Shown here: one piece after another, positions 1 to 64,000 of the stretch
Position numbering within the stretch: the first letter of the stretch is position 1
How the letters are laid out: each line of letters starts with the position of its first letter
Assembly (NCBI RefSeq): GCF_003932785.1
Contig: NZ_RQYT01000006.1
Location: forward strand, 1 to 64,000
Length of the DNA stretch: 64,000 bases
Direction of reading: 5' to 3'
DNA from: Arachnia propionica
GTDB taxonomy: Bacteria > Actinomycetota > Actinomycetes > Propionibacteriales > Propionibacteriaceae
Made by a program: the position numbers and the translations under genes
Notes under the pieces: generated by a model
What the model was told of the DNA's origin: nothing
What the model saw: the letters and a program-made list of their open reading frames with translations, nothing else
Database searches by the model: none

Positions 1-132
1 CGAGGATCGGCACGGTGGCCCCTTGGCAAGGCGGACGACGAAGAGCGCACTGGATCGTGCGTTCGAGGAGGACAACACGGCCGGGGGGTCAACGGGGCGA
101 CCGCAGTAGATGCACCTATCCGCGCGCCCTCT
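1..132 (+). repeat. Intergenic MITE-like repeat, copy 1 (left end outside the window)
   Basis: This stretch matches the repeats at 2664-2824 and 12386-12544 almost base for base, from the segment around CTTGGCAAGGCGGACGACG to the right terminus CCGCGCGCCCTCT at 120-132. By alignment about 28 bases of the left end lie before the window. It is the most diverged copy at its left side: the internal hairpin arm TCGTCAC seen in the other copies reads TCGGCAC here. All three copies have the same orientation. No transposase is nearby. Confidence 0.85.
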
Positions 133-180
133 TACTACACCATCCGTTTCGCCGCCCTCACACGCGACCATCAAGGCAGC

Positions 181-531
181 ATGATCCCGGTGATCCTGCC
201 CATCTACGCCTTCGGCGTCTCACCCCTCCTCGTCTGGGCGCTGGTCGAGGCCCTGCTCGGTGCCATCCTCTCTCCCACCGCCCTGCTGGCCCTGTTCGTC
301 CTGGGTGTGGTCGTCTACGTCCCCGTGTACCTCCTCCAGCACCGGCTCCTGGCTCGTGAGGGCGCCTCCTTCGTCTCCCTCCTCGGCCTGGCCGTGAGCC
401 CACTCGTCGCCGTCGAGGTCGGTCTGCCGGGACTCGGGGCGTGGCCCGGCCTCGGCCAGTGGATCGCCATCGGGGTCACCGTCATCGGTATGTCCCTGGT
501 GCTCAGTCGGCAGGCCGCCGGGCGAGGCTGA
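181..531 (+). CDS. Small hydrophobic membrane protein, possibly a fragment
   Basis: Encodes 116 residues with about three or four hydrophobic segments (for example VILPIYAFGVSPLLVWALV, then two more up to residue 110), so an integral membrane protein is likely. The family is not recognised. ATG at 181 has a weak AAGG eight bases upstream. The frame stays open leftwards with no ATG or GTG start between the repeat and 181, and on through copy 1 of the repeat to position 1, so this may be the 3' remnant of a longer gene cut by the repeat. It lies antisense to the last 100 or so codons of the minus-strand cell-wall hydrolase. Its hydrophobic composition argues that the plus strand is the coding one here. 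Confidence 0.45.
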   Translation: MIPVILPIYAFGVSPLLVWALVEALLGAILSPTALLALFVLGVVVYVPVYLLQHRLLAREGASFVSLLGLAVSPLVAVEVGLPGLGAWPGLGQWIAIGVTVIGMSLVLSRQAAGRG

Positions 532-2364
532 GGAGCAGGGACGAAGGATCTCGACGTTCGCCGTCACGGCAGCATGTCCACCCGCGATGACGATGCGCCG
601 GGGCGGGTGGGCCCTGAGATGCTCGACGATCGAGTTCGGGACGCAGTGTGTGGGCACCAGAAGCAGCGGCCCCGGTTCCGTGGCCACGAGCGGACCGAGC
701 GCCAAGCCGTCTGGGAACTGTTTCCCGGTGGCGATGTAGACGGTCTCGCTCCCCTTGGGGAACTGGTGCTGAGCGGCTGCCAACGACACCTCGTAACGGT
801 CAGGTCCACCGAGTCTGGTGACCTCGACCCCCATCCTTCTGAGGGCGGTGACATCACGTTCGGGGACCGCACCGGTGCCGCCGAGCACGAAGACCCGCTT
901 GACACGAAGGTCGCGCATGGCCTGAAGGGTCGGTGCCTCCATCCCCCGCTGGGTGGTGGTCAGGAGGACCGGGCCCTTGTGGCGGGAGAACAGGGTGGCG
1001 GCGGACAGTGCATCCGGGAAGTCGCTGCCCTTGGCCAGGAAGACCGTGTCCGCCCCCTTGGGGAAGGCATGGCGCGCGGTGGCGATCGCCACCTCGTAGC
1101 GGTCGGCACCACCGTTGCGATGGACCGTGGCGCCGGTGATGGCCCGCAGTTCCCTCAGCACCTGCTCCGAGACGACGCCGTATCCGCCCTGCACGCTGAT
1201 CCTCGACGGGGCCAGTCGCCGCAGTTCCTTCTTGACCACGTCGGGGATCCGGTTCTTCTCCACCAGGAGCAGCACCCCGCCATCCTTGGCGGCAACGGCG
1301 GCACCCGTCAGGGCATCGGGGAACGCCTCACCGGAGGCGACGTGCACGGCAACCCCGGCGCCGTCGCGGTGCCTGGCCCGGGAAATGTTCACCGCGACCT
1401 CGTAGCGGTCCGCACCGCCGTGCCGGACGATCGCCGTGCGAATCGGCTCCATGACGGAGGTTCCACCCGCCACCTTGAGACGTCCCTCCGCCGAGGCCGT
1501 TCCCCCGGAGCTGGAGACCACGGCGCGGATCCGGAGCCCGTTGTCGGCGGCCGTGACCCGTCGTTGGTAGGTGCTCTTGTAGACCTTCGCCACGCTCGCT
1601 GCCTGGACCTCGCTCCAGTCGTTGCCGTTCCGCGAGACCTGCCAGCTGATGTGGCCATCCGGGTCCCCGTGGACGCTCACGATGAACTTCTGCGTGGTCC
1701 CGACCTTGGCGCTGCGATCGAGTTTTCCGAAGACCGACGGCGCCAAGGGGCGTGTCGAGTGCTTCGTGAGGTCGTACTGCTTCAGGTCGTACTGGTGCAT
1801 GATCTGGATCACGAGACTGGCATAGCCGGGATCCGTGGCGTATCCGGCCTTGTGCACCTCATGGATGAACCTCTCGGGGTTCGTCTGGTGGTCGAAGGCG
1901 GCCCGATAGCGACTGTTGTTGCGCAGGAAATGACCGTGGTCGAGGAACGAATCCGCCGGGGTGGCGTAGCTTCGGAACCTCGCCACCTCGACCCTGGGAT
2001 TGCCTGCTGCGTCGTACTCCCGGGTCTCGATCTCGTAGCAGCCGTTCTGGTAGGGGCTGGTCCGCTTGTGACACTTGATGCCGAAGAAGCTGTTCGCCTC
2101 ACGGGTCAACCGGGATCCTCCCCAGCCGGACTCGAGGATCGCCTGCGCGATGGCGACGGAGGTCGGGACGCCGAAGTCGCGTTCTCCACGTTGTGCCATC
2201 GGTACGACCCATGAGATGAACTCCCTCGGGGGTTTCTTGCTGTTCAGCTCTGCGCGGGCACTCGGCGCTGCGGCAGCCAGCCCGAGAACCGCGAGCGCAA
2301 TGGCCATGCACAGCGCCACGGCTCGGTGATTAATTGTTCCTGCTCTGTCGATCACGGGGCCCAT
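220..2364 (-). CDS. Secreted glucosaminidase-type peptidoglycan hydrolase with cell-wall-binding repeats
   Basis: ATG at 2364 gives a signal peptide with hydrophobic core AVALCMAIALAVLGLAAAA, cleaved after about residue 38. Residues about 45-195 are a FlgJ/LytF-type N-acetylglucosaminidase domain (AIAQAILESGWGGS, NSFFGIKCH, DSFLDHGHFL), which would cut glycan strands outside the cell. Residues about 200-305 look like an Ig-like linker. Three repeats of the cell wall-binding repeat 2 family follow (each starting GGxDRYEV and carrying FPDAL or FPDGL) to about residue 609. The last 105 residues are acidic, repeat-poor and lie antisense to the membrane ORF at 181-531, so the natural end is probably near 540. 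A shift of frame there would meet a stop within about 15 codons. A TTG start at 2430 is an alternative but would put 22 residues before the signal peptide. Confidence 0.8.
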   Translation of the reverse strand: MGPVIDRAGTINHRAVALCMAIALAVLGLAAAAPSARAELNSKKPPREFISWVVPMAQRGERDFGVPTSVAIAQAILESGWGGSRLTREANSFFGIKCHKRTSPYQNGCYEIETREYDAAGNPRVEVARFRSYATPADSFLDHGHFLRNNSRYRAAFDHQTNPERFIHEVHKAGYATDPGYASLVIQIMHQYDLKQYDLTKHSTRPLAPSVFGKLDRSAKVGTTQKFIVSVHGDPDGHISWQVSRNGNDWSEVQAASVAKVYKSTYQRRVTAADNGLRIRAVVSSSGGTASAEGRLKVAGGTSVMEPIRTAIVRHGGADRYEVAVNISRARHRDGAGVAVHVASGEAFPDALTGAAVAAKDGGVLLLVEKNRIPDVVKKELRRLAPSRISVQGGYGVVSEQVLRELRAITGATVHRNGGADRYEVAIATARHAFPKGADTVFLAKGSDFPDALSAATLFSRHKGPVLLTTTQRGMEAPTLQAMRDLRVKRVFVLGGTGAVPERDVTALRRMGVEVTRLGGPDRYEVSLAAAQHQFPKGSETVYIATGKQFPDGLALGPLVATEPGPLLLVPTHCVPNSIVEHLRAHPPRRIVIAGGHAAVTANVEILRPCSSASPGGLPTEHQGHTDDGDPDGDPLAEAGPRPESRQTDLDGDEWAHGQAEEGDEGGALTSQEPVLEEVHGDVDDHTQDEQGQQGGGREDGTEQGLDQRPDEEG

Positions 2365-2663
2365 CTCAGCACGCACCGGCCCGGACACCGTCAGCGGAGA
2401 TTCAAGAACAACTTGAGGTTTGCCCTCCAAAAGGATGACAACTATCGGCAGCCGCGGTCGATCACCGCATCCTTACCGGTTCCACCCACATTCCTCACAG
2501 CAACAAGTCCGACAGCCGGGCGACCACACCCCGGGACCCGCGAGGGACAAGGCACTCTGCCAAGATCCACGGCCACGCCACGGGGTGGACACCACACAAC
2601 CGCCCCCTCAACCATCCGACACCACGCCGAGAGGTCAATTTCGAACCATTCGCTCAACGCCTT
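2365..2663. other. Upstream region with no recognised feature
   Basis: About 300 bases between the hydrolase start and repeat copy 2. It probably holds the minus-strand hydrolase promoter, but no convincing -35/-10 pair was found. Short open frames here have no coding character. Confidence 0.4.
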
Positions 2664-2824
2664 AGAGGGTGCGCGGATAGGGGGATCGTGACGAGGATCG
2701 TCACGGTGACCTCATGGCAAGGCGGACGACGAAGAGCGCACTGGATCGTGCGTTCGAGGAGGACAACACAGCCAGGGGGGACACCGGGGCGACCGCAGTA
2801 GATGCACCTATCCGCGCGCCCTCT
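2664..2824 (+). repeat. Intergenic MITE-like repeat, copy 2 (complete, 161 bp)
   Basis: Begins AGAGGGTGCGCGGATAG and ends CTATCCGCGCGCCCTCT, so the two ends form a 17-base inverted repeat with one mismatch. Inside is a perfect hairpin GTGACGA-gga-TCGTCAC (2688-2704). If the element is taken as GAGGG...CCCTC, both flanks read TTA, a possible 3-bp target duplication. Copy 2 differs from copy 3 by a 1-base length change in the G-run, which breaks any shared reading frame and argues against coding. Its right end abuts the DtxR-like box at 2825. Confidence 0.88.
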
Positions 2825-2843
2825 TAAGGTTAGGCTTTCCTTG
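2825..2843 (+). promoter_or_regulatory. DtxR/IdeR-type iron box upstream of the siderophore importer
   Basis: The 19 bases TAAGGTTAGGCTTTCCTTG match the DtxR/IdeR consensus TWAGGTTAGSCTAACCTWA at 16 of 19 positions; the left half-site matches fully. It lies 27 bases before the start codon of the binding-protein gene, with the Shine-Dalgarno AGGAG between. Iron-bound DtxR-family repressor is expected to shut off the importer here. The box starts one base after the repeat ends. Confidence 0.75.
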
Positions 2844-2870
2844 ACAAAAAAGACGCCCTCAGGAGACCAC

Positions 2871-3893
2871 ATGCGTCGTACGAACCATATGCTCGCTGCC
2901 CTCATCGCCTCCGGGCTCGCGCTCAGCGCCTGCCAGGCATCGAACAGCACTCCCAGCTCGTCCACCCCTGCCGCGACCTCCCCGGCGGCCTCCTCCGCCA
3001 GCCGGGCCGGGTCCGAAGCCGTCACCGTGGTCGACAGCAGAGGGAACCAGATCACTGTCCCGACCGAGATCGACTCCGTGATCGTGACCGACAACCGACT
3101 GTTCGAGACCCTCAGTGACTGGGGTGTGAAGCTCAGCGCCGCGCCGAAGGCCATCATGTCCCCGGACTCCCCCTACGCCACCGACGAGTCCATCGTCGAC
3201 CTCGGCAACCATCGAGAGCCCAACCTCGAACTGGCGGTCGCAGCCAACCCGGATCTCATCCTCAACGGGCAACGCTTCGCGAACCACTATGACCAGCTCA
3301 AGCAGCTTCTACCGGAGGCGGCTCTCATCGATTCGGACATTGACACGGAGAAGCCGCTCGGTGACGAACTCAAACGGCAGATCACCCTGGCGGGGCAGGT
3401 CTTCGGCAAGGACGCCGAGGCCAAGGCCCTGATCGAGGACTACGACAAGGCCGTCGCCCGCGTCAAGGCGGCATACAAGCAGGACCAGAAGGTCATGGCC
3501 GTCATCACCTCCGGAGGCAAGGTGAACTACGCCGCTCCGGGTTCGGGACGCACGCTCGGCCCGGTCTTCAAGGAGCTCGGACTCACCCCATCCCTGGAAA
3601 CCGAGGGATCCAGCGACCACCAGGGTGACGAGATCTCCGTCGAGGCCATCGCCGCCTCGAACCCTGACTGGATCCTGGTCATGGACCGTGACGCCGCCGT
3701 TGGCGGGCCTGACGGCACCGAGGCCGTCCCCGCGTCGAAGGTCCTCGCCGATTCCGCCGCGCTGCAGAATGTGACCGCGGTCCAGAAACAGCAGATCATC
3801 TACATGCCGAACGACACCTACCTCAACGAGGGCATCCAGACCTACACGGAGTTCTTCAACGCCCTTGCTGACGCCATGGAGAAGTCTGCGTGA
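2871..3893 (+). CDS. Iron-siderophore ABC transporter, substrate-binding lipoprotein
   Basis: A 340-residue class III (FecB/CeuE-like) binding protein. ATG at 2871 has AGGAG six bases upstream. The N-terminus carries a lipobox (LALSAC), so the mature protein is lipid-anchored outside the membrane, followed by a Ser/Thr/Pro/Ala linker. The TonB_siderophore/Peripla_BP_2 pattern is visible: DSRGNQITVP, then NLELAVAANPDLILNGQR, and near the end QKQQIIYMP. The resemblance to CeuE/FatB proteins suggests a catecholate or petrobactin-like ferric siderophore; the substrate is inferred. It is the first gene of a four-gene operon with overlapping stops and starts, behind the DtxR-like box. No siderophore biosynthesis gene is in the window. 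Confidence 0.9.
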   Translation: MRRTNHMLAALIASGLALSACQASNSTPSSSTPAATSPAASSASRAGSEAVTVVDSRGNQITVPTEIDSVIVTDNRLFETLSDWGVKLSAAPKAIMSPDSPYATDESIVDLGNHREPNLELAVAANPDLILNGQRFANHYDQLKQLLPEAALIDSDIDTEKPLGDELKRQITLAGQVFGKDAEAKALIEDYDKAVARVKAAYKQDQKVMAVITSGGKVNYAAPGSGRTLGPVFKELGLTPSLETEGSSDHQGDEISVEAIAASNPDWILVMDRDAAVGGPDGTEAVPASKVLADSAALQNVTAVQKQQIIYMPNDTYLNEGIQTYTEFFNALADAMEKSA

Positions 3894-4891
3894 TGCTGAC
3901 CTCATCCGCCGGGGGCCCTCAGCGGGTCCCCGGCGGAACCCTGCCCCGCACCTTCACGCCCGGGCTGCTGCTGGCCCTGCTCGCGACCATCGGTCTCGCC
4001 GTGTGTTCCCTGCTCATCGGGGTCTACGACGTCCTCGGGGCCGAGGACGGAGCCCAGATGTTCAGCATCATCCGGATCCCCAGAACGGTCTCCCTGCTCC
4101 TGGCCGGCGCCTCCATGGCGATGGCGGGCCTGGTGATGCAGCAGATCACCCAGAACCGCTTCGTCGAACCCACCACCGCCGGCACGACGGAATGGGCTGG
4201 CCTCGGGCTGCTGCTGGTCCTGGTCGTTCTCCCCGGCGCACCGCTGTTGCTGAAGATGATCATCGCCGTTCTTTTCAGCTTCGTGGGAACGATGATCTTC
4301 TTCCTGGTGCTTCAGGGAGTCAAGCTCCGTTCCGCCATGATCGTCCCCATCATCGGCATCATGCTGGGTGCTGTCGTGGGTGCGGTGTCCACCTTCATCG
4401 CCCTGGCGACCAATCTGCTGCAGACCCTCAGCGTCTGGTTCATGGGGTCGTTCTCGGCAAGCATCCAGGGTCAGTACGAACCGGTCTGGGCGGTGGCCTT
4501 CGTGATGGCGGGGATCTTCATCGTCGCCGATCGCTTCACCATCGCCGGTCTCGGCAAGGACGTCGCCACCACCGTCGGGGTCAATCATCACCGTGTGGTC
4601 CTTCTCGGCACCGGGATGATCGCCGCCACCACCGGCATCATCACAGTGGTCATCGGCAACCTGCCGTTCCTCGGCCTCATCGTTCCCAACATCGTGTCAC
4701 TGTGGCGGGGCGACCACCTCCGGTCCAACCTGCCATGGGTGGCGCTGCTGGGTGCTGCGACAGTCACCCTGTGCGACATCATCGGACGCCTCGTCATCAT
4801 GCCGTTCGAGGTCCCTGTGGGCACGATTCTGTCGATACTGGGAGCTGTCGTGTTCGTCCTGCTCGTCCTGAGGCAGCGTCGCCATGGCTGA
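3893..4891 (+). CDS. Iron-siderophore ABC transporter permease (FecCD family), subunit 1
   Basis: About 332 residues with the multi-span FecCD permease layout. Visible landmarks are RIPRTVSLLLAGASMAMAGL, the typical arginine-proline entry to the core, and NLPFLGLIVPNIVSLWRG near the C-terminus, where the ATPase-coupling region lies. ATG at 3893 overlaps the previous TGA as TGATG; GTG at 3890 is also possible. It pairs with the next gene as a heterodimeric channel of the YclN/YclO or FatD/FatC kind. Confidence 0.9.
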   Translation: MLTSSAGGPQRVPGGTLPRTFTPGLLLALLATIGLAVCSLLIGVYDVLGAEDGAQMFSIIRIPRTVSLLLAGASMAMAGLVMQQITQNRFVEPTTAGTTEWAGLGLLLVLVVLPGAPLLLKMIIAVLFSFVGTMIFFLVLQGVKLRSAMIVPIIGIMLGAVVGAVSTFIALATNLLQTLSVWFMGSFSASIQGQYEPVWAVAFVMAGIFIVADRFTIAGLGKDVATTVGVNHHRVVLLGTGMIAATTGIITVVIGNLPFLGLIVPNIVSLWRGDHLRSNLPWVALLGAATVTLCDIIGRLVIMPFEVPVGTILSILGAVVFVLLVLRQRRHG

Positions 4892-5909
4892 GACGACGAT
4901 CCCGACGGCACCACGTCACGGTGCCTTCAGCACCGCGCGGCAGGCGCGACGGTACTGGGTACTGCTCGGCGTGCTCATCGTCTTGTCCATCGCGGTCTGC
5001 TTCGGCATCCTCTCCTGGTCCAACCCTCTTCCCGTGGGTTCGGAGGGTTTCTGGCGGGTCGCCGGTCTGCGGGCCAATGCGATCGCCGTCATCCTCGTGG
5101 TCACGTGGTGCCAGGCAATCGCCACCGTCGCCTTCCAGACCATCACCGCCAACCGCATCATCACGCCCTCCATCATGGGTTTCGAGTCGCTCTACCGGCT
5201 GGTGCAGACCGCCAGCGTCTACTTCTTCGGGGTCGCTGGCCTCTCTGTCACGGATGGGCCATGGCAGTACGTGCTCCAGGTCGGTCTCATGGTCCTGTTC
5301 GCCGCCATCCTCTTCGGTTGGCTGCTGACCGGTGAACGCGGCAACATCCACCAGACCCTGCTCGTCGGCATCATCATCGGGACCGGTCTGGGAGCCCTGT
5401 CGACGTACATGGCCAGATTGCTGACCCCCAGTGAGTTCGATCTCCTCACCGCCCGCCTCATCGGCAACCTCTCGAATGCGGATGTCAGTCAGCTCGGCCT
5501 GGCCCTCCCGCTCGCCGCAGGCGCCGGAGGAGCGCTGCTGCTCATGTCACGCCGACTGGACGTCCTCGCGCTGGGTCGAGGGGTTGCCACCACGCTGGGG
5601 CTGGATCATCCCCAGCAATCGCGGCGGATCCTGCTCCTCACCGCTGTCCTCATGGCGGTCTCCACCTCCCTCATCGGGCCGATGTCCTTCCTCGGCTTCC
5701 TCATCGCCATGGGGGCCTACCAGCTCGCCGACACCCACGAGCACCGTTACGTGCTCCCGATGGCCTGGTGCCTGGGGATCGTCGTGCTCGGCGGCGCCTA
5801 CTTCACCCTGCGCCACATCTTCTACGCGCAGGGAACCGTCGGGGTCATCATCGAGGCCGTCGGCGGCACCTTCTTCCTCATCCATCTGCTGCGAAAGGGA
5901 CGACTGTGA
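4884..5909 (+). CDS. Iron-siderophore ABC transporter permease (FecCD family), subunit 2
   Basis: A 341-residue FecCD permease of the YclO/FatC type. It has an N-terminal helix after a charged start (TARQARRYWVLLGVLIVLS), the family segment QTITANRIITPSIMGFESLY, and LIGPMSFLGFLIAMGAYQLA near the end. Its ATG overlaps the preceding gene by 8 bases, so the two halves of the channel are translationally coupled. Together they should carry the iron complex through the membrane using the ATPase encoded next. Confidence 0.9.
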   Translation: MAETTIPTAPRHGAFSTARQARRYWVLLGVLIVLSIAVCFGILSWSNPLPVGSEGFWRVAGLRANAIAVILVVTWCQAIATVAFQTITANRIITPSIMGFESLYRLVQTASVYFFGVAGLSVTDGPWQYVLQVGLMVLFAAILFGWLLTGERGNIHQTLLVGIIIGTGLGALSTYMARLLTPSEFDLLTARLIGNLSNADVSQLGLALPLAAGAGGALLLMSRRLDVLALGRGVATTLGLDHPQQSRRILLLTAVLMAVSTSLIGPMSFLGFLIAMGAYQLADTHEHRYVLPMAWCLGIVVLGGAYFTLRHIFYAQGTVGVIIEAVGGTFFLIHLLRKGRL

Positions 5910-6661
5910 TCAAGGTTGGCGGAGCCGTCAAGACCTACAGCGCCGAGACCGCGATCGGCCCCGTCGAACTCGAGATCCCGAGTGGCGGCATCACGGCCCT
6001 CATCGGGCCGAACGGAGCCGGTAAGTCCACCCTGCTGACCATGATCGGGCGCCTGCTCGGCCTGGACGGCGGCACCATCGAGGTGGGTGGACTCAACGTG
6101 GCGACCACCCGTTCGAAGGAGCTGGCCAAGGTCCTGTCGATCCTGAGGCAGGAGAACCACTTCGTCATGCGCTTGACCGTCAGACAGTTGGTGGGTTTCG
6201 GCCGCTTCCCCCACAGCAGTGGGCGCCTCACCCCGACAGATGTCGAGATCATCGAGAAGGCCATCTCCTTCCTCCAGTTGGAACCCCTCGCCGAGCGGTT
6301 CATCGATGAGTTGTCCGGGGGTCAGCGGCAGCGAGCCTACGTCGCCATGGTTCTGGCCCAGGACACCCAGTACCTGCTGCTGGATGAGCCCCTGAACAAT
6401 CTGGACATGGCGCACTCGGTCCAGATGATGCACCACCTCAAACGGGCCGCGACCGAACTGGGACGAACCATCGTCATCGTCGTCCACGACATCAACTTCG
6501 CAGCGAGCTACGCCGACACCATCATCGCGATGAAGAACGGGACCGTGGCAGCGATGGGGTCCCCCGAGGAACTCATCCGCGCCGACCTCCTGACGGAGAT
6601 CTTCGAGACACCGGTCGAGATCCTCGAGGGTCCCAAGGGGCCGGTGGCCGTCTACCACTGA
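5906..6661 (+). CDS. Iron-siderophore ABC transporter, ATP-binding protein
   Basis: A 251-residue FepC/YclP-type ATPase. GTG at 5906 overlaps the permease stop as GTGA. It shows Walker A GPNGAGKST, signature LSGGQRQRA, Walker B YLLLDEP, D-loop NNLD and switch histidine VVHD. It completes the importer with the lipoprotein and two permeases. The stop is four bases from the convergent leuA stop, so no separate terminator fits between them. Confidence 0.93.
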   Translation: MIKVGGAVKTYSAETAIGPVELEIPSGGITALIGPNGAGKSTLLTMIGRLLGLDGGTIEVGGLNVATTRSKELAKVLSILRQENHFVMRLTVRQLVGFGRFPHSSGRLTPTDVEIIEKAISFLQLEPLAERFIDELSGGQRQRAYVAMVLAQDTQYLLLDEPLNNLDMAHSVQMMHHLKRAATELGRTIVIVVHDINFAASYADTIIAMKNGTVAAMGSPEELIRADLLTEIFETPVEILEGPKGPVAVYH

Positions 6662-6665
6662 CCCT

Positions 6666-8399
<1,734 letters not shown>

Positions 8400-8437
8400 T
8401 CACTCCTTGCTGGGTGGGTGCCAGGCACACAGGGGCT

Positions 8438-8485
8438 CCGCAGCGAGGAGGCTGGCCGATGAATCAGGACGGGGCCTCGCTGCGG
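8438..8485 (-). promoter_or_regulatory. leuA leader hairpin and Shine-Dalgarno switch
   Basis: The arms CCGCAGCGAGG and CCTCGCTGCGG form a perfect 11-bp stem with a 26-base loop (8449-8474). Outside it, leader bases CTCCTTG (8496-8490), which are leucine codons of the leader peptide, are exactly complementary to CAAGGAG (8409-8403), the leuA Shine-Dalgarno. The two helices nest, so the folded leader would hide the ribosome-binding site. No run of U follows the stem, so control of translation rather than termination is inferred. Confidence 0.7.
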
Positions 8486-8514
8486 CATCCAAGGAGCAGG
8501 TGTGAAGGAGCCAC
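8464..8514 (-). CDS. leuA leader peptide (16 codons, three consecutive Leu)
   Basis: Reading GTG at 8514 gives MAPSHLLLGCRSEAPS then TGA. Three consecutive leucine codons (CTG CTC CTT) occur at residues 6-8. The GTG lies 7 bases after the -10 TAGCCT, where transcription should begin, so the peptide is probably translated from a leaderless mRNA; no Shine-Dalgarno is present. The stop falls in the loop of the leader hairpin. A ribosome stalled at the leucine codons would cover both the anti-Shine-Dalgarno bases and the 5' arm of the stem. Confidence 0.7.
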   Translation of the reverse strand: MAPSHLLLGCRSEAPS

Positions 8515-8521
8515 GAGGAGC

Positions 8522-8550
8522 AGGCTAGCGGCGAGCGGGGCTGGGATCAA
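8522..8550 (-). promoter_or_regulatory. leuA promoter
   Basis: On the minus strand TTGATC (8550-8545) and TAGCCT (8527-8522) are separated by exactly 17 bases, a good housekeeping sigma pattern. The predicted start, about 8514-8515, coincides with the GTG of the leader peptide. Confidence 0.6.
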
Positions 8551-8657
8551 GCCCTCTGGTCACCCCAGCAACGACTCCGATCGTCCTTCCCCTCCGAATG
8601 GAGACGACGCACCAAGCGCGAGGACGTGGCAGGATCACGGGCCGCACACCGCCTCGC

Positions 8658-9581
8658 TCAGAAACCCAGCCGATTGAGGTACTTGGTGTCCCGTTGCCAT
8701 TCCTTGAGCACCTTGACGTGCAGGTGCAGGTGCACGGGCGTGCCGAGCAAACGATTGATCTGCAGGCGCGCGGCCGTCCCGATCTCCCGCAGCCGTGATC
8801 CCTTGTGACCGATGATGATCCCCTTCTGCGATTCCCGTTCCACGACGATGGATGCGAACACGTCCAGCAGGGGACGGTCCTCGGGGCGGTCGGGCCGGGG
8901 CAGGATCTCGTCGATGACGACGGCGATGGAGTGGGGCAGCTCGTCACGGACCCCCTCCAGGGCCGCCTCCCGGATCAACTCCGCGATGAGGGTCTCCTCG
9001 GGCTCATCGGTGACCTCCCCGTCGGGGTAGTACATGGGCCCCTCCGGGAGCAGCCGCAGCAGGACGTCTCGCACCGTGTCGACCTGGTCGTGCGCCACCG
9101 CGGAGCAGGGGACGACCTCCGCCCAGGAGATCCCGAGCTCGTCCGCGAGGGCCGAGATGTCGACCAGGTGGGACAGCACGCGCTCCTTGGTGACGAGGTC
9201 CGTCTTCGTGGCCAAGGCGACCAGCTGGGGACGGTTCGCCAACTCGGCGATCTGGGTGACGATGTAGCGGTCCCCGGGCCCGATGCGTTGATCGCACGGA
9301 AGACACACGCCCACCACGTCCACCTCGGACCACGTCTCCCGCACGAGATCGTTGAGCCGCTCCCCCAGCAGCGTCCGGGGGCGGTGGAGGCCGGGGGTGT
9401 CGATGAGGACCAGCTGTCCGTCGGGGCGGGTGATGATCCCGCGGACGGCGTGCCGGGTCGTCTGGGGTTTCGACGACGCGATGGCGATCTTCTGCCCGAC
9501 GAGGGCGTTCGTCAGCGTCGACTTCCCGGCGTTGGGGCGCCCGACGAAGCAGGCGAAGCCGGAACGGAAGGTGTCAGTCAT
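8658..9581 (-). CDS. era: GTPase Era
   Basis: A 307-residue GTP-binding protein that binds 16S rRNA and assists 30S subunit maturation. G1 is GRPNAGKST (residues 14-22), G3 is DTPG (61-64), G4 is TKTD in place of the usual NKxD, and the C-terminal KH domain shows GHKGSRLREIGTAAR. The length is normal. Its start overlaps the stop of the upstream CBS-domain gene by 8 bases; era is the last gene of the phoH-ybeY-corC-era run. Confidence 0.97.
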   Translation of the reverse strand: MTDTFRSGFACFVGRPNAGKSTLTNALVGQKIAIASSKPQTTRHAVRGIITRPDGQLVLIDTPGLHRPRTLLGERLNDLVRETWSEVDVVGVCLPCDQRIGPGDRYIVTQIAELANRPQLVALATKTDLVTKERVLSHLVDISALADELGISWAEVVPCSAVAHDQVDTVRDVLLRLLPEGPMYYPDGEVTDEPEETLIAELIREAALEGVRDELPHSIAVVIDEILPRPDRPEDRPLLDVFASIVVERESQKGIIIGHKGSRLREIGTAARLQINRLLGTPVHLHLHVKVLKEWQRDTKYLNRLGF

Positions 9582-10881
9582 CGGTGTCCTCGTTTCGCTC
9601 GTCGTTGTCCTCGGGGACCAGCCTCACGAGCACGGTCCCCACCTGGTGCCGTCGGCCGACCGCACGGTCGGCCACCATCTCGATGCCCTGGTGCACGACG
9701 CGGGAGCCGGGGATGGGGACGACGTTGAGCAGCTTGGCCATGAGGCCACCGACCGTGCCGACGTCCTCGTCGTCGAGGCGGAGGTCGAACAGTTCCCCCA
9801 GCTCGTCGAGGGGCAGGCGGGAGGACACCCGGTACTGGCCCGTCCCGGGCACCTCGGCCACGGCTGGGATCTCGTGGTCGTACTCGTCGACGATCTCCCC
9901 CACGATCTCCTCCACGATGTCCTCCATCGTGCACAGGCCCGCCGTGCCACCGAACTCGTCGATGACGATCACGAGGTGGCTGTGGTTGAGCTGCATGTCC
10001 CTCAGCAGTTCGGTTGCGGGCTTCGAGTCCGGGACGAAACTGGCGGGGCGCATGAGGTCCCCGACGGTCTCGTTGCGCTCCGCGTCGGGGAAGTCGTAGA
10101 CGCGGCGGGTCACGTCCTTGAGGTAGACCACGCCCAGCACATCGTCGATCCCGCCCTCACCGACGACGGGGATGCGGGAGAAACCGGAGCGCAGGGCGAG
10201 GGACAGCAGCTGCCGCAACGTGCGGTCACTGGGCACCCACACCATGTCGGTGCGGGGAACCATGACCTCCTTGACCAGGGTGTCCCCCAGCTCGAAGACG
10301 GAGTGGATCATCTTCGACTCCCTGGCCTCGATGACCTCCTGTGCCTCCGCGATGTTGACCAGGTCCCGCAGTTCGGCCTCGGAGGCGAAGGGACCGTCGG
10401 TGAAGCCTCGCCCGGGGGTGATGGCATTGCCGAGCAGGATCATCAGTTGGGCGACCGGCCCCAGGATGGTGGTCAGCAGCGAGACGAGTCGGGCGGAGAG
10501 ACGCATCAGCCCCTCCGAGTGCTGCCGCCCGAGGGTCCGCGGCGCCACCCCCCAGAGGATGAAGAAGACCACGAGCAGAATGCCCACCAGCAGCGCCAGG
10601 CTCGACAACTCCCCACCGAGGTGGCTGAACACCACGAGCGCGACGAGCGACATGGTCGTCGCCTCGAGGAACATCCGGGCGAACATCACGGCGTTGATCG
10701 ACGGGGCGGGATCCTCCGCGATGAGCCGGATCCGCTCGGCCCCCGGGATGCCGGCCTCCACCATGCTCTCCGCCCGTGCCCGGGAGAAACGCGTCAGGGC
10801 GGTCTCGACGGCGACCAGGTAGGAGGCGAACAGTCCGCAACCCAGCGCCACCGCCAGTTCGATCCAGTGGGTCTCGGTCAT
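9574..10881 (-). CDS. CNNM/CBS-domain membrane protein (HlyC/CorC family)
   Basis: A 435-residue protein in three parts. First is an N-terminal membrane domain (IELAVALGCGLFASYLVAVE and later spans such as LALLVGILLVVFFILWG). A CBS pair follows (about residues 200-320, including KEVMVPRTDM and FSRIPVVGEGG). The C-terminal CorC_HlyC domain contains SHLVIVIDEFGGTAGLCTMEDIVEEIVGE split around the conserved DEFGG. The family is linked to divalent cation, chiefly magnesium or cobalt, transport or homeostasis; older 'hemolysin' names are misleading. It sits 7 bases after ybeY and overlaps era, a common actinobacterial order. Confidence 0.92.
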   Translation of the reverse strand: MTETHWIELAVALGCGLFASYLVAVETALTRFSRARAESMVEAGIPGAERIRLIAEDPAPSINAVMFARMFLEATTMSLVALVVFSHLGGELSSLALLVGILLVVFFILWGVAPRTLGRQHSEGLMRLSARLVSLLTTILGPVAQLMILLGNAITPGRGFTDGPFASEAELRDLVNIAEAQEVIEARESKMIHSVFELGDTLVKEVMVPRTDMVWVPSDRTLRQLLSLALRSGFSRIPVVGEGGIDDVLGVVYLKDVTRRVYDFPDAERNETVGDLMRPASFVPDSKPATELLRDMQLNHSHLVIVIDEFGGTAGLCTMEDIVEEIVGEIVDEYDHEIPAVAEVPGTGQYRVSSRLPLDELGELFDLRLDDEDVGTVGGLMAKLLNVVPIPGSRVVHQGIEMVADRAVGRRHQVGTVLVRLVPEDNDERNEDTDD

Positions 10882-10888
10882 CGGTCAC

Positions 10889-11356
10889 TCAGCCCTGGGG
10901 CCGCTTCGCCCGGGCCAGCTCCCAGGCCGCGATGATCCGGTCGTTGAGGCCGAACATGATGGCCTTCTCCTCGGGCTCCGCGTGGTCGTGGCCGAGCAGG
11001 TGCAGCAGGCCGTGGATGAGGAGGTACTCGGCCTCCGCACCGGGTTCACGTCCGTTCTCCGCGGCCTGGCGGGCCGTCACCTGGGGGCACAGCACGATGT
11101 CCCCCAGCAGGCCGAGCGGCGGGTCCTCGTCCTCGGCGGGCGCCCGCAGCTCATCCATGGGGAAGCTCATGACGTCGGTCGGTCCGGGCAGATCCATGAA
11201 CCGGACGTGGTAGTCCTCCATGGTCCGCTCGTCGACCAGTAGGATGGACAGATCCGCCTGGGGATGGATCCGGAGCCGCTCCAGCGCGAACCGGGCAAGG
11301 GCGACGAGGCCCAGCTCATCGACCTCGACCCCGGACTCGTTGTTGATGTCGATCAT
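10889..11356 (-). CDS. ybeY: Endoribonuclease YbeY (rRNA maturation)
   Basis: A 155-residue metal-dependent RNase acting in 16S rRNA 3'-end maturation and ribosome quality control. The zinc motif HGLLHLLGHDH is present near residue 120. ATG at 11356 overlaps the phoH stop as ATGA, indicating coupling. Normal length. Confidence 0.96.
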   Translation of the reverse strand: MIDINNESGVEVDELGLVALARFALERLRIHPQADLSILLVDERTMEDYHVRFMDLPGPTDVMSFPMDELRAPAEDEDPPLGLLGDIVLCPQVTARQAAENGREPGAEAEYLLIHGLLHLLGHDHAEPEEKAIMFGLNDRIIAAWELARAKRPQG

Positions 11357-12333
11357 CGCCTCCCCCTCGGCTCCTGGATGCTGTCGAACTGATCGTAGGC
11401 CGCGACGATCCGGCCCACCAGTTTGTGCCGCACGACATCGCGGGCCGTGAGGGTGCAGAAGGCGATGTCCTCCACCCCGTCGAGGATCTGCGTGACCTGT
11501 CGCAGACCACTGCGCACCCCGCCGGGCAGGTCCACCTGGGTGATGTCCCCCGTCACGACGACCTTTGAGCCGAAGCCCAGCCGGGTGAGGAACATCTTCA
11601 TCTGCTCGCTGGAGGTGTTCTGCGCCTCGTCGAGGATGATGAAGGCGTCGTTGAGGGTGCGCCCACGCATGTAGGCCAGCGGCGCGACCTCGATGGTGCC
11701 GGAGGTCAGCAGCTTCGGAACAGCCTCCGGGTCGACCATGTCGTGGAGGGCGTCGTAGAGGGGCCGCAGGTACGGGTCGATCTTGTCCGTGAGGGTGCCG
11801 GGGAGGAAGCCCAACTTCTCCCCCGCCTCGATGGCGGGCCGGGTCAGGATGATGCGACTCACCTCCTTCATCTGGAGGGCCTGCACCGCCTTGGCCATGG
11901 CCAGGTAGGTCTTGCCGGTTCCGGCAGGTCCGATCCCGAACACGACGGTGTGCCGGTCGATCGCGTCGACGTAGCGTTTCTGGTTGAGGGTCTTGGGTCG
12001 GACGGTGCGGCCGCGGGTCGAGATGATGTCGGCCGTCAGCACCTCCGAGGGACGCACCTCGTCGGACGCCAGGGAGATGACCCGCTCGACCGTCTCCTCC
12101 GCCAGCCCCTGCCCGGTCCGCACGATCGTGATGAGTTCGGTGATGACCTCGACGGCCTGGGCGACATCCGTCGGCGTCCCGGTGACGGTGACCTGATGCC
12201 CCCGCACATGGATTTCGGCCGCGAGTTGCTCCTCCAGCACCTTGAGGTAGGCGTCGTGGGGACCGAGCAGCGACACCATGTCCAAGGAGGCCGGAACCTG
12301 CACCACTCGTTCCGACCTGGCCTGTTCTGCCAC
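11353..12333 (-). CDS. PhoH-like ATPase
   Basis: A 326-residue PhoH-family protein with an N-terminal KH-like segment and a C-terminal P-loop domain: Walker A GPAGTGKTYLA, Walker B AFIILDEAQN, and VTGDITQVDLP. PhoH proteins are thought to act as RNA-linked ATPases together with YbeY, which is encoded directly downstream with a 4-base overlap. It heads the operon; repeat copy 3 begins 52 bases upstream of its start. Confidence 0.94.
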   Translation of the reverse strand: MAEQARSERVVQVPASLDMVSLLGPHDAYLKVLEEQLAAEIHVRGHQVTVTGTPTDVAQAVEVITELITIVRTGQGLAEETVERVISLASDEVRPSEVLTADIISTRGRTVRPKTLNQKRYVDAIDRHTVVFGIGPAGTGKTYLAMAKAVQALQMKEVSRIILTRPAIEAGEKLGFLPGTLTDKIDPYLRPLYDALHDMVDPEAVPKLLTSGTIEVAPLAYMRGRTLNDAFIILDEAQNTSSEQMKMFLTRLGFGSKVVVTGDITQVDLPGGVRSGLRQVTQILDGVEDIAFCTLTARDVVRHKLVGRIVAAYDQFDSIQEPRGRR

Positions 12334-12385
12334 CTGTGTGTTCCTCTCTCACCCTGTTCCGATCAGGGAGTCGAACACTCAGTCT

Positions 12386-12544
12386 AGAGGGTGCGCGGAT
12401 GGGGGATCGTGACGAGGATCGTCACGGTGACCTCTTGGCAAGGCGGACGACGAAGAGCGCACTGGATCGTGCGTTCGAGGAGGACAACACAGCCGGGGGG
12501 TCACCGGGGCGACCGCAGTAGATGCACCTATCCGCGCGCCCTCT
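12386..12544 (+). repeat. Intergenic MITE-like repeat, copy 3 (complete, 159 bp)
   Basis: Begins AGAGGGTGCGCGGATGG and ends CCTATCCGCGCGCCCTCT, so the terminal inverted repeats match those of copy 2. The perfect hairpin GTGACGA-gga-TCGTCAC is at 12409-12425. It fills most of the divergent gap between phoH (minus) and rpmF (plus), stopping 48 bases before the rpmF -35 box. No obvious target duplication is seen here (flanks TCT and TGG). Confidence 0.88.
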
Positions 12545-12592
12545 TGGAGGGCGTCGCCCGGGAGGACACCGCAACGGGAACGTGGGTGTGAG

Positions 12593-12621
12593 TTGGCACA
12601 CCCCTCGGGAACGGTTATCAT
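12593..12621 (+). promoter_or_regulatory. rpmF promoter
   Basis: TTGGCA (12593-12598) and TATCAT (12616-12621), each 5 of 6 to consensus, are separated by exactly 17 bases. The start codon of rpmF follows 32 bases after the -10, with GAAGGAAG as ribosome-binding site. Confidence 0.75.
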
Positions 12622-12653
12622 TATGCGTCCGCCCCGAGAAGGAAGACTGACTG

Positions 12654-12833
12654 ATGGCCGTTCCGAAGCGCAAGATGTCCCGCTCCAACACCCGCTCCCG
12701 TCGGGCCCAGTGGAAGGCGACTCTGACGGACCTCGTTCCCATCCGCGTGGGCGGTGAGACCTTCAACGTGCCGCGACGCCTGGTGCGCGCCTACGCGTCG
12801 GGGGCGCTCAGCGTCGACGATCTGCGCCACTGA
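12654..12833 (+). CDS. rpmF: 50S ribosomal protein L32 (cysteine-free form)
   Basis: A 59-residue basic protein beginning [20 protein letters not shown], diagnostic for bL32. It has no cysteine, so it is the zinc-independent form, as in mycobacteria and corynebacteria. A GGAAG ribosome-binding site precedes the ATG, and a strong promoter lies just upstream. It converges with the DUF5709 gene, whose stop is 8 bases away. Confidence 0.97.
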
Positions 12834-12841
12834 GCGGAGGA

Positions 12842-13273
12842 TCAGAAACCGTCCAGTTCGTCGGCGTCCTCGTCGGAGATGATGTGCATGGCCGCCTCCT
12901 CGGCGCTGGCCGCGCCACCGGCGAATCCGACATCGACCCCCAAGGTGTCCTCACGTCCTGAACCCTGAACCGCCATGAGTCTGCCGGCCCGCTCCCGGCC
13001 GACCTCCCGCCGCTCCCCCTCGGGGTTCCACGGGCCGTCGTCCGGGCTCACCTCCGGCTGCTCCTGCCCCAACCGCTGCTCAATGGTTTCCCCTTGACGC
13101 ATCTCCGCCGCGGTGTTGCCGAAGCCCTGGGCAGGCGACCAACGCTCGGGCGCGGTGTAGCCCTCGTCCAGGACATCGTCCACGCCGCGGTCGATGAGGG
13201 AATCCGCCTCCTGCAGCTGGTCGAGCTGCTCGGAGTGATTGTCATCCGTTCCGAAGTCGACGATGTCTTCCAT
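12842..13273 (-). CDS. DUF5709 family acidic protein
   Basis: About 143 residues, rich in Asp, Glu and Gln, with the family segments DSLIDRGVDDVLDEGYTAPERW near the start and AAMHIISDEDADELDGF at the end (each only partly needed for recognition). The function is unknown; the family is restricted to actinobacteria. No signal peptide or membrane span is seen. ATG at 13273 has GGAG five bases upstream; an ATG at 13282 is possible. Confidence 0.75.
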   Translation of the reverse strand: MEDIVDFGTDDNHSEQLDQLQEADSLIDRGVDDVLDEGYTAPERWSPAQGFGNTAAEMRQGETIEQRLGQEQPEVSPDDGPWNPEGERREVGRERAGRLMAVQGSGREDTLGVDVGFAGGAASAEEAAMHIISDEDADELDGF

Positions 13274-13359
13274 GCACTCCATAGTGCCACCCCGACCCAT
13301 CGGAGGGCAGGAATTCCTCGCTTTCCACCATCGGGGGTGCAACGTCTAGGATCCCGCGG

Positions 13360-14034
13360 GTGATCCAGTCCCGAAGCAACTACGACCTCATCGTGACCCT
13401 GTTCGTCGCGCTGCTGCTCATCTCCAACGTGGCAGCGACGAAGCTCATCGCTCTCGGCCCCACCTGGCAGCCCTTCGGCATCCCCCTGCTGCCGATCATC
13501 ACCGACGGTGGTGCCCTGCTGTTCCCACTCACCTACATCTGCGGCGACGTCCTGGCCGAGGTGTTCGGGATGAAGGGTGCGCGCCGCGCGATCTGGGCGG
13601 GTTTCGGGATCTCCCTGCTGGCGTCGACCACCTTCCTGCTGGTCGGGATCGCCCCGCCCGCCGCCGACTGGCCCAACCAGGAGGCCTTCGTCGCGGTGCT
13701 CGGTTTCGTGCCCCGCATCGTCGCGGCCTCCATGATCGGCTACCTCGTCGGTCAGTTCCTCAACGCGTGGGTGCTGGTGCGGCTGAAGCGTCGTGAGGGT
13801 GGACTGTGGCGGCGGCTGCTGGGATCAACCGTGGTGGGCGAGGCCGCCGACACCACCCTGTTCTGCCTCATCGCCTTCGGCGGCATGATCGATGCCCCGA
13901 CGATGCTCAACTACATCGTCGTCGGGTACGTGTTCAAGGTCGGCGTCGAGGTGTTGCTGCTCCCGCTCACCACCCGGGTGATCGCCGCGGTGAAACGACG
14001 GGAACCCGGTCAGACGATCTCGACGCGGGGATAG
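13360..14034 (+). CDS. Queuosine precursor transporter (YhhQ/VUT family)
   Basis: A 224-residue membrane protein with about six spans, starting with GTG at 13360. Family landmarks are LLISNVAATKL, TDGGALLFPLTYICGDVLAEVFG split around the conserved YICGD, and DTTLFCLIAFGG. Members take up queuine or preQ bases. The adjacent tgt gene, separated only by malic enzyme, encodes the enzyme that inserts such bases into tRNA, which supports the call. It overlaps the convergent malic enzyme stop by 25 bases. Confidence 0.88.
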   Translation: MIQSRSNYDLIVTLFVALLLISNVAATKLIALGPTWQPFGIPLLPIITDGGALLFPLTYICGDVLAEVFGMKGARRAIWAGFGISLLASTTFLLVGIAPPAADWPNQEAFVAVLGFVPRIVAASMIGYLVGQFLNAWVLVRLKRREGGLWRRLLGSTVVGEAADTTLFCLIAFGGMIDAPTMLNYIVVGYVFKVGVEVLLLPLTTRVIAAVKRREPGQTISTRG

Positions 14035-15719
14035 GCCGGCTCCCACATCGCCTCGAGGACCTGCTGCACCGGGTCGGAGAGCTCGATGCACGCCACGCCG
14101 TCGCGCACCGCGGCCTGGGCGACGGCCAGTGCCACCCGGGCGGAAACCGACCGCAGCGCCGCCATGGGCGGCAGCACCCCGGCCCCCGGTGTGCGGATGT
14201 CCACCTGGGCGGCGACGGCGTTGGCCGCGGCCACGAGCATCCCGGGAGTGACCCGCGTGGCCCGCGAGACGATGACCCCCAAGCCGAGTCCGGGGAACAC
14301 CAGCGCGTTGTTCGCCTGGGCGATGCGGTGGGTGACGTCGCCCTGCGTGATGGGCGGGAAGGGCGATCCGGTGGCGATGAGCGCCCGCCCCGCGGTCCAT
14401 TCCAGGAGGTCGGCGGGTTGGGCCTCGGCCAGGGACGTGGGGTTGGACAACGGCATGATGATCGGCGAGGCGACGTGCGTGGCCATCTCCCTGACCAGCG
14501 ACTCGTCGAAGACCCCCGGCTGCGCCGAGGTTCCGATCAGCATCGTGGGGCGGACGTTGCGGACGACGTCCCGCAGGGTGACCTCTCCCTGCCGGTCGAG
14601 CCGCCAATCAGCCAGTTCCGCGCGCCGGCGGGCGAAGGGCTGCTGGAAGTCGCGCATGCGGATCCCCTCCCGCAGCAGACCCCGGCTTCCCAGCCCCCAG
14701 AACCGGGCGCGGGCGTCGGCGAGGTCGACCCCCTCCCCCTTCATCACCTCGCACAGCAGGTGGGCGATTCCGATCCCGGCGGAACCCGCACCGAAGATGA
14801 CGATGCGCTGCTCGGACAGGGGGACGCCGCTGCGACGGGTCGCCGCCACCGCCGCCGCCGTCACCACGGCAGCGGTGCCCTCGATGTCGTCGTTGAAGGT
14901 GCAGATCTCGTCGTGGTACCTGGCGAGGATGCGATGGGCGTTGCCCGCTCCGAAGTCCTCCCAGTGGATCATCGCCTTCGGGAACAGCCGCGACGCGGTC
15001 TGGACGAAGTGGTCGATGAACTCGTCGTAGCGGGCCCCACGGACCCGGGAATGACGCAGGCCGAGGTAGCCGTCGTAGGCCAGCAGATCGAGGTTGTCGG
15101 TACCGACGTCGAGCACCACCGGCAGCACCCGTCGGGGATGGATCCCCGCGGCGGCGGTGTAGACGGCGAGTTTCCCGACGGCGATCTGGATGCCACCCAC
15201 CCCTTGGTCCCCGATGCCGAGGATCCCCTCGGAGTCGGTGACGACGATGAGGTCGACGTCGTCGCGGCCGTGGCCGTAGACCTGGAGGGCGTCCTCCATC
15301 GACTCGGGGTCATCGATGCTGAGGAAGATGCCGCGCGGCCGGTGGTAGTAGTTGGAGAAGGCCTTGATGGCCTCCCCGATGGTCGGGGTGTAGACCACCG
15401 GCAGGAGGTCCTCGATGTGGTCGATGAGGACCTTGTAGAAGAGCACCTCGTTCCGGTTGTGGAGTCCCTGGAGGAACTGGTTCTTGCTGAGATCGTTGGG
15501 TTCGGCCTCCAACTGCGCCAGGACCCGTCTCGCCTGGGTCTCGAGGGTGGTGTGCCCCGGTGGGAGCAGCCCGTTCAACCCGAGCGCCTCCCGTTGCGCA
15601 GGGGTGAAGGCGGTGCCGAGATTGGTCAGGGGGTCGTTGAGCACGTCGCGGCCCCGCGCCGCGATGCGCAGCACCTCCCCCCGCCCGGTGTGCAGGAACT
15701 CATATCCGGTCGAGGACAT
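14010..15719 (-). CDS. NAD-type malic enzyme
   Basis: A 569-residue enzyme that oxidatively decarboxylates malate to pyruvate with reduction of NAD(P). It is the long 'MaeA/ME' form. It shows LPVVYTPTIGEA near residue 107, the DSEGILGIGDQG segment, the catalytic FNDDIEGTAAV, and the nucleotide-binding GAGSAGIGIA. Length matches the family. Cofactor preference for NAD is inferred from family form, not proven. Confidence 0.93.
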   Translation of the reverse strand: MSSTGYEFLHTGRGEVLRIAARGRDVLNDPLTNLGTAFTPAQREALGLNGLLPPGHTTLETQARRVLAQLEAEPNDLSKNQFLQGLHNRNEVLFYKVLIDHIEDLLPVVYTPTIGEAIKAFSNYYHRPRGIFLSIDDPESMEDALQVYGHGRDDVDLIVVTDSEGILGIGDQGVGGIQIAVGKLAVYTAAAGIHPRRVLPVVLDVGTDNLDLLAYDGYLGLRHSRVRGARYDEFIDHFVQTASRLFPKAMIHWEDFGAGNAHRILARYHDEICTFNDDIEGTAAVVTAAAVAATRRSGVPLSEQRIVIFGAGSAGIGIAHLLCEVMKGEGVDLADARARFWGLGSRGLLREGIRMRDFQQPFARRRAELADWRLDRQGEVTLRDVVRNVRPTMLIGTSAQPGVFDESLVREMATHVASPIIMPLSNPTSLAEAQPADLLEWTAGRALIATGSPFPPITQGDVTHRIAQANNALVFPGLGLGVIVSRATRVTPGMLVAAANAVAAQVDIRTPGAGVLPPMAALRSVSARVALAVAQAAVRDGVACIELSDPVQQVLEAMWEPAYPRVEIV

Positions 15720-15775
15720 GGCCCAAGTCTAGGAGCGGACGTGGGCGGAGGGAATCCGGCGCACGCGCCCCGGGC

Positions 15776-17005
15776 TCAGCGCTCAAGGATCCCTCGCCGA
15801 CGGTATCGTCCCAGGAACTCGTCGCGGAACTCCTCGAAGCTCCCCGCCGCCAGGGCCTCCCGGATGGAGTCGACGAGCCGGACCGTGAACCGCTCGTTGT
15901 GGATCGTCGCGAGGGTGGAGGCGAGCATCTCCTTCGCCTTGAAGAGGTGGTGGAGGTAGGCGCGGGTGTAGTGGCCGCAGGTGTAGCAGTCGCAGCCCTC
16001 CTCCAGCGGGGTGAAGGAGCGTCGGTGACGGCTGGTGTTGACGTTGTACCGGCCGTCGGCGGTGTAGATCGCCGCGTTGCGGGCCACCCGGGAAGGGTTG
16101 ACGCAGTCGAAGGTGTCGGCCCCCGCCGCCACGGCCTCGAAGAGGTCCTCCGGCTCCGAGATCCCGAGCAGGTGCCGGGGGCGGTCCTCCGGCAGCTCGT
16201 CGACCATCCAGCCGATGATCTCACCCAGCCGCTGCTTCTCCAACGCCCCGCCGAGCCCGAACCCGTCGAAGCGTTGACCCTCGACCTCCAGCGCCGCGAG
16301 CCCCCGGGCCGCGTGCCGTCGCAGATCCTCGTACTGGGCCCCCTGGATCACGCCGAAAAGGGCCTGGTAGGGCTTGTCGACGCGCTCCCGGGTGAGCTGG
16401 GCGTGGGCACGCAGGCATCGGACGGCCCAGCGGTGGGTCCGCTCGACGCTCGCCTCCTGGTACTCGCGGGTGTTCATGAGGGTGGTGAGCTCATCGAAGG
16501 CGAACATGACGTCGGCCCCCAGCTCGTGCTGGATCCGCATCGACACCTCGGGGGTGAACCGCAGCCGGTCCCCGTTGAGGTGCGAGAAGAAGGTCACCCC
16601 CTCCTCGTCGACGTGCGCCCGACGGGTCTTCCCCTCCGCGATGACGTCGTCGTTCTGGAGTCCGGTGGTGTCCATGGCCAGCACCTTCTTGAACCCGGCC
16701 CCGAGACTCATCACCTGGAATCCGCCGGAGTCGGTGAAGGTGGGACCGGGCCAGTTCATGAACCGGCTCAGCCCGCCCGCCTCGTCGACGAGATCCGACC
16801 CGGGTTGGAGGAACAGGTGGTAGGCGTTGCAGAGCAGGGCCTGGGCCCCGAGCTCGGCCATCGTCTCCGGCAGCACCGCCTTGACGGTGGCCTTCGTGCC
16901 GACGGGGATGAAGGCGGGGGTGTGGATCTCCCCGTGGGGGGTCCGGATCACCCCCACGCGCGCCCGCTGACCCGCCCTGTGTCGTACCTCGAAGCCGAAA
17001 GTCAC
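15776..17005 (-). CDS. tgt: Queuine tRNA-ribosyltransferase
   Basis: A 409-residue TGT that exchanges guanine for queuine or preQ1 at the wobble base of GUN anticodon tRNAs. It contains TFTDSGGFQVMSLG (catalytic region), DCVNPSRVARN, and the zinc-binding CDCYTCGHYTRAYLHH. GTG at 17005 (VTFGFEVRHRAG) is chosen because the frame further upstream is antisense to the lipid kinase gene. The genes diverge from only 22 bases, so both promoters must overlap coding sequence. With the YhhQ-type transporter it forms a salvage route; no preQ synthesis genes are seen. Confidence 0.95.
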   Translation of the reverse strand: MTFGFEVRHRAGQRARVGVIRTPHGEIHTPAFIPVGTKATVKAVLPETMAELGAQALLCNAYHLFLQPGSDLVDEAGGLSRFMNWPGPTFTDSGGFQVMSLGAGFKKVLAMDTTGLQNDDVIAEGKTRRAHVDEEGVTFFSHLNGDRLRFTPEVSMRIQHELGADVMFAFDELTTLMNTREYQEASVERTHRWAVRCLRAHAQLTRERVDKPYQALFGVIQGAQYEDLRRHAARGLAALEVEGQRFDGFGLGGALEKQRLGEIIGWMVDELPEDRPRHLLGISEPEDLFEAVAAGADTFDCVNPSRVARNAAIYTADGRYNVNTSRHRRSFTPLEEGCDCYTCGHYTRAYLHHLFKAKEMLASTLATIHNERFTVRLVDSIREALAAGSFEEFRDEFLGRYRRRGILER

Positions 17006-17027
17006 CGGGAAAGGGTACCTTGAGGGA

Positions 17028-17891
17028 ATGACGTTCACTGCGCTCATCTTCAACCCGACCCATGACGACGGCGCCACGGTGGCCCGCGAACTCGCCGACC
17101 TCCCCGATGTCAGGCTCTGGGAGACGACCGCGGAATCCCCCGGCGAGGAGCAGGCGAAGCAGGCGTTGGCGGAGGGCGCATCCGCCGTGCTCGTCGCAGG
17201 AGGGGACGGAACGCAACGTGTCGTCGCCGGCGCCCTCGCCGGTTCAGGTGTGCCCCTGGGAATCCTCGCCACCGGCACCGCCTGCGTCTACGCTCGCAAC
17301 CTCAACCTGCCCCTCGGCATCGACGGCAAGGAGATCGCACTGCGGGGAACGGCCAGGCCGATGGATCTCGGCTGGGTGCGGTTGGACGACGGCGAACCGC
17401 AGCCCTTCCTCGTCGCGACGGGCATCGGCAGGGACGCCGAGACCATCGGTGAGGTGCGTGATGACCTCAAGGAACGGATCGGCTGGGTGGCGTACGCCAG
17501 GGCGGGGCTCGGGACTGCTGGGCGCAGTGCCCTGCCGATGCAGATCAACGGGGAGCCGGTCGAGGCCTGGACCGTCCTCGTCGGCAACGTCGGGGACATC
17601 CCCATGGCCGCGATGTTCCCCGACGCCGCCCCGGACGACGGCACCCTCCACGTCATGCACCTGGGGGTCAACGGCTGGCTGGACTGGGCCCCGGTCGCAC
17701 TGGCCGGGCTGACCCGCTCCAAGGCCGATCTCGGGAAGATGCGCCGCTGGGAGACCGATCACATCGTCATCACCACCGACGAACCGACGGCTGTGCACAT
17801 CGACGGCGACGAGGTCCCCCCGGCGCAGAAGCTCGAGGTGTGGTTGGAACCCGGTGCGCTGCAGGTGAGGTGTCAGGACCCGACGGCCTGA
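17028..17891 (+). CDS. Diacylglycerol/lipid kinase family protein
   Basis: A 287-residue protein of the DAGK catalytic fold (YegS/DgkB-like). It shows VAGGDGTQRVV with the GGDGT nucleotide loop, GILATGTACVYARNL, and a C-terminal beta-sandwich ending in HIDGDEVP. It likely phosphorylates a membrane lipid; the exact substrate is unknown. GAGGGA directly precedes ATG at 17028. The 3' end overlaps the convergent rsmE by 19 bases. Confidence 0.85.
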   Translation: MTFTALIFNPTHDDGATVARELADLPDVRLWETTAESPGEEQAKQALAEGASAVLVAGGDGTQRVVAGALAGSGVPLGILATGTACVYARNLNLPLGIDGKEIALRGTARPMDLGWVRLDDGEPQPFLVATGIGRDAETIGEVRDDLKERIGWVAYARAGLGTAGRSALPMQINGEPVEAWTVLVGNVGDIPMAAMFPDAAPDDGTLHVMHLGVNGWLDWAPVALAGLTRSKADLGKMRRWETDHIVITTDEPTAVHIDGDEVPPAQKLEVWLEPGALQVRCQDPTA

Positions 17892-18613
17892 CCGAGCAGC
17901 ACCTCCAGCTGGGCCAGCGCGGCGGCCCCCGCCGTCGAGGTACGCAGGACCCCGTCGCTGAGAAGAACGGGGGTGCCCCCGGCGGCCGTGAACCGAGCCA
18001 TCTCCTCCGGGCTGATCCCACCCTCCGGCCCCACCACCAGCAGGATCTCCCCGGCCGGGGGCAGGAGGACCTCCCGCAGCCACGTCGTCGCGTCCTCGTG
18101 AAGGACGAGCACCGCGGCAGCCGCACTCATCCGCTGTGTGACATCGGTGCTCGAGGCGAAACCCACCGACGGCACCGTGAAGCGGCGGGACTGCTTGGCG
18201 GCCTCCCGGGCCGTGGCCTGCCATTTCGCCAGTGATCGGCTGCCCCGCTCTCCCTGCCAGCGCACGATCGAGCGGGACGCCTGCCAGGCGAGGATCTCGT
18301 CCACGCCGAGTTCGGTCATGGTCTCGACGGCCAGTTCGGCGCGGTCCCCCTTCGCCAGCGCTTGGACCACCGTCACCCGATGGTTGCGCGGTGGGGCCTG
18401 CAGGAGTTCGGTCACCTCGATCCGAAGCAGCGCCTTGTCGGTCCCGACCACCGTGCCTCGAACGGCGTGGCCGTCGCCGTCGGCGATGAGGGTGCTCTCT
18501 CCCACCCTGAGGCGTTTCACGGTCACAGCGTGTCGTGCCTCGTCGCCGGTCAGCTCGACGATCCCCCCGACGGCGGCCCCGTCGACGTCGCCGAGGAAGA
18601 GCGGGTCGGTCAC
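17873..18613 (-). CDS. rsmE: 16S rRNA (uracil-1498-N3)-methyltransferase
   Basis: A 246-residue SPOUT-class methyltransferase. Landmarks are [12 protein letters not shown] in the N-terminal PUA-like domain, and [17 protein letters not shown] plus [16 protein letters not shown] in the knot region that binds S-adenosylmethionine. The start GTG at 18613 overlaps the dnaJ stop as GTGA; sequence further upstream in this frame is dnaJ read out of frame. Confidence 0.95.
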
Positions 18614-19773
18614 CCGAAGGTCCCCTTCAGCCACTTGAGGAAACCTCCGTGACCCTCCGAATCGGCCTTGACATGGGTCTCGTCCCGGAGCGTGGCCAAC
18701 TGCGACAGGAGTTCGCGCTGTTTGTCGTCGAGCTTCGTGGGCGTCTCGACGATGAAGGTGATACCCAGATCGCCGCGTCCGCCACCCCGCAGTCTCGGCA
18801 CCCCCCGTCCCTTGATGGGGATCCGCGCGCCGGACTGGGTTCCCGCCGGTACCTCCACGAGGATCTTCCGATCCTCCACCGGAGAGTCCTCCCATTCGTC
18901 CTCGAGCGTGGTGACCTCCATGGTGGTGCCGAGGGCCGCAGCGGTCATGGGAACGGTCACGACGAGTTCGAGGTCGTCACCGTCGCGACGGAACCGGTCG
19001 TGCTCCTTGACGGTGAGCTGCACGTAGAGATCACCTGCGGGGCCGCCACCCCGGCCGACCTCGCCCTGCCCCTCCAGGTGGATGCGGATACCGGTGGAGA
19101 CCCCGGCGGGGATCCGCACCGAGATGGTGCGGGAGCTGCGGACCCTTCCCTCACCGGAACACTCCGTACAGGGTCGCGGGATGATGCTGCCGAATCCCTG
19201 ACAGGCGGGGCAACGCTGGGCGGTGCGGATGTCGCCGAGGAAACTCCGCTGGATGGTCGTCACCTCCCCCTGGCCGTGACAGGTGGTGCAGGTGACCGGC
19301 TGGGAGTCGGCCTCCGCTCCTCCACCCTGACACCGGGGACACACGACCGCGGTGTCGATACGGATCGGCTTGGTGCAGCCGAACACGGCCTCGTGGAGTT
19401 CGAGGCGCGCGCGGACCAGGGCGTCCTGCCCCTGACTGGTCCGGGAACGGGGGCCACGGGCGGCCTGGGCCCCGAACATGGCGTCCATGATCGTGGAGAA
19501 GTCGAAGCCGCCCCCGAAGCCGGCCGAACCGAAACCGGGGCCACCGCCGAAGCCGCGCCCCATCGGGTCGCCGCCGCGGTCGTAGACGGAACGCTTGTTC
19601 GGATCGCTGAGCACCTCGTATGCCTCCGAGAGTTCCTTGAACTTCTCGGCGGCGTCCTCTCCCTGGGCCACGTCGGGATGCACCTTCATGGCCTGCCTGC
19701 GGTAGGCCTTCTTGATCTGCTCACCGGTGGCGTCTCGATCGACGCCGAGGATCGCGTAGTAGTCCTTGCTCAT
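18610..19773 (-). CDS. dnaJ: Chaperone DnaJ
   Basis: A 387-residue type I DnaJ: J domain with HPD ([13 protein letters not shown]), a Gly/Phe-rich stretch ([19 protein letters not shown]), a four-module zinc finger ([32 protein letters not shown]) and a C-terminal substrate domain. It stimulates DnaK and presents unfolded proteins. It lies one base after hrcA in the same operon, as in the second dnaJ locus of actinobacteria, and should share CIRCE heat-shock control. Confidence 0.97.
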
Positions 19774-19774
19774 G

Positions 19775-20782
19775 TCAGCCTTCCGAGAGGATCCGGCTCA
19801 CGTACCGGGCGACGGCACGGACGGAGGCGATGGTCGATGGGTAGTCCATGCGTGTGGGGCCGACGACCCCCAGGGACGCGGTGTGATCGTGGCCGACCGA
19901 GTAGCCGGCCGCGACGAGGGAGGTGGACTGGAATCCCTCCGCGGTGTTCTCGGCCCCGATCCTCACCGTCACGTCGTCGGTGCCGGCCTCGTCGAGCAGC
20001 CTGAGCAGCACGACCTGTTCCTCCAACGCCTCGAGCAGCGGGCGCAGCCCTGAGGCGAAGGAGTGTCCGGCCAGGTTGGGGACCCCCGCGACGAGCACCT
20101 GGGCCACCGGCTCAGCCCCCAGCAGTTCGAGGGCGACGGCGAACAGCGGCGTGATCTCCGCACGCGTCGAGGGTTCGACCTCGTCGAGCGCCCGGGCGAG
20201 CCGACTCGCCGCGTCGGCCGCGGTGCGCCCCACGACGGCCTCCCGCAGTTTGCCGGTGGCCGTGGCCGTCGCCTCACTGCTCAGCCCCGGGAGTTCGACG
20301 ACCTGCTGGTCGACGCGGCCGGTGGAACTGACCACCATGACCATGAAGCGGCCGGGGACGAGCTGGACCAGTTCCGCATGCGCGATGGTTGTGCGTTGGG
20401 TGGTGGGGTACTGCACGACCGCCACCTGGTGGGTCAGCTGCGCCAGGAGCCGGACGGTGCGGGCCACGAGATCGTCGATGTCGAGCGCCCCGGCCATGAA
20501 GGCGTTGATGGCCCTGCGTTCCGCCGGCGACAGGGGTTTGATGGTGGCGAGACGGTCCACGAACAGCCGATACCCCTTGTCCGTGGGGATCCGGCCGGCG
20601 CTGGTGTGCGGCTGGGCGATGTAGCCCTCCTCCTCCAGCACAGCCATGTCGTTGCGGACCGTGGCGGGTGAGACCCCGAGCTGATGCCGCTCCACGAGGG
20701 CCTTGGAACCGACCGGCTCCCGGCTGGCCACGTAGTCGGTGACGATGGCCCGCAGGACCTCGAGCTTGCGATCGTCGAGCAT
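19775..20782 (-). CDS. hrcA: Heat-inducible transcription repressor HrcA
   Basis: A 335-residue repressor with an N-terminal winged helix ([50 protein letters not shown]) and a GAF-like domain. It binds CIRCE and depends on GroE for activity. ATG at 20782 follows GGGAGGTGAGG. The CIRCE element 13 bases upstream makes the hrcA-dnaJ-rsmE operon autoregulated. Confidence 0.97.
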
Positions 20783-20795
20783 CCTCACCTCCCTC

Positions 20796-20822
20796 TTGGC
20801 ACTCGAGCCTTGCGAGTGCCAG
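20796..20822 (-). promoter_or_regulatory. CIRCE operator of the hrcA operon
   Basis: The sequence is TTGGCACTC, nine bases, GAGTGCCAG, a perfect 9-9-9 CIRCE layout (consensus TTAGCACTC-N9-GAGTGCTAA). A -10-like TACACT (20826-20821, minus) overlaps its upstream edge, so HrcA bound here would block transcription. Confidence 0.93.
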
Positions 20823-20879
20823 TGTAGTGGACCTCGGGCGGGGGTCATGTCATGACGGGCCCGGGTAGGCTCTGCCCCC

Positions 20880-21710
20880 ATGACCGGCTTCACAGAAGGA
20901 CCCTGGCGGCGTGTCGCCGAGCGCGTGTTCGTCGCCCGCTGCGAACCCCACGGCGTCAACATCGGGCTCGTCGTCGGCGACGACCGCGCGGCCCTCGTCG
21001 ACGCGGGATCCAGCCCCGCCCAGGGGGCGGCGCTGCTCGCGTCCGCCCGGGAACAGGCCGGGGTCGAGGTCAGCCACGTCGTGGTCACCCACGCCCACCA
21101 CGACCACTGGTTCGGCATCGCCGGGATGACGGGGGTGGTCAGCATCGCCCACGAGGACCTGCTCGCCGCCCCGGAGACCGAGGTGGTGGCGGCCGCCCAT
21201 GAGGTGGGGATGGCCGTCCTGCCCGAACCGGACGTCACCCTCACCCTCATGCGTGCCGTCGACCTCGGCGGGGTCCGCCTGGAGATCCTCCACTTCGGGC
21301 CGGCCCACACCCGCACCGATCTCTTCGTCGTCGTGCCGGGTCAGGATGTCATCTTCACCGGGGACACCATCGAGTCAGATCAGGATCCCTGCATCTCCGA
21401 GTCCACGGATCTCGCCTCCTGGCCCACCGCCCTCGACGGGGTGCTGGGGGCCTCCGGGGAGGCCACCCGGTTCGTGCCCGGGCACGGCCCCGTCGTGGAC
21501 CGGGAGTTCTGCTTCCGGCAACGCGCCCAGCTGGCCATGCTCCACGGCACCGCCGATTCCCTGTACCGGCAGGGGCGCACGGTCGAGGAGGCGCTGGGCT
21601 CCGCGGAGTGGCCCTTCGGGCCCGACACCGTGAGGGCTGCCCTCGACCACGTGTGGGCGACACTGACCCGGCAGGGTGTGCCTGCGCGTCGCACCCTACC
21701 CCTGGTGTGA
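20880..21710 (+). CDS. MBL-fold metallo-hydrolase
   Basis: A 276-residue metallo-beta-lactamase fold protein. The metal motif is THAHHDHWFG (HxHxDH), followed by FGPAHTRTDLF, FTGDTIE and VPGHGP, giving a two-metal site. The substrate is unknown; the general form suits a thioester hydrolase or a quorum-quenching-type lactonase, but nothing here decides. Its 3' end overlaps the inositol-phosphatase-like gene by 15 bases. Confidence 0.85.
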   Translation: MTGFTEGPWRRVAERVFVARCEPHGVNIGLVVGDDRAALVDAGSSPAQGAALLASAREQAGVEVSHVVVTHAHHDHWFGIAGMTGVVSIAHEDLLAAPETEVVAAAHEVGMAVLPEPDVTLTLMRAVDLGGVRLEILHFGPAHTRTDLFVVVPGQDVIFTGDTIESDQDPCISESTDLASWPTALDGVLGASGEATRFVPGHGPVVDREFCFRQRAQLAMLHGTADSLYRQGRTVEEALGSAEWPFGPDTVRAALDHVWATLTRQGVPARRTLPLV

Positions 21711-22493
21711 CCCCCGCGGTTCCGCGGGCCAACGCTGCTGGGCCGTGATCCAGGTGAGGGTGTCGTTGGCGACCATGAGGCCGCGGGACCGGGACGAGAC
21801 GGTGTAGGCGAGGCCGTCCATGGTCCTCGCCACTCCCCCGGCCTCCGTCACCATGAGGCAGCCGGCCAGATGGTCCCACGGATGCATCGAGGTGTAGAAG
21901 ACGAAGTCGAACTCACCGTGGAGGATTGACGGGTAGTCGAAGGCGCAGGAGAAGTTGGTCCGTCTGACGGGGCTCAGCGCCCCGTCCGCGGTGAACCCCT
22001 GCAGCCGGTCCTTCGACGACGCCCCGAGCGGCAGCCGATCAGGGCGTTCGGCGACGAGCGGCGAACCGTTGAGCAGGACCCCTGCACCGCGCTCGACCGT
22101 GTAGCCACGGCCGGTCCGGGGCTGCCAGATCCAGCCGCGGGTGGTCACCCCGCCCCGGGTCTCGGCGAGCATCACCCCGTGCTCGTCCCTGCCCCGCACG
22201 AAGTTCCTGGTCCCGTCGATGGGGTCGATGACGAAGGCGTGATCCGCATTGGGAATCCGCCACCGCAGCTCCGGCCGGGAGAACACCGTCTCCTCGCCGA
22301 CGATGAGCGCGTCGGGGTAGATCCTGGCGAGGGCCTCGGTGAGGTGGGCCTCCGCCTCCTTGTCGGCGATGGTGACGAGGTCGCCGGGGCTCGACTTCGA
22401 TGAGATGTCCCCCTCTTCCAGGGCGCGGAAGCGGGGATTGATGACCGCCTCGGCGGTCTCCTTCATCAGGTCGAGGATGGCTTCGGTGTCCAT
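21696..22493 (-). CDS. Inositol monophosphatase family protein (possible histidinol-phosphatase)
   Basis: A 265-residue Mg-dependent phosphatase. GEETVF supplies the first metal ligand, DPIDGTRNFVRG the main metal-binding motif, and HPWDHLAGCLMVTEAGG the second. Actinobacterial members include HisN, which removes phosphate from histidinol phosphate, and inositol phosphatases; the substrate cannot be set from the sequence. ATG at 22493, complete length. Confidence 0.85.
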   Translation of the reverse strand: MDTEAILDLMKETAEAVINPRFRALEEGDISSKSSPGDLVTIADKEAEAHLTEALARIYPDALIVGEETVFSRPELRWRIPNADHAFVIDPIDGTRNFVRGRDEHGVMLAETRGGVTTRGWIWQPRTGRGYTVERGAGVLLNGSPLVAERPDRLPLGASSKDRLQGFTADGALSPVRRTNFSCAFDYPSILHGEFDFVFYTSMHPWDHLAGCLMVTEAGGVARTMDGLAYTVSSRSRGLMVANDTLTWITAQQRWPAEPRGSHQG

Positions 22494-22516
22494 GAACCCT
22501 CACCCTATCCCGATGC

Positions 22517-23362
22517 TCAGTCCCGCTCGATGTGGTCCTGCGTCACGAAATCGATGAGCATCTCCATCCGCTGGTTGAGCTGCGGCTCCAGATCCCGCCA
22601 GGTCCTCACCCGGGCGAGCATGGCCTGCCAGGCGCGGGCGACGTCGGCCTGATCGGCGTGCGGGAGCCCCAGTGCCTTGAGGGTGCCCTTCTTGAAGTCC
22701 TGGTCCATCGGCACGACGGGCCATTGCTTGCGCCCGATGCGTTCGGGTCTGATCGCCTGCCAGATGTCGATGAACTCGTGACCCGTGACGAGGACGACCT
22801 CGCCGTAACCGGCCCGCGAGACCTCTTTCGCGATCCGGGACTCCTTGCTGCCCGGGACGAGATGGTCGACGAGCACCCCCAGCCGCCGTCCGGGTTGCGG
22901 GGCGAACTCCTCGACGATGGCCGGGAGGTCGTCGATCCCACCGAGGTACTCGACGACGACGCCGACGTGGCGCAGGTCGTCCCCCCACACCTTCTCGACG
23001 AGTTCCGCGTCGTGACGGCCCTCCACGTAGATCCGGCTGGGCAGTGCCACCCGCGCCCTCGCGGGCTCCTCGCCCACCCTGGACCCGGAGGCGGTGTAGC
23101 GCGGCCGGGACACGCCGCCCCGCATGGGCGCCCTCAGGGCGACCGGTTGACCCTCGAGCAGAAAGCCCGGCCCGAACGGGAAACTGCGACGCCGCCCCTT
23201 GCGGTCCTCCAGGACCACGATCCCGTTCTCCCAGCCGACCACCGCACCGCAGAACTCCCCGACCTCGACCACCATGTCCTTCTCGACGGGGACGTCCCGG
23301 GTCTGCTTGAGGTGGGCCCTCTGCCAGCCCGGCTTGAGCACGTCGTCGGGGTATCGCTGCAC
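22517..23362 (-). CDS. DUF3097 family protein
   Basis: A 281-residue protein widely kept in actinobacteria, function unknown. The N-terminal part holds a small beta-rich domain (GAVVGWENGIVVLEDRKG). The middle resembles a Toprim-like fold: RIYVEGRHDAELVEKVWGDDL and GVLVDHLVPGSKESRIA, with conserved acidic residues. No membrane span. It is probably a nucleic-acid-acting protein by fold, which is inference only. Confidence 0.82.
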   Translation of the reverse strand: MQRYPDDVLKPGWQRAHLKQTRDVPVEKDMVVEVGEFCGAVVGWENGIVVLEDRKGRRRSFPFGPGFLLEGQPVALRAPMRGGVSRPRYTASGSRVGEEPARARVALPSRIYVEGRHDAELVEKVWGDDLRHVGVVVEYLGGIDDLPAIVEEFAPQPGRRLGVLVDHLVPGSKESRIAKEVSRAGYGEVVLVTGHEFIDIWQAIRPERIGRKQWPVVPMDQDFKKGTLKALGLPHADQADVARAWQAMLARVRTWRDLEPQLNQRMEMLIDFVTQDHIERD

Positions 23363-23380
23363 CCGATCACCTTACAGCGC

Positions 23381-23414
23381 GGTGCCCGGCCGTGCGGGGA
23401 CACGACCGGGCACC
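23381..23414 (-). terminator. Hairpin after the GntR-ABC operon
   Basis: Arms GGTGCCCGG (23381-23389) and CCGGGCACC (23406-23414) are perfectly complementary, and an inner CGTG/CACG pair extends the stem to 13 bp with one mismatch. It lies 15 bases after the permease stop and before the DUF3097 start. No U-tract follows, as is common for GC-rich actinobacterial terminators. Confidence 0.55.
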
Positions 23415-23428
23415 CCTGAGGTCCTGGA

Positions 23429-24244
23429 TCAGCGCAGTGAGATCTGCCGGTCCCACACGTGCCTCATCCAGAGGAGGATGACCACGACGCAGGCGATGAG
23501 GGTGACCACCCACCCCAGGGGCAGGAAGAACGTGTCGGTGTTCCGGCCGATCATGGCCAGGATGTTCACGACCTGCACCTGGTGTCCTGCCCCCGTGTCC
23601 GTGTAGGCCAACGGGATCAGCAGGGAGAGGAGGCCAAGGAGTTGGAAGACGAATCCCGAGACGATCCAGACGAGCACCGGCCCAGCGGCCCCCAGGCCCA
23701 CCAACCGCGGCGAGCTACCCAGGGATGCCGCGAAGTAGAGGTTGAACTGGTTGGCGGCATTCCCCAACCACAGGAGCAGGAACACGGCCACGAGGTGCCA
23801 CGGCTCGGTGTGCTGGGCGATGACCTCCAGTGCCTGGCGGAGCGCGGCCAGACCGTCGGCTCCGGGCATGAATGCCGGGGTGAGGAAGATGATCGACACC
23901 AAGGCCATGACCGCCATCCAGATGGAGGCGAATGCCGCCACCGCGGCGGCCCACAGGAGGCGCGCCCGGAGGATCACCCGGCCGGGAAGGGGCAGGCTGT
24001 GGGTGAGGTAGCCCTGCTGCCCGAACCCGGTCGACCAGAAGTCGCGGGCCAGGTACACCTGGAGTCCGAAGGTCGTGCCACCCAGCAGGGTCACGACGAT
24101 CACCATTCCCATCTGGGACAGCACCGGGATGTTGGACGCCGCGAGCAACCCGGCGGTGAGGATCGACACCGCCGCGACGCCGTAGACGGCTGCGATGGCG
24201 GGCAGGGTGCGCCGTACTTCGTGCTTGATCAGTGTGCCGACCAT
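23429..24244 (-). CDS. ABC transporter permease (YtrC/D-like)
   Basis: A 271-residue hydrophobic protein with about six spans (for example IAAVYGVAAVSILTAGLLA and MGMVIVVTLLGGTTFGLQV), no signal peptide and no strong family motif. Its first 16 bases overlap the ATPase gene upstream, which identifies it as the membrane partner. With the GntR regulator it resembles YtrA-type operons that respond to cell-envelope stress or export small molecules; the substrate is unknown. Confidence 0.75.
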   Translation of the reverse strand: MVGTLIKHEVRRTLPAIAAVYGVAAVSILTAGLLAASNIPVLSQMGMVIVVTLLGGTTFGLQVYLARDFWSTGFGQQGYLTHSLPLPGRVILRARLLWAAAVAAFASIWMAVMALVSIIFLTPAFMPGADGLAALRQALEVIAQHTEPWHLVAVFLLLWLGNAANQFNLYFAASLGSSPRLVGLGAAGPVLVWIVSGFVFQLLGLLSLLIPLAYTDTGAGHQVQVVNILAMIGRNTDTFFLPLGWVVTLIACVVVILLWMRHVWDRQISLR

Positions 24245-24936
24245 GAGTATGCCTTCCGGAAGAGAGCGTCGATGCTGAGGTTGTGGGTGGCGCGCAGGTC
24301 GTCGACCTCACCGCTGAGGAGGACCTTGCCCCTGCGCATCATGACCACCGAGTCGAGGATGGGCTCGAGGTCGTGGATGAGATGGGTGGAGATGAGGACC
24401 AGGGCGTCCTCCTCGAGGTTGCGGACGATCCCCTGGAGGATCACCTCGCGAGCGGCCGGATCGACCCCGGAGATGGGTTCGTCCAGAAGGAAGACCCGTG
24501 CGCGACGGGACATGGCGAGGGCCACCTGGGCCTTCTCGCGCATCCCCTTGCTCATGTTCTTCAGCTTCATGTCGGTGTCGAGTCCGAAGAACTCGGCCGT
24601 GTCCCTGGCCCTGTCGGCCTGGAAATCGCCGAAGAAGTCGCCGTGGAACTGGATGCACCGTTCGAGGGTGCTGCCGAGGGCGAGGAAGCTCGCATCAGGG
24701 AGGAAGCTCACCTGGGCCTTCGACTCGGGGCCGGGGACGTGACCGCACACCTCGACCTCACCCTCGTGGTCCTGCATGACCCCGGCGAGGATCTTGAGCA
24801 GCGTGGTCTTGCCACAGCCGTTCTCACCGAGGAGACCGACGATCCGGCCTCCGGTGAGCTCCAGATCCAAGGAGTCGAGGGCCGCGAGCGACCCGAACCG
24901 TTTGGTGAGCGAGTGCGCACGGATGAGGGCGTTCAT
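24229..24936 (-). CDS. ABC transporter ATP-binding protein (YtrB-like)
   Basis: A 235-residue ATPase with Walker A GENGCGKTT, Walker B VFLLDEPISGVDP, and switch histidine STHLIHD. The signature reads MSKGMREKAQ in place of LSGGQ, typical for this subgroup of exporters. ATG at 24936 overlaps the GntR stop as ATGA; a GTG at 24948 would add four residues. Confidence 0.9.
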   Translation of the reverse strand: MNALIRAHSLTKRFGSLAALDSLDLELTGGRIVGLLGENGCGKTTLLKILAGVMQDHEGEVEVCGHVPGPESKAQVSFLPDASFLALGSTLERCIQFHGDFFGDFQADRARDTAEFFGLDTDMKLKNMSKGMREKAQVALAMSRRARVFLLDEPISGVDPAAREVILQGIVRNLEEDALVLISTHLIHDLEPILDSVVMMRRGKVLLSGEVDDLRATHNLSIDALFRKAYSWSAH

Positions 24937-25292
24937 GTGAGGTGCCACCTTTCTGTGACGAGTTGGACGGCGTCGTCGCCGGTGAGTCCGACGCCTTGAC
25001 AGCGAGCGATGAAGTCATCCGCAGCCGACGCGGCGAGGTCCCTGCGGAGTGCCGAGATGACGGTGTGGTCGTCGGTGATGAAGCGGCCGACGGCTCGTTC
25101 GGATCGGCACAGGCCGTCGCGTTCCATCTCCGCGAGGGTGCGCTGCACGGTGTTGGGGTTGACCCCCAGGTCGAGTGCGAGTTCGCGCACGCCGGGGATC
25201 TGCACCCCGGCCGGCCAGTATCCGACGGCGATGCGTCGGGAGAACTCCTGCTTCAACTGGAGCCAGATCGGCCTGCTCGGGTCGAAGTCCAC
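24933..25292 (-). CDS. GntR family regulator (YtrA-like)
   Basis: A 119-residue repressor: an N-terminal GntR winged helix (PIWLQLKQEFSRRIAVG, GVRELALDLGVNPNTVQRTL) and a short two-helix dimerisation tail, the YtrA layout with no ligand domain. GTG at 25292 follows GGAAGGAGG. A perfect 22-bp palindrome 21 bases upstream is the likely operator, so the regulator-ABC operon is autorepressed. Confidence 0.92.
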   Translation of the reverse strand: MDFDPSRPIWLQLKQEFSRRIAVGYWPAGVQIPGVRELALDLGVNPNTVQRTLAEMERDGLCRSERAVGRFITDDHTVISALRRDLAASAADDFIARCQGVGLTGDDAVQLVTERWHLT

Positions 25293-25312
25293 ATCCCCCT
25301 CCTTCCGTATCG

Positions 25313-25334
25313 CTGTATTAAGTACTTAATACAG
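25313..25334 (-). promoter_or_regulatory. GntR/YtrA-type operator palindrome
   Basis: The half-site CTGTATTAAGT (25313-25323) is followed directly by its exact reverse complement ACTTAATACAG (25324-25334), a gapless 22-bp palindrome. It is conspicuously AT-rich in GC-rich surroundings and lies just before the gntR start. Confidence 0.8.
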
Positions 25335-25395
25335 TAGCACAGTGACGGGTCGTGTCACGGCGTTGGCGGAACCACGGTCGCGGGCAGTCCCGTCG

Positions 25396-26076
25396 TCAGC
25401 AGGAGGGACGGATGCTGAGGTTCTCCACGGCAGCGCTGGGGGGCGTGTCGACGGCGAGCCTCACGGCCGCCGCCACGGAGGCCGGGGACACGTATCGGGA
25501 ACCGTCGTAGTCGGCGTGGCCCTCTGCGGCCCGGAGCTGGCGCTGCATGTCGGTGTCCGTGCGCCCCGGGTGGATCGAGCACACCCGTACCCGCCCGCGC
25601 AGTTCCTCACGCAGGGCGTCGGTGAGGGCCCGCAGTGCGAACTTGGATCCGGCGTAGACCGCTCCTCCGGGGGAGGAGGTGAACCCGGAACCGGAGTTGA
25701 TGGCCACGACCTGCCCCCGGGCGGCCTCGAGGGCGGGCACCAGGATGCGGGTCAGGTCGGCGACTGCGAACACGTTGGTCTCGAACACCTCACGCCACGT
25801 CGAGCGGGTGAGCTCGGCGACACGGCCGGTTCCGAGAACCCCGGCCGAGTGCACGAGCACGTCCAGACGATCGATGCCGACGCAGGCGGCGGCCACGGCG
25901 TCCTCGTCGGCGAGGTCGACGACGAAGGGGGCCGCGTCGGGAAGCTCAGCCACGACCCGGGCGACGGACTCCGAAGTGCGGCCACCCACGAGGATGCGAT
26001 GAGTGCTGGACAGTTCCCGGGCGATGGCCAGACCGATTCCGCGAGAGGCCCCGGTGACGAGGGCAAGAGGTTTCAT
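25396..26076 (-). CDS. SDR family oxidoreductase
   Basis: A 226-residue classical short-chain dehydrogenase: the cofactor loop TGASRGIG at residues 8-15, the catalytic serine in INSGSGF and the YxxxK in VYAGSKFA. The SDR asparagine region reads LVHSAGVLG, where NAG is usual. The substrate is unknown. It sits 10 bases after the NAD-kinase-like gene and so is the third gene of the SPFH operon. A link to NAD(P) use is suggested by the neighbours. Confidence 0.87.
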   Translation of the reverse strand: MKPLALVTGASRGIGLAIARELSSTHRILVGGRTSESVARVVAELPDAAPFVVDLADEDAVAAACVGIDRLDVLVHSAGVLGTGRVAELTRSTWREVFETNVFAVADLTRILVPALEAARGQVVAINSGSGFTSSPGGAVYAGSKFALRALTDALREELRGRVRVCSIHPGRTDTDMQRQLRAAEGHADYDGSRYVSPASVAAAVRLAVDTPPSAAVENLSIRPSC

Positions 26077-26085
26077 GCCCCCAAC

Positions 26086-26958
26086 CTATCCCTGCCCGGC
26101 CACAAGCCTCAGGCAGGTCTCGGAGAGTCCGATCGTGACTCGCTGCCCCCATTCGAGTCGGAGGAAGTCGGATTCGAGCCCGTCGCCGAAGACGACGAGG
26201 CGCCCACGGGAGACGAGCTCGACCCTCTCCCCTGCCGCCCGGAGGCCGCCCACAAGGCTCGCCGCCCTGCCGCCCTGGGGCCACGGCTCCCTCACGAAGT
26301 ACGCGAACTCCTCCGCCGTCGGGCCGGGAAGGTCGAAGTCCGGGCGGTTCTGGAGCCACAGTGACGCCAGCCACCCGGAGGCACCGGTTCCGGTGCCGAC
26401 GATGACCCCCGAGGAGGACTGCTCCTCCCACTCCCCGGCCACGCCGAGTGCGTAACGGGACGACTGGTGTCCCCGGTCGCCGATGTAGACCTCGTTGAGG
26501 GCCCGGAGCTGCTGCCCGTCGTCGAGGACCGCCTCCACGAGGTGCCTCTCCTCGACGGGTCCCGGCTCCTCCAGCACACGGCGCAGCGTGCCGAGGGAGT
26601 GACCACACAGCGGCCCCCTCCCGGAGGGGTTGATGCCCGCGACGGGCTGTCCGTCGAGATATTTGGCGACGTTGGCGACGAGCCCGTCCTGCCCCACGAC
26701 GACGATCAGGTCGTCGGCCTCGAAGAGGAAGCGGGAGAGCATGGAGCGTTCCACCACCGCGTTGCGCCAATCACTGGGCGTGAGCGCCACCACCTCCTCG
26801 AGGGTGCGCCGCTGGGCGCGATCCACATCCTGGAGCGGGGCCAGGGCCTGGCCGCGGGAGGCGAGGAAGAACTCCACCGCCCCGAGGGTGGCGTGGCGAG
26901 CGAGGAGTTCCTCGAGTTCGGTGTGGCGGTGCACGACCACCAGTCGCGGGGCGCTCAT
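26086..26958 (-). CDS. NAD kinase-fold protein (divergent)
   Basis: A 290-residue protein with the ATP-NAD kinase fold. The usual GGDGT loop reads GQDGLVANVAKYL. The NE motif is kept (ALNEVYIGDRGHQSS), and VIVGTGTGASGWLASLWL matches the phosphate-binding segment. The divergent loop suggests altered donor use or a sensing role rather than the housekeeping NadK, but kinase activity is not excluded. The start ATG at 26958 overlaps the SPFH gene stop as ATGA. The NUDIX regulator next door supports a role in NAD or a related nucleotide. Confidence 0.8.
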   Translation of the reverse strand: MSAPRLVVVHRHTELEELLARHATLGAVEFFLASRGQALAPLQDVDRAQRRTLEEVVALTPSDWRNAVVERSMLSRFLFEADDLIVVVGQDGLVANVAKYLDGQPVAGINPSGRGPLCGHSLGTLRRVLEEPGPVEERHLVEAVLDDGQQLRALNEVYIGDRGHQSSRYALGVAGEWEEQSSSGVIVGTGTGASGWLASLWLQNRPDFDLPGPTAEEFAYFVREPWPQGGRAASLVGGLRAAGERVELVSRGRLVVFGDGLESDFLRLEWGQRVTIGLSETCLRLVAGQG

Positions 26959-27893
26959 GCCCGGGCACCGTCGACGAGGTTTCGGATGGCGCTGCCCAGC
27001 ATGTCGGGTGTGACGGTGAGGGCGTCGATCCTGGGGAGCACCCCGGCCAGTTCGGGGAGCAGGGCTGCGATGATCGCCACCCGGTCGGCGCTGCCGAGGG
27101 TCTCCAGCCTGGCCGCCAGTGCCTCCCGTTCGGACTCGGCGAGGAGTCGGTTGCGCTCCACGGTCTGTTCGGTGCGACGGCGCTCGTTGGCTCCCTCGAG
27201 TTCCACCAGTTCCGCCTGGCGTCTCGCCAGTTCGGTGCGGTTGTTCAGCTCGTTCTCCTTGATGGCTCGTTCCCGCTCGACGGCCTGGGCGCGACGCTCG
27301 TAGGTGGCCCGGTCAGCCTCGGCCTGGGCGGCCTCCCGGGTGACGGTCTGGAATGCCCGCTCCAGATCCTCGTCGGCCCGCAGGGACAGCACGCGCGCCT
27401 CGAGCACCGCGATGCCCACCGCCGCGAGGTCCGCTGCGTTCTCGAGTCCGGCAGCCAGCCCCGTCCCCACCTGTTCGAATCCTGTGGCGAGGACCGTCTC
27501 GAGCGTGGCTCGGCCGACGGTCTCGGCCACGATCTGCTGGATGCGCTCGACGATTCGGGTCTGGACGGCCTGGAGCGGGGACCCGGTCCAGGACCCGGTG
27601 GCGTGGTCGATGGCGAAGTCGAAGCGTCGGGCAACGAGGTCGGCGTCGAGCAGGCGGACGACCAGTGCCATCTGGACGGTGATCTCCTGGCGGTCGGAGG
27701 TGAGACCCCGGACGATGCTGCCGAAACTGAGGTCCTCCAGCGGGACCTCGGCCAGGGCGGTACCCAACGGACTGAACCAGGTGGCGGCCCCAGCTCCGAG
27801 GGAGCGGATTCGGCCACCCCTGGCGATGAGCAGTTCAGAGTTGGTGTCGACGGTGACGTGGGACAGGAACGGGTACCTGCGGATGGTGGCCAT
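26955..27893 (-). CDS. SPFH/Band 7 domain protein
   Basis: A 312-residue protein with an SPFH domain (about residues 10-190), then a charged coiled coil (about 195-260, with RAIKENELNNRTELARRQAE). The C-terminal tail, LLPELAGVLPRIDALTVTP, may pack as a cap. There is no clear N-terminal membrane helix, so a cytoplasmic or peripheral assembly is likely. ATG at 27893 has GGGAG upstream. It heads the SPFH-NadK-like-SDR operon, divergent from the NUDIX regulator. SPFH proteins form oligomeric scaffolds; the ligand here is unknown. Confidence 0.85.
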   Translation of the reverse strand: MATIRRYPFLSHVTVDTNSELLIARGGRIRSLGAGAATWFSPLGTALAEVPLEDLSFGSIVRGLTSDRQEITVQMALVVRLLDADLVARRFDFAIDHATGSWTGSPLQAVQTRIVERIQQIVAETVGRATLETVLATGFEQVGTGLAAGLENAADLAAVGIAVLEARVLSLRADEDLERAFQTVTREAAQAEADRATYERRAQAVERERAIKENELNNRTELARRQAELVELEGANERRRTEQTVERNRLLAESEREALAARLETLGSADRVAIIAALLPELAGVLPRIDALTVTPDMLGSAIRNLVDGARA

Positions 27894-27923
27894 GGCTTCA
27901 CTCCCTTCTTTTTTGTTGGAGTG

Positions 27924-27960
27924 ACAATATTCTTCGGTAAGATTACTGTCAAGTTGACAG
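27924..27960 (-). promoter_or_regulatory. SPFH operon promoter with operator inverted repeat
   Basis: The inverted repeat CTGTCAAGTTGACAG (27946-27960) has perfect 7-base arms around one base. On the minus strand its left arm contains TTGACA (27952-27947), spaced 17 bases from TATTGT (27929-27924), a fair promoter for the SPFH operon. On the plus strand a TATAGT at 27972-27977 lies six bases before the NUDIX GTG, suggesting a leaderless message. A regulator bound to the repeat would cover the -35 region of the SPFH promoter and could influence both directions. Confidence 0.65.
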
Positions 27961-27983
27961 GATATGTCGGGTATAGTGATGGC

Positions 27984-28709
27984 GTGGACCTGCCGAAGCT
28001 CACCCTCGCCGTGGATCTCGTCATCCTCACCATCCATGAGGACCAACTCAAGGTGGCCCTCGTTCGCCGAGGCATTCCCCCCTTCCTGGGGGCCTTCGCC
28101 CTGCCCGGCGGCTTCGTGCTCGACGATGAGTCCGTGCTCGACGCAGCACGGCGGGAGCTGGTCGAGGAGGCCGGACTCGTGGTGGAGTCGGCCCACCTGG
28201 AGCAACTCGCCACCTTCGGGGAACCGGACCGCGACCCGAGAGGGCGCGTGGTCTCCGTCGCCCATCTCGCGCTGACCCCCTCCCCCGGCCCGCTCGTCGC
28301 GGGCAGCGACGCCGCCGAGGCCGCCTGGTTCGACGTGGCGGATCTGCCCCCGCTGGCATTCGACCACGCGGAGATCCTCGCCGTCGGACTCGAACGCGCC
28401 CGGGCGAAGCTGGAGTACACCACCATCGCCACGAAGTTCTGCGCCCCGGAGTTCACGATGCGCGAACTCCGGGCGGTCTACGAGACCGCGTGGGGACAGG
28501 GGCTCGATCCGCGCAACTTCTCCCGGAAGGTCCTGGGCTCCCCCGGTTTCGTCGTGGAGTGCGGCACCCGCTCCGGGGGTCGGGGCCGGCCCGCCGCGCT
28601 GTACCGGGCGGGCGAGGCCGAATCACTCCACCCGGCGGTGCTCCGGGACGGCCTCAGTCGAGCAGGCGAAGCACGACCCCATCCGCCAACAGCCGACCGC
28701 GCAGGGTGA
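27984..28709 (+). CDS. NUDIX-winged-helix regulator (NrtR-like)
   Basis: A 241-residue protein with an N-terminal NUDIX domain and a C-terminal winged helix (FTMRELRAVYETAWGQGLDP, then NFSRKVLGSPGFVV), the NrtR architecture. The NUDIX box is intact: GFVLDDESVLDAARRELVEE followed by AGL, fitting Gx5Ex7RExxEExG, so it may still hydrolyse ADP-ribose-type compounds as well as bind DNA. GTG at 27984 is chosen because it opens the family's VDLPKLTLAVDLVIL strand and follows a -10 by six bases. It is the likely regulator of the divergent SPFH operon. The 3' end overlaps hemW by 56 bases. Confidence 0.88.
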   Translation: MDLPKLTLAVDLVILTIHEDQLKVALVRRGIPPFLGAFALPGGFVLDDESVLDAARRELVEEAGLVVESAHLEQLATFGEPDRDPRGRVVSVAHLALTPSPGPLVAGSDAAEAAWFDVADLPPLAFDHAEILAVGLERARAKLEYTTIATKFCAPEFTMRELRAVYETAWGQGLDPRNFSRKVLGSPGFVVECGTRSGGRGRPAALYRAGEAESLHPAVLRDGLSRAGEARPHPPTADRAG

Positions 28710-29859
28710 GGACGAGCCGCTCCGAGCGGATCTCGGCCAGCCCCTCCGCGACGATGTCCCCGACGCGTTCCCGTTCGCTGCCCGAGAGGACCATCAGCGG
28801 CAGGCCGTCGGCGAGTCGCAGCTCCAGCATCACCCGTTCGATGCGTCGATCCTCCGGAGTGAGCACCTCCCTGGCCTGCGCGGGTGACCTGCCCGCCAGG
28901 CACTCGGCGGCGTAGCTGCGGGGGTGTCGACGATTCCAGAACCGCACCCCTCCGATGTGGCTGTGGGCGCCCGGCCCGAACCCCCACCAGTTCGCCCCTC
29001 GCCAGTAGGCGAGGTTGTGGCGGCACCGTCCCCCCTCGCGCGCCCAGTTGCTGGTCTCGTAGTTGCTGAACCCCGCCGAGGTGAGCACCTCCTCCGCGAG
29101 CAGGTATTTCGCCGCCAGTTCGTCGTCATCCGGCATCGGCACCTCGCCCCGCCGCACCCGCAACGCCAGCCGGGTCCCCTCCTCGACGATGAGGGAGTAG
29201 GCGGAGACGTGGTCGACGGGGGCCTCGGTGACGGCGTCGAGACTGCGCCGCCAGTCGGCCTCGGACTCCCCTGGGGCCCCGAAGATCAGGTCGAGGGACA
29301 CGTGGTCGAAGCCCGCCTCGGTCGCCCAGCGGGCGACCTCGAGACCGCGTCCCGGCGTGTGGGCGCGCTCCAGGGTGGCCAGGACGTGAGGCACCACGGA
29401 CTGCATGCCGAGGGAGATCCGGGTGAACCCGCCCTCCCGCAGCGTCGCCAGGTAGGCGGGATCGACGGTCTCCGGGTTGGCCTCCGTCGTCACCTCGGCG
29501 TCCGCGGCCAGGCCGAACCTCTCCCTCAACTCCCCGAGCAGCCCCACCAGGTGCTCCGCGGGCAGCATGGTCGGGGTGCCGCCACCGAGGAACACCGTGG
29601 TCAGGGCGGGGCGATCGTCGCCGAGCACCTTCGCCGCAAGATCCATCTCCGCCACCACCGCCGACCGATAGTCGCCGGTGGACATGCCCGCCAACTCGGA
29701 GGGCGTGTAGGTGTTGAAGTCACAGTAGCCGCACCTCGTCCGGCAGAACGGCACGTGGACGTAGGCCACCAGCGGACGGTGCGGCACCTCGGCGAGGGCA
29801 GTCCCGGGAAGGGCGCCGTCGGCCGGGGCCGGGTCACCGGGGGGTGGCAGGCTGGGCAT
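28654..29859 (-). CDS. hemW: Heme chaperone HemW (radical SAM, HemN-like)
   Basis: A 401-residue radical SAM protein with the cluster motif CRTRCGYCDF, GGGTPTML, and the HemN C-terminal domain. HemW binds heme and delivers it to target proteins; older notes call it coproporphyrinogen oxidase. The start at 29859 (MPSLPPPGDPAPADGALP) matches the family; an ATG at 29898 with GAGG upstream would add 13 residues. It fits the usual lepA-hemW-hrcA order, here split by inserted cassettes. Confidence 0.93.
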   Translation of the reverse strand: MPSLPPPGDPAPADGALPGTALAEVPHRPLVAYVHVPFCRTRCGYCDFNTYTPSELAGMSTGDYRSAVVAEMDLAAKVLGDDRPALTTVFLGGGTPTMLPAEHLVGLLGELRERFGLAADAEVTTEANPETVDPAYLATLREGGFTRISLGMQSVVPHVLATLERAHTPGRGLEVARWATEAGFDHVSLDLIFGAPGESEADWRRSLDAVTEAPVDHVSAYSLIVEEGTRLALRVRRGEVPMPDDDELAAKYLLAEEVLTSAGFSNYETSNWAREGGRCRHNLAYWRGANWWGFGPGAHSHIGGVRFWNRRHPRSYAAECLAGRSPAQAREVLTPEDRRIERVMLELRLADGLPLMVLSGSERERVGDIVAEGLAEIRSERLVLTLRGRLLADGVVLRLLD

Positions 29860-29929
29860 CAGGGAAGAATAGCGCCCCTCTTCCGCGTTACCCGTCATGA
29901 AACCTCAGCGGAACTGGAAGACTTGGGAC

Positions 29930-31216
29930 ATGAACCTCACGCGACGCAGCATCCTTGGCCTCGGCGGTCTCGCCACCGCCGCCACCCTCACCGCCTGCGG
30001 CAACAACAGCGGACTGGGTGGCTCCTCCGCCGCCCCGACGACCTCTTCCGGGGATGACGGCTCCGGGATCACCCTCAGCCAGTGGTACCACGAGTACGGT
30101 GAGCAGGGGGTCCAGGAGGCCGTGAAACGGTACGCGGCGGAGTATCCGGACGCGAAGGTGGAGGTGAAGTGGACCCCCGGGGACTACGGGCAGATCCTCG
30201 CCGCCCAGCTCCTCACCGACGACGTGCCGGATGTGTTCGAGGTCGAGCAGGGCGGCTCGCTCGACATGATCCGCTCGGGGCAGATCGCGGACCTCACCGA
30301 ACTCATCTCCCCGGTCAAGGACGACTTCAACGACGCCGTGATGAAGCGGTTCACCTTCGACGGCAAGGTCCACGGCATCCCACAGACCATCGACATGCAG
30401 CTCCTGTTCTACCGTCCGTCCATACTCCAGGCCGCGGGGGTCAACCCGCCCACCACCTTCGAGGAGCTCGTCGCCGCGGCCAACGCCGTCGCCACCCCGG
30501 ACATGGGCGGCTTCTACGCCGGCAACGACGGGGGTGTCGCGGTGCTCGGCACCATGCTGCTGTGGGCCTCGGGCCACACCCAGCTCGACGAGGAACGCAC
30601 CAAGGCGGCATTCCTCACCGACGAGTTCTACGCCGCGCTGACCGCCTACCGGGAGTTCTCCACCTCCAAGGGCCTGCTGCAGGCCGCCTCGGCCGAGTGG
30701 TACTCGGGGGCGCCGTTCGCCCAGGGCGAGACCGCCATGCAGTGGACCGGGCTGTGGACGCTGCCCGAGATGATCGCCGCCCACGGCGACGACGTCGCGG
30801 TGCTGCCGTTCCCGAGGATCGGCGCGACGGGCCGACCGGCGGTTCCCTTCGGCGCCTTCGGCGCGTGCGTGGCCGCCAAGGGCAGGAACGTCCAGGCCGC
30901 GAAGGACTTCGTCAAGTGGCTGTGGATCGACCAGACCGACAAGCAGGTCGACTTCTCCGACTCCTACGGCACCCACATCCCGGCCCGCAAGTCCCTGGTC
31001 GCCAAGGCCAGCAAGCTGCAGTCCGGTCCCGGCGCGGATGCGGCGCGATTCGTCGAGGAGCACGGCTTCGCCAACGACATCATGTGGTCCGGCTCGCTGG
31101 GTGACACCTACTCGGCCGCCATCAGCAACGTCGTCAAACAGGGCACCGACCCGAAGGATGCGTTCAACGGCTTCGCCGACCTCGTCGCCGCTGAGCTCGA
31201 GAAGCTGAAGGGGTGA
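29930..31216 (+). CDS. Carbohydrate ABC transporter, substrate-binding lipoprotein
   Basis: A 428-residue family 1 extracellular solute-binding protein. It has an Arg-Arg start and lipobox LTAC (MNLTRRSILGLGGLATAATL then TAC), a linker, and typical segments YHEYGEQGVQEAVKRYAAEYP and MQWTGLWTLPEM. The sugar is unknown. ATG at 29930 is preceded by GGAAG and TGGGA. It is followed by two permeases with overlapping starts but no ATPase. Confidence 0.92.
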   Translation: MNLTRRSILGLGGLATAATLTACGNNSGLGGSSAAPTTSSGDDGSGITLSQWYHEYGEQGVQEAVKRYAAEYPDAKVEVKWTPGDYGQILAAQLLTDDVPDVFEVEQGGSLDMIRSGQIADLTELISPVKDDFNDAVMKRFTFDGKVHGIPQTIDMQLLFYRPSILQAAGVNPPTTFEELVAAANAVATPDMGGFYAGNDGGVAVLGTMLLWASGHTQLDEERTKAAFLTDEFYAALTAYREFSTSKGLLQAASAEWYSGAPFAQGETAMQWTGLWTLPEMIAAHGDDVAVLPFPRIGATGRPAVPFGAFGACVAAKGRNVQAAKDFVKWLWIDQTDKQVDFSDSYGTHIPARKSLVAKASKLQSGPGADAARFVEEHGFANDIMWSGSLGDTYSAAISNVVKQGTDPKDAFNGFADLVAAELEKLKG

Positions 31217-32103
31217 CCCGGCACCGCGGGGGGCTGTGGTTCCTCCTGTTCACAGCCCCCTTCGCGGTCGGCCTGCTCGTCTTCGTCTACGTCCCGATTC
31301 TCTGGAGCGCGGGCCTGTCCCTCTTCGAGGCGAGGAACACGCTCACCCCGACCCGTTTCGTCGGGTTGGAGAACTACGCGACGCTGCTGGCCGACCCGCT
31401 GTTCCGGGACTCCCTCATCGTGTTCGCGATCTTCGCCCTCGGGATCGTCCCGCTCACCTACGTTTGTTCACTCGGTCTCGCGCTGCTCCTCAACGGCCTG
31501 CGCTGGGGCCAGGCGTTCTTCCGCTCCGTGTACTTCATCCCGACGGCCGTGTCCTACGTCGTCGCCGCCCTCGTGTGGCGCTTCGGTTTCTTCTCCGGCA
31601 CCCGGTTCGGGCTGGTCAACTCCCTCATCCGCAGCCTCGGCGGGGACCCCGTCAACTGGCTGGGCGGCGCCAACGGGCTGTACTGGGTGGCGCTGGTGTC
31701 CGTGCGGCTGTGGCTCCAGTCCGGCTTCTACATGATCCTGTTCATCGCGGGCCTCCAGCGGATTCCCCCCGAGACCTACGAGGCGGCGGCCCTCGACGGC
31801 GCCCACGGCTGGAAGGTGCTGCGTCACATCACGCTCCCCCAGCTGCGCGCCACCTCGGTCGCCGTCATCATGCTGCTGCTCATCAACGCCTTCCAGGCCT
31901 TCGACGAGTTCTACAACATGCTCGGCTCCATCGGCACCTACCCGCCCTACGGTCGGCCCCCGCTGGTGCACCTCTACCTCGTCGCGCTCGGCGGCGGCCA
32001 GCAGAACCTCGGCCTGGGTGGCGCCGGGACGATGATCCTGGCCTCCATCATCGTCGTGTTCGGTCTCGTGCAGAACCGGGTGTTGAACAGGGGGAATCGC
32101 TGA
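31213..32103 (+). CDS. Carbohydrate ABC transporter permease (MalF/UgpA type)
   Basis: A 296-residue permease with six spans, starting with GTG overlapping the binding-protein stop (GTGA). The EAA loop is visible as YEAAALDGAHGWKVLRHITLP, where the shared ATPase docks. It forms a heterodimer with the next gene product. Confidence 0.93.
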   Translation: MTRHRGGLWFLLFTAPFAVGLLVFVYVPILWSAGLSLFEARNTLTPTRFVGLENYATLLADPLFRDSLIVFAIFALGIVPLTYVCSLGLALLLNGLRWGQAFFRSVYFIPTAVSYVVAALVWRFGFFSGTRFGLVNSLIRSLGGDPVNWLGGANGLYWVALVSVRLWLQSGFYMILFIAGLQRIPPETYEAAALDGAHGWKVLRHITLPQLRATSVAVIMLLLINAFQAFDEFYNMLGSIGTYPPYGRPPLVHLYLVALGGGQQNLGLGGAGTMILASIIVVFGLVQNRVLNRGNR

Positions 32104-32924
32104 TGTCCACGAAACTCGGCACGGGGCTGCGTTACGGCGTGGCGACTGCGCTGGCCCTGTTCTTCCTGCTGCCGTTCTACGTCATCGTCCGCAACGCGTT
32201 CTCCACCACCCAGAACATCACCGCCGCGCGCTGGAACTGGCTGCCCGACCAGCTCAACCTCACCAACCTCGATTCCCTGCTGGCCAACGACTCCATCGGG
32301 ATCGGCAGGGCGATGCTGAACTCGGCCATCATGGCCACCCTCCAGACCTGCGGCACCGTCGTCGTCTCCCTCATGGCCGGATACGCGCTCGCCCGGTACA
32401 CGGGATGGGCGGCACGGGTGCTGCTGGGCATGACCATCTTCACGCTCATGGTCCCGGCCGCCACCACCTTCGTGCCGATGTTCATCATCACGGCCCAGTT
32501 CGGCTGGATCGACTCGTTCCGGGGGCTGGTCATCCCCGGCATGTTCTCCGCCTTCGCGACCTACCTGTTCCGGCAGGCCTTCCTCGACTTCCCCGTCGAG
32601 CTGGAGGACGCCGCCCTCGTCGACGGCTGCAACCCCTTCACCGCCTTCTGGCGGATCGTCGTCCCCAACGCCAAGGAGACCATCGCGGCGGTCGGAACCA
32701 TCGTGCTCATCGGCTCGTGGAACGCGTTCCTGTGGCCCTCACTCGTCGGCCGCGACGCCACCCGGACCGTCCAGGTCGCCCTCAGCCAGTTCATGACCAG
32801 CCAGGGGGTCCGCTATCCGGAGCTCTTCATGGGCTCCCTCATCGCGATCGCCCCGATGCTGGTGGTCTTCCTGTTCCTGCAACGCTTCCTCGTCCAAGGG
32901 CTGACCACCTCGGGTCTCAGGTGA
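32103..32924 (+). CDS. Carbohydrate ABC transporter permease (MalG type)
   Basis: A 273-residue permease with six spans; EAA loop LEDAALVDGCNPFTAFWRIV. ATG at 32103 overlaps the previous TGA as TGATG. The 3' end overlaps the convergent methyltransferase by 8 bases. No ATP-binding gene follows, so the pair probably uses a multitask ATPase of the MsiK kind encoded elsewhere. Confidence 0.93.
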   Translation: MSTKLGTGLRYGVATALALFFLLPFYVIVRNAFSTTQNITAARWNWLPDQLNLTNLDSLLANDSIGIGRAMLNSAIMATLQTCGTVVVSLMAGYALARYTGWAARVLLGMTIFTLMVPAATTFVPMFIITAQFGWIDSFRGLVIPGMFSAFATYLFRQAFLDFPVELEDAALVDGCNPFTAFWRIVVPNAKETIAAVGTIVLIGSWNAFLWPSLVGRDATRTVQVALSQFMTSQGVRYPELFMGSLIAIAPMLVVFLFLQRFLVQGLTTSGLR

Positions 32925-33783
32925 GTCGGGCAATGAGGGTGAAGGACGCCGGGAGCCGTTCCGGGCGATCCCTGAGCCGGAACTCCCCTCGGTCGTCGGC
33001 CACCATGAGGCCGGGCAACGCGTCCCAGGGCACACTGTCGTGCTCGACGAGCAGTTCCAGCGCCAGTCCCACATCGAGGATCGCCATGACGATCTCGGAC
33101 AGGGCATGATTCCACTCCATCGACACGGGCGAGGCCACAGCCTCCTCCCCGGTGTAGGAGTACTCGTCACGCCAGATCAGCGCCTCGGTCTCCTCCCAGT
33201 AGGGCAGTTCCAGGGACGGCGTCGCCAGGCCCGGACCGGTGATCCAGGGCTGCTGTTCCCGGTCCGGATGGGGGTGGCCCACCTCCTGGGCCACGAGGGA
33301 GTTCAGCACCGGGTGCGAGTCCCTGACGAACAGGCGCCCCCCGGGGCGGAGCAGGCCCCGCACCGTTGAGGCCCAGCGCCGGATGTCAGGTACCCAGCAC
33401 AGTGCCCCGATCCCGGTGTAGACCAGATCGAAGCGACCTCGACCCAACATCTCCGCCGCATCCAGGACATCCGCCACGACGTAGTCGACCTCGACCCCGG
33501 CCTCGGCCGCGATCCGCCGCGCGTGATGGATGGACCGGGGCGACAGGTCGAGTCCGGTCATCCGGGCCCCGAGACGAGCCAGGCTCACCGTGTCCGTGCC
33601 GAGATGGCACTGGAGGTGGACTGCCTCGAGCCCGGTGACCTCCCCCAGCCGCGGCAGGTCGAAGGCCACCACCCGGGAGATCCACTGCGGATCCGTCACC
33701 CGATCCACCTCATACCCACGGGAGCCGACGTGCACATCGGCACGCGCATCCCAGTTGGCCCGGTTGATCGTCAGATGGTCCAT
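32917..33783 (-). CDS. Class I SAM-dependent methyltransferase
   Basis: A 288-residue methyltransferase. The SAM-binding motif I region is VHLQCHLGTDTVSLARLGA, with motif II-like MTGLDLSPRSI and FDLVYTGIGALCWVPD. The GxGxG glycine loop is poor (CHLGTD), as in UbiE-like relatives. The C-terminal half is long and unusual for a minimal enzyme. The substrate is unknown. It is located between lepA and the sugar importer. Confidence 0.85.
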   Translation of the reverse strand: MDHLTINRANWDARADVHVGSRGYEVDRVTDPQWISRVVAFDLPRLGEVTGLEAVHLQCHLGTDTVSLARLGARMTGLDLSPRSIHHARRIAAEAGVEVDYVVADVLDAAEMLGRGRFDLVYTGIGALCWVPDIRRWASTVRGLLRPGGRLFVRDSHPVLNSLVAQEVGHPHPDREQQPWITGPGLATPSLELPYWEETEALIWRDEYSYTGEEAVASPVSMEWNHALSEIVMAILDVGLALELLVEHDSVPWDALPGLMVADDRGEFRLRDRPERLPASFTLIARLT

Positions 33784-33797
33784 GCGCCGACCCCCAC

Positions 33798-35621
33798 CTA
33801 CTTCTTGGTCGGCTCCGAGGTTGACAGTGCGGCGACGAAGGCCTCCTGGGGGACCTCGACCCGGCCCACCATCTTCATCCGCTTCTTGCCCTCCTTCTGC
33901 TTCTCCAGCAGCTTGCGCTTGCGGGAGATGTCACCGCCGTAGCACTTGGCGAGGACGTCCTTGCGGATGGCGCGGATGGTCTCGCGGGCGATCACCCGGG
34001 AGCCGATCGCGGCCTGGATGGGCACCTCGAACTGCTGCCGCGGGATGAGCTCCTTGAGCTTGCCCGCCATGGCCAGACCGTAGGAGTAGGCCTTGTCCTT
34101 GTGGACGATCGCGGAGAAGGCGTCCACCGGGTCGCCGTGGAGGAGGATGTCCACCTTGACCAGGTCGGCGACCTGCTCACCGTCGGGCTCGTAGTCCAGC
34201 GAGGCGTAGCCCTTGGTGCGTGACTTGAGGGCGTCGAAGAAGTCGAAGACGATCTCGGCCAGGGGCAGCGTGTACCGGATCTCGACGCGGTCCTCCGAGA
34301 GGTAGTCGAGTCCCCGCTGCACGCCGCGCCTGGTCTGGCACAGCTCCAGGATGGTGCCGATGTACTCGCTCGGGGTGAGGATGGTGCCCCTGACCACAGG
34401 TTCGTGGACCTCCGCGATCTTGCCCGTCGGGTACTCCGACGGGTTGGTCACGGTGTGTTCGCTGCCGTCCTCCATCACCACCCGGTACACCACGTTGGGG
34501 GCGGTTGAGATGAGGTCCAGGTTGAACTCACGCTCGAGACGCTCCCGGACGATCTCCATGTGGAGCAGACCGAGGAACCCGACCCGGAACCCGAAACCCA
34601 GCGCTCCGGAGGTCTCCGGCTCATAGGTGAGGGCGGCGTCGTTGAGCTGGAGCTTCTCCAGGGCCTCGCGAAGCTCGTTGAAGTCGTCCCCGTCGATCGG
34701 GTAGAGCCCCGCGTAGACCATCGGGTTGGGGTGGCGGTAGCCACCCAGGTCCTCGGTGGCGGAGCGCGTCGCCCCCGTGATGGTGTCGCCCACCCGGGAC
34801 TGGCGGACATCCTTCACCCCGGTGATGAGGTAACCGACCTCGCCCACGCCGAGGGCCGCCGCCTTGACGGGCTCCGGGGAGATGACCCCGACCTCCAGCA
34901 GGTCGTGCTCGGCCTTCGTCGACATCATGAGAATGCGTTCGCGATGACTCAGCTCGCCGTCCACCACCCGCACGTAGGTGACCACACCCCGGTAGGTGTC
35001 GTAGACCGAGTCGAAGATCAGGGCCCGGGCGGGAGCGTCGGGATCGCCCACCGGCGGCGGGATCTGCGCCACGATCTGGTTGAGCAGTTCCTCAACCCCC
35101 ACACCGGTTTTGGCGGAGACCTGCAGCACCTCGGACTCGTCGCACCCGATGATGCCCGCGAGTTCAGCGGCGTACTTCTCCGGGTTGGCGCTCGGCAGAT
35201 CGATCTTGTTGAGCACCGGGATGATGTGGAGATCCGCCTCCAGGGCCAGGTACAGGTTGGCCAGCGTCTGGGCCTCGATGCCCTGGGCGGCGTCGACGAG
35301 CAGGATCGCACCCTCGCACGCGGCCAGCGAACGCGACACCTCGTAGGTGAAGTCGACGTGGCCTGGGGTGTCGATCATGTTGAGGATGTGCTCGGTACCC
35401 TCGACCGTCCACGGCATCCTCACCGCCTGCGACTTGATGGTGATGCCGCGTTCGCGTTCGATGTCCATCCGGTCGAGGTACTGGGCCCGCATCGCGCGTT
35501 CATCCACGACCTTGGTCAACTGCAACATCCGATCGGCAAGGGTCGACTTGCCGTGGTCGATGTGCGCGATGATGCAGAAGTTGCGGATGATCGACGGGTC
35601 GGTCTTACCGGGAGCGGGCAT
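33798..35621 (-). CDS. lepA: Elongation factor 4 (LepA)
   Basis: A 607-residue translational GTPase that can back-translocate ribosomes and aids their biogenesis. G1 AHIDHGKST (residues 19-27), G3 DTPGHVDF, G4 NKID, and the LepA-specific C-terminal domain ending [21 protein letters not shown] as a basic tail are all present. It is divergent from rpsT. Confidence 0.98.
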
Positions 35622-35678
35622 TCACGGTCCTTGGTTCCGGGGAGCGGGACGAGTCATCATCTCATGGATCGCCCCGAT

Positions 35679-35708
35679 TTGGCCCGAACCCCACGACTCG
35701 GCTAATCT
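35679..35708 (+). promoter_or_regulatory. rpsT promoter
   Basis: TTGGCC (35679-35684) and TAATCT (35703-35708) are spaced by 18 bases and lie 61 bases before the rpsT start. Confidence 0.5.
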
Positions 35709-35769
35709 GGACCGTCGCGTCCGTGCGGCGCCCGTACCGAGTACCCAGAACTGAGTGAGGCAAGCCCAA

Positions 35770-36033
35770 GTGGCAAACATCAAGTCCCAGAAGAAGCGCA
35801 TCAAGACCAACGAGATCGCGCGCCAGCGCAACAAGGCGATCAAGTCTCAGCTGCGCACCCACGTGCGCAACTTCCGCACGGCCGTCGCCGAGGGCGACAA
35901 CGAGAAGGCCATCGAGCTCGCCAAGGTCGCGAACCGCGCCCTGGACAAGGCCGTCACCAAGGGCGTCATCCATGCCAACCAGGCGGCCAACCGCAAGTCG
36001 GCCATCAGCCTGACCGCCAACACGCTCGCCTGA
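35770..36033 (+). CDS. rpsT: 30S ribosomal protein S20
   Basis: An 87-residue, Lys/Arg-rich bS20. GTG at 35770 ([15 protein letters not shown]) matches the family start; an ATG-like start five codons earlier would add residues not seen in S20. It binds 16S rRNA early in small-subunit assembly. A strong hairpin terminator follows. Confidence 0.97.
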
Positions 36034-36050
36034 TCCCACGATCAACGCTG

Positions 36051-36086
36051 ACAGCGCCCTGACCCACTCGGTGGTCCGGGCGCTGT
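36051..36086 (+). terminator. Rho-independent terminator after rpsT
   Basis: ACAGCGCCC (36051-36059) pairs perfectly with GGGCGCTGT (36078-36086), an inner CAC/GTG lengthens the stem, and TTTC follows. Confidence 0.75.
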
Positions 36087-36132
36087 TTCACGTATGCTCC
36101 ACGCAACCGACCTTCACGAGGGGGAACACCAG

Positions 36133-37623
36133 ATGCACGCTGTCGGATTCGACCGGGAGAAGTACCTTGCCCTGCAGGGTGAACACATCGAGGCCCGGCG
36201 CAGACAGTTCGGCGGCAAGCTCTACCTGGAGTTCGGGGGCAAGCTCGTCGACGACATGCACGCCTCCCGCGTGCTGCCCGGGTTCACCCCCGACAACAAG
36301 ATCGTCATGCTCGCAGGGCTCGCCGACGAGGTGGAGATCGTCGTGGTCGTCAACGCCGAGGACTTCTCCCGCCACAAGGTCCGGGCCGACCTCGGCATCT
36401 CGTACGAGGACGACGTCCTGCGCCACATCGATCTGTTCCGCGACTACGGACTGCACGTCGGCAGCGTCGTCATCTCGAGGTGGAGCAACGACAACCGTCA
36501 GGCGGCGGCGTTCAAGCGCAAGCTGGAGCGGCTCGGCATCAGGGTCCACCGCCACCACGCCATCCCCGGCTACCCCCACGACGTCACGAGGATCGTGTCG
36601 CCGGAGGGCTACGGCCGCAACGACTACGTGGAGACGGAGCGGGATCTCGTGGTGGTGACCGCACCCGGACCCGGCTCCGGGAAAATGGCCACCTGCCTGT
36701 CCCAGCTGTACCACGACCACCAGCGCGGGATCCGGTCCGGCTACGCCAAGTTCGAGACCTTCCCCATCTGGAACCTGCCCCTCAACCACCCCGTCAACGT
36801 CGCCTACGAGGCCGCCACCGCGGACCTCGACGACGTCAACATGATCGACCACTACCACCTCGCCGCCTACGGGGTGCAGACGGTGAACTACAACCGCGAC
36901 ATCGAGATCTTCCCGGTGCTCAAGCGGCTGTTCGAGCAGCTGCTCGGCGAGAGCCCCTACCAGTCCCCCACCGACATGGGCGTCAACATGGCGGGGATGT
37001 GCATCAGCGACGACGAGGTGTGCCAGGAGGCGTCCCGGCAGGAGGTCATCCGCCGCTACTTCAAGGCCAGGGTGCAGGAGCAGCGCGACCAGCTGGAGCC
37101 CACCCAGTCGGAACGGATCGCGTTGCTCATGGGACAGCTGGGTGTCAGCGGGGAGGATCGCCCCGTCGTGGTCCCCGCCCTCGAGCGGGAGAAGGCCACG
37201 AGGGCGCCCGCCGCCGCGATCCAGCTCCACGACGGTCAGATCATCGTCGGCAAGACCTCGCCACTGCTCGGGGCCTGTTCCGCCATGCTCCTCGATGCCC
37301 TCAAGGCCCTCGCCGGGATCGACCCGGAGGTCAAGCTCCTGGAGGAGGAGACCATCGCCCCGATCCAGAACCTCAAGACCCAACATCTCGGCAGCCGGAA
37401 TCCGCGGCTCCACACCGACGAGGTCCTCATCGCCCTTGCGGTGAGCGCCAACCACAGCGAGTTCGCCCGCCGCGCCCTGGCGCAGCTGGAGAACCTGCGT
37501 GGCTGTGAGATCCACTCGACGGTGATCCTTGGCCCCGTGGACGAGGCGATCCTTCGGAATCTGGGGACGAACGTCACCTCGGAACCCGTCTTCCAGACCA
37601 AGAAGCTCTACCGCAAACGCTGA
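36133..37623 (+). CDS. DUF1846 family protein
   Basis: A 496-residue member of DUF1846. It has an N-terminal domain [39 protein letters not shown] (a P-loop-like element), [16 protein letters not shown], and [17 protein letters not shown]. Solved members have a two-domain nucleotide-binding-like fold, but no reaction is established. ATG at 36133 follows GAGGGGGA. It is a stand-alone gene between the rpsT terminator and the convergent holA. Confidence 0.9.
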
Positions 37624-37627
37624 CGAC

Positions 37628-38584
37628 TCATCGTCGACGCTGCGCCACCACCCCGAGCACCAGTTTCTCCAGCGCGTACTCGGGGCTGACGGAGGCGCCC
37701 TTGACCTCCGCGTCGGCGCGGGCGATGAGCTGGATCGACGCGGCGACCCCCGCCGGCTGCCAGTGCCGTGCCTGCCGCTGATAGTCCTTGACCTTGAACG
37801 GTGGCACCCCCATGCGGGCCGCGAGGTCCGCACCGCTTGCCCCTCGGGCGTCGAGGAGCTGCCCCATCGCCCGGAACGCGCCCGCGAAGGCCGAGGTGAA
37901 CAGCACCGGCGCGGTGCCGGTGCCCAGCGACCAGCGCAGTTTCTCCAGGGCCTCGGAGGTGTTCCCCGCGAGCACGGCATCGACGACCTGGAACGAGGTC
38001 ACCTCGGCCCTGCCTGCGAAGTAGCGCCCGATGAGGTCGACGTCGATCTGGGTCCCCTCAGCGTCCGCCGCCAGCTGCGACACCGCCGCGACGAGACTGC
38101 GCAGGTCGGTTCCCACCGCCGCGACCAGCGCCGACGCGGCGTCCAGGGTCATCCTGACCCCCAGCCGACGCGCCTCCTCCACGCAGACCTTCGGGAGGTC
38201 CCACGGCTTCGGTGCCGCGACGGCGACCACCTCCACCTTCGCCTTCTTGAGACGGTCCACCAACCCGCGTCCCTTGTTCCCGCCCTCGTGCACGAGGATC
38301 AGGCAGAGCTCCGGGCCGGGATCGGAGGCCAGCGCGACGAGGGCGTCGAACACCTCACCCGGGGTGGAGCCGATGTCCTGGATGACCGCCACGATGTGGC
38401 TGGCGAACAACGACCCGCCGGCCACCTCCGACAGCATGGCATCGGCGAGTTCCACGGCCTGGACCCGGTTCACCTCCGCGTCGGGCTGCTCGGCCAGGGC
38501 GGCCGCCCGCCGATCCGCCACAACCCGCGACGTCAGCAACGACTCCGAGCCGGTCACGAGCAGGGCAGTACCGAAAACACTCAC
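37628..38584 (-). CDS. holA: DNA polymerase III subunit delta
   Basis: A clamp-loader delta subunit of about 318 residues that opens the beta clamp. It has a non-canonical P-loop-free AAA-like domain (LLVTGSESLLTSRVV; ELCLILVHEGGNKGRGLVDRLK) and the C-terminal collar (EKLRWSLGTGTAPVLFTSAF). GTG at 38584 (VSVFGTALLVTG) fits the family; upstream in-frame starts at 38605 (overlapping the comEC stop as GTGA) and 38614 are possible. Confidence 0.9.
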   Translation of the reverse strand: MSVFGTALLVTGSESLLTSRVVADRRAAALAEQPDAEVNRVQAVELADAMLSEVAGGSLFASHIVAVIQDIGSTPGEVFDALVALASDPGPELCLILVHEGGNKGRGLVDRLKKAKVEVVAVAAPKPWDLPKVCVEEARRLGVRMTLDAASALVAAVGTDLRSLVAAVSQLAADAEGTQIDVDLIGRYFAGRAEVTSFQVVDAVLAGNTSEALEKLRWSLGTGTAPVLFTSAFAGAFRAMGQLLDARGASGADLAARMGVPPFKVKDYQRQARHWQPAGVAASIQLIARADAEVKGASVSPEYALEKLVLGVVAQRRR

Positions 38585-38601
38585 GCGACCAGCATGCCAC
38601 C

Positions 38602-40905
38602 TCACGGCTCCCACGGCGTCACACGCACCCCCGTCGCGCTCGCCGACACGAGGAGATGGCCCTGGAGGTCGGTGCGGGCAAGAGTCATCCCGGCCTCCTC
38701 GGCGGCCCGGATCGTGCGCTCCGCCGGATGCCCGTAGCGGTTCCCCCTCCCCGCGCTGACGACGGCCAGCGAGGCGCCGGTGCCGGCGAGCAGCTGGAGG
38801 TCCTGCTTCGCCGCGCCGTGGTGGGGCAGTTTGTACACCGACACGTGCGGGTCGATGCCGAGCCGCTCCAGCTCCCGTCGCGCCACCGCCTGGCCGTCCA
38901 GCTCGATGTCGCCCGGGAGCAGCACCCGCACTCCCCCGACCTCGACGATCGACACCACCGACGAGTCGTTCTCGACGACACTCTCACCGTCTCCCTCCGC
39001 ATCGGAGGCCGTCGGCAGCCACGCCGAGACCGCCAGCCACGACACCGCGCCGATGCGATACCGAAGCCCCGGCTCGCCCGTCACCACCTGCGCCCCCGCC
39101 GCCTCGGCGGCGGCGACGACCTCCGCCGCGGCCCGTGCCGGGGAACGCAGGGGACTCACCACCACGACCGCGGGACGGTAACGCCGCAGCACCTCCTCCG
39201 CCCCGCCGATGTGGTCCTGATGGAAATGGGTGAACACCACCATGGGGATCGCACGCACCCCCAGATCCTCCAGACACTCCAGCACCAGGGCAGGTTCCGG
39301 GCCCGTGTCCACGAGGACCGCCTCGGTGGGCCCGGCGCGGACGACGGTGGCGTCGCCCTGGCCGACATCGCAGAAGACGACCGTCCACGGCCCAGGTGGG
39401 AGCCGTGGGATGAAGTTCACCACCACCAGCACCCCGGCCAGAAGCAACGCCACCCGCGGATGATCGACGACGCGAGGGGCCAGCCAGAGGCAGAGCAGCA
39501 GCAGGATGAGGCTCGACAGGATGCCTGCCGGTCCCCGCGGCCACGGCAACGACGCGCTCGGCCATGTCGACACCATGGCGGCCACCGCCAGGATGGGCTG
39601 CACGGCGAGCCCGGCCAGCCCGGCGACGAGGGCAGCGGCTGCGGGCCACCACACCAACAGGGCGGCCGCCAACCCCAGGACCGTGGCAGGTCCGACGAAC
39701 GGGCCGGCCATGACGTTCGCCACGACCCCGCTCACCGACACCCGCCCCGACAGCTCGGCCGTCAACGGTAGGGTCGCCAGCTGAGCGGCCAACGGGATGG
39801 CCACCGCCTCCGCCACCCAGTCCGGACACCACCGCGACAGCCGGGAGACGATCGTCCCGCCGACTGAGACGATGCCGAGGCAGGCGCTCACCGACAGGGC
39901 GAACCCCCAGGACCGGGACAGCCACGGGTCGATCCCGGTGAGCAGCAGCACCGCCAGGGCCAGGCCGCGCAGGCTCCGCCGTCCCCTGCTGATGCCGATG
40001 GCTGGCAGGGCGATGAGCCCCATCGCTGCGGCGCGCAGCACCGACGGTTCGGCGCGACACACCAGCACGAAGGCGAGAACCCCGATCGCGGCCACCACTC
40101 GGATTCCCCAGCTCCGCACCCCCAGCCATCGGGACGCCGCCATGAGCACCCCCAGGAGCAGGGTGAGGTTCGCCCCGGAGACCGCCATGAGATGGGTCAG
40201 CGAGGTGGCCTGGAACTGCGCCTGCACCTCCGGGGTCACCGCGCTCCGATCCCCCAGCACGAGGGAGGGCACCAGACCCGCCTGGTCGGGTGGTAGCGAG
40301 GCGCTGGCCCGGAGGAGCCCCTCCCGGATCGCGGTCACCGTCCGATCCCACGGCCCGGGTTCCCGGATGACATCGCCCACCCGCCTGACCGCGAGCACCA
40401 CCGCCATCGGGGAACCGGGGTCCTCCGGGCGCAGCACACCGGCGACCTCCACGACACCACCGGGAGGCAGGGCCGCCATCCGTTCACCCTGGTCCCGCGC
40501 CGCGACGAGGGTCGCCGGGATCTCCCCGGTGAACCGTTGCGTGGCCGTCGTGACCACGACGAGCCGCGCCCGTTGCAACGTGAGCCCGTCACCTCGTCCG
40601 GGAGGACGAGTCGGGTCACCGTCCACGACGACGCGACAGGTGACGTGGGCGCCGGTAGCGGCGAGCTCCGCCACCGGTCCGCTCCTCAGCGCCCATTCCC
40701 TGGCACCGGCCAGCAGGGCGGTGACAGCCAGGACCACGAGCATCGTGCGCCACCATCGTCGAGCCACCACCAGCCCCGCCACCGTCAGCACCCCGAGCAG
40801 CAGCAACGCCGTCCCGGGGCCGGGACGCCACCCGGAGGTGCCCAGCCACGCCCCCAACCAGGCGGCCGCGCCGGCCGGGGCGAGCCGCCAGTCCTGTTCC
40901 GTCAC
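38602..40905 (-). CDS. comEC: ComEC/Rec2 DNA-uptake channel
   Basis: A 767-residue protein. It has N-terminal membrane spans, an OB-like loop (about 110-190), the multi-span Competence domain (LTHLMAVSGANLTLLLGVLM; LRAAAMGLIALPAIG), and a C-terminal MBL domain (VFCDVGQGDATVV, FTHFHQDHIGGAEEV with HxHxDH, LPHHGAAKQD). It is predicted to pass single-stranded DNA into the cell, the MBL domain acting as nuclease. GTG at 40905 overlaps the comEA stop as GTGA. Confidence 0.94.
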   Translation of the reverse strand: MTEQDWRLAPAGAAAWLGAWLGTSGWRPGPGTALLLLGVLTVAGLVVARRWWRTMLVVLAVTALLAGAREWALRSGPVAELAATGAHVTCRVVVDGDPTRPPGRGDGLTLQRARLVVVTTATQRFTGEIPATLVAARDQGERMAALPPGGVVEVAGVLRPEDPGSPMAVVLAVRRVGDVIREPGPWDRTVTAIREGLLRASASLPPDQAGLVPSLVLGDRSAVTPEVQAQFQATSLTHLMAVSGANLTLLLGVLMAASRWLGVRSWGIRVVAAIGVLAFVLVCRAEPSVLRAAAMGLIALPAIGISRGRRSLRGLALAVLLLTGIDPWLSRSWGFALSVSACLGIVSVGGTIVSRLSRWCPDWVAEAVAIPLAAQLATLPLTAELSGRVSVSGVVANVMAGPFVGPATVLGLAAALLVWWPAAAALVAGLAGLAVQPILAVAAMVSTWPSASLPWPRGPAGILSSLILLLLCLWLAPRVVDHPRVALLLAGVLVVVNFIPRLPPGPWTVVFCDVGQGDATVVRAGPTEAVLVDTGPEPALVLECLEDLGVRAIPMVVFTHFHQDHIGGAEEVLRRYRPAVVVVSPLRSPARAAAEVVAAAEAAGAQVVTGEPGLRYRIGAVSWLAVSAWLPTASDAEGDGESVVENDSSVVSIVEVGGVRVLLPGDIELDGQAVARRELERLGIDPHVSVYKLPHHGAAKQDLQLLAGTGASLAVVSAGRGNRYGHPAERTIRAAEEAGMTLARTDLQGHLLVSASATGVRVTPWEP

Positions 40906-41630
40906 ACCCGCACCAGGGGAGCGAGCCGCTCGTAGGTGCGCGGTCCCACGCCCGAGACCTCCTGCAGCTGCGCGACATCCGTGAAGGGACCGTGCTCGTC
41001 CCGCCACGCGACGATGTCGGCCGCGAGAACCGGCCCCACCCCGGGCAGGGACTCCAACTGCTCGGCGGTGGCGGAGTTGAGGTCCAGGACGCCGCCACTC
41101 GCCGCCGTGGTCGATGCCACGACCTCACCGCGGGGTGCGGAGCCGTCCCCGATGATGATCTGCTGACCATCCTGGATCACGGCTGCCAGATTGAGCTCAC
41201 CCGGTGCGGCGTCCGGCCGCAGCCCCCCGGCCGCCTCGATGGCGTCCTCGACGATGCTGCCCTCCGGCAGCCGCACCACACCGGGGTTGACGACGGCCCC
41301 CAGCACGTGGACCCGCAGCTGACGCGGCTGCGGCGTCGCCGATGCGCTGGCGGAGGCCGTCGCGGATGCGGGGGACGACTCGCGGACGGGGGCGGCAGGG
41401 ACCTCCGTCGCGGAGCTCCTCGTGAGGGCATGGAAGCCGATCAGCGCCACGCCGAGGAGGAGCGCCAGCACCACCGGGAGGTGCTGACGGCCGAGGGCCA
41501 CCACGGCACGCAGCGGCGGTTCACGGGCTGGCTCCGCGATCGGCTGGTAGCCCTCCTCGGGACCCGGAACCCGCTCCTTGGTGAGGAACGCGAGCCGATC
41601 CAGCGGCTGCGGTTTCTGCGAGGTGTTCAC
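40902..41630 (-). CDS. comEA: ComEA-type DNA-binding competence protein
   Basis: About 242 residues: a cytoplasmic N-terminus, one span (HLPVVLALLLGVALIGFHAL), an Ala/Ser/Pro linker, an SLBB domain (LRVHVLGAVVNPGVVRLPEG) and two C-terminal helix-hairpin-helix units (LNSATAEQLESLPGVGPVLA; VSGVGPRTYERL). It binds incoming DNA outside the membrane. GTG at 41630 follows GAGG; an ATG at 41660 would add 10 residues. Confidence 0.93.
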   Translation of the reverse strand: MNTSQKPQPLDRLAFLTKERVPGPEEGYQPIAEPAREPPLRAVVALGRQHLPVVLALLLGVALIGFHALTRSSATEVPAAPVRESSPASATASASASATPQPRQLRVHVLGAVVNPGVVRLPEGSIVEDAIEAAGGLRPDAAPGELNLAAVIQDGQQIIIGDGSAPRGEVVASTTAASGGVLDLNSATAEQLESLPGVGPVLAADIVAWRDEHGPFTDVAQLQEVSGVGPRTYERLAPLVRV

Positions 41631-41817
41631 ATCCTCACCATGGACACGAACGGGCCCCATCGGTCACCGCGAGGGCCACCTGTGGACAACCCGGCGGGTT
41701 CCCGCCGCACGGCGCCCCGCAATGGACCTCCCACCCACTTGACGTGGGGGTCCGCATTGGCAAGGCTGAGCCCTGAAGGTCGGCTCCTCACCGGCCTGTA
41801 TCCGAGTGGAGTGTCAC

Positions 41818-43893
41818 ATGTCGAAGTACAGCAAGCGGCTCACCTCAGCGCTGGCCGCATCCGCCCTTGGTCTCGCCGGAGTGATCGTGGCTCCGACACT
41901 GCCCGCCGCCGCCGACGAGGTGACGTGCGCCCCGGGCACGACCAAGGTCTCCATCCTTTCCTACAACGATTTCCACGGTCGCATCCTCCAGGCCCCCGCC
42001 CTGTTCACGGCCATCGAGAAGATCCGTGACGCCAGGGGCCAGGCCAACGTCGGTCTGGTCAGCTCCGGCGACGACATCGGCGGCTCGACATTCGAGTCGA
42101 TGGCCGACGACGACTTCCCCACGCTGCGGATCATGGCTGCCGCCGATCTCGACGCCGTGGCGGTCGGCAACCACGAGTTCGACAAGGGCTGGTCGGACCT
42201 GGCCGGTCGTGTCCACGCGGCACTGCCGTTCCAGGAACTCGGCGCGAACGTCTACACCAAGGGCACCACCGACGTGGCGCCGCCGCTGAAGTCCCACGAG
42301 ATCTTCGAGGTCGGGGGCCTCAGGGTCGCCGTCATCGGTGCCGTCACGGCCGACCTTCCGTCGCTGGTGAGCCCCTCCGGGCTGGCCGAGGTGACCATCG
42401 GGGATCCCGTCGAGGCGATCAACCGTGTCGCCGCCTCGCTGCCCGCCGACGTGGACCTCGTCATGGCAGCCGTGCACGAGGGCGCCCCCAACGGCAGCAG
42501 CGACGGCGCCAGCCAGGCCGCCCTGTCCCCCAACTTCAACGCGATGTGGACCGGCATCGACCCGCGGGTGAAGGTCGTGCTCAACGGCCACACCCACCAG
42601 TCCTACGCGTGGACCAACGACAAGGGCCAGCTGTTCACCCAGGCCGCCTCCTACGCCACCCAGCTCAACGAGCTGACCGCGTGCGTCACCGCGGACGGTC
42701 AACTCAGCGGCGAGGTGGGCAACGTCAACCACGTCATCGATCCCAAGGCCGTCGACCCCTCCCACCCCCGGGTCGCGGAGATCCAGAAGATCGTGAAGGA
42801 GGCCGTCGACAAGGCCAACGAGGTGGGCAAGAAGGTCATCGGCACCGCGAACCAGGCGATCTCCACCCCGACCGGCAACGCGGATGTCCGCAACGTCGAG
42901 TCGCCGATGAGCAATGCCGTGGCCCAGCTGTTCTTCGACACCCTGAGCAAGGGGAATCCCGAGTTCATCGGCATCCAGAACCCGGGTGGCACCCGGGACT
43001 CGTTCGACCAGGGGGACATCACCTACCGTGAGGCCGCCCTCGCGCTGCCCTTCGCCAACACCCTCATGACGACGCAGATCACCGGCGCCCAGTTCAAGAC
43101 GGTGCTCGAGCAGCAGTGGCAGCGCAAGGCCGACGGCACCGTTCCCTCCCGCCCCTTCCTGCGGCTGGGGCTGTCCAGGAACGTGTCCTACACCTATGAC
43201 GAGTCCCGTCCCGAGGGGGACCGGATCACGTCGATCTTCGTGGCCGGGAAGCCCATCGATCCCGCGAAGCTGTACACCGTTGGTTCGGGTTCCTTCCTCA
43301 TCGCCGGTGGCGACAACTTCTTCGAGCTCGCCAAGGGCACCGGGACCAAGGACTCCGGTCGCGTGGACCTCGAGGCCTGGATCGCGTGGGTGACCGCGAA
43401 CCAGCCACTGTCCCCGGATCACAGCAAGCGCGGTGTCTCCATGACGGCGGCGGCCACGGAGCTCAAGGAGGGCGGTGCCGCCACCACGTTCACCTTCGAT
43501 GTCACCGCGGCCGAGCCGGTCTCCCCCGAGGGCCTGGACATGATGCTCGGCAAGGCCACCGGCCGCGACCCGAAGGACCCCGCGAAGGTGACCCCCGCCG
43601 TGCCCAACACCAAGGTCACGGTGACGCTGGACGGCAGTGTCGTGGGCACCGGCACCGTGGCCGACGGGAAGGCCAGCGTCGAGGTGTCGGTCCCCTCGTC
43701 GTGCACCCTGGACACCCGCGAGGCGGTGCTCACGTTCACCATCGAACCGTCCGGCACCGTCGTGCACCGCAGCGTGAGGGTTCAGGGCGACGGGGTCGCC
43801 TGCACGACGCCGGAGAAGCCGGGCAAGCCGGTGCCGCCGAGGCCCGGTGACCCCAGGCCGGGTCTGCCCCGCACCGGGGCCGGGCTCAGGTGA
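41818..43893 (+). CDS. Secreted 5'-nucleotidase/metallophosphoesterase with terminal LPRTG
   Basis: A 691-residue protein: signal peptide (LTSALAASALGLAGVIVAP then AAADE). The metallophosphatase domain shows ILSYNDFHGRI, SSGDDIGGSTFE, VGNHEFDKGW and NGHTHQSY. The 5'-nucleotidase C-terminal domain includes GGTRDSFDQGDITYREA. A beta-sandwich and Pro-rich region follow. It should hydrolyse nucleotides or UDP-sugars outside the cell. It ends LPRTGAGLR, so a sortase-like motif is followed by only four residues, with no hydrophobic helix. ATG at 41818 has TGGAG seven bases upstream. Confidence 0.92.
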   Translation: MSKYSKRLTSALAASALGLAGVIVAPTLPAAADEVTCAPGTTKVSILSYNDFHGRILQAPALFTAIEKIRDARGQANVGLVSSGDDIGGSTFESMADDDFPTLRIMAAADLDAVAVGNHEFDKGWSDLAGRVHAALPFQELGANVYTKGTTDVAPPLKSHEIFEVGGLRVAVIGAVTADLPSLVSPSGLAEVTIGDPVEAINRVAASLPADVDLVMAAVHEGAPNGSSDGASQAALSPNFNAMWTGIDPRVKVVLNGHTHQSYAWTNDKGQLFTQAASYATQLNELTACVTADGQLSGEVGNVNHVIDPKAVDPSHPRVAEIQKIVKEAVDKANEVGKKVIGTANQAISTPTGNADVRNVESPMSNAVAQLFFDTLSKGNPEFIGIQNPGGTRDSFDQGDITYREAALALPFANTLMTTQITGAQFKTVLEQQWQRKADGTVPSRPFLRLGLSRNVSYTYDESRPEGDRITSIFVAGKPIDPAKLYTVGSGSFLIAGGDNFFELAKGTGTKDSGRVDLEAWIAWVTANQPLSPDHSKRGVSMTAAATELKEGGAATTFTFDVTAAEPVSPEGLDMMLGKATGRDPKDPAKVTPAVPNTKVTVTLDGSVVGTGTVADGKASVEVSVPSSCTLDTREAVLTFTIEPSGTVVHRSVRVQGDGVACTTPEKPGKPVPPRPGDPRPGLPRTGAGLR

Positions 43894-43929
43894 CCGGATG
43901 TGCTGACCGGGAGGGCCGCGGCGGCGGGG

Positions 43930-44862
43930 TCACCCCTCCGCCCGGTTCCCCAGGAACGCGATGAGTTCCGCCCGCGTGGGCGGGTTGGCACCCTGCCGAC
44001 TGCACACGATGGCGGACGCAGCCGCCCCCCACCTGAGCGCTGATTCCACGTCGTCCGGCCGCTCGGCGAACCGCGCCAGGAATCCGGCCATGAAGGTGTC
44101 CCCCGCCCCGACGGTGTCCACCAGGTCGATGGCGTGCCCCGGGACGCGGTACTCGCGTCCATCGGGCTTGACCGCGACCACCCCCTCGGCGCCGAGAGTG
44201 ACGATGGCGAGCGAGAGGCCGTACTCCGCGCACCACGCGTGGACGTACGGCAGAGGGTCGTCATCATCGACGAGCCAGCAGATGTCCTCGTCGCTGGCCT
44301 TGAGGATCCCGGCAGCCGAGCCGACCGCCTCGATGAGGGGCTCCACCCTCGAGAAGTACTCCGCCCGGTCCGGCAGCACGGTGGGCCGGACGTTGATGTC
44401 ATAGCTCAGCGACGCCGGGGTGGAGCGCACGAACTCGACCATGGCCTCCGCCCCCGGCTGCACCACGGCCCCGATGGACCCGAAGTGCACCCAGTCGTCC
44501 TCCGTGAGCTGCGGGAACTCCTCCCGACGCCACCCGAAGTTCGACGTGTCGTGGAAGTGGAAGGTGTACTGGGCCTTGCCCTCGGCGTCGAGGGACACAA
44601 CCGCCACCGAGGTGGCGTCCCCACTGCGCACCGCCAGATCGGTGGCGACGCCGTTGGCCTCGATGTATGACGACAGTTGCTCCCCGAAGGCATCGTTGCC
44701 CAGTCTCCCCAAGAAGTGGGTCTCCTCCCCCAGCCGCGCCAGACCGATGGCGGTGTTCATGGGGCCACCCCCACACAGGGCCGCCCAGCGGGTCTCAGCC
44801 GAGGAGACGGTTTCGACGGGAAGGAGATCGATGAGTGCTTCACCGCAGACCACGAATCGCAT
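43930..44862 (-). CDS. PfkB family carbohydrate kinase (fructokinase-like)
   Basis: A 310-residue kinase with GGGPMNTAIGLARLG (substrate-binding motif 1) and DTVGAGDTFMAGFLARF (motif 2, catalytic Asp and anion hole). The family includes fructokinase, ribokinase and 2-keto-3-deoxygluconate kinase; the first is a fair guess from CGEALIDLLP at the start. No sugar transporter neighbours it, so the substrate is open. Confidence 0.87.
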   Translation of the reverse strand: MRFVVCGEALIDLLPVETVSSAETRWAALCGGGPMNTAIGLARLGEETHFLGRLGNDAFGEQLSSYIEANGVATDLAVRSGDATSVAVVSLDAEGKAQYTFHFHDTSNFGWRREEFPQLTEDDWVHFGSIGAVVQPGAEAMVEFVRSTPASLSYDINVRPTVLPDRAEYFSRVEPLIEAVGSAAGILKASDEDICWLVDDDDPLPYVHAWCAEYGLSLAIVTLGAEGVVAVKPDGREYRVPGHAIDLVDTVGAGDTFMAGFLARFAERPDDVESALRWGAAASAIVCSRQGANPPTRAELIAFLGNRAEG

Positions 44863-44925
44863 GGGCCAACTCTAGGACCTGGCATGGGGGTTGCGCGGCG
44901 GGAGTGTCGACGAACGGACCAGAAA

Positions 44926-45831
44926 TCATGCGGGCGGCGGCGCGGCCGTCCGGTGCAGTTCGGCGAGCCATGGCAGCAATGGATGCTGCGGTGCCCGGGT
45001 GTCCAGCTGCCTCAGACACTCCGCCAGCTGGGGTCCCCGGCCATCGGCCCAACAGGCGAGCCCCAGCACGGCCAGGACATCGTCCGCCTCGGCCTCCGAA
45101 ACGGCCCGACGCGCCTCGGCCAGCCGATCCACGACCCTGCCGGGGCGCCGGACCAGGACATGGTCAAGAGCCTCCCCGGCCAGTGCCGGTTCCCGGAGCA
45201 GGAGGGCCAACTCCGCTCCCTCGATGGGCAGCAACGGCTCGGCCGAGCCGAGGAGGGCGTCGAGGAGCTGGATGCGTCCCGCCGTGTCCAGCGTCACGAT
45301 GTGGGCCCGGGCCTGCTCGGTGAGGAGCTCCGCCTCCAACGGGTCGAGGGTGCTGCGGACCATCGCGACGGCGGCGTCACGGTCCGCGGCCACCGACACC
45401 CCCTGGTACACCGCTGAGGCCATGACCGAGGACGACCTCGCGTCCCAACGGCGTGGGCTCTGATCCCGGAGCGGACCTCCCAACAGGTCCCAGTACCGGT
45501 TCTCGTCGGCGACCAACGCCACCACGAACCACGGCTGCCACTCCTCCAACAGCTCCCGGAGCGGTTCCTCGTGGGCCTCCGGGATGTTCGTGTAGGCGAG
45601 CAGGGCCAAGGAGTCCACCCCGGCCCGGCCGATGGCGCACCCGATCTGGGCCATGAAGGCTGCGGAGTCGGCACGCAGCCCCGTCAGATCGACGCGGGCG
45701 CAGAACTCCACGGTGTTCCCGGCCACGCCCAGCACGACGCATGACTCCCGGGGGTGGAACCCGAGGCAGACCCCGGGGACGTTGAGCAGCTCACGATGGC
45801 TGCGGGTTCGGATTCTCGGCTGTGTCCTCAT
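44926..45831 (-). CDS. DUF4192 domain protein
   Basis: About 301 residues, an actinobacterial DUF4192 protein. The N-terminal segment LLNVPGVCLGFHPRESCVVLGV is the family hallmark; the rest is alpha-helical with many Leu, Ala and Glu. Function unknown, no membrane span. ATG at 45831 is taken; a GTG at 45840 is also open. Confidence 0.8.
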   Translation of the reverse strand: MRTQPRIRTRSHRELLNVPGVCLGFHPRESCVVLGVAGNTVEFCARVDLTGLRADSAAFMAQIGCAIGRAGVDSLALLAYTNIPEAHEEPLRELLEEWQPWFVVALVADENRYWDLLGGPLRDQSPRRWDARSSSVMASAVYQGVSVAADRDAAVAMVRSTLDPLEAELLTEQARAHIVTLDTAGRIQLLDALLGSAEPLLPIEGAELALLLREPALAGEALDHVLVRRPGRVVDRLAEARRAVSEAEADDVLAVLGLACWADGRGPQLAECLRQLDTRAPQHPLLPWLAELHRTAAPPPA

Positions 45832-45926
45832 GCAACCCACTCTGGGCAGGGATTCCCCGAAGTGGTCACGGCATCATCATTTCGGGGCCACCTGTTGACA
45901 ACCCTGCGCGCTATCGTGGAGCCACC

Positions 45927-46520
45927 ATGAGCACCCCACAATGGCAGCCGCCCCGACCCAATGGCCGAGACCCCCGGGTCCCCTTCGGCGCGCCCCAGCA
46001 GCCCCAACAGTATCCGCCGCCCCAGCTCGAGGACTACCAGGAGCCCCCGAGCAGTCTGGGACGCACCCTGCTCCTCGTCATCGGTGGCCTGGCCCTCGTC
46101 GGCCTCGTCCTGTTGGGGCTGCAGTTCTTCGGCACGCCTCGCGAGGAGTCGGGGGCGGCCACGCCGAGCCGCCCCGCCCCCTCGGCGGCCGAGGAGTCCC
46201 TCGGGAGGTCGGGGTCCTCGATCCCGTTCGACAGCTACGGCAAGGGAACCTTCGAGGTGGTCAGCCACACCTGGGGTGAGGGAACCCTGGACGTGGAGGT
46301 CCGGGTCACCCTCACGGAGGGGCAGGGAACCTACAGCGCCTACGTGTTCAACAACGAGACGATGGTGAACTCCGACGTCATCGACGCGGAGACGATCCAT
46401 GTCAGCGCGGGTGAGACCAAGACGGCCAAGTGGCGGTTCCTCACCAACCGGGCCGACAGCACGGTCGTGCTGGCGACCTCGGCTGGGACCCCCGTCACGG
46501 CCCTGCCGGTCAGCGGGTAG
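45927..46520 (+). CDS. Single-span membrane protein with proline-rich N-terminus
   Basis: A 197-residue protein of unknown family. A Pro/Gln-rich cytoplasmic head (residues 1-40) leads to one span (LLLVIGGLALVGLVLLGLQF), a Ser/Ala/Pro linker and a beta-rich outer domain of about 100 residues (FEVVSHTWGEGTLDVEVRV, TAKWRFLTNRADSTVVLA). ATG at 45927 follows GGAG by five bases. It resembles DUF4352-type exported domains in outline only. Confidence 0.72.
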   Translation: MSTPQWQPPRPNGRDPRVPFGAPQQPQQYPPPQLEDYQEPPSSLGRTLLLVIGGLALVGLVLLGLQFFGTPREESGAATPSRPAPSAAEESLGRSGSSIPFDSYGKGTFEVVSHTWGEGTLDVEVRVTLTEGQGTYSAYVFNNETMVNSDVIDAETIHVSAGETKTAKWRFLTNRADSTVVLATSAGTPVTALPVSG

Positions 46521-47448
46521 TCGGCGCCTGGGCCGTCTTCTCGGCGGCCGCCTTCTCCCGCTCCTCCACCGCGTCGGGATGGTCCTTCGACAGCAGCACG
46601 ACCCCGTAGACGGCGATCGCGCCGGAGAGGATCATGCCCACGGACGGGCCGATCCCCATGCCGCTGCCCTCACCGAGGATGAACAGCCCGAACAGCACCG
46701 CGACGAAAGGGTCGACGGTGGTCATGGTCCCCACGGTGATCTCGGCCGGCCCGGAGGCGTAGCCCTGTTGGATCATCCACACGCCCAGGACGTAGCAGGC
46801 GATCATGTAGCCGATGACGATGAGCGTGGTGGGATGGAAGAGCTCGAAATGTCCCGACTGCACCATGTTCATGGCGGCCTTCATCATGCCGGAGGCCAGA
46901 CCGTAGAAGATCGCCCCGACCGACGACCAGAGCATGGCCTTCGCCCACGGGGCGGCCTTCCTCGCGGCGAAGAAGGACAGGATCGCGCAGATCACGCACA
47001 CCGCGATGAATGACCAGGTGACGGGCATGAATCCGAACTGCTTCTCACCCCGCGCGAACACGGAGGAGAAGATCGTGAAACCGACCACCCCGAGCACGGT
47101 GACACTGACGGCCCGCCAGACCCGCATCGGGATCTCGTGTCCGTGGATGCGGGAGGCCAGCAGCACCGACCACGGCACGGCGAGGATACCGACGGGCTGG
47201 ACGACCGCCACCGGGGCCATCGTCAGCGCCCACAGGTGCAGCAGCGCCCCGAGGAGCACGCATCCGAGCCCGAGCAGCCACTTCGGGATGAGGAAGAGCT
47301 TCAGCAGTCCCATCATCGTCAGCTTGTTCGACGACGCGGTGGCGCCGGGCTCGAAGGTTGACTTCACCCCCAGGGACTGCAATATCGCCCCACTCGCGAA
47401 GAGGAAGGAGGAGAGGACCTGCAGCCCGATGGCCAACGGAATGTTCAC
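46510..47448 (-). CDS. DMT (EamA-like) transporter
   Basis: A 312-residue protein with about ten spans, two EamA-like halves (for example LGCVLLGALLHLWALTMAPV and TVDPFVAVLFGLFILGEG). Members move small metabolites or amino acids; here the cargo is unknown. The C-terminus is a short charged tail. An inverted repeat lies just upstream of its start. The 3' end overlaps the plus-strand membrane protein by 11 bases. Confidence 0.82.
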   Translation of the reverse strand: MNIPLAIGLQVLSSFLFASGAILQSLGVKSTFEPGATASSNKLTMMGLLKLFLIPKWLLGLGCVLLGALLHLWALTMAPVAVVQPVGILAVPWSVLLASRIHGHEIPMRVWRAVSVTVLGVVGFTIFSSVFARGEKQFGFMPVTWSFIAVCVICAILSFFAARKAAPWAKAMLWSSVGAIFYGLASGMMKAAMNMVQSGHFELFHPTTLIVIGYMIACYVLGVWMIQQGYASGPAEITVGTMTTVDPFVAVLFGLFILGEGSGMGIGPSVGMILSGAIAVYGVVLLSKDHPDAVEEREKAAAEKTAQAPTTR

Positions 47449-47510
47449 TCAGATGCCTTTCGATGTGGCGGGATGGTCGGGTTCAGCTCCCGCGGGGCCC
47501 GCTCGAACAC

Positions 47511-47554
47511 AGTTCGTCTGCCTCACCCTAGCGCGTCGGGCGGGCAGACGAACT
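47511..47554 (-). promoter_or_regulatory. 12-bp inverted repeat upstream of the DMT transporter
   Basis: AGTTCGTCTGCC (47511-47522) and GGCAGACGAACT (47543-47554) are exact reverse complements around 20 bases. A TAGGGT on the minus strand, a possible -10, lies in the loop. It is either the operator/promoter of the transporter or the terminator of the L,D-transpeptidase gene, whose stop is 27 bases away. No U-run follows it. Confidence 0.55.
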
Positions 47555-47580
47555 ACGACCACGGTCGCGATTTTCCCGGA

Positions 47581-48723
47581 TCATCCGGTGTAGACGACGA
47601 CCTTGTCCCCCACCTTCACCTCATCGAACAGCGTGGCGATGGCCCCCTTGTCGCGGACGTTGACGCAGCCGTGCGAGGCTCCCTGGTAACCGCGGGAGGC
47701 GAAGTCGGCGGAATAGTGCACGGCCTGCCCACCGGAGAAGAACATGGCGTAGGGCATCTCCGAGCCGTATTCGGTGGAGACATGGTTGCGCGACTTCCAA
47801 CCAACCGAGAACGAACCGTTCCGGGTGGGGGTCTCCGCCGAACCGAATCGGACGTCGAGAACCGTCTTGATCTCACCGTCGATCACCCAGGCGAGTTTGC
47901 GCTGCTTCTTGGAGATGCACAGCACCCGCCCGGTGAGGCAGCGGTCGTCGAGCGACATCGCCGCGGGGGATCGCTTCTCCGGTTCGCGGTTGTGCTTCTC
48001 GTCCTCGGTGGGCCTGCGGGTCATGCCGTGCAGCCGGTCCAGGGTCCGCTGATCCACCTCGCCCGTGACGGGCAGCTGCCGCTTCTCCTGGAAGCCGCGC
48101 ACCGCAGCGATCGTCCCCTCGCCGTACCTGCCGTCGATGAGCTTGTTGTACCAACCGATCTGCTTGAGGCGGGCCTGGAGGTCGCGAACCTCGTCGCCCT
48201 CGGCGCCGTTGCTCAGCAGGGCCGGTCCGGCGACGAGAATGTTGTGCTTCTCCTCATGGGTGGGTTCCCGCGTCATGCCGACAAGGGCGTCGAGCGTGCC
48301 CCGGTCGACGAAGCCGTGGACCGGCAGGCCCCGCTTGCCCTGGAAGCCCTCGACCGCCAGCTGCGTGGCCGCGTCGAAATCCCCCGTGATGGGACCCTCG
48401 TACCAGTCGAGTTGGAGCAGTCGGTGCTGGAGGTCCCGAATCTCCTCACCCGAGTCACCGGGCGAGTGGAGCGCTGACACCGGTTCGGGAGTGGGCACGG
48501 TCTCCGTCAGGGGCTCGGAGGCCACCTCGGTCGCCTCGAACTCCGGGGCAGGGCTCCCCGCCTCGTCGGCTGCCTCCGGGGCCGTCGTGCCCTCGCCCGG
48601 TTCGGGGTTCACGGTGGCCACGGATGCCACCGCCTCGTCCCGGGTCGGGGTCGCCGGCAACTCACGGGCGCACCCGGCGACGGCCAGCATGGCCAGCATG
48701 GGCAGAACAACGAGACGACGCAT
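47581..48723 (-). CDS. L,D-transpeptidase lipoprotein with two peptidoglycan-binding domains
   Basis: A 380-residue exported protein with lipobox LAVAGC (Cys 18), an acidic Pro-rich linker, two PG_binding_1 repeats (IRDLQHRLLQLDWYEGPITG; VRDLQARLKQIGWYNKLIDG), each ending in MTRxPTxxEKHN, and a C-terminal YkuD catalytic domain with SHGCVNVRD (catalytic Cys). It should make 3-3 cross-links in peptidoglycan or anchor proteins. The paired repeats have closely similar sequence, a likely internal duplication. Confidence 0.93.
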   Translation of the reverse strand: MRRLVVLPMLAMLAVAGCARELPATPTRDEAVASVATVNPEPGEGTTAPEAADEAGSPAPEFEATEVASEPLTETVPTPEPVSALHSPGDSGEEIRDLQHRLLQLDWYEGPITGDFDAATQLAVEGFQGKRGLPVHGFVDRGTLDALVGMTREPTHEEKHNILVAGPALLSNGAEGDEVRDLQARLKQIGWYNKLIDGRYGEGTIAAVRGFQEKRQLPVTGEVDQRTLDRLHGMTRRPTEDEKHNREPEKRSPAAMSLDDRCLTGRVLCISKKQRKLAWVIDGEIKTVLDVRFGSAETPTRNGSFSVGWKSRNHVSTEYGSEMPYAMFFSGGQAVHYSADFASRGYQGASHGCVNVRDKGAIATLFDEVKVGDKVVVYTG

Positions 48724-48786
48724 GGCGCGACCTTCCTCACGGTTGGAGAGAAGCCAGAAGATTGCCGCAGCGAGCCTAACCGGAGT

Positions 48787-49491
48787 TCAGTCCTCGTCCC
48801 GGGATGACCCGCCGTCGGTCCGGAGAAGGCGACGTCGACTCCGGTGGTCGGGGAGCACCGAGGCGACCAGGTCCCAGAAGTCGGGGCCATGGTTCGGGTG
48901 CCGGAGGTGGGCGAGTTCGTGGACGACCACGTACTCGAGGGCCTCCACCGGGTACCGGGCCAGCATCACGTTGAGGGTGATGGTCCGGGTCCGGTGGTTG
49001 CAGGAGCCCCAGCGGGTCCTCATCTGGCGATATCTGATTGTCGATGGTTCGGGTACCTGCATTCGAGGTACACACTGGGAGACGAACCGGGAGGCCCAAA
49101 GGTTCACCTCCGCCGCACGGAATCTCGCGAGTTCGCGTTCCACCGTCTCGTCGTCCGGACCGCTGAGGTGCAGTACGTCCTCGTGCAGTGCGGCCATTGC
49201 GGGAAGCCCAGAGGACCGGACCACACGCAGCCATCTCCCCCAGTGCCGGACGGCCCCGTCGTCAACGATGCGATCCGCCCCGGCCTCACGCCTGACGTGC
49301 AGGGTCCGCTGTCTCTCGATCCACGGCTGTCGCTCCGTCACGAAGCGCCGGATCAGTGCATCCGCGGTGCCGACGGGGGCTGACACGGCCACGACGGGGC
49401 CGGACCCGGGGACGCGCATCCGCAGGTTCTTCATCCGTTTCACGGTGACCTCGACCCGGAGATCCGCCACGGTCAGCACTCGGCTCTGCAT
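48787..49491 (-). CDS. YgjP-like metallopeptidase
   Basis: A 234-residue DUF45/YgjP family zinc peptidase with VVVHELAHLRHPNHGPDFW (HExxH and later His). The N-terminal half carries the family's strand VKRMKNLRMRV. It has no signal peptide, so it is cytoplasmic; the substrate is unknown. The stop of its frame is about 60 bases from the transpeptidase start. Confidence 0.85.
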   Translation of the reverse strand: MQSRVLTVADLRVEVTVKRMKNLRMRVPGSGPVVAVSAPVGTADALIRRFVTERQPWIERQRTLHVRREAGADRIVDDGAVRHWGRWLRVVRSSGLPAMAALHEDVLHLSGPDDETVERELARFRAAEVNLWASRFVSQCVPRMQVPEPSTIRYRQMRTRWGSCNHRTRTITLNVMLARYPVEALEYVVVHELAHLRHPNHGPDFWDLVASVLPDHRSRRRLLRTDGGSSRDED

Positions 49492-49515
49492 CCCAGGATT
49501 GTCGCACGACGGATG

Positions 49516-50268
49516 TCATCCCTGTCGTCGTCGCGGCAGCTGGGCCGCCCGGCCGGCGAGAGCGCTGAGGACGGTGGCCGCGGTGGTGCCCCCGAGGAGG
49601 ACCGCGCCGAGCACCGTGAGCTGGAAGAGACCCGCCTCGAGTGGGCTGGCTCCCCCGAACAGGGCACCGATGAATGCGCCGGGCAGGGTGACCAATCCGG
49701 TGTTCCTGGTCTGGTCGAGGTTGGGCAGCAGAGCCTCCACGATCGACTCACGCCGAAGCCGTGCCGTGGCCTGGGAGGGGGTGGCCCCGAGCGCCAGCCA
49801 GCCCTCGACCTCCCCCTGATTGGCCAACAGATCCGTGACGAGGTGCCGGGCGGTGAGGGTCACCGTGGCCATCGCGTTCCCGATGACGATGCCGGCGATC
49901 GCGATCGTCTGCTGTGCCCTGAAGGGCACGAGCCCCAGCATGATCACCGCACCGATGGCCACCCCTCCACCGACGAGGACGGCGATCGTGGCGTTGCGTC
50001 GTCCCCTCGGCAGGTCCGCGGCCCGACCTGCCGCTGTCCATGACGCGGTGGTGAACATCAGGGCGATGAAGGCCAGGGCCAGCCAGGGCCATTCGGTGAC
50101 CCCACTGAGCAACGTCGCGATGGCGGCCAGTTGCACGGCTGCCCGGACCACGGCGACGGCGGGTGCCCAGCCGAGCGGCACCCGGTGGGCCCTCAGGAGC
50201 AGAACGGTCAGCGCGACGAGCGTCACCATGGCGGCGGTGAAGCGCAACACGTCCGGCCAGCCGTTCAT
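49516..50268 (-). CDS. FetB-type ABC permease (UPF0014)
   Basis: A 250-residue membrane protein with seven or so spans; landmarks are VRAAVQLAAIATLLS, VIGNAMATVTLTA, and TGLVTLPGAFIGALFGG. In E. coli FetB works with ATPase FetA to export iron. No FetA partner gene is adjacent; the next gene upstream is the YhaN-like ATPase. Confidence 0.87.
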   Translation of the reverse strand: MNGWPDVLRFTAAMVTLVALTVLLLRAHRVPLGWAPAVAVVRAAVQLAAIATLLSGVTEWPWLALAFIALMFTTASWTAAGRAADLPRGRRNATIAVLVGGGVAIGAVIMLGLVPFRAQQTIAIAGIVIGNAMATVTLTARHLVTDLLANQGEVEGWLALGATPSQATARLRRESIVEALLPNLDQTRNTGLVTLPGAFIGALFGGASPLEAGLFQLTVLGAVLLGGTTAATVLSALAGRAAQLPRRRQG

Positions 50269-50274
50269 GGTGGA

Positions 50275-52845
50275 TCAGATCCTCACGACCGTCGCCCGTC
50301 CGATGTGACCGAAACGCTCCGGCTGGCAGGTCAGGACGATGATCTGGGCCCGGCTCCCCACGTCGTTGAGCACGGTCGCGATGGCCCTGACCCGTTCGGG
50401 ATCGGCGTATCCGAGTGCGTCGTCGATCATGACCGGGGCCCCCTCCTCCGCGTCGACGAGGTCAGCGCACGCGAGCCTGCCGAGCAGCGCGAACTGTTCC
50501 CTCGCCCCGACCGACAGGGACTCGAAGGGCACGGTCACGCCGGCGAGGGTTCGGCTCACCATGGCCAGGTCGGGGCTGATCTCGACCTCGAGGTCCTCGC
50601 CGAGGACGGGGCGCCCCAACACCTCGATCCGCTCCTTGAAGGGGGCGACGTAACGCAGCTGCGCCTGGTCCCGGTGTCTGAGCAGCGTCTCCCGCAGCCG
50701 GGCGACGGCCCGGGCGGCTCTCTCGCGCCCGTCCTGGCGGGCGGACAGGGCCTCCAGCTCCTGCTGCGCCCGGGCCAGCACGTCGTAGGGGCCCGAGGCC
50801 ATGCGGTCGGCGAGGAGGGTCTCGATCCGGACCGCCTCCCCGTCGAGCTCGTTGATCTCCTTCTCGAGCCGCGCCACGAGGGCCGTCGCGTTGTCGAGAC
50901 GCAGCCGGGTTCCTGCGGCATCGCTGCGCCGCAACTCCTCCTGGACCGCCTCGACCTGCTCGGTGTGGGCGGCGACCTCCCGCCGACACCTGTCGATCCG
51001 TTCGGTGATCGCCTGGTCGGCGCACCGCTCCCGCGCCGCCTCGAGGCGTTGCCTCGCCTCCGCGATGCGCGTGCGGAGCCCCTCCACCCCGGCCTCGTCC
51101 CGGATGCACTGCTCACGCGCCACCCGCTCCTGCTGACGCGCCTCCTCCAGTGCCGACCGGGCCTGCCCGAGATCGGCCGCCGCCTGCTCGTGCTCCCGGT
51201 CCAGGGCCTCCCGGTCGTCGGCGGGGGTGAGGGTCGTCTCCTGAGCCTCGAGGTGCTGCCGGATCGTCTCCGCCCTGGCTCGGAGCACGGCTGCGTTGTC
51301 GCCTCCCAAGGCGAGCCTCAGTTCCGTCTCCGCCTCATCCCGCTGGGATCCGAGTTCGCGGCTGCGTGAGTCACGTCGACGGGCCTCGTCAACCGTGCTG
51401 GCCCCGATCTCGGCGAGGAGGGCGTCACGGGAGTCGAGGGCGTCACGGTGGGCGCGCTCGAGGTCCTCCATGTCCATCCCGGGGTCGAGCTCCAGCCGGA
51501 GTTGCCCGGGCACCTCAATGCGCATCGGCCGGGTGATCCTCGCCTCCCGGACCCCGGGCGGTGCGCCTTCGTCGTCGATGAGGACCTCGCCGAGCACCTC
51601 GAGCCGGACCCGGGCGGCGACCGCCTCGACGCGGCTCTCGGCGAGGCGACACTCCACCTCGGCCTGTTCGAGTCGCTGGATGAGACCGCCGTCGACCCGC
51701 CCCGCCTCGAAGGCGGCCGCGGCGGCTGCCACGGCCTCCTCCGCCTGCTCGATCCGGGCCAGGCGCTCCGTCAGGTGGGTCAGTTCCTCCGCCTGGCTGC
51801 GTCGTCGCTCCACCTCGTCGAGGTCGCGGAGCCGCTGGGTGATCCCGGCGAGCCGTCCCTCAGCGGCGTCCCTGGCGGCCAGGGCGGCCCCGGTCCCGGC
51901 CTCCGCCTCGGCCCGTCGTCCTCGACGTTCCTCGAGGGCCTCCTCGGCTGCCGCCAGCTCGTCCTCCCAGCCGGACACCGTGGAGATGAGTTCCCGGCGC
52001 TCCTGGTCGGCGTGCTCGCCCCGCTCGAGGTCGGCGCTGGCCCGGGCCGCCAGGTCCTCGTGTTCGGCGAGGCGTGTCCGCAGTCCGGCGAGGCGCTCAT
52101 CGCTCCTCGCGATTTCGGCCAACTCCTCCCCCGCCTCGTCGAACCGAGTCGCCACGTCCCGGCGTTCACCCCGGTTGCGCTCGTGCTCCGCGGACAGCCG
52201 TTCCACCTCGTCATGGACGCTCCTGGCCCGCTCGACCTCCTCCTGCAGCCGGGCCAGTTCCTGCGCCCCCTTCTGGTACTCCCCCGTGGGTCTGCCCGTG
52301 GCGGTGAAGTAGCGCTGGTACTCCCGTTCCACCGCGGCGAGGAGGGTGTCATGATCGGCGACGGGGAGGCTGGCGTCGTCCAGGGCGCGCCGAAGCGAGG
52401 GCAGCTCGACCAGTCGGCCCTGGGTCAGGGAGTCCCCCTGGGTCATCTCCAGCGCCGAGAACAGTTGCCCGTCGACGTGCTCGTCGAACAGTTCGAGGAA
52501 CCGGTCGTGGGCCTCGTCGCCGGTGAGGGATTCCGGGTGGGGCCCCCGCACCTCCAGGGTGGTCCGAGGGACCCGCAGCCATCTCTTGGTGTGGACCACC
52601 GTGTGCGGCCCCAAGGTCATCTCCACCTCGACCTCCGGCCCCTCATCCCTGTCGACCGGTTTCACCCGGCGAATGGGGGCGGCGTTGGAGGAGGACTTGT
52701 ACGCCCGCAGGAGACGGAGCCCCTCCATGAGCGAGGACTTCCCGGCCTCGTTGGGCCCCTGGACGATGGTGATGCCGTCCGGGAAGTCCACGGTTCGCTC
52801 CCGGGTTCCCCGGTAGTTCCTGAGAGTGATGCGGCGCAGTCTCAT
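50275..52845 (-). CDS. SMC-like ATPase (YhaN family)
   Basis: An 856-residue AAA ATPase of the SbcC/Rad50 kind. Walker A VQGPNEAGKSSLMEG is at about residue 30. Coiled coil fills about 180-730, and the C-terminal lobe carries the SVGAREQFALLGRLA signature with Walker B APVMIDDALGYAD. No CxxC hook is seen at the coiled-coil apex, which separates it from SbcC and points to the YhaN group. It overlaps its nuclease partner by 4 bases. Confidence 0.88.
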   Translation of the reverse strand: MRLRRITLRNYRGTRERTVDFPDGITIVQGPNEAGKSSLMEGLRLLRAYKSSSNAAPIRRVKPVDRDEGPEVEVEMTLGPHTVVHTKRWLRVPRTTLEVRGPHPESLTGDEAHDRFLELFDEHVDGQLFSALEMTQGDSLTQGRLVELPSLRRALDDASLPVADHDTLLAAVEREYQRYFTATGRPTGEYQKGAQELARLQEEVERARSVHDEVERLSAEHERNRGERRDVATRFDEAGEELAEIARSDERLAGLRTRLAEHEDLAARASADLERGEHADQERRELISTVSGWEDELAAAEEALEERRGRRAEAEAGTGAALAARDAAEGRLAGITQRLRDLDEVERRRSQAEELTHLTERLARIEQAEEAVAAAAAAFEAGRVDGGLIQRLEQAEVECRLAESRVEAVAARVRLEVLGEVLIDDEGAPPGVREARITRPMRIEVPGQLRLELDPGMDMEDLERAHRDALDSRDALLAEIGASTVDEARRRDSRSRELGSQRDEAETELRLALGGDNAAVLRARAETIRQHLEAQETTLTPADDREALDREHEQAAADLGQARSALEEARQQERVAREQCIRDEAGVEGLRTRIAEARQRLEAARERCADQAITERIDRCRREVAAHTEQVEAVQEELRRSDAAGTRLRLDNATALVARLEKEINELDGEAVRIETLLADRMASGPYDVLARAQQELEALSARQDGRERAARAVARLRETLLRHRDQAQLRYVAPFKERIEVLGRPVLGEDLEVEISPDLAMVSRTLAGVTVPFESLSVGAREQFALLGRLACADLVDAEEGAPVMIDDALGYADPERVRAIATVLNDVGSRAQIIVLTCQPERFGHIGRATVVRI

Positions 52846-53960
52846 CGCGTGCCCTCCGTCAGTCGGTGGAGAAGTCCGAGCGCATCGCGGGCCGTCTCAT
52901 CCGTCGGGGCGGCCGCGACGAGTTCGGCGACGGCGTCCTGGGCGAAGCCGGACAGCTCCAGGGAGGCGAAGTCGTGGTCGTCCGCCACGACGGCCAGGTC
53001 CGTGTGACGTTCCCAGGTCCCGAGCCGCGCGAACAGGGATCCCAGATCCTCGAGTTCATTGCGGAGCCTGGCGTCCTGGGTGACGGAGAGGGTGCCGCGC
53101 AGCACCAACCAGACCGCCGTGCGGTCCTTGGCCGGGAGAGAGGACAACTGGGCGACGAGGGTGTCGATGTCCTCGTCCGAGGACAGTTCCTGCTCCACCA
53201 CCCGGAAACTCCAGGACCCCACCCGGACCCGCTCCACCGTCCCCTCGTGGAGGGCGACGACGAGGACGTTCCCCGGATCCGTCTCGTGCCGATCCGTCAC
53301 CTCCGGCGTCCCCGGGTACCAGAAACGCGGCAGGATCTCGGTCGTTGAGTGCCGGTCCCCCACGACGGCGAAGTGGATCCGCCCGTCCGCCAGGGCGGTC
53401 GCCACGGCATCCTCGTCGATGGTCGCCACGGCGGTGCGATCCGGGTTCAGACTCGTCACCGCGCCGTGGGCGACCAGGACGCGTCGTACGCCCTCCCTCA
53501 CCGGGGTGAGAGTCTCGAGCGCGGCTGCGACGAGATCGGTCGTGGGGCGTTTGCTGCGCCATGGGACGGCGACGACCTCGACCCCGGGAACGACCTCGAT
53601 CGGGGTCTCGGACCGGGCCACGGTCACGTGGTCGGGGCATCCCCTGAGAAAGGCGGGATCGTCGTGGATGGCGGTGGCATCGAGCGGATCGTGGTTGCCG
53701 GGGACCAGCACCACCGGCACCGGGATGGAACGCAGGGCCTCGAAGGTTCGCAGCAGGACGGAGCGGTCCAGGAGGTTGGACTCGAAGATGTCCCCCGCCA
53801 CCACCACGAAGGCGGCATCCCGCGATCGCGCGACCTCTCCGATCCGGGCCACGACGTCGAGGCGCGCCTGCTGGTAGCGGATGCGGGCATCGTCGTTGAG
53901 GAACCGTGCCGCCATGCCCAGCTGCCAGTCGGCCGTGGCGATGAACACCGTCTCGTCCAT
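52842..53960 (-). CDS. DNA repair exonuclease, metallophosphoesterase (YhaO/SbcD-like)
   Basis: A 372-residue protein with ATADWQLG, VVAGDIFES, VPGNHDPLD and VAHGAVTSLN. The first motif reads DWQ where SbcD has DxH, as in several relatives of this group. It is probably a nuclease that the ATPase beside it activates at DNA ends. The start ATG at 53960 diverges from arsR. Confidence 0.87.
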   Translation of the reverse strand: MDETVFIATADWQLGMAARFLNDDARIRYQQARLDVVARIGEVARSRDAAFVVVAGDIFESNLLDRSVLLRTFEALRSIPVPVVLVPGNHDPLDATAIHDDPAFLRGCPDHVTVARSETPIEVVPGVEVVAVPWRSKRPTTDLVAAALETLTPVREGVRRVLVAHGAVTSLNPDRTAVATIDEDAVATALADGRIHFAVVGDRHSTTEILPRFWYPGTPEVTDRHETDPGNVLVVALHEGTVERVRVGSWSFRVVEQELSSDEDIDTLVAQLSSLPAKDRTAVWLVLRGTLSVTQDARLRNELEDLGSLFARLGTWERHTDLAVVADDHDFASLELSGFAQDAVAELVAAAPTDETARDALGLLHRLTEGTR

Positions 53961-54025
53961 GGGTCGAGGTATATCAGGTCCCCCACAGCCTGGAGGGGAT
54001 TGCGCCGCGATTCAAAGGATGTCAA

Positions 54026-54047
54026 TATCTGCGTATGAATGCAGATA
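54026..54047 (+). promoter_or_regulatory. ArsR-type operator overlapping the regulator start
   Basis: TATCTGC (54026-54032) and GCAGATA (54041-54047) are exact inverted arms around 8 bases, and the arsR ATG (54035) lies within the spacer. A weak -10 just upstream and no Shine-Dalgarno suggest a leaderless message that the repressor would block. Confidence 0.65.
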
Positions 54048-54382
54048 CGTCCAATGGCGCCGGGTACGCCGGGGAGTACATCGATCTCGCCGTGGAGGTG
54101 TTCTCGATGCTCGCCGAGCCGACTCGCATCAGGATCGTGCTGGCCCTGCAACATGGCGAACTGTCGGTGGGACAGCTTGCCGACGCCGTCGGCAAGGCCC
54201 CCGCGGCGGTCTCCCAGCACCTGGCGAAGCTGCGTCTGGCCCGCATCGTGACGACCCGGCAGGACGGGCAACGGGTCTACTACAGCCTGACCAACGAGCA
54301 CGCGATCGAGCTCGTGACCAACTCCCTCCAGCAGGCCGAGCACGCCCTCGACGACTCGCCGTCACACCACCGGCTCCCCTGA
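54035..54382 (+). CDS. ArsR/SmtB family regulator
   Basis: A 115-residue winged-helix repressor: LAEPTRIRIVLALQHGELSV, recognition helix APAAVSQHLAKLRLA, wing RQDGQRVYYSL. The alpha-5 metal site common in this family (DxHx10Hx2H) is only partly kept: NEH at the start, Gln in place of one His, and one later His. So metal sensing is doubtful, and another effector is possible. It is the first gene of an operon with an MFS exporter (TGATG overlap). Confidence 0.92.
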   Translation: MNADTSNGAGYAGEYIDLAVEVFSMLAEPTRIRIVLALQHGELSVGQLADAVGKAPAAVSQHLAKLRLARIVTTRQDGQRVYYSLTNEHAIELVTNSLQQAEHALDDSPSHHRLP

Positions 54383-55605
54383 TGATCACCGCCCTGCGCA
54401 ACGCCACCTACGCCCGGCTGTTCGCGGCCCAGGTGGTTGCCCTGCTCGGGACGGGTCTCCTGACCGTCGCCCTGGGTCTGCTCGCCTTCGAACTGGCCGG
54501 ATCCGACGCGGGCGGGGTCCTCGCGACGGCGCTCACCATCCGGATCCTCGCCTACGTCCTGGTGTCCCCCGTCATGACGGCGGTGGCCTCCCGGCTGCCG
54601 CGCACGGCGGTGCTCGTCACGGCCGACGCGGTGCGGGCCGTCATGGCGCTCGCCCTGCCGTTCGTCACCGAGATCTGGCAGGTCCACGTTCTCGTCTTCC
54701 TGCTCCAGGCCGCCTCGGCCACCTTCACCCCGACCTTCCAGGCGACGATCCCGCAGGTGCTCCCCGACGAGGAGGAGTACACGGCCGCCCTGACCCTGTC
54801 CCGCCTCGCCTACGACCTGGAGTCACTCGTCTCCCCCGTCATCGCCGCCGTCCTGCTCGGGGTCATGGGTTTCCACAGACTCTTCATCGGCACCGCCATG
54901 GGTTTCGTGGCCTCCATCGTCCTGGTGCTCGCGGCCCGGCCCCCGGCCCCCGTCGCCACGCCCGCCACGCCGTTCAGGGAGCGCCTCACCCGCGGCACCC
55001 GGCTGTTCCTCGCCTCCAGCGAGCTCCGGGGACTCCTCGCCCTCAACGTCGTGGTGGCCTGCGGGGTGAGCATGGTCCTCGTCAACACCGTGGTGCTCGT
55101 GGAGGGGCAGCTCGGGGCGGGGCAGGCCCAGGTGGCCTGGCTGCTCGCAGCCCACGGCGCCGGGTCGATGGTGGCCGCCCTGACGATCCCACGCCTCCTG
55201 CGTCGCTTCGCCGATCTCGAGGTGATGACCTTCGGCGCGGTCGTCGTGGCAGGAGGACTGGGACTGGCGGCCCTGGCCATCCACACCCCACCCGGGATGG
55301 CGCAGTGGGCGTGGCTGGCGTTGACCTGGGCCCTCATCGGGGCGGCCGTGTCCATGGTGGGCACCCCCTCCTCGCGGCTGCTCCGTCGCGCCTGCGAGCC
55401 CAGCGACCATCCGGCCGTCTTCGCGGCCCAGTTCTCCCTCAGCCACGCCTGCTACCTCCTCACCTATCCCGCCGCGGGCTGGCTCGGCATCGCGGTGGGG
55501 CTTCCCCTGACGGCCGTTCTCCTGAGCCTGCTGTCCACGATCGCCCTGCTGGCGACGGCACCGCTCATGGGGCGGGTCCACCGTCCTTCGCCGCACGAGC
55601 GATAA
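54382..55605 (+). CDS. MFS transporter
   Basis: A 407-residue, 12-span exporter of the major facilitator superfamily, enterobactin-exporter-like in outline (LRNATYARLFAAQVVALLGTG; GHRLF-like loop). It starts with ATG overlapping the ArsR stop. Drug or metal export is inferred from the regulator pairing. Confidence 0.9.
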   Translation: MITALRNATYARLFAAQVVALLGTGLLTVALGLLAFELAGSDAGGVLATALTIRILAYVLVSPVMTAVASRLPRTAVLVTADAVRAVMALALPFVTEIWQVHVLVFLLQAASATFTPTFQATIPQVLPDEEEYTAALTLSRLAYDLESLVSPVIAAVLLGVMGFHRLFIGTAMGFVASIVLVLAARPPAPVATPATPFRERLTRGTRLFLASSELRGLLALNVVVACGVSMVLVNTVVLVEGQLGAGQAQVAWLLAAHGAGSMVAALTIPRLLRRFADLEVMTFGAVVVAGGLGLAALAIHTPPGMAQWAWLALTWALIGAAVSMVGTPSSRLLRRACEPSDHPAVFAAQFSLSHACYLLTYPAAGWLGIAVGLPLTAVLLSLLSTIALLATAPLMGRVHRPSPHER

Positions 55606-55658
55606 CGTGGAGGTCGCAGTGGCCGGACCGGCCACTCGATGCGGGAAAGGGACAGCTG

Positions 55659-57179
55659 ATGGCCGTGGTGGAGCCGCTCTCGGTGACCGAGTTGTTCAAG
55701 GTCGGCATCGGCCCCTCCTCCTCCCACACCGTGGGCCCGATGCGCGCGGCGGCCCACTTCGCCTCGCTGCTGGCCGGGGAGGGTGTGCAACCCGGGGGGC
55801 TTGACCTCACGGTGCGGCTGCTCGGCTCCCTGGGGGCGACGGGGCGCGGCCACGCGACGGATCGCGCCGTGCTGCTGGGCCTGAGCGGCCACGATCCCGA
55901 GACCGTGGGGATCGAGGTCGTGGAGACGATCATGGCGGAGATCGCCGGGACGGGGCGCCTCCTCATCCCCGGCGTCGGGCCGGTCCCCTTCGATCCGGCG
56001 AGGGACCTGCGCTTCGAGCCCGCCACCCGACTCCCCCACCACGCCAACGCCCTGGTGATCGCCACGTCGGCAGTGACCCGCACCTACTACTCGGTGGGGG
56101 GTGGTTTCGTGGAGATGCAGGTAGGCGACGCACCCGACGTGGTGGTCCCGCTGGAGACAGGGCCGCCCCTCGCGTCGTCCCTCCACCCCTACACGACGGC
56201 CGCGGAACTCGTCGGCGCCTGCGATGCCACGGGCCTCGGGGTCGCCGACCTCGTCCGGGTCAACGAGCACCACCGTCTAGGCCCCGAACGGCTGGAGGAG
56301 CATCTCGACCTGGTCGCCAACACGATGCTCGACTGCGTCGATGCCGGCCTCGTGGCCGAGGGCGAGCTGCCGGGTGGACTCAGGGTGCGGCGTCGGGCGA
56401 AGGAGCTGGCCCGACGACTCGGGCAGCGCGCCCGCCAGGAGCCGACGGAGGGGGCGGGGGTGAAGCACTGGGCCGCGACGCCGGTCGACCCGATGCGGGC
56501 AATGGACTGGGTCAACCTCTACTCGTTGGCCGTGAACGAGGAGAACGCCGCCGGTCATCGAGTCGTCACAGCACCCACGAACGGCGCGGCCGGGGTGATC
56601 CCCGGCGTGATCGGTTTCCTCGTGTCCTACTGCCCGGAGGCGGGGGTGCCCTTCGGTTCCTTCACCCCCGTGAACGAGGAGGGTTTGACGCCGTTCCGGT
56701 TCACTCCCGGGGAGGTGGAACCCGCCGCCCGCCAACGGCGGCGCGCGGTCCACGACTTCCTGCTCGCCGCCACGGCCGTCGGGTCACTCATCAAGAACAA
56801 CGCCTCCATCGCCGGCGCGGAGGTCGGCTGCCAGGGCGAGGTGGGCTCTGCCGCCGCCATGGCGGCGGCAGGCCTGGCCCAGGCCCTCGGCGGCTCCCCG
56901 CGTCAGGTGGAGAACGCCGCCGAGATCGCCATGGAGCACTCCCTCGGGTTGACGTGTGACCCCGTCGGTGGGCTGGTTCAGGTGCCCTGCATCGAACGAA
57001 ACGCCATGGCCGCCATCAAGGCGATCAACGCCGCGCGCATGGCCATGTGGGGCGACGGGGAGCACCGGGTCAGCCTCGATGCCGCCATCGAGACCATGCG
57101 GCAGACCGGGGCGGACATGCTCTCCAAGTACAAGGAGACCTCCTCGGGCGGTCTCGCGGTCAACGTCGTGGAGTGTTGA
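55659..57179 (+). CDS. sdaA: L-serine ammonia-lyase (single chain)
   Basis: A 506-residue iron-sulfur serine dehydratase making pyruvate and ammonia. It has the beta domain with FKVGIGPSSSHTVGPMRAA, the alpha domain with TAPTNGAAGVIPGVIGF and GAEVGCQGEVGSAAAMAAAG, and cluster Cys in SLGLTCDPVGGLVQVPC. About 25 residues (around GSFTPVNEEGLTPFRF) appear inserted before the conserved NASIAGAEVGC. ATG at 55659 follows GGGA. Confidence 0.95.
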   Translation: MAVVEPLSVTELFKVGIGPSSSHTVGPMRAAAHFASLLAGEGVQPGGLDLTVRLLGSLGATGRGHATDRAVLLGLSGHDPETVGIEVVETIMAEIAGTGRLLIPGVGPVPFDPARDLRFEPATRLPHHANALVIATSAVTRTYYSVGGGFVEMQVGDAPDVVVPLETGPPLASSLHPYTTAAELVGACDATGLGVADLVRVNEHHRLGPERLEEHLDLVANTMLDCVDAGLVAEGELPGGLRVRRRAKELARRLGQRARQEPTEGAGVKHWAATPVDPMRAMDWVNLYSLAVNEENAAGHRVVTAPTNGAAGVIPGVIGFLVSYCPEAGVPFGSFTPVNEEGLTPFRFTPGEVEPAARQRRRAVHDFLLAATAVGSLIKNNASIAGAEVGCQGEVGSAAAMAAAGLAQALGGSPRQVENAAEIAMEHSLGLTCDPVGGLVQVPCIERNAMAAIKAINAARMAMWGDGEHRVSLDAAIETMRQTGADMLSKYKETSSGGLAVNVVEC

Positions 57180-57190
57180 CGGGAAACCGC

Positions 57191-57877
57191 TCAGCCCCGA
57201 GGCGGCTGTCCATGGCCGCCCTGCTGGGGCGGCTGACCGAACCCACCCTGCTGAGGCGGCTGACCGTACCCACCCTGCTGGGGCTGCCCGAACTGCGGCG
57301 GCTGCTGACGGTATCCCTGCGGCTGACCGTAACCACCCTGCTGGGGCTGGCCGAACTGCGGCTGCCCGGGGACACCGGAACGGGACCGGCCGAGGACCTT
57401 GACGAGTTGGAGCACGCACCCGACCATCAACGCCAGGGAGCCCAGTATGAGGATGTAGAGCCCCCACTGGAAGCCGATGGCCTCCCCGAAGGGCCCCAGC
57501 TTGGACTTGACATCGGCGATCTTGGCGAAGACGACGATGAGGACGATGAGCACCATCCCGGCCGCCACCGTCGCAACGATGGCCGGCCAGACCTGCGCCC
57601 GCAGGGAGGGCACGAAGGCGTTCACCGCCAATGCGCCTCCGGCGATGAGGGCCAGGGGCAGCACGATCCACCCCATGTCGTCGAACGCACCGACCGAGGC
57701 CGAGTTTCCTGCGAACTCCGCACCGGCCCATGGCCCGAAGCAGGAGAGCACCACCAGGAACGCGCCCACCAGACCCACGATCACCCCGATGGGAAGGGGC
57801 ATCGGCGTCGCAGGGGCGCCGAAGTGGGGAGGTTGCTGACCTCCGGGCTGCATCGGGTACTGGGGCTGCATGGACAT
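57191..57877 (-). CDS. Four-span membrane protein with Q/G/P repeat tail
   Basis: A 228-residue protein of unknown function. A Pro/Gln N-terminus precedes about four spans (IGVIVGLVGAFLVVLSCFG, IVLPLALIAGGALAVNAFV and others), and the last 60 residues repeat units like QFGQPQQGGYGQP and GFGQPPQQGG, visible as near-identical DNA repeats at about 57200-57370. Such low-complexity tails occur on actinobacterial membrane proteins. ATG at 57877 follows AGGAAGGA. Confidence 0.75.
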   Translation of the reverse strand: MSMQPQYPMQPGGQQPPHFGAPATPMPLPIGVIVGLVGAFLVVLSCFGPWAGAEFAGNSASVGAFDDMGWIVLPLALIAGGALAVNAFVPSLRAQVWPAIVATVAAGMVLIVLIVVFAKIADVKSKLGPFGEAIGFQWGLYILILGSLALMVGCVLQLVKVLGRSRSGVPGQPQFGQPQQGGYGQPQGYRQQPPQFGQPQQGGYGQPPQQGGFGQPPQQGGHGQPPRG

Positions 57878-57959
57878 GGGCGTCCTTCCTGGTCGGTGTT
57901 GATTCCCACAGGCATCATGGACCCTTTGAGGGTGCTGGCGCCAGTCCTCCCCCGTGTCC

Positions 57960-58562
57960 TCACGAGTCGAAGGCGACGGCGCGGGCCACCACCCGCTGGT
58001 CGAGGCTCAGTTCGACGAGGGTGCCACGTGCCGACTGCGGAAGCCTCACCACCTCGTAGGCCCGGCCGGAGTCGATCGTGACCACACCGTCGACAACGTC
58101 CGCTCCGGGGTGGCCGATCCGCCCATCGACCCGCACCCGGACCCGGGCCTCGCTCGGGGCATCCAGGACGACGGCCATCGTCCTGCCGTCGAACCGGTAG
58201 CGCAGCGTCGCCCCTTCGGACAACGCCGTGACGGCCTCCTCGTTGACCTGCCATTCCCCTTCCAGGTGCCACTGGTGGGAGCTGAGCTCCCCTCGCGGCC
58301 CGTAGTCGATGCTGTGGGGATCCAGGTCCGGGGCGCCCTTGTAGCCCACCGCCAGCCCCGCCGCCAGGACGGTCCCCGGGGAGACCGCCGGTTGCTCGAC
58401 CGTTGTCGGGGACGAGGCCGCCAGTGTTCGGGCCGAATGAGCGGGTCCCCTGGGCGGCGTCCCCTCATGAGGAGCAGGCGCAGTGTGGGCCAGGGCGAGG
58501 AGCAGGCCGAGGAAGCCCGCCAGCGCCAGCCCCCAGAGCAGTCCGCGACGACACCTGGTCAC
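57960..58562 (-). CDS. Exported protein resembling the C-terminal domain of DipZ
   Basis: A 200-residue protein with an N-terminal membrane or signal segment (LLWGLALAGFLGLLLALAH), a Pro/Ser linker, then about 120 residues resembling the carbohydrate-binding-like domain that closes DipZ/CcdA-thioredoxin proteins (HQWHLEGEWQVNEEAV, LRYRFDGRTMAVVL, RAYEVVRLPQSARGTLVEL). The DsbD-like membrane part and the thioredoxin are absent. GTG at 58562 overlaps the RclA-like stop as GTGA, so they are co-translated. Confidence 0.65.
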   Translation of the reverse strand: MTRCRRGLLWGLALAGFLGLLLALAHTAPAPHEGTPPRGPAHSARTLAASSPTTVEQPAVSPGTVLAAGLAVGYKGAPDLDPHSIDYGPRGELSSHQWHLEGEWQVNEEAVTALSEGATLRYRFDGRTMAVVLDAPSEARVRVRVDGRIGHPGADVVDGVVTIDSGRAYEVVRLPQSARGTLVELSLDQRVVARAVAFDS

Positions 58563-59941
58563 CTCAGCTGGCCGAACAGGTCGTTGAAGGCCTCGGTCAT
58601 GGACGGGTGGGTCCAGATGCCGTCACGGAGATCGGCCGCCGTGGCCCCGGCCCGCATGGCGAGCGCGATGGTGTTGATGACCTCGTGGGCGTCGTGGGCC
58701 AGGAGCGTGGCGCCAAGGATCTGGTCGGTCTCGGCGTCGACGACGGCCTTCATGACCCCACGGGTCTCCTGGACGATCCTGGTCCTCGGGACGATCACCA
58801 TGTCGGCCACCCGACGGACGGCGGTGCGCACCGCACGTCCTGACGCCTCCGCCTGGGCGAAGGTCAGGCCGACATGGGCCAGCGGCGGGCTTGTGAACAC
58901 CACACTGGGGACAGCAACCCGATCCCTCGTCGACCGAAGGCCGTCGCCCTCGAGCTGGTCGAGCACGACGCGGTGATCATCCAAGGAGATGTAGGTGAAC
59001 TGGGGGCCACCGTTGACATCCCCGACGGCGAGGACGTTGGGGGCGGAGGTCCGGCAGTACTCATCGACGACGACCTCGCCCCGTTCCCCCACCTCGATAC
59101 CCGCAGCGGCCAGGTTGAGTCCATCCGTCACGGGTCGGCGTCCCAGCGCCGCCAGGACCATGTCACCTTCCACCTCGTGGCGGCGCCCGGCCCCGTCGTT
59201 GTGGAACACCTTCACCCGGTCGCCGACGTCGAGGATCTGCGACGCAGCCGCCGACGTCAACACCGTCACCCCCGCCGCCTCGAGCAGTTCCCGCACCTCC
59301 TGCGCGATGTCCGCGTCCTGGGTCTCGAGCAGTCGCTCGCCTCGGTGGATGAGCGTGACCCTGGTCCCGAAGGCGGCGTGGGTCGTTGCGAACTCCACGC
59401 CGATGTAGCCGCCGCCGACGATGATGAGGTGATCGGGACGTTGGCGCAGCGCCAGGGCCTCGGTGCTGGTGACGACGTGGCGACTCTCCCGCAGCCCGGG
59501 GATGGGTGGCAGCACTGAGGCTGCCCCGGTGTTGATGATGATGGTCGGGGCGCGGACGATCAGTTCGTCCTCACCGGCCGAGACCGCCAACGTGGTGGCG
59601 TCGATGAAACTCGCCCGCCCGGTGATGACGGTGGCCGTCTCGGGGGAGTCGAAGATCTGGAAGTTCTTGGCACGCATCGCAGCGGTGAGGCTGCTGACCC
59701 GTTCGGCCGCGGTCTCGAACCACTCCTTCGGGTCAGTTCCCGTCCCGGGATGCGAAGCGGCCCAGGACAGGGCCTTGCTCGGGACGCAGCCGATGTTGAT
59801 GCAGGTGCCGCCGTACATCTCCGAGGACTGCTCGATGAGGGCCACCCGCCGACCTCGCGCGGCCAGTGTTCCCGCGAGGGTCTTGCCTCCCTTGCCGAAT
59901 CCGATGACGGCCAGATCCACCTCGATGTCGTGCGAACTCAT
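58559..59941 (-). CDS. FAD-dependent pyridine nucleotide-disulfide oxidoreductase (RclA-like)
   Basis: A 460-residue flavoprotein: FAD fold IGFGKGGKTLAGTLA, redox pair GGTCINIGCVPSKAL, NAD(P) fold IIVGGGYIGVEFA, and C-terminal HPSMTEAFNDLF. The GFGKxGKTLA start and CINIGC resemble RclA, a Cu(II) reductase that protects against reactive chlorine, more than lipoamide dehydrogenase or mercuric reductase. No regulator of the RclR type is adjacent. Confidence 0.88.
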   Translation of the reverse strand: MSSHDIEVDLAVIGFGKGGKTLAGTLAARGRRVALIEQSSEMYGGTCINIGCVPSKALSWAASHPGTGTDPKEWFETAAERVSSLTAAMRAKNFQIFDSPETATVITGRASFIDATTLAVSAGEDELIVRAPTIIINTGAASVLPPIPGLRESRHVVTSTEALALRQRPDHLIIVGGGYIGVEFATTHAAFGTRVTLIHRGERLLETQDADIAQEVRELLEAAGVTVLTSAAASQILDVGDRVKVFHNDGAGRRHEVEGDMVLAALGRRPVTDGLNLAAAGIEVGERGEVVVDEYCRTSAPNVLAVGDVNGGPQFTYISLDDHRVVLDQLEGDGLRSTRDRVAVPSVVFTSPPLAHVGLTFAQAEASGRAVRTAVRRVADMVIVPRTRIVQETRGVMKAVVDAETDQILGATLLAHDAHEVINTIALAMRAGATAADLRDGIWTHPSMTEAFNDLFGQLR

Positions 59942-60038
59942 GCTGCTCCTCGCTGTCGTTCCTGGTCGGTTCCGCTCAACCCGTCAAGGGCATTCCACCA
60001 CACCCCTCAACTGATAACGCATCTCAATATGGTGTACG

Positions 60039-61082
60039 GTGCAGGGCGTGATTCCCGAAGGTCGACGTCACTGGGCACAGACGATCGTGGTGCTGTCGCT
60101 GCCGCTGGCGACCGTCGCCACGATCGTCCTCGCCAGCGCCCTCGGCCCCATCCAGACACCGCCCCGGGCGGTGCTGCAGGTACTGGCCCACGTCGCCGGT
60201 CTGCCGACTGGTCTTCCCGATCCGGTCCAGTTCCATCTCATCCACACGGTTCGTCTGCCCCGGGTCCTGCTGGCGGCCCTGTCGGGCGCCACCCTCGCGG
60301 TGGCAGGAGCCGTGATGCAGGCCGTCTTCCGTAATCCTCTTGCGGAACCCGGCATCACCGGGGTCTCGGCCGGAGCGGCGGCCGCCGCCGTCGTGGCCAT
60401 CATCTCGGGCAGTGCAGCGGCGCTGCCGTGGTCCCTACCCATCGCCGCCTTCCTGGGCGCGATGGGCGCAGTGGCCATCGCCCAGAGCGTCACCGCCCTG
60501 GCCCGGGGATCCGCAGCGATGCTGCTGCTCGTGGGCATCGCGCTCAACGCACTGCTCGGGGCCGTCATCTCCTTGGCGATCACGAACGCCCCCAGCGCTG
60601 AGGATGCGCAGCAGGCGATCTTCTGGCTCAACGGCGACATGACGGCCGCCAACTGGGACGACATCCGACTGGCGACGCTGCCCGCCCTGGCCGGCATGGT
60701 TCCGCTGCTGTTCTTCGCTCGGGAGCTCAATCTGCTGCTGCTCGGCGACGATGCCGCCGCCACCACTGGTGTCCCCACGGCCGTCATCCGGCAGATCCTG
60801 CTGGCGCTCGCGGCGCTCGCGGTCGCGGCGACGGTGGCGGTGACCGGAATCATCTCCTTCGTCGGACTGGTGGTGCCCCATCTCGTCCGGCTCACCCTCG
60901 GCCCGGATCACCGAAGGCTGCTTCCGGTCAGCATGGCGGTGGGAGCCATCTTCCTCGTCCTGGCGGATCTGGCGGCTCGACTGACCTTCGAACCCGTCGT
61001 GCTCCAGACCGGGGTGGTCACCGCCCTGGTCGGATCCCCCATCCTGTTGGCCCTCATCATCAAGCAGGCGAGGCAGCTGTGA
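60039..61082 (+). CDS. Heme/iron ABC transporter permease (FecCD, HmuU-like)
   Basis: A 347-residue permease with the segments VRLPRVLLAALSGATLAVAG, AVFRNPLAEPGITGVSAG, and FVGLVVPHLVRLTLGPDHR. These fit HmuU/BtuC-type channels. GTG at 60039 is used; GTG at 60048 is possible. It is the first gene of a four-gene operon. Heme is the likely cargo by resemblance; iron chelate or cobalamin cannot be excluded. Confidence 0.88.
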   Translation: MQGVIPEGRRHWAQTIVVLSLPLATVATIVLASALGPIQTPPRAVLQVLAHVAGLPTGLPDPVQFHLIHTVRLPRVLLAALSGATLAVAGAVMQAVFRNPLAEPGITGVSAGAAAAAVVAIISGSAAALPWSLPIAAFLGAMGAVAIAQSVTALARGSAAMLLLVGIALNALLGAVISLAITNAPSAEDAQQAIFWLNGDMTAANWDDIRLATLPALAGMVPLLFFARELNLLLLGDDAAATTGVPTAVIRQILLALAALAVAATVAVTGIISFVGLVVPHLVRLTLGPDHRRLLPVSMAVGAIFLVLADLAARLTFEPVVLQTGVVTALVGSPILLALIIKQARQL

Positions 61083-61852
61083 TGGAACTTCGTGCCGTGT
61101 CCCTCCAGGTACGTCTGGGTGGTCGACCCATCCTGCGAGGCATCGACCTGACAGCTCGTCCGGGCGAGGTGCTCGGGCTCATCGGCCCCAACGGTGCGGG
61201 GAAGTCCACCCTGCTGCGCACCATCGCCTGTCTCATCGCACCCGCGAGCGGATCGGTCCTCGCCGGTGCCGAGGAGTTGCGTTCCCTGCCCCATCGTCGG
61301 CGGGCCCGTCTGGTCTCCTTCCTGCCCCAGGACACCACGCTGGCCGCGAACTTCCGGGTTCGCGACCTGGTCGCCCTGGGCAGATACGCCCACCTGTCAC
61401 GGTGGAGCGCCCCGACGAGCACGGATGCCCGGGTCGTTGACCAGGCCCTCGGCCGAGCCGGGGTCGAGGAGCTGGCCAACCGTCCCGTCGGGACCCTCTC
61501 CGGTGGGCAGCGCCAACTCGTCATGGTGGCGAAACTGCTGGCCCAGGACGCCAGGATCGTCCTGCTCGACGAACCCGTCAGCGCCCTCGACATCGCTTAT
61601 CAGCTCCAAGTCATGCGCCTGCTGCGTTCACTGGCAGCGGATGGTCACACCGTGGTGGTCGTTCTCCATGACCTCAACCTGGCGGCGCGGGGGTGCGACC
61701 GGATCGCCATGCTCCGCGACGGTCTTCTCCATCGCATCGGTTCCCCCACGGAGGTGCTGAGCGAGGAGGCCGTCAGCGAGGTCTACGGCATCACCTGCCA
61801 CATCGACTCGCAGCCGGACAGTCGACGACCCCGTGTCACCGCCCTGTTGTGA
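61082..61852 (+). CDS. Heme/iron ABC transporter ATP-binding protein (HmuV-like)
   Basis: A 256-residue ATPase: GPNGAGKST, signature LSGGQRQLV, IVLLDEPVSALD, VVLHDLNLAARG. ATG at 61082 overlaps the permease stop (TGATG). It energises the importer with the FecCD permease. Confidence 0.92.
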   Translation: MELRAVSLQVRLGGRPILRGIDLTARPGEVLGLIGPNGAGKSTLLRTIACLIAPASGSVLAGAEELRSLPHRRRARLVSFLPQDTTLAANFRVRDLVALGRYAHLSRWSAPTSTDARVVDQALGRAGVEELANRPVGTLSGGQRQLVMVAKLLAQDARIVLLDEPVSALDIAYQLQVMRLLRSLAADGHTVVVVLHDLNLAARGCDRIAMLRDGLLHRIGSPTEVLSEEAVSEVYGITCHIDSQPDSRRPRVTALL

Positions 61853-61879
61853 AACCCTCCACCTGGAAAGGACAAGCCC

Positions 61880-62875
61880 ATGAAGCTGACCCGACGAGGA
61901 CTCCTCCTCGGCTCCCTGCTCCCGCTCGCCGGTTGCGCGGCAACCACCCCGGCCACGGCCCCCTCCCCGTCATCCCCGGCGCCCTCTGCCACGGAAGGCA
62001 GCAGCGCGGCGACATCAGGTGCACCCGCCGCCTACCCGATGACCGTCACGATCGGCTCCTCCCCGGTCACCGTCAGCGCCAAACCGAAGGCCGTCGCCGC
62101 TGCCTCCGGGGACGCGGCGGCGCTGGTGCTGGCCATCGCCCCCACCAGCCTCCTGGCCATCCCGGAGACCGCGGTCCACGGGCCCTACGCGGAGGCGGCG
62201 GCCCCGGTCCAGCACAAGCTGGGCAACAAGGCCGCCGATCCCGAACAGTTGCTGTCGCTGTCCCCGGATCTGGTCATCGTCACCGCCCGCCACGACGAGG
62301 AGAAGGACGTCGCCGGGATGCTCACGAGCGCCGGGGTCCCGGCGGTGGTCCTCACCCCGAAGGAGTTCGCCGGACCGAAGGCGATGATGGCGACCATCAC
62401 CACCCTCGGCGCGCTGCTGGGGGAGCCGGAGGCGGCCATGCGTGTGGTCTCCGAGATGGAGACGGACGTGGCCACGGCCGCGGCGAATGCGGCACGGCTG
62501 ACAACCAAGCCCCGGGTGCTGGGGCTCATGACCCGTGGGGACAAGATCATGACCACCGGTCAGCGCACCACCCTCACCCTGCTCGCCGCCCAGGCGGGAG
62601 CCGCCGTGGTGGCGGCCGAGAAGGGCTGGGAGGCTGCGGTGCCGATCGACGTCGAGACGCTGGCCGCGACCGCCCCTGACGTCATCCTCATCGAGGACTT
62701 CCAGGGCAAGGGCAGTGCTCCCTTTGACGAGTTGCTCGCCAACCCGGCCCTGGCCGAGGTTCCGGCGATCAAGCAGCAACGTGTCCACCTCCTCCCCGGC
62801 GACCATGTCTCCGCGTCCGGCGGGCCCCACATCACCAAGGGGCTCGTGGCGATCTCCGAGTTGCTCGCCCAGTGA
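61880..62875 (+). CDS. Heme/iron-binding lipoprotein (HmuT-like)
   Basis: A 331-residue class III binding protein with a lipobox (LLPLAGC) after MKLTRRGLLLG, then a Thr/Ser/Pro linker. Segments such as EQLLSLSPDLVIVTA and VLGLMTRGDKIMTTGQRTTL match HmuT/ShuT-like proteins. GGAAAGG precedes the ATG. Confidence 0.88.
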   Translation: MKLTRRGLLLGSLLPLAGCAATTPATAPSPSSPAPSATEGSSAATSGAPAAYPMTVTIGSSPVTVSAKPKAVAAASGDAAALVLAIAPTSLLAIPETAVHGPYAEAAAPVQHKLGNKAADPEQLLSLSPDLVIVTARHDEEKDVAGMLTSAGVPAVVLTPKEFAGPKAMMATITTLGALLGEPEAAMRVVSEMETDVATAAANAARLTTKPRVLGLMTRGDKIMTTGQRTTLTLLAAQAGAAVVAAEKGWEAAVPIDVETLAATAPDVILIEDFQGKGSAPFDELLANPALAEVPAIKQQRVHLLPGDHVSASGGPHITKGLVAISELLAQ

Positions 62876-64000
62876 TCTCGTTCTGGCGGGACCTGCCGTC
62901 CTCCGCGTGGCCGATCATCATCGGCTACTGGGTGCGCACGGCGGCGCTGGCCCTGGTCGCCGTGGCCGTGGGGGCGATCATCGACGCCCGTGGTTCCGGA
63001 TGGTGGTGGACGGCGGTGGCAGCGCTGGTCGTGGCCGCCGCCACCGTCTGGTTCGCCGAGGTCCGCACAGCCCGGATCCATGTCACCGAGGAGAGTCGAC
63101 TCCGACGGGCGGCCCTGATCGGCTGGTGGGCAGGCGCGGGACGACCGGGAGCACCCACCCCTGAAGGTCCTCGCACCGGTGGAACGGTGGCCCTCCTGAC
63201 CGAGTCCGCGGCCGGAGCGGCGAACTACCGAGCCGAGTTCCTGGGCCCGACCTTCGCCGCCCTGTCCGCCCCGCTCATCGTCGTGGCCGTGATCGCTTCA
63301 ACTCTGGACCCCTGGCTGGGTCTCGTCCTGGCCGTGCTCGTCCTGGCGGTTCCTGCCGTGACGATCGCCTTCGGGACGGTGTTCCGCAGTTCCTCCGGCC
63401 AGTACCGCCGCATCAGTGCGACGGTGGCGGGTGGCTTCCAGGAGGTGCTGCGCTGCCTGGGGCTGCTGCGGCTGCTCGGCGCGACACGGCATGGCAGGCA
63501 GGTTCTCGAGGAGGGGGCCGACCTCCTGGCGGGCACCATGTTCCGGATGCTCCGCAAGGACCAGCTCATGATCATCGTCAACGATCTGCTGTTCTCCGCC
63601 GGACTCGTCACCGTCATGCTGGCATGGCTGTGGCATGACCACTCGGCAGGAACGTTGAGCGTCGGCGAGGTGACCGCGGGTGTCCTGCTGGCGGTGCAGC
63701 TCTACGAGCCCATCGATTCCCTGGGACGCACCTTCTACGTCGGCCGCGGCGGTCGACCGCTGCTCGAGCGGCTGAACGAGCTCGCAACCGTGACCCCGAA
63801 CTCGCCCGGACGGGTCGACGACGGTCCCGGGGAACTGGAGTTGCGAGGCGTCACCATCCGGCGAGGTGAGCAACTCGTCGTCGAGGACCTCGACCTCACC
63901 GTGCCGGCGGGAACCATGCTCGGTGTCGTGGGACCGACGGGGGCGGGCAAGACCTCCCTCGCGCTGGTGCTCCAAGGACTGTTGCCCGTGACCGGCCAGG
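62872..64000 (+). CDS. ABC exporter, membrane domain fused to ATPase (cut by the window end)
   Basis: GTG at 62872 overlaps the previous stop as GTGA, and the frame stays open to the window end, giving about 376 residues. It has about six membrane spans (for example ALVAVAVGAII, LGLVLAVLVLAVPAVTIAFG), then an ATP-binding domain starting near residue 320 with Walker A GPTGAGKTS. The signature and Walker B lie beyond 64000. Exporter-type ABC proteins of this form, next to heme or siderophore importers, include the IrtAB-like pairs; a partner half may follow. Confidence 0.85.
   Translation, partial: MISFWRDLPSSAWPIIIGYWVRTAALALVAVAVGAIIDARGSGWWWTAVAALVVAAATVWFAEVRTARIHVTEESRLRRAALIGWWAGAGRPGAPTPEGPRTGGTVALLTESAAGAANYRAEFLGPTFAALSAPLIVVAVIASTLDPWLGLVLAVLVLAVPAVTIAFGTVFRSSSGQYRRISATVAGGFQEVLRCLGLLRLLGATRHGRQVLEEGADLLAGTMFRMLRKDQLMIIVNDLLFSAGLVTVMLAWLWHDHSAGTLSVGEVTAGVLLAVQLYEPIDSLGRTFYVGRGGRPLLERLNELATVTPNSPGRVDDGPGELELRGVTIRRGEQLVVEDLDLTVPAGTMLGVVGPTGAGKTSLALVLQGLLPVTGQ

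Follow-up and report, generated by a model that had tools for sequence, protein, structure and literature searches.

The leuA leader of Arachnia propionica is a LEU element with counterparts before other leucine genes of Actinomycetes

Parts of the leader upstream of leuA

The window analysed here, a 64-kb stretch of DNA from Arachnia propionica, carries on its minus strand the leucine biosynthesis gene leuA, preceded by a short leader made up of the following parts.

6666..8396, minus strand: leuA, 2-isopropylmalate synthase, 576 aa; leuA locus matched in 60 of 60 relatives
8396, minus strand: first base of the leuA start codon ATG, read from the sequence
8550-8545, minus strand: -35-like hexamer TTGATC, read from the sequence
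8527-8522, minus strand: -10-like hexamer TAGCCT, at a 17-nt spacer from TTGATC and 7 nt upstream of the leader GTG
8464..8514, minus strand: leader ORF of 16 codons plus TGA (GTG 8514-8512, stop 8466-8464), from the sequence
8499-8491, minus strand: three Leu codons CTG CTC CTT, from the sequence, with Leu runs in relatives
8496-8490, minus strand: putative anti-Shine-Dalgarno CTCCTTG (segment 1), within the Leu codons, from the sequence and swap tests
8485-8475, minus strand: hairpin 5' arm (segment 2), CCGCAGCGAGG, inside the leader ORF
8448-8438, minus strand: hairpin 3' arm (segment 3), CCTCGCTGCGG, 11 pairs with the 5' arm
8452..8456, minus strand: pseudoknot 5' strand GCCAG in the hairpin loop, pairing with 8420-8424
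8420..8424, minus strand: pseudoknot 3' strand CTGGC, partner of 8452-8456
8441-8450, minus strand: candidate second anti-Shine-Dalgarno (the 3' arm plus 8449-8450), 9 of 10 pairs with 8403-8412, from folding
8409-8403, minus strand: Shine-Dalgarno (SD) region of leuA, CAAGGAG (segment 4), from the sequence

The leader ORF reads GTG GCT CCT TCA CAC CTG CTC CTT GGA TGC CGC AGC GAG GCC CCG TCC TGA, and its CTCCTTG (8496-8490) can form 7 uninterrupted, exact pairs with CAAGGAG (8409-8403). A first-pass annotation of the locus had described the promoter-like TTGATC-N17-TAGCCT, the GTG, the ORF of 16 codons that includes three for Leu, an 11-bp hairpin at 8438-8485 and the exact complementarity to the leuA SD, and all of these hold at their coordinates on the minus strand. 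The annotation had also called the attenuator complete; the parts that it listed are indeed present, but it had missed the pseudoknot and the possible second anti-SD in the hairpin 3' arm.

On both strands of the window CTCCTTG occurs 24 times (6.3 expected), and one exact copy within a leader of about 110 nt is, taken alone, a chance event of about 2%. The single-sequence fold showed no excess stability (z -1.32; 20 of 200 shuffles as good). A strict sigma-70 consensus scan of 8300-8700 returned no promoters, the leader hexamers failing it, and a scan of the same stretch for intrinsic terminators found none. Among the Rfam families (T-box, riboswitches and leader families), none matched the window at the curated score; the best weak match lay on the opposite strand, with 23 bits against a cut-off of 50. 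Two identities tried for the window leader were thus rejected: a classical transcription attenuator, as the leader lacks the terminator hairpin with U-tract, and a known Rfam family. The leader feature rises above chance because it is conserved among relatives.

Leaders of this kind have been described before. A 2005 paper by Seliverstov, Putzer, Gelfand and Lyubetsky (PMC1262725) reports a LEU element before actinobacterial leuA, which comprises a leader ORF with a Leu run, a base stem between the Leu run and the leuA SD, a pseudoknot within that stem and no obvious terminator; the remark of the first-pass annotation that Leu-rich leuA leaders are known in actinobacteria agrees with it. The window leader lies directly before leuA and has the Leu-run ORF, the Leu-run/SD stem and the pseudoknot. 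With all three kinds of feature present, it belongs to the LEU element and is a further example of an already known kind of RNA.

Conservation of the leader ORF and its pairings

We sampled 138 leuA loci, taken from 58 of the 60 relatives' genomes (G006 and G014, with a broken leuA, were left out) and from the best 80 of 592 scan loci. They yielded 136 distinct leaders after removal of L031 (Propionibacteriaceae bacterium S7A_St_31), identical to L009 of same-genus genome G013, and of L115, identical to L039. L113, with no leuA start in the fetched stretch, was left out; L029, with a misassigned leuA start, was kept in the first stem swap and pseudoknot tests and left out where the start was needed; and L032, with no TANNNT, was left out of the fold models. 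The hairpin anchor of L034, L047 and L116 was set by hand. The group labels used below (Kribbella, Nocardioidaceae, Strep, f3other, f4, mixed) are our own assignment by record title and likeness, and all swap and Fisher tests ignore shared descent.

An ATG or GTG in frame with the Leu run stood 6-11 nt after a TANNNT in 135 of 136 leaders, compared with 12 of the 1355 other ATG or GTG codons in the same stretches. Judged by sequence, such spacing fits a leaderless start, as the annotation had proposed; the promoter fails the strict sigma-70 scan. The stop codon fell within the hairpin loop in all 135 leaders compared, and 130 of these 135 had a run of at least three Leu codons. Leader peptide, Leu run and SD complementarity, on whose conservation the first-pass annotation had staked its reading, are all conserved among relatives.

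Since the Leu codons and the anti-SD overlap, little follows from the second and third Leu codons being conserved. At the first Leu codon, which the 7-nt SD complement of the window does not reach, 32 of the 33 leaders of the genus encode Leu (CTG in 16, CTT in 8, CTC in 8; the other has TTT). At the third, 29 of 33 leaders use CTT and 4 use CTC, although CTT accounts for only 3 of 219 Leu codons in five genes of the window. The first codon thus varies synonymously while the third stays CTT or CTC: one position keeps its amino acid, the other its bases.

The hairpin keeps at least 10 of its 11 pairs in 135 of 135 leaders. In 61 aligned sequences 99.0% of cells were paired, and 29 double-change cells were found against a shuffled mean of 10.6. 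The pseudoknot also covaries: in a contiguous-helix test with 5000 permutations per set, none did as well as the real pairing in the genus or in the full set of 135 leaders, and 5 did so among the other genera of the family. Within Nocardioidaceae (2615), Kribbella (5000), f4 (5000), Streptomyces (1121) and the mixed group (1453, each of 5000), where the pseudoknot varies little, there was no signal. Compared with a reversed control, the pseudoknot stood out clearly in the family (z 5.2 versus 2.3) and showed no clear gap in the genus (z 3.5 versus 3.2); scored by gapped duplexes, it was not significant (genus 537 of 5000).

For the Leu-run/SD stem, cognate pairing exceeded swapped pairing with z -4.5 among 32 same-genus leaders and z -5.5 among 40 family leaders, whereas |z| did not exceed 2.9 in 24 control windows or 0.7 with reversed or complemented SDs. 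Permutations that matched the cognate stem numbered, of 5000 each, 4 in the genus, 4 in Streptomyces, 71 in Kribbella, 166 in other Propionibacteriaceae and, weakly, 491 in Nocardioidaceae; the test was not significant in the mixed group (929), f4 (1298) and f3other (3330, again of 5000 each). Pairing was highest with the two strands in their true register (0.75 in the genus); sliding them lowered it to 0.61 or less. Rigid SD-anchored columns gave no stem covariation beyond shuffles in any of six sets (genus, family, Nocardioidaceae with 7 sequences only, Kribbella, Streptomyces and all), because CTCC and GGAG hardly vary. The rigid register shows none of the compensatory changes that the annotation had proposed to look for in the SD/anti-SD helix; the helix draws its support from the energy-based swap tests.

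The pairing of the hairpin 3' arm with the SD was likewise stronger in cognates than in swaps when all groups were pooled (0 of 4000), consistent with folding, and weak within groups (genus 155 of 4000, z -1.9; family 225 of 4000, z -1.5). As the arm fits the folding but the swaps within groups are weak, we keep it as a possible second anti-SD.

A covariance model covering the hairpin and its flanks (model R1) was used to map the element. In Propionibacteriaceae it matched 133 of 147 genomes, with all 29 genera represented (E 0.001); in the class it matched 368 of 394 genomes and 127 of 138 genera (E 1e-4), and in an evenly drawn phylum sample 23 of 246 genomes (E 0.001). The model was built from 61 leaders, so that matches in the genomes that contributed them are partly circular. 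Among the 14 family genomes without the element, 7 also have no leuA match at E 1e-100. Of the other 7, three with a readable leuA start and upstream DNA (L248, L249 and L251) have no such leader, and four are cut by contig ends or lack the leuA start. In two of these three, leuA follows era after about 39 and about 21 nt, and in L251 a TAGACT lies 7 nt upstream of the ATG of leuA, a spacing that would suit a leaderless leuA. L175 and L176, of family f19 in a different class of the phylum, carry the element with an LLLL leader before leuA. Many genomes gave two or three matches; the window's own genome gave one.

Copies before leuA paralogues, leuC and leuB

Copies were fetched at 89 loci, some of them first copies before leuA, from 68 multi-copy genomes of the class and from a further batch, together a part of all such genomes. 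Sorted by tblastn bit score, the downstream genes were LeuB at 33 loci, LeuA2 at 21, LeuA at 19, LeuC at 8 and undecided at 8. The leaders of the 83 loci with a hairpin were compared, L161, L170, L172, L200, L207 and L230 being left out for want of a strict hairpin.

The codon content of the leaders differed with the gene that follows. A run of at least three Leu codons was found before leuA in 18 of 19 loci, before the leuA paralogue in 12 of 15 and before leuC in 8 of 8 (38 of 42 in total), versus 0 of 33 before leuB (Fisher p 3e-17, descent ignored). Conversely, the seven codons before the arm included Val or Ile in 33 of 33 leuB leaders and in 9 of the 42 others. In the four genomes with both kinds (G043, G046, G049 and G058), LLL or LLLL in the leader of leuA contrasts with VLI, VLVLI or LVVV in that of leuB. 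The loci are as follows.

leuB copies with Val/Leu/Ile leaders, e.g. MRSVLVLIECRGEAY: L163, L165, L171, L177, L181, L182, L187-L189, L192, L196, L197
leuB copies, continued: L201, L203, L204, L212, L214, L217, L220, L223, L225, L227-L229, L232-L237, L239, L245, L246
leuC copies with Leu-run leaders, about 80 nt upstream of leuC: L160, L178, L190, L193, L199, L209, L210, L216
Loci with a conserved microprotein: L204, L214, L229, L233, L189, L196 and 22 further leuB loci

At 28 of the 33 leuB loci the microprotein is placed between the element and leuB, and it also follows the element in 2 of the 8 undecided ones (L195 and L238). It is about 27-50 aa long, with a C-terminal end like ALDLRDNGGQRPDDN or AMDRRDNGGETGH and a DxRDNGG-type motif; three examples had no match in Pfam or NCBIfam. 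Of the 33 leuB loci, 19 showed an IlvE match in the neighbourhood of LeuB; the fetched DNA was often too short to show one. At L171 the element match is weak and lies 1.6 kb from a leuB-like gene. Four loci of family f7 (L206, L240, L242 and L247) have leaders with LLV, LV or LVV that precede a small stand-alone protein, which in L247 gave a weak match to the LeuA allosteric domain (PF08502, E 0.0013, below the cut-off); the other three were likened to it by eye.

In leader/SD swap tests of the copies, the counts out of 4000 each were 31 for LeuC and 55 for the microprotein start, and 163 for LeuA2 and 339 for LeuA (four loci), the last two in groups from an earlier sorting that had counted many ordinary leuA as paralogue. 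For the LeuC copies the reversed control bound as well as the cognate. These swap tests are weaker than those of the leuA leaders, and a shared output mechanism is therefore less sure for the copies.

The 2005 text, as far as it is accessible, names leuA and one transposase gene as LEU sites, with no leuC, leuB or leuA-paralogue sites (PMC1262725). A literature search, for which subscription papers were mostly outside reach, found no description of copies before leuA paralogues, leuC or leuB. We give an even chance to the following reading as a whole: one leaderless-leader RNA architecture would have been copied across the leucine genes of Actinomycetes, its codons rewritten for each target, to form a branched-chain regulon run by ribosomes. 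Its targets would be leuA, the leuA paralogue, leuC, the cassette of microprotein and leuB, and the stand-alone protein weakly resembling the LeuA regulatory domain; its codons would be Leu only before leuA and leuC and Val/Leu/Ile before leuB; and tRNA charging would set the pathway with no regulator protein.

Proposed mechanism and comparison with known leaders

We modelled ribosome positions by nested folding, with the pseudoknot left out and a footprint of 15 nt blocked on each side of the P site. With no ribosome, the window SD was unpaired at 0.12 and paired to the Leu run at 0.83. A ribosome at the first Leu codon raised the unpaired value to 0.50 and one at the second to 0.45; with the ribosome at the third it was 0.17, and with the ribosome at the stop 0.14. 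In this last state the SD was paired at 0.38 to the hairpin 3' arm and at 0.20 to the Leu run. The SD was opened nearly as much by a control ribosome at codon 3 (0.45 in the window, 0.31 in the genus), because the footprint of that ribosome reaches the first Leu codon. The genus means were 0.13 for the free RNA, 0.36 at the first Leu codon, 0.19 at the last and 0.20 at the stop, and a stall at the first Leu codon increased SD access in 94 of 133 leaders (means 0.21 to 0.35). The f3other group showed no gain on this stall (0.19 versus 0.19) and 0.41 at the stop. In the model, then, the SD opens in the direction predicted, by a modest amount, and the first two Leu codons matter most. The nested fold moves in the direction of the annotation's switch with a stall at the first Leu codon (0.12 to 0.50) but leaves the SD closed with a stall at the third.

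The mechanism put forward in the first-pass annotation is the best reading of the leader, and we consider it probable that the LEU element is a leucine-responsive translational attenuator of leuA, the switching of which we infer. Transcription probably begins at the leader GTG, so that ribosomes would load straight onto the 5' end. With leucine present, the ribosome would cross the Leu codons, reach the stop in the hairpin loop and depart; the hairpin, the pseudoknot and the Leu-run/SD stem would then close and hide the leuA SD. As long as a ribosome occupies the stop codon, the SD may be bound by the released 3' arm instead. With leucine short, the ribosome would stall at the first Leu codons and cover the anti-SD while the hairpin still forms, and we propose that the SD is thereby left open and leuA translated.

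Among the alternatives, transcription attenuation, in which leader translation would control premature termination, perhaps by Rho, instead of SD access, appears unlikely. The leuL of C. glutamicum is described as a transcriptional attenuator (PMC8709942), leuA and leuL RNA are reported to rise together after 5 min of starvation (PMC6892785), and Rho-dependent ends would show no motif. Against this, 8300-8700 holds no intrinsic terminator, at least 5 T in the 8 nt just after the hairpin occur in only 9 of 135 leaders, and the conserved pairing includes the SD.

Somewhat less credible still is that the element is a binding site for a regulatory protein (orthologues of M. leprae ML1624) and that leader translation is incidental, although the fold is compact and conserved. 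Protein binding by ML1624 orthologues was the preferred idea of the 2005 authors, who judged it likelier than attenuation and left the mechanism open, partly since the S. coelicolor mutants misfit classical attenuation (PMC1262725). As told there, mutations in the S. coelicolor leuA leader have some effect that is inconsistent with classical attenuation, and elsewhere in that paper Leu-codon mutations leave regulation uninfluenced (via PMC1262725). So reported, the mutants speak for a protein site and stand against a simple version of translational attenuation. However, most Leu codons double as anti-SD, and the Leu-codon mutants therefore do not decide: with two Leu codons acting as both sensor and anti-SD, mutating them would alter both roles at once, which offers a reason for their odd behaviour. 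The first Leu codon, which lies beyond the window's SD complement, and the Val/Leu/Ile leuB copies would allow the two roles to be told apart cleanly. Incidental translation would predict neither an in-frame leaderless start in 135 of 136 leaders, nor synonymous variation at the first Leu codon, nor Val/Leu/Ile codons before leuB.

That the leader ORF merely brings ribosomes to leuA or keeps the RNA open, with Leu codons as a by-product of the SD complement, seems very improbable: CTC CTT in frame reads Leu-Leu anyway and the modelled codon-3 ribosome opens the SD too, but the first Leu codon lies outside the complement and is kept as Leu through synonymous changes, and codon content tracks the downstream gene. 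If translational attenuation is true, ribosomes on tiny leaders would set leucine synthesis in most of the sampled Actinomycetes.

The window leader resembles several leaders known from other actinobacteria. It shares with the mycobacterial polycysteine leaderless ORFs an amino-acid run that overlaps RNA able to hide the next SD. We know of no pseudoknot in those ORFs. According to the citing papers, the polycysteine ORFs are short and leaderless, as the window leader probably is, with a run of one amino acid, and the speed of their ribosomes sets translation of the next gene, as is proposed here; they sense cysteine and have been tested experimentally, whereas the window leader would sense leucine and is known from sequence and modelling (Canestrari 2020, via PMC13236596, PMC9031893).

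In S. lividans, the leuA leader is described as transcribed leaderless and with no typical terminator; its leuL1 is like the window leader in placing a Leu run before leuA, with the peptide MRFGLLLLSCRGEGL and a four-Leu run, and its start was mapped by RNA-seq whereas ours is deduced (PMC8079986). The uORF of leuA in M. abscessus is given as ribosome-protected (PMC4974804). The leuL of C. glutamicum also encodes a Leu-run leader peptide before leuA but is described as acting by transcription attenuation, unlike our translational reading (PMC8709942, PMC4046766). Actinobacterial ilvB attenuators resemble the window leader in having a leader rich in branched-chain amino acids before a branched-chain gene, but end in a terminator hairpin with U-tract, which the window leader lacks (PMC1262725, PMC13236596). 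The LEU element of 2005 has the same leader ORF, base stem, pseudoknot, lack of terminator and leuA target as ours (PMC1262725). The 2005 paper states that P. acnes has no LEU element, whereas here it is present in a genus of Propionibacteriaceae and in 133 of 147 genomes of the family.
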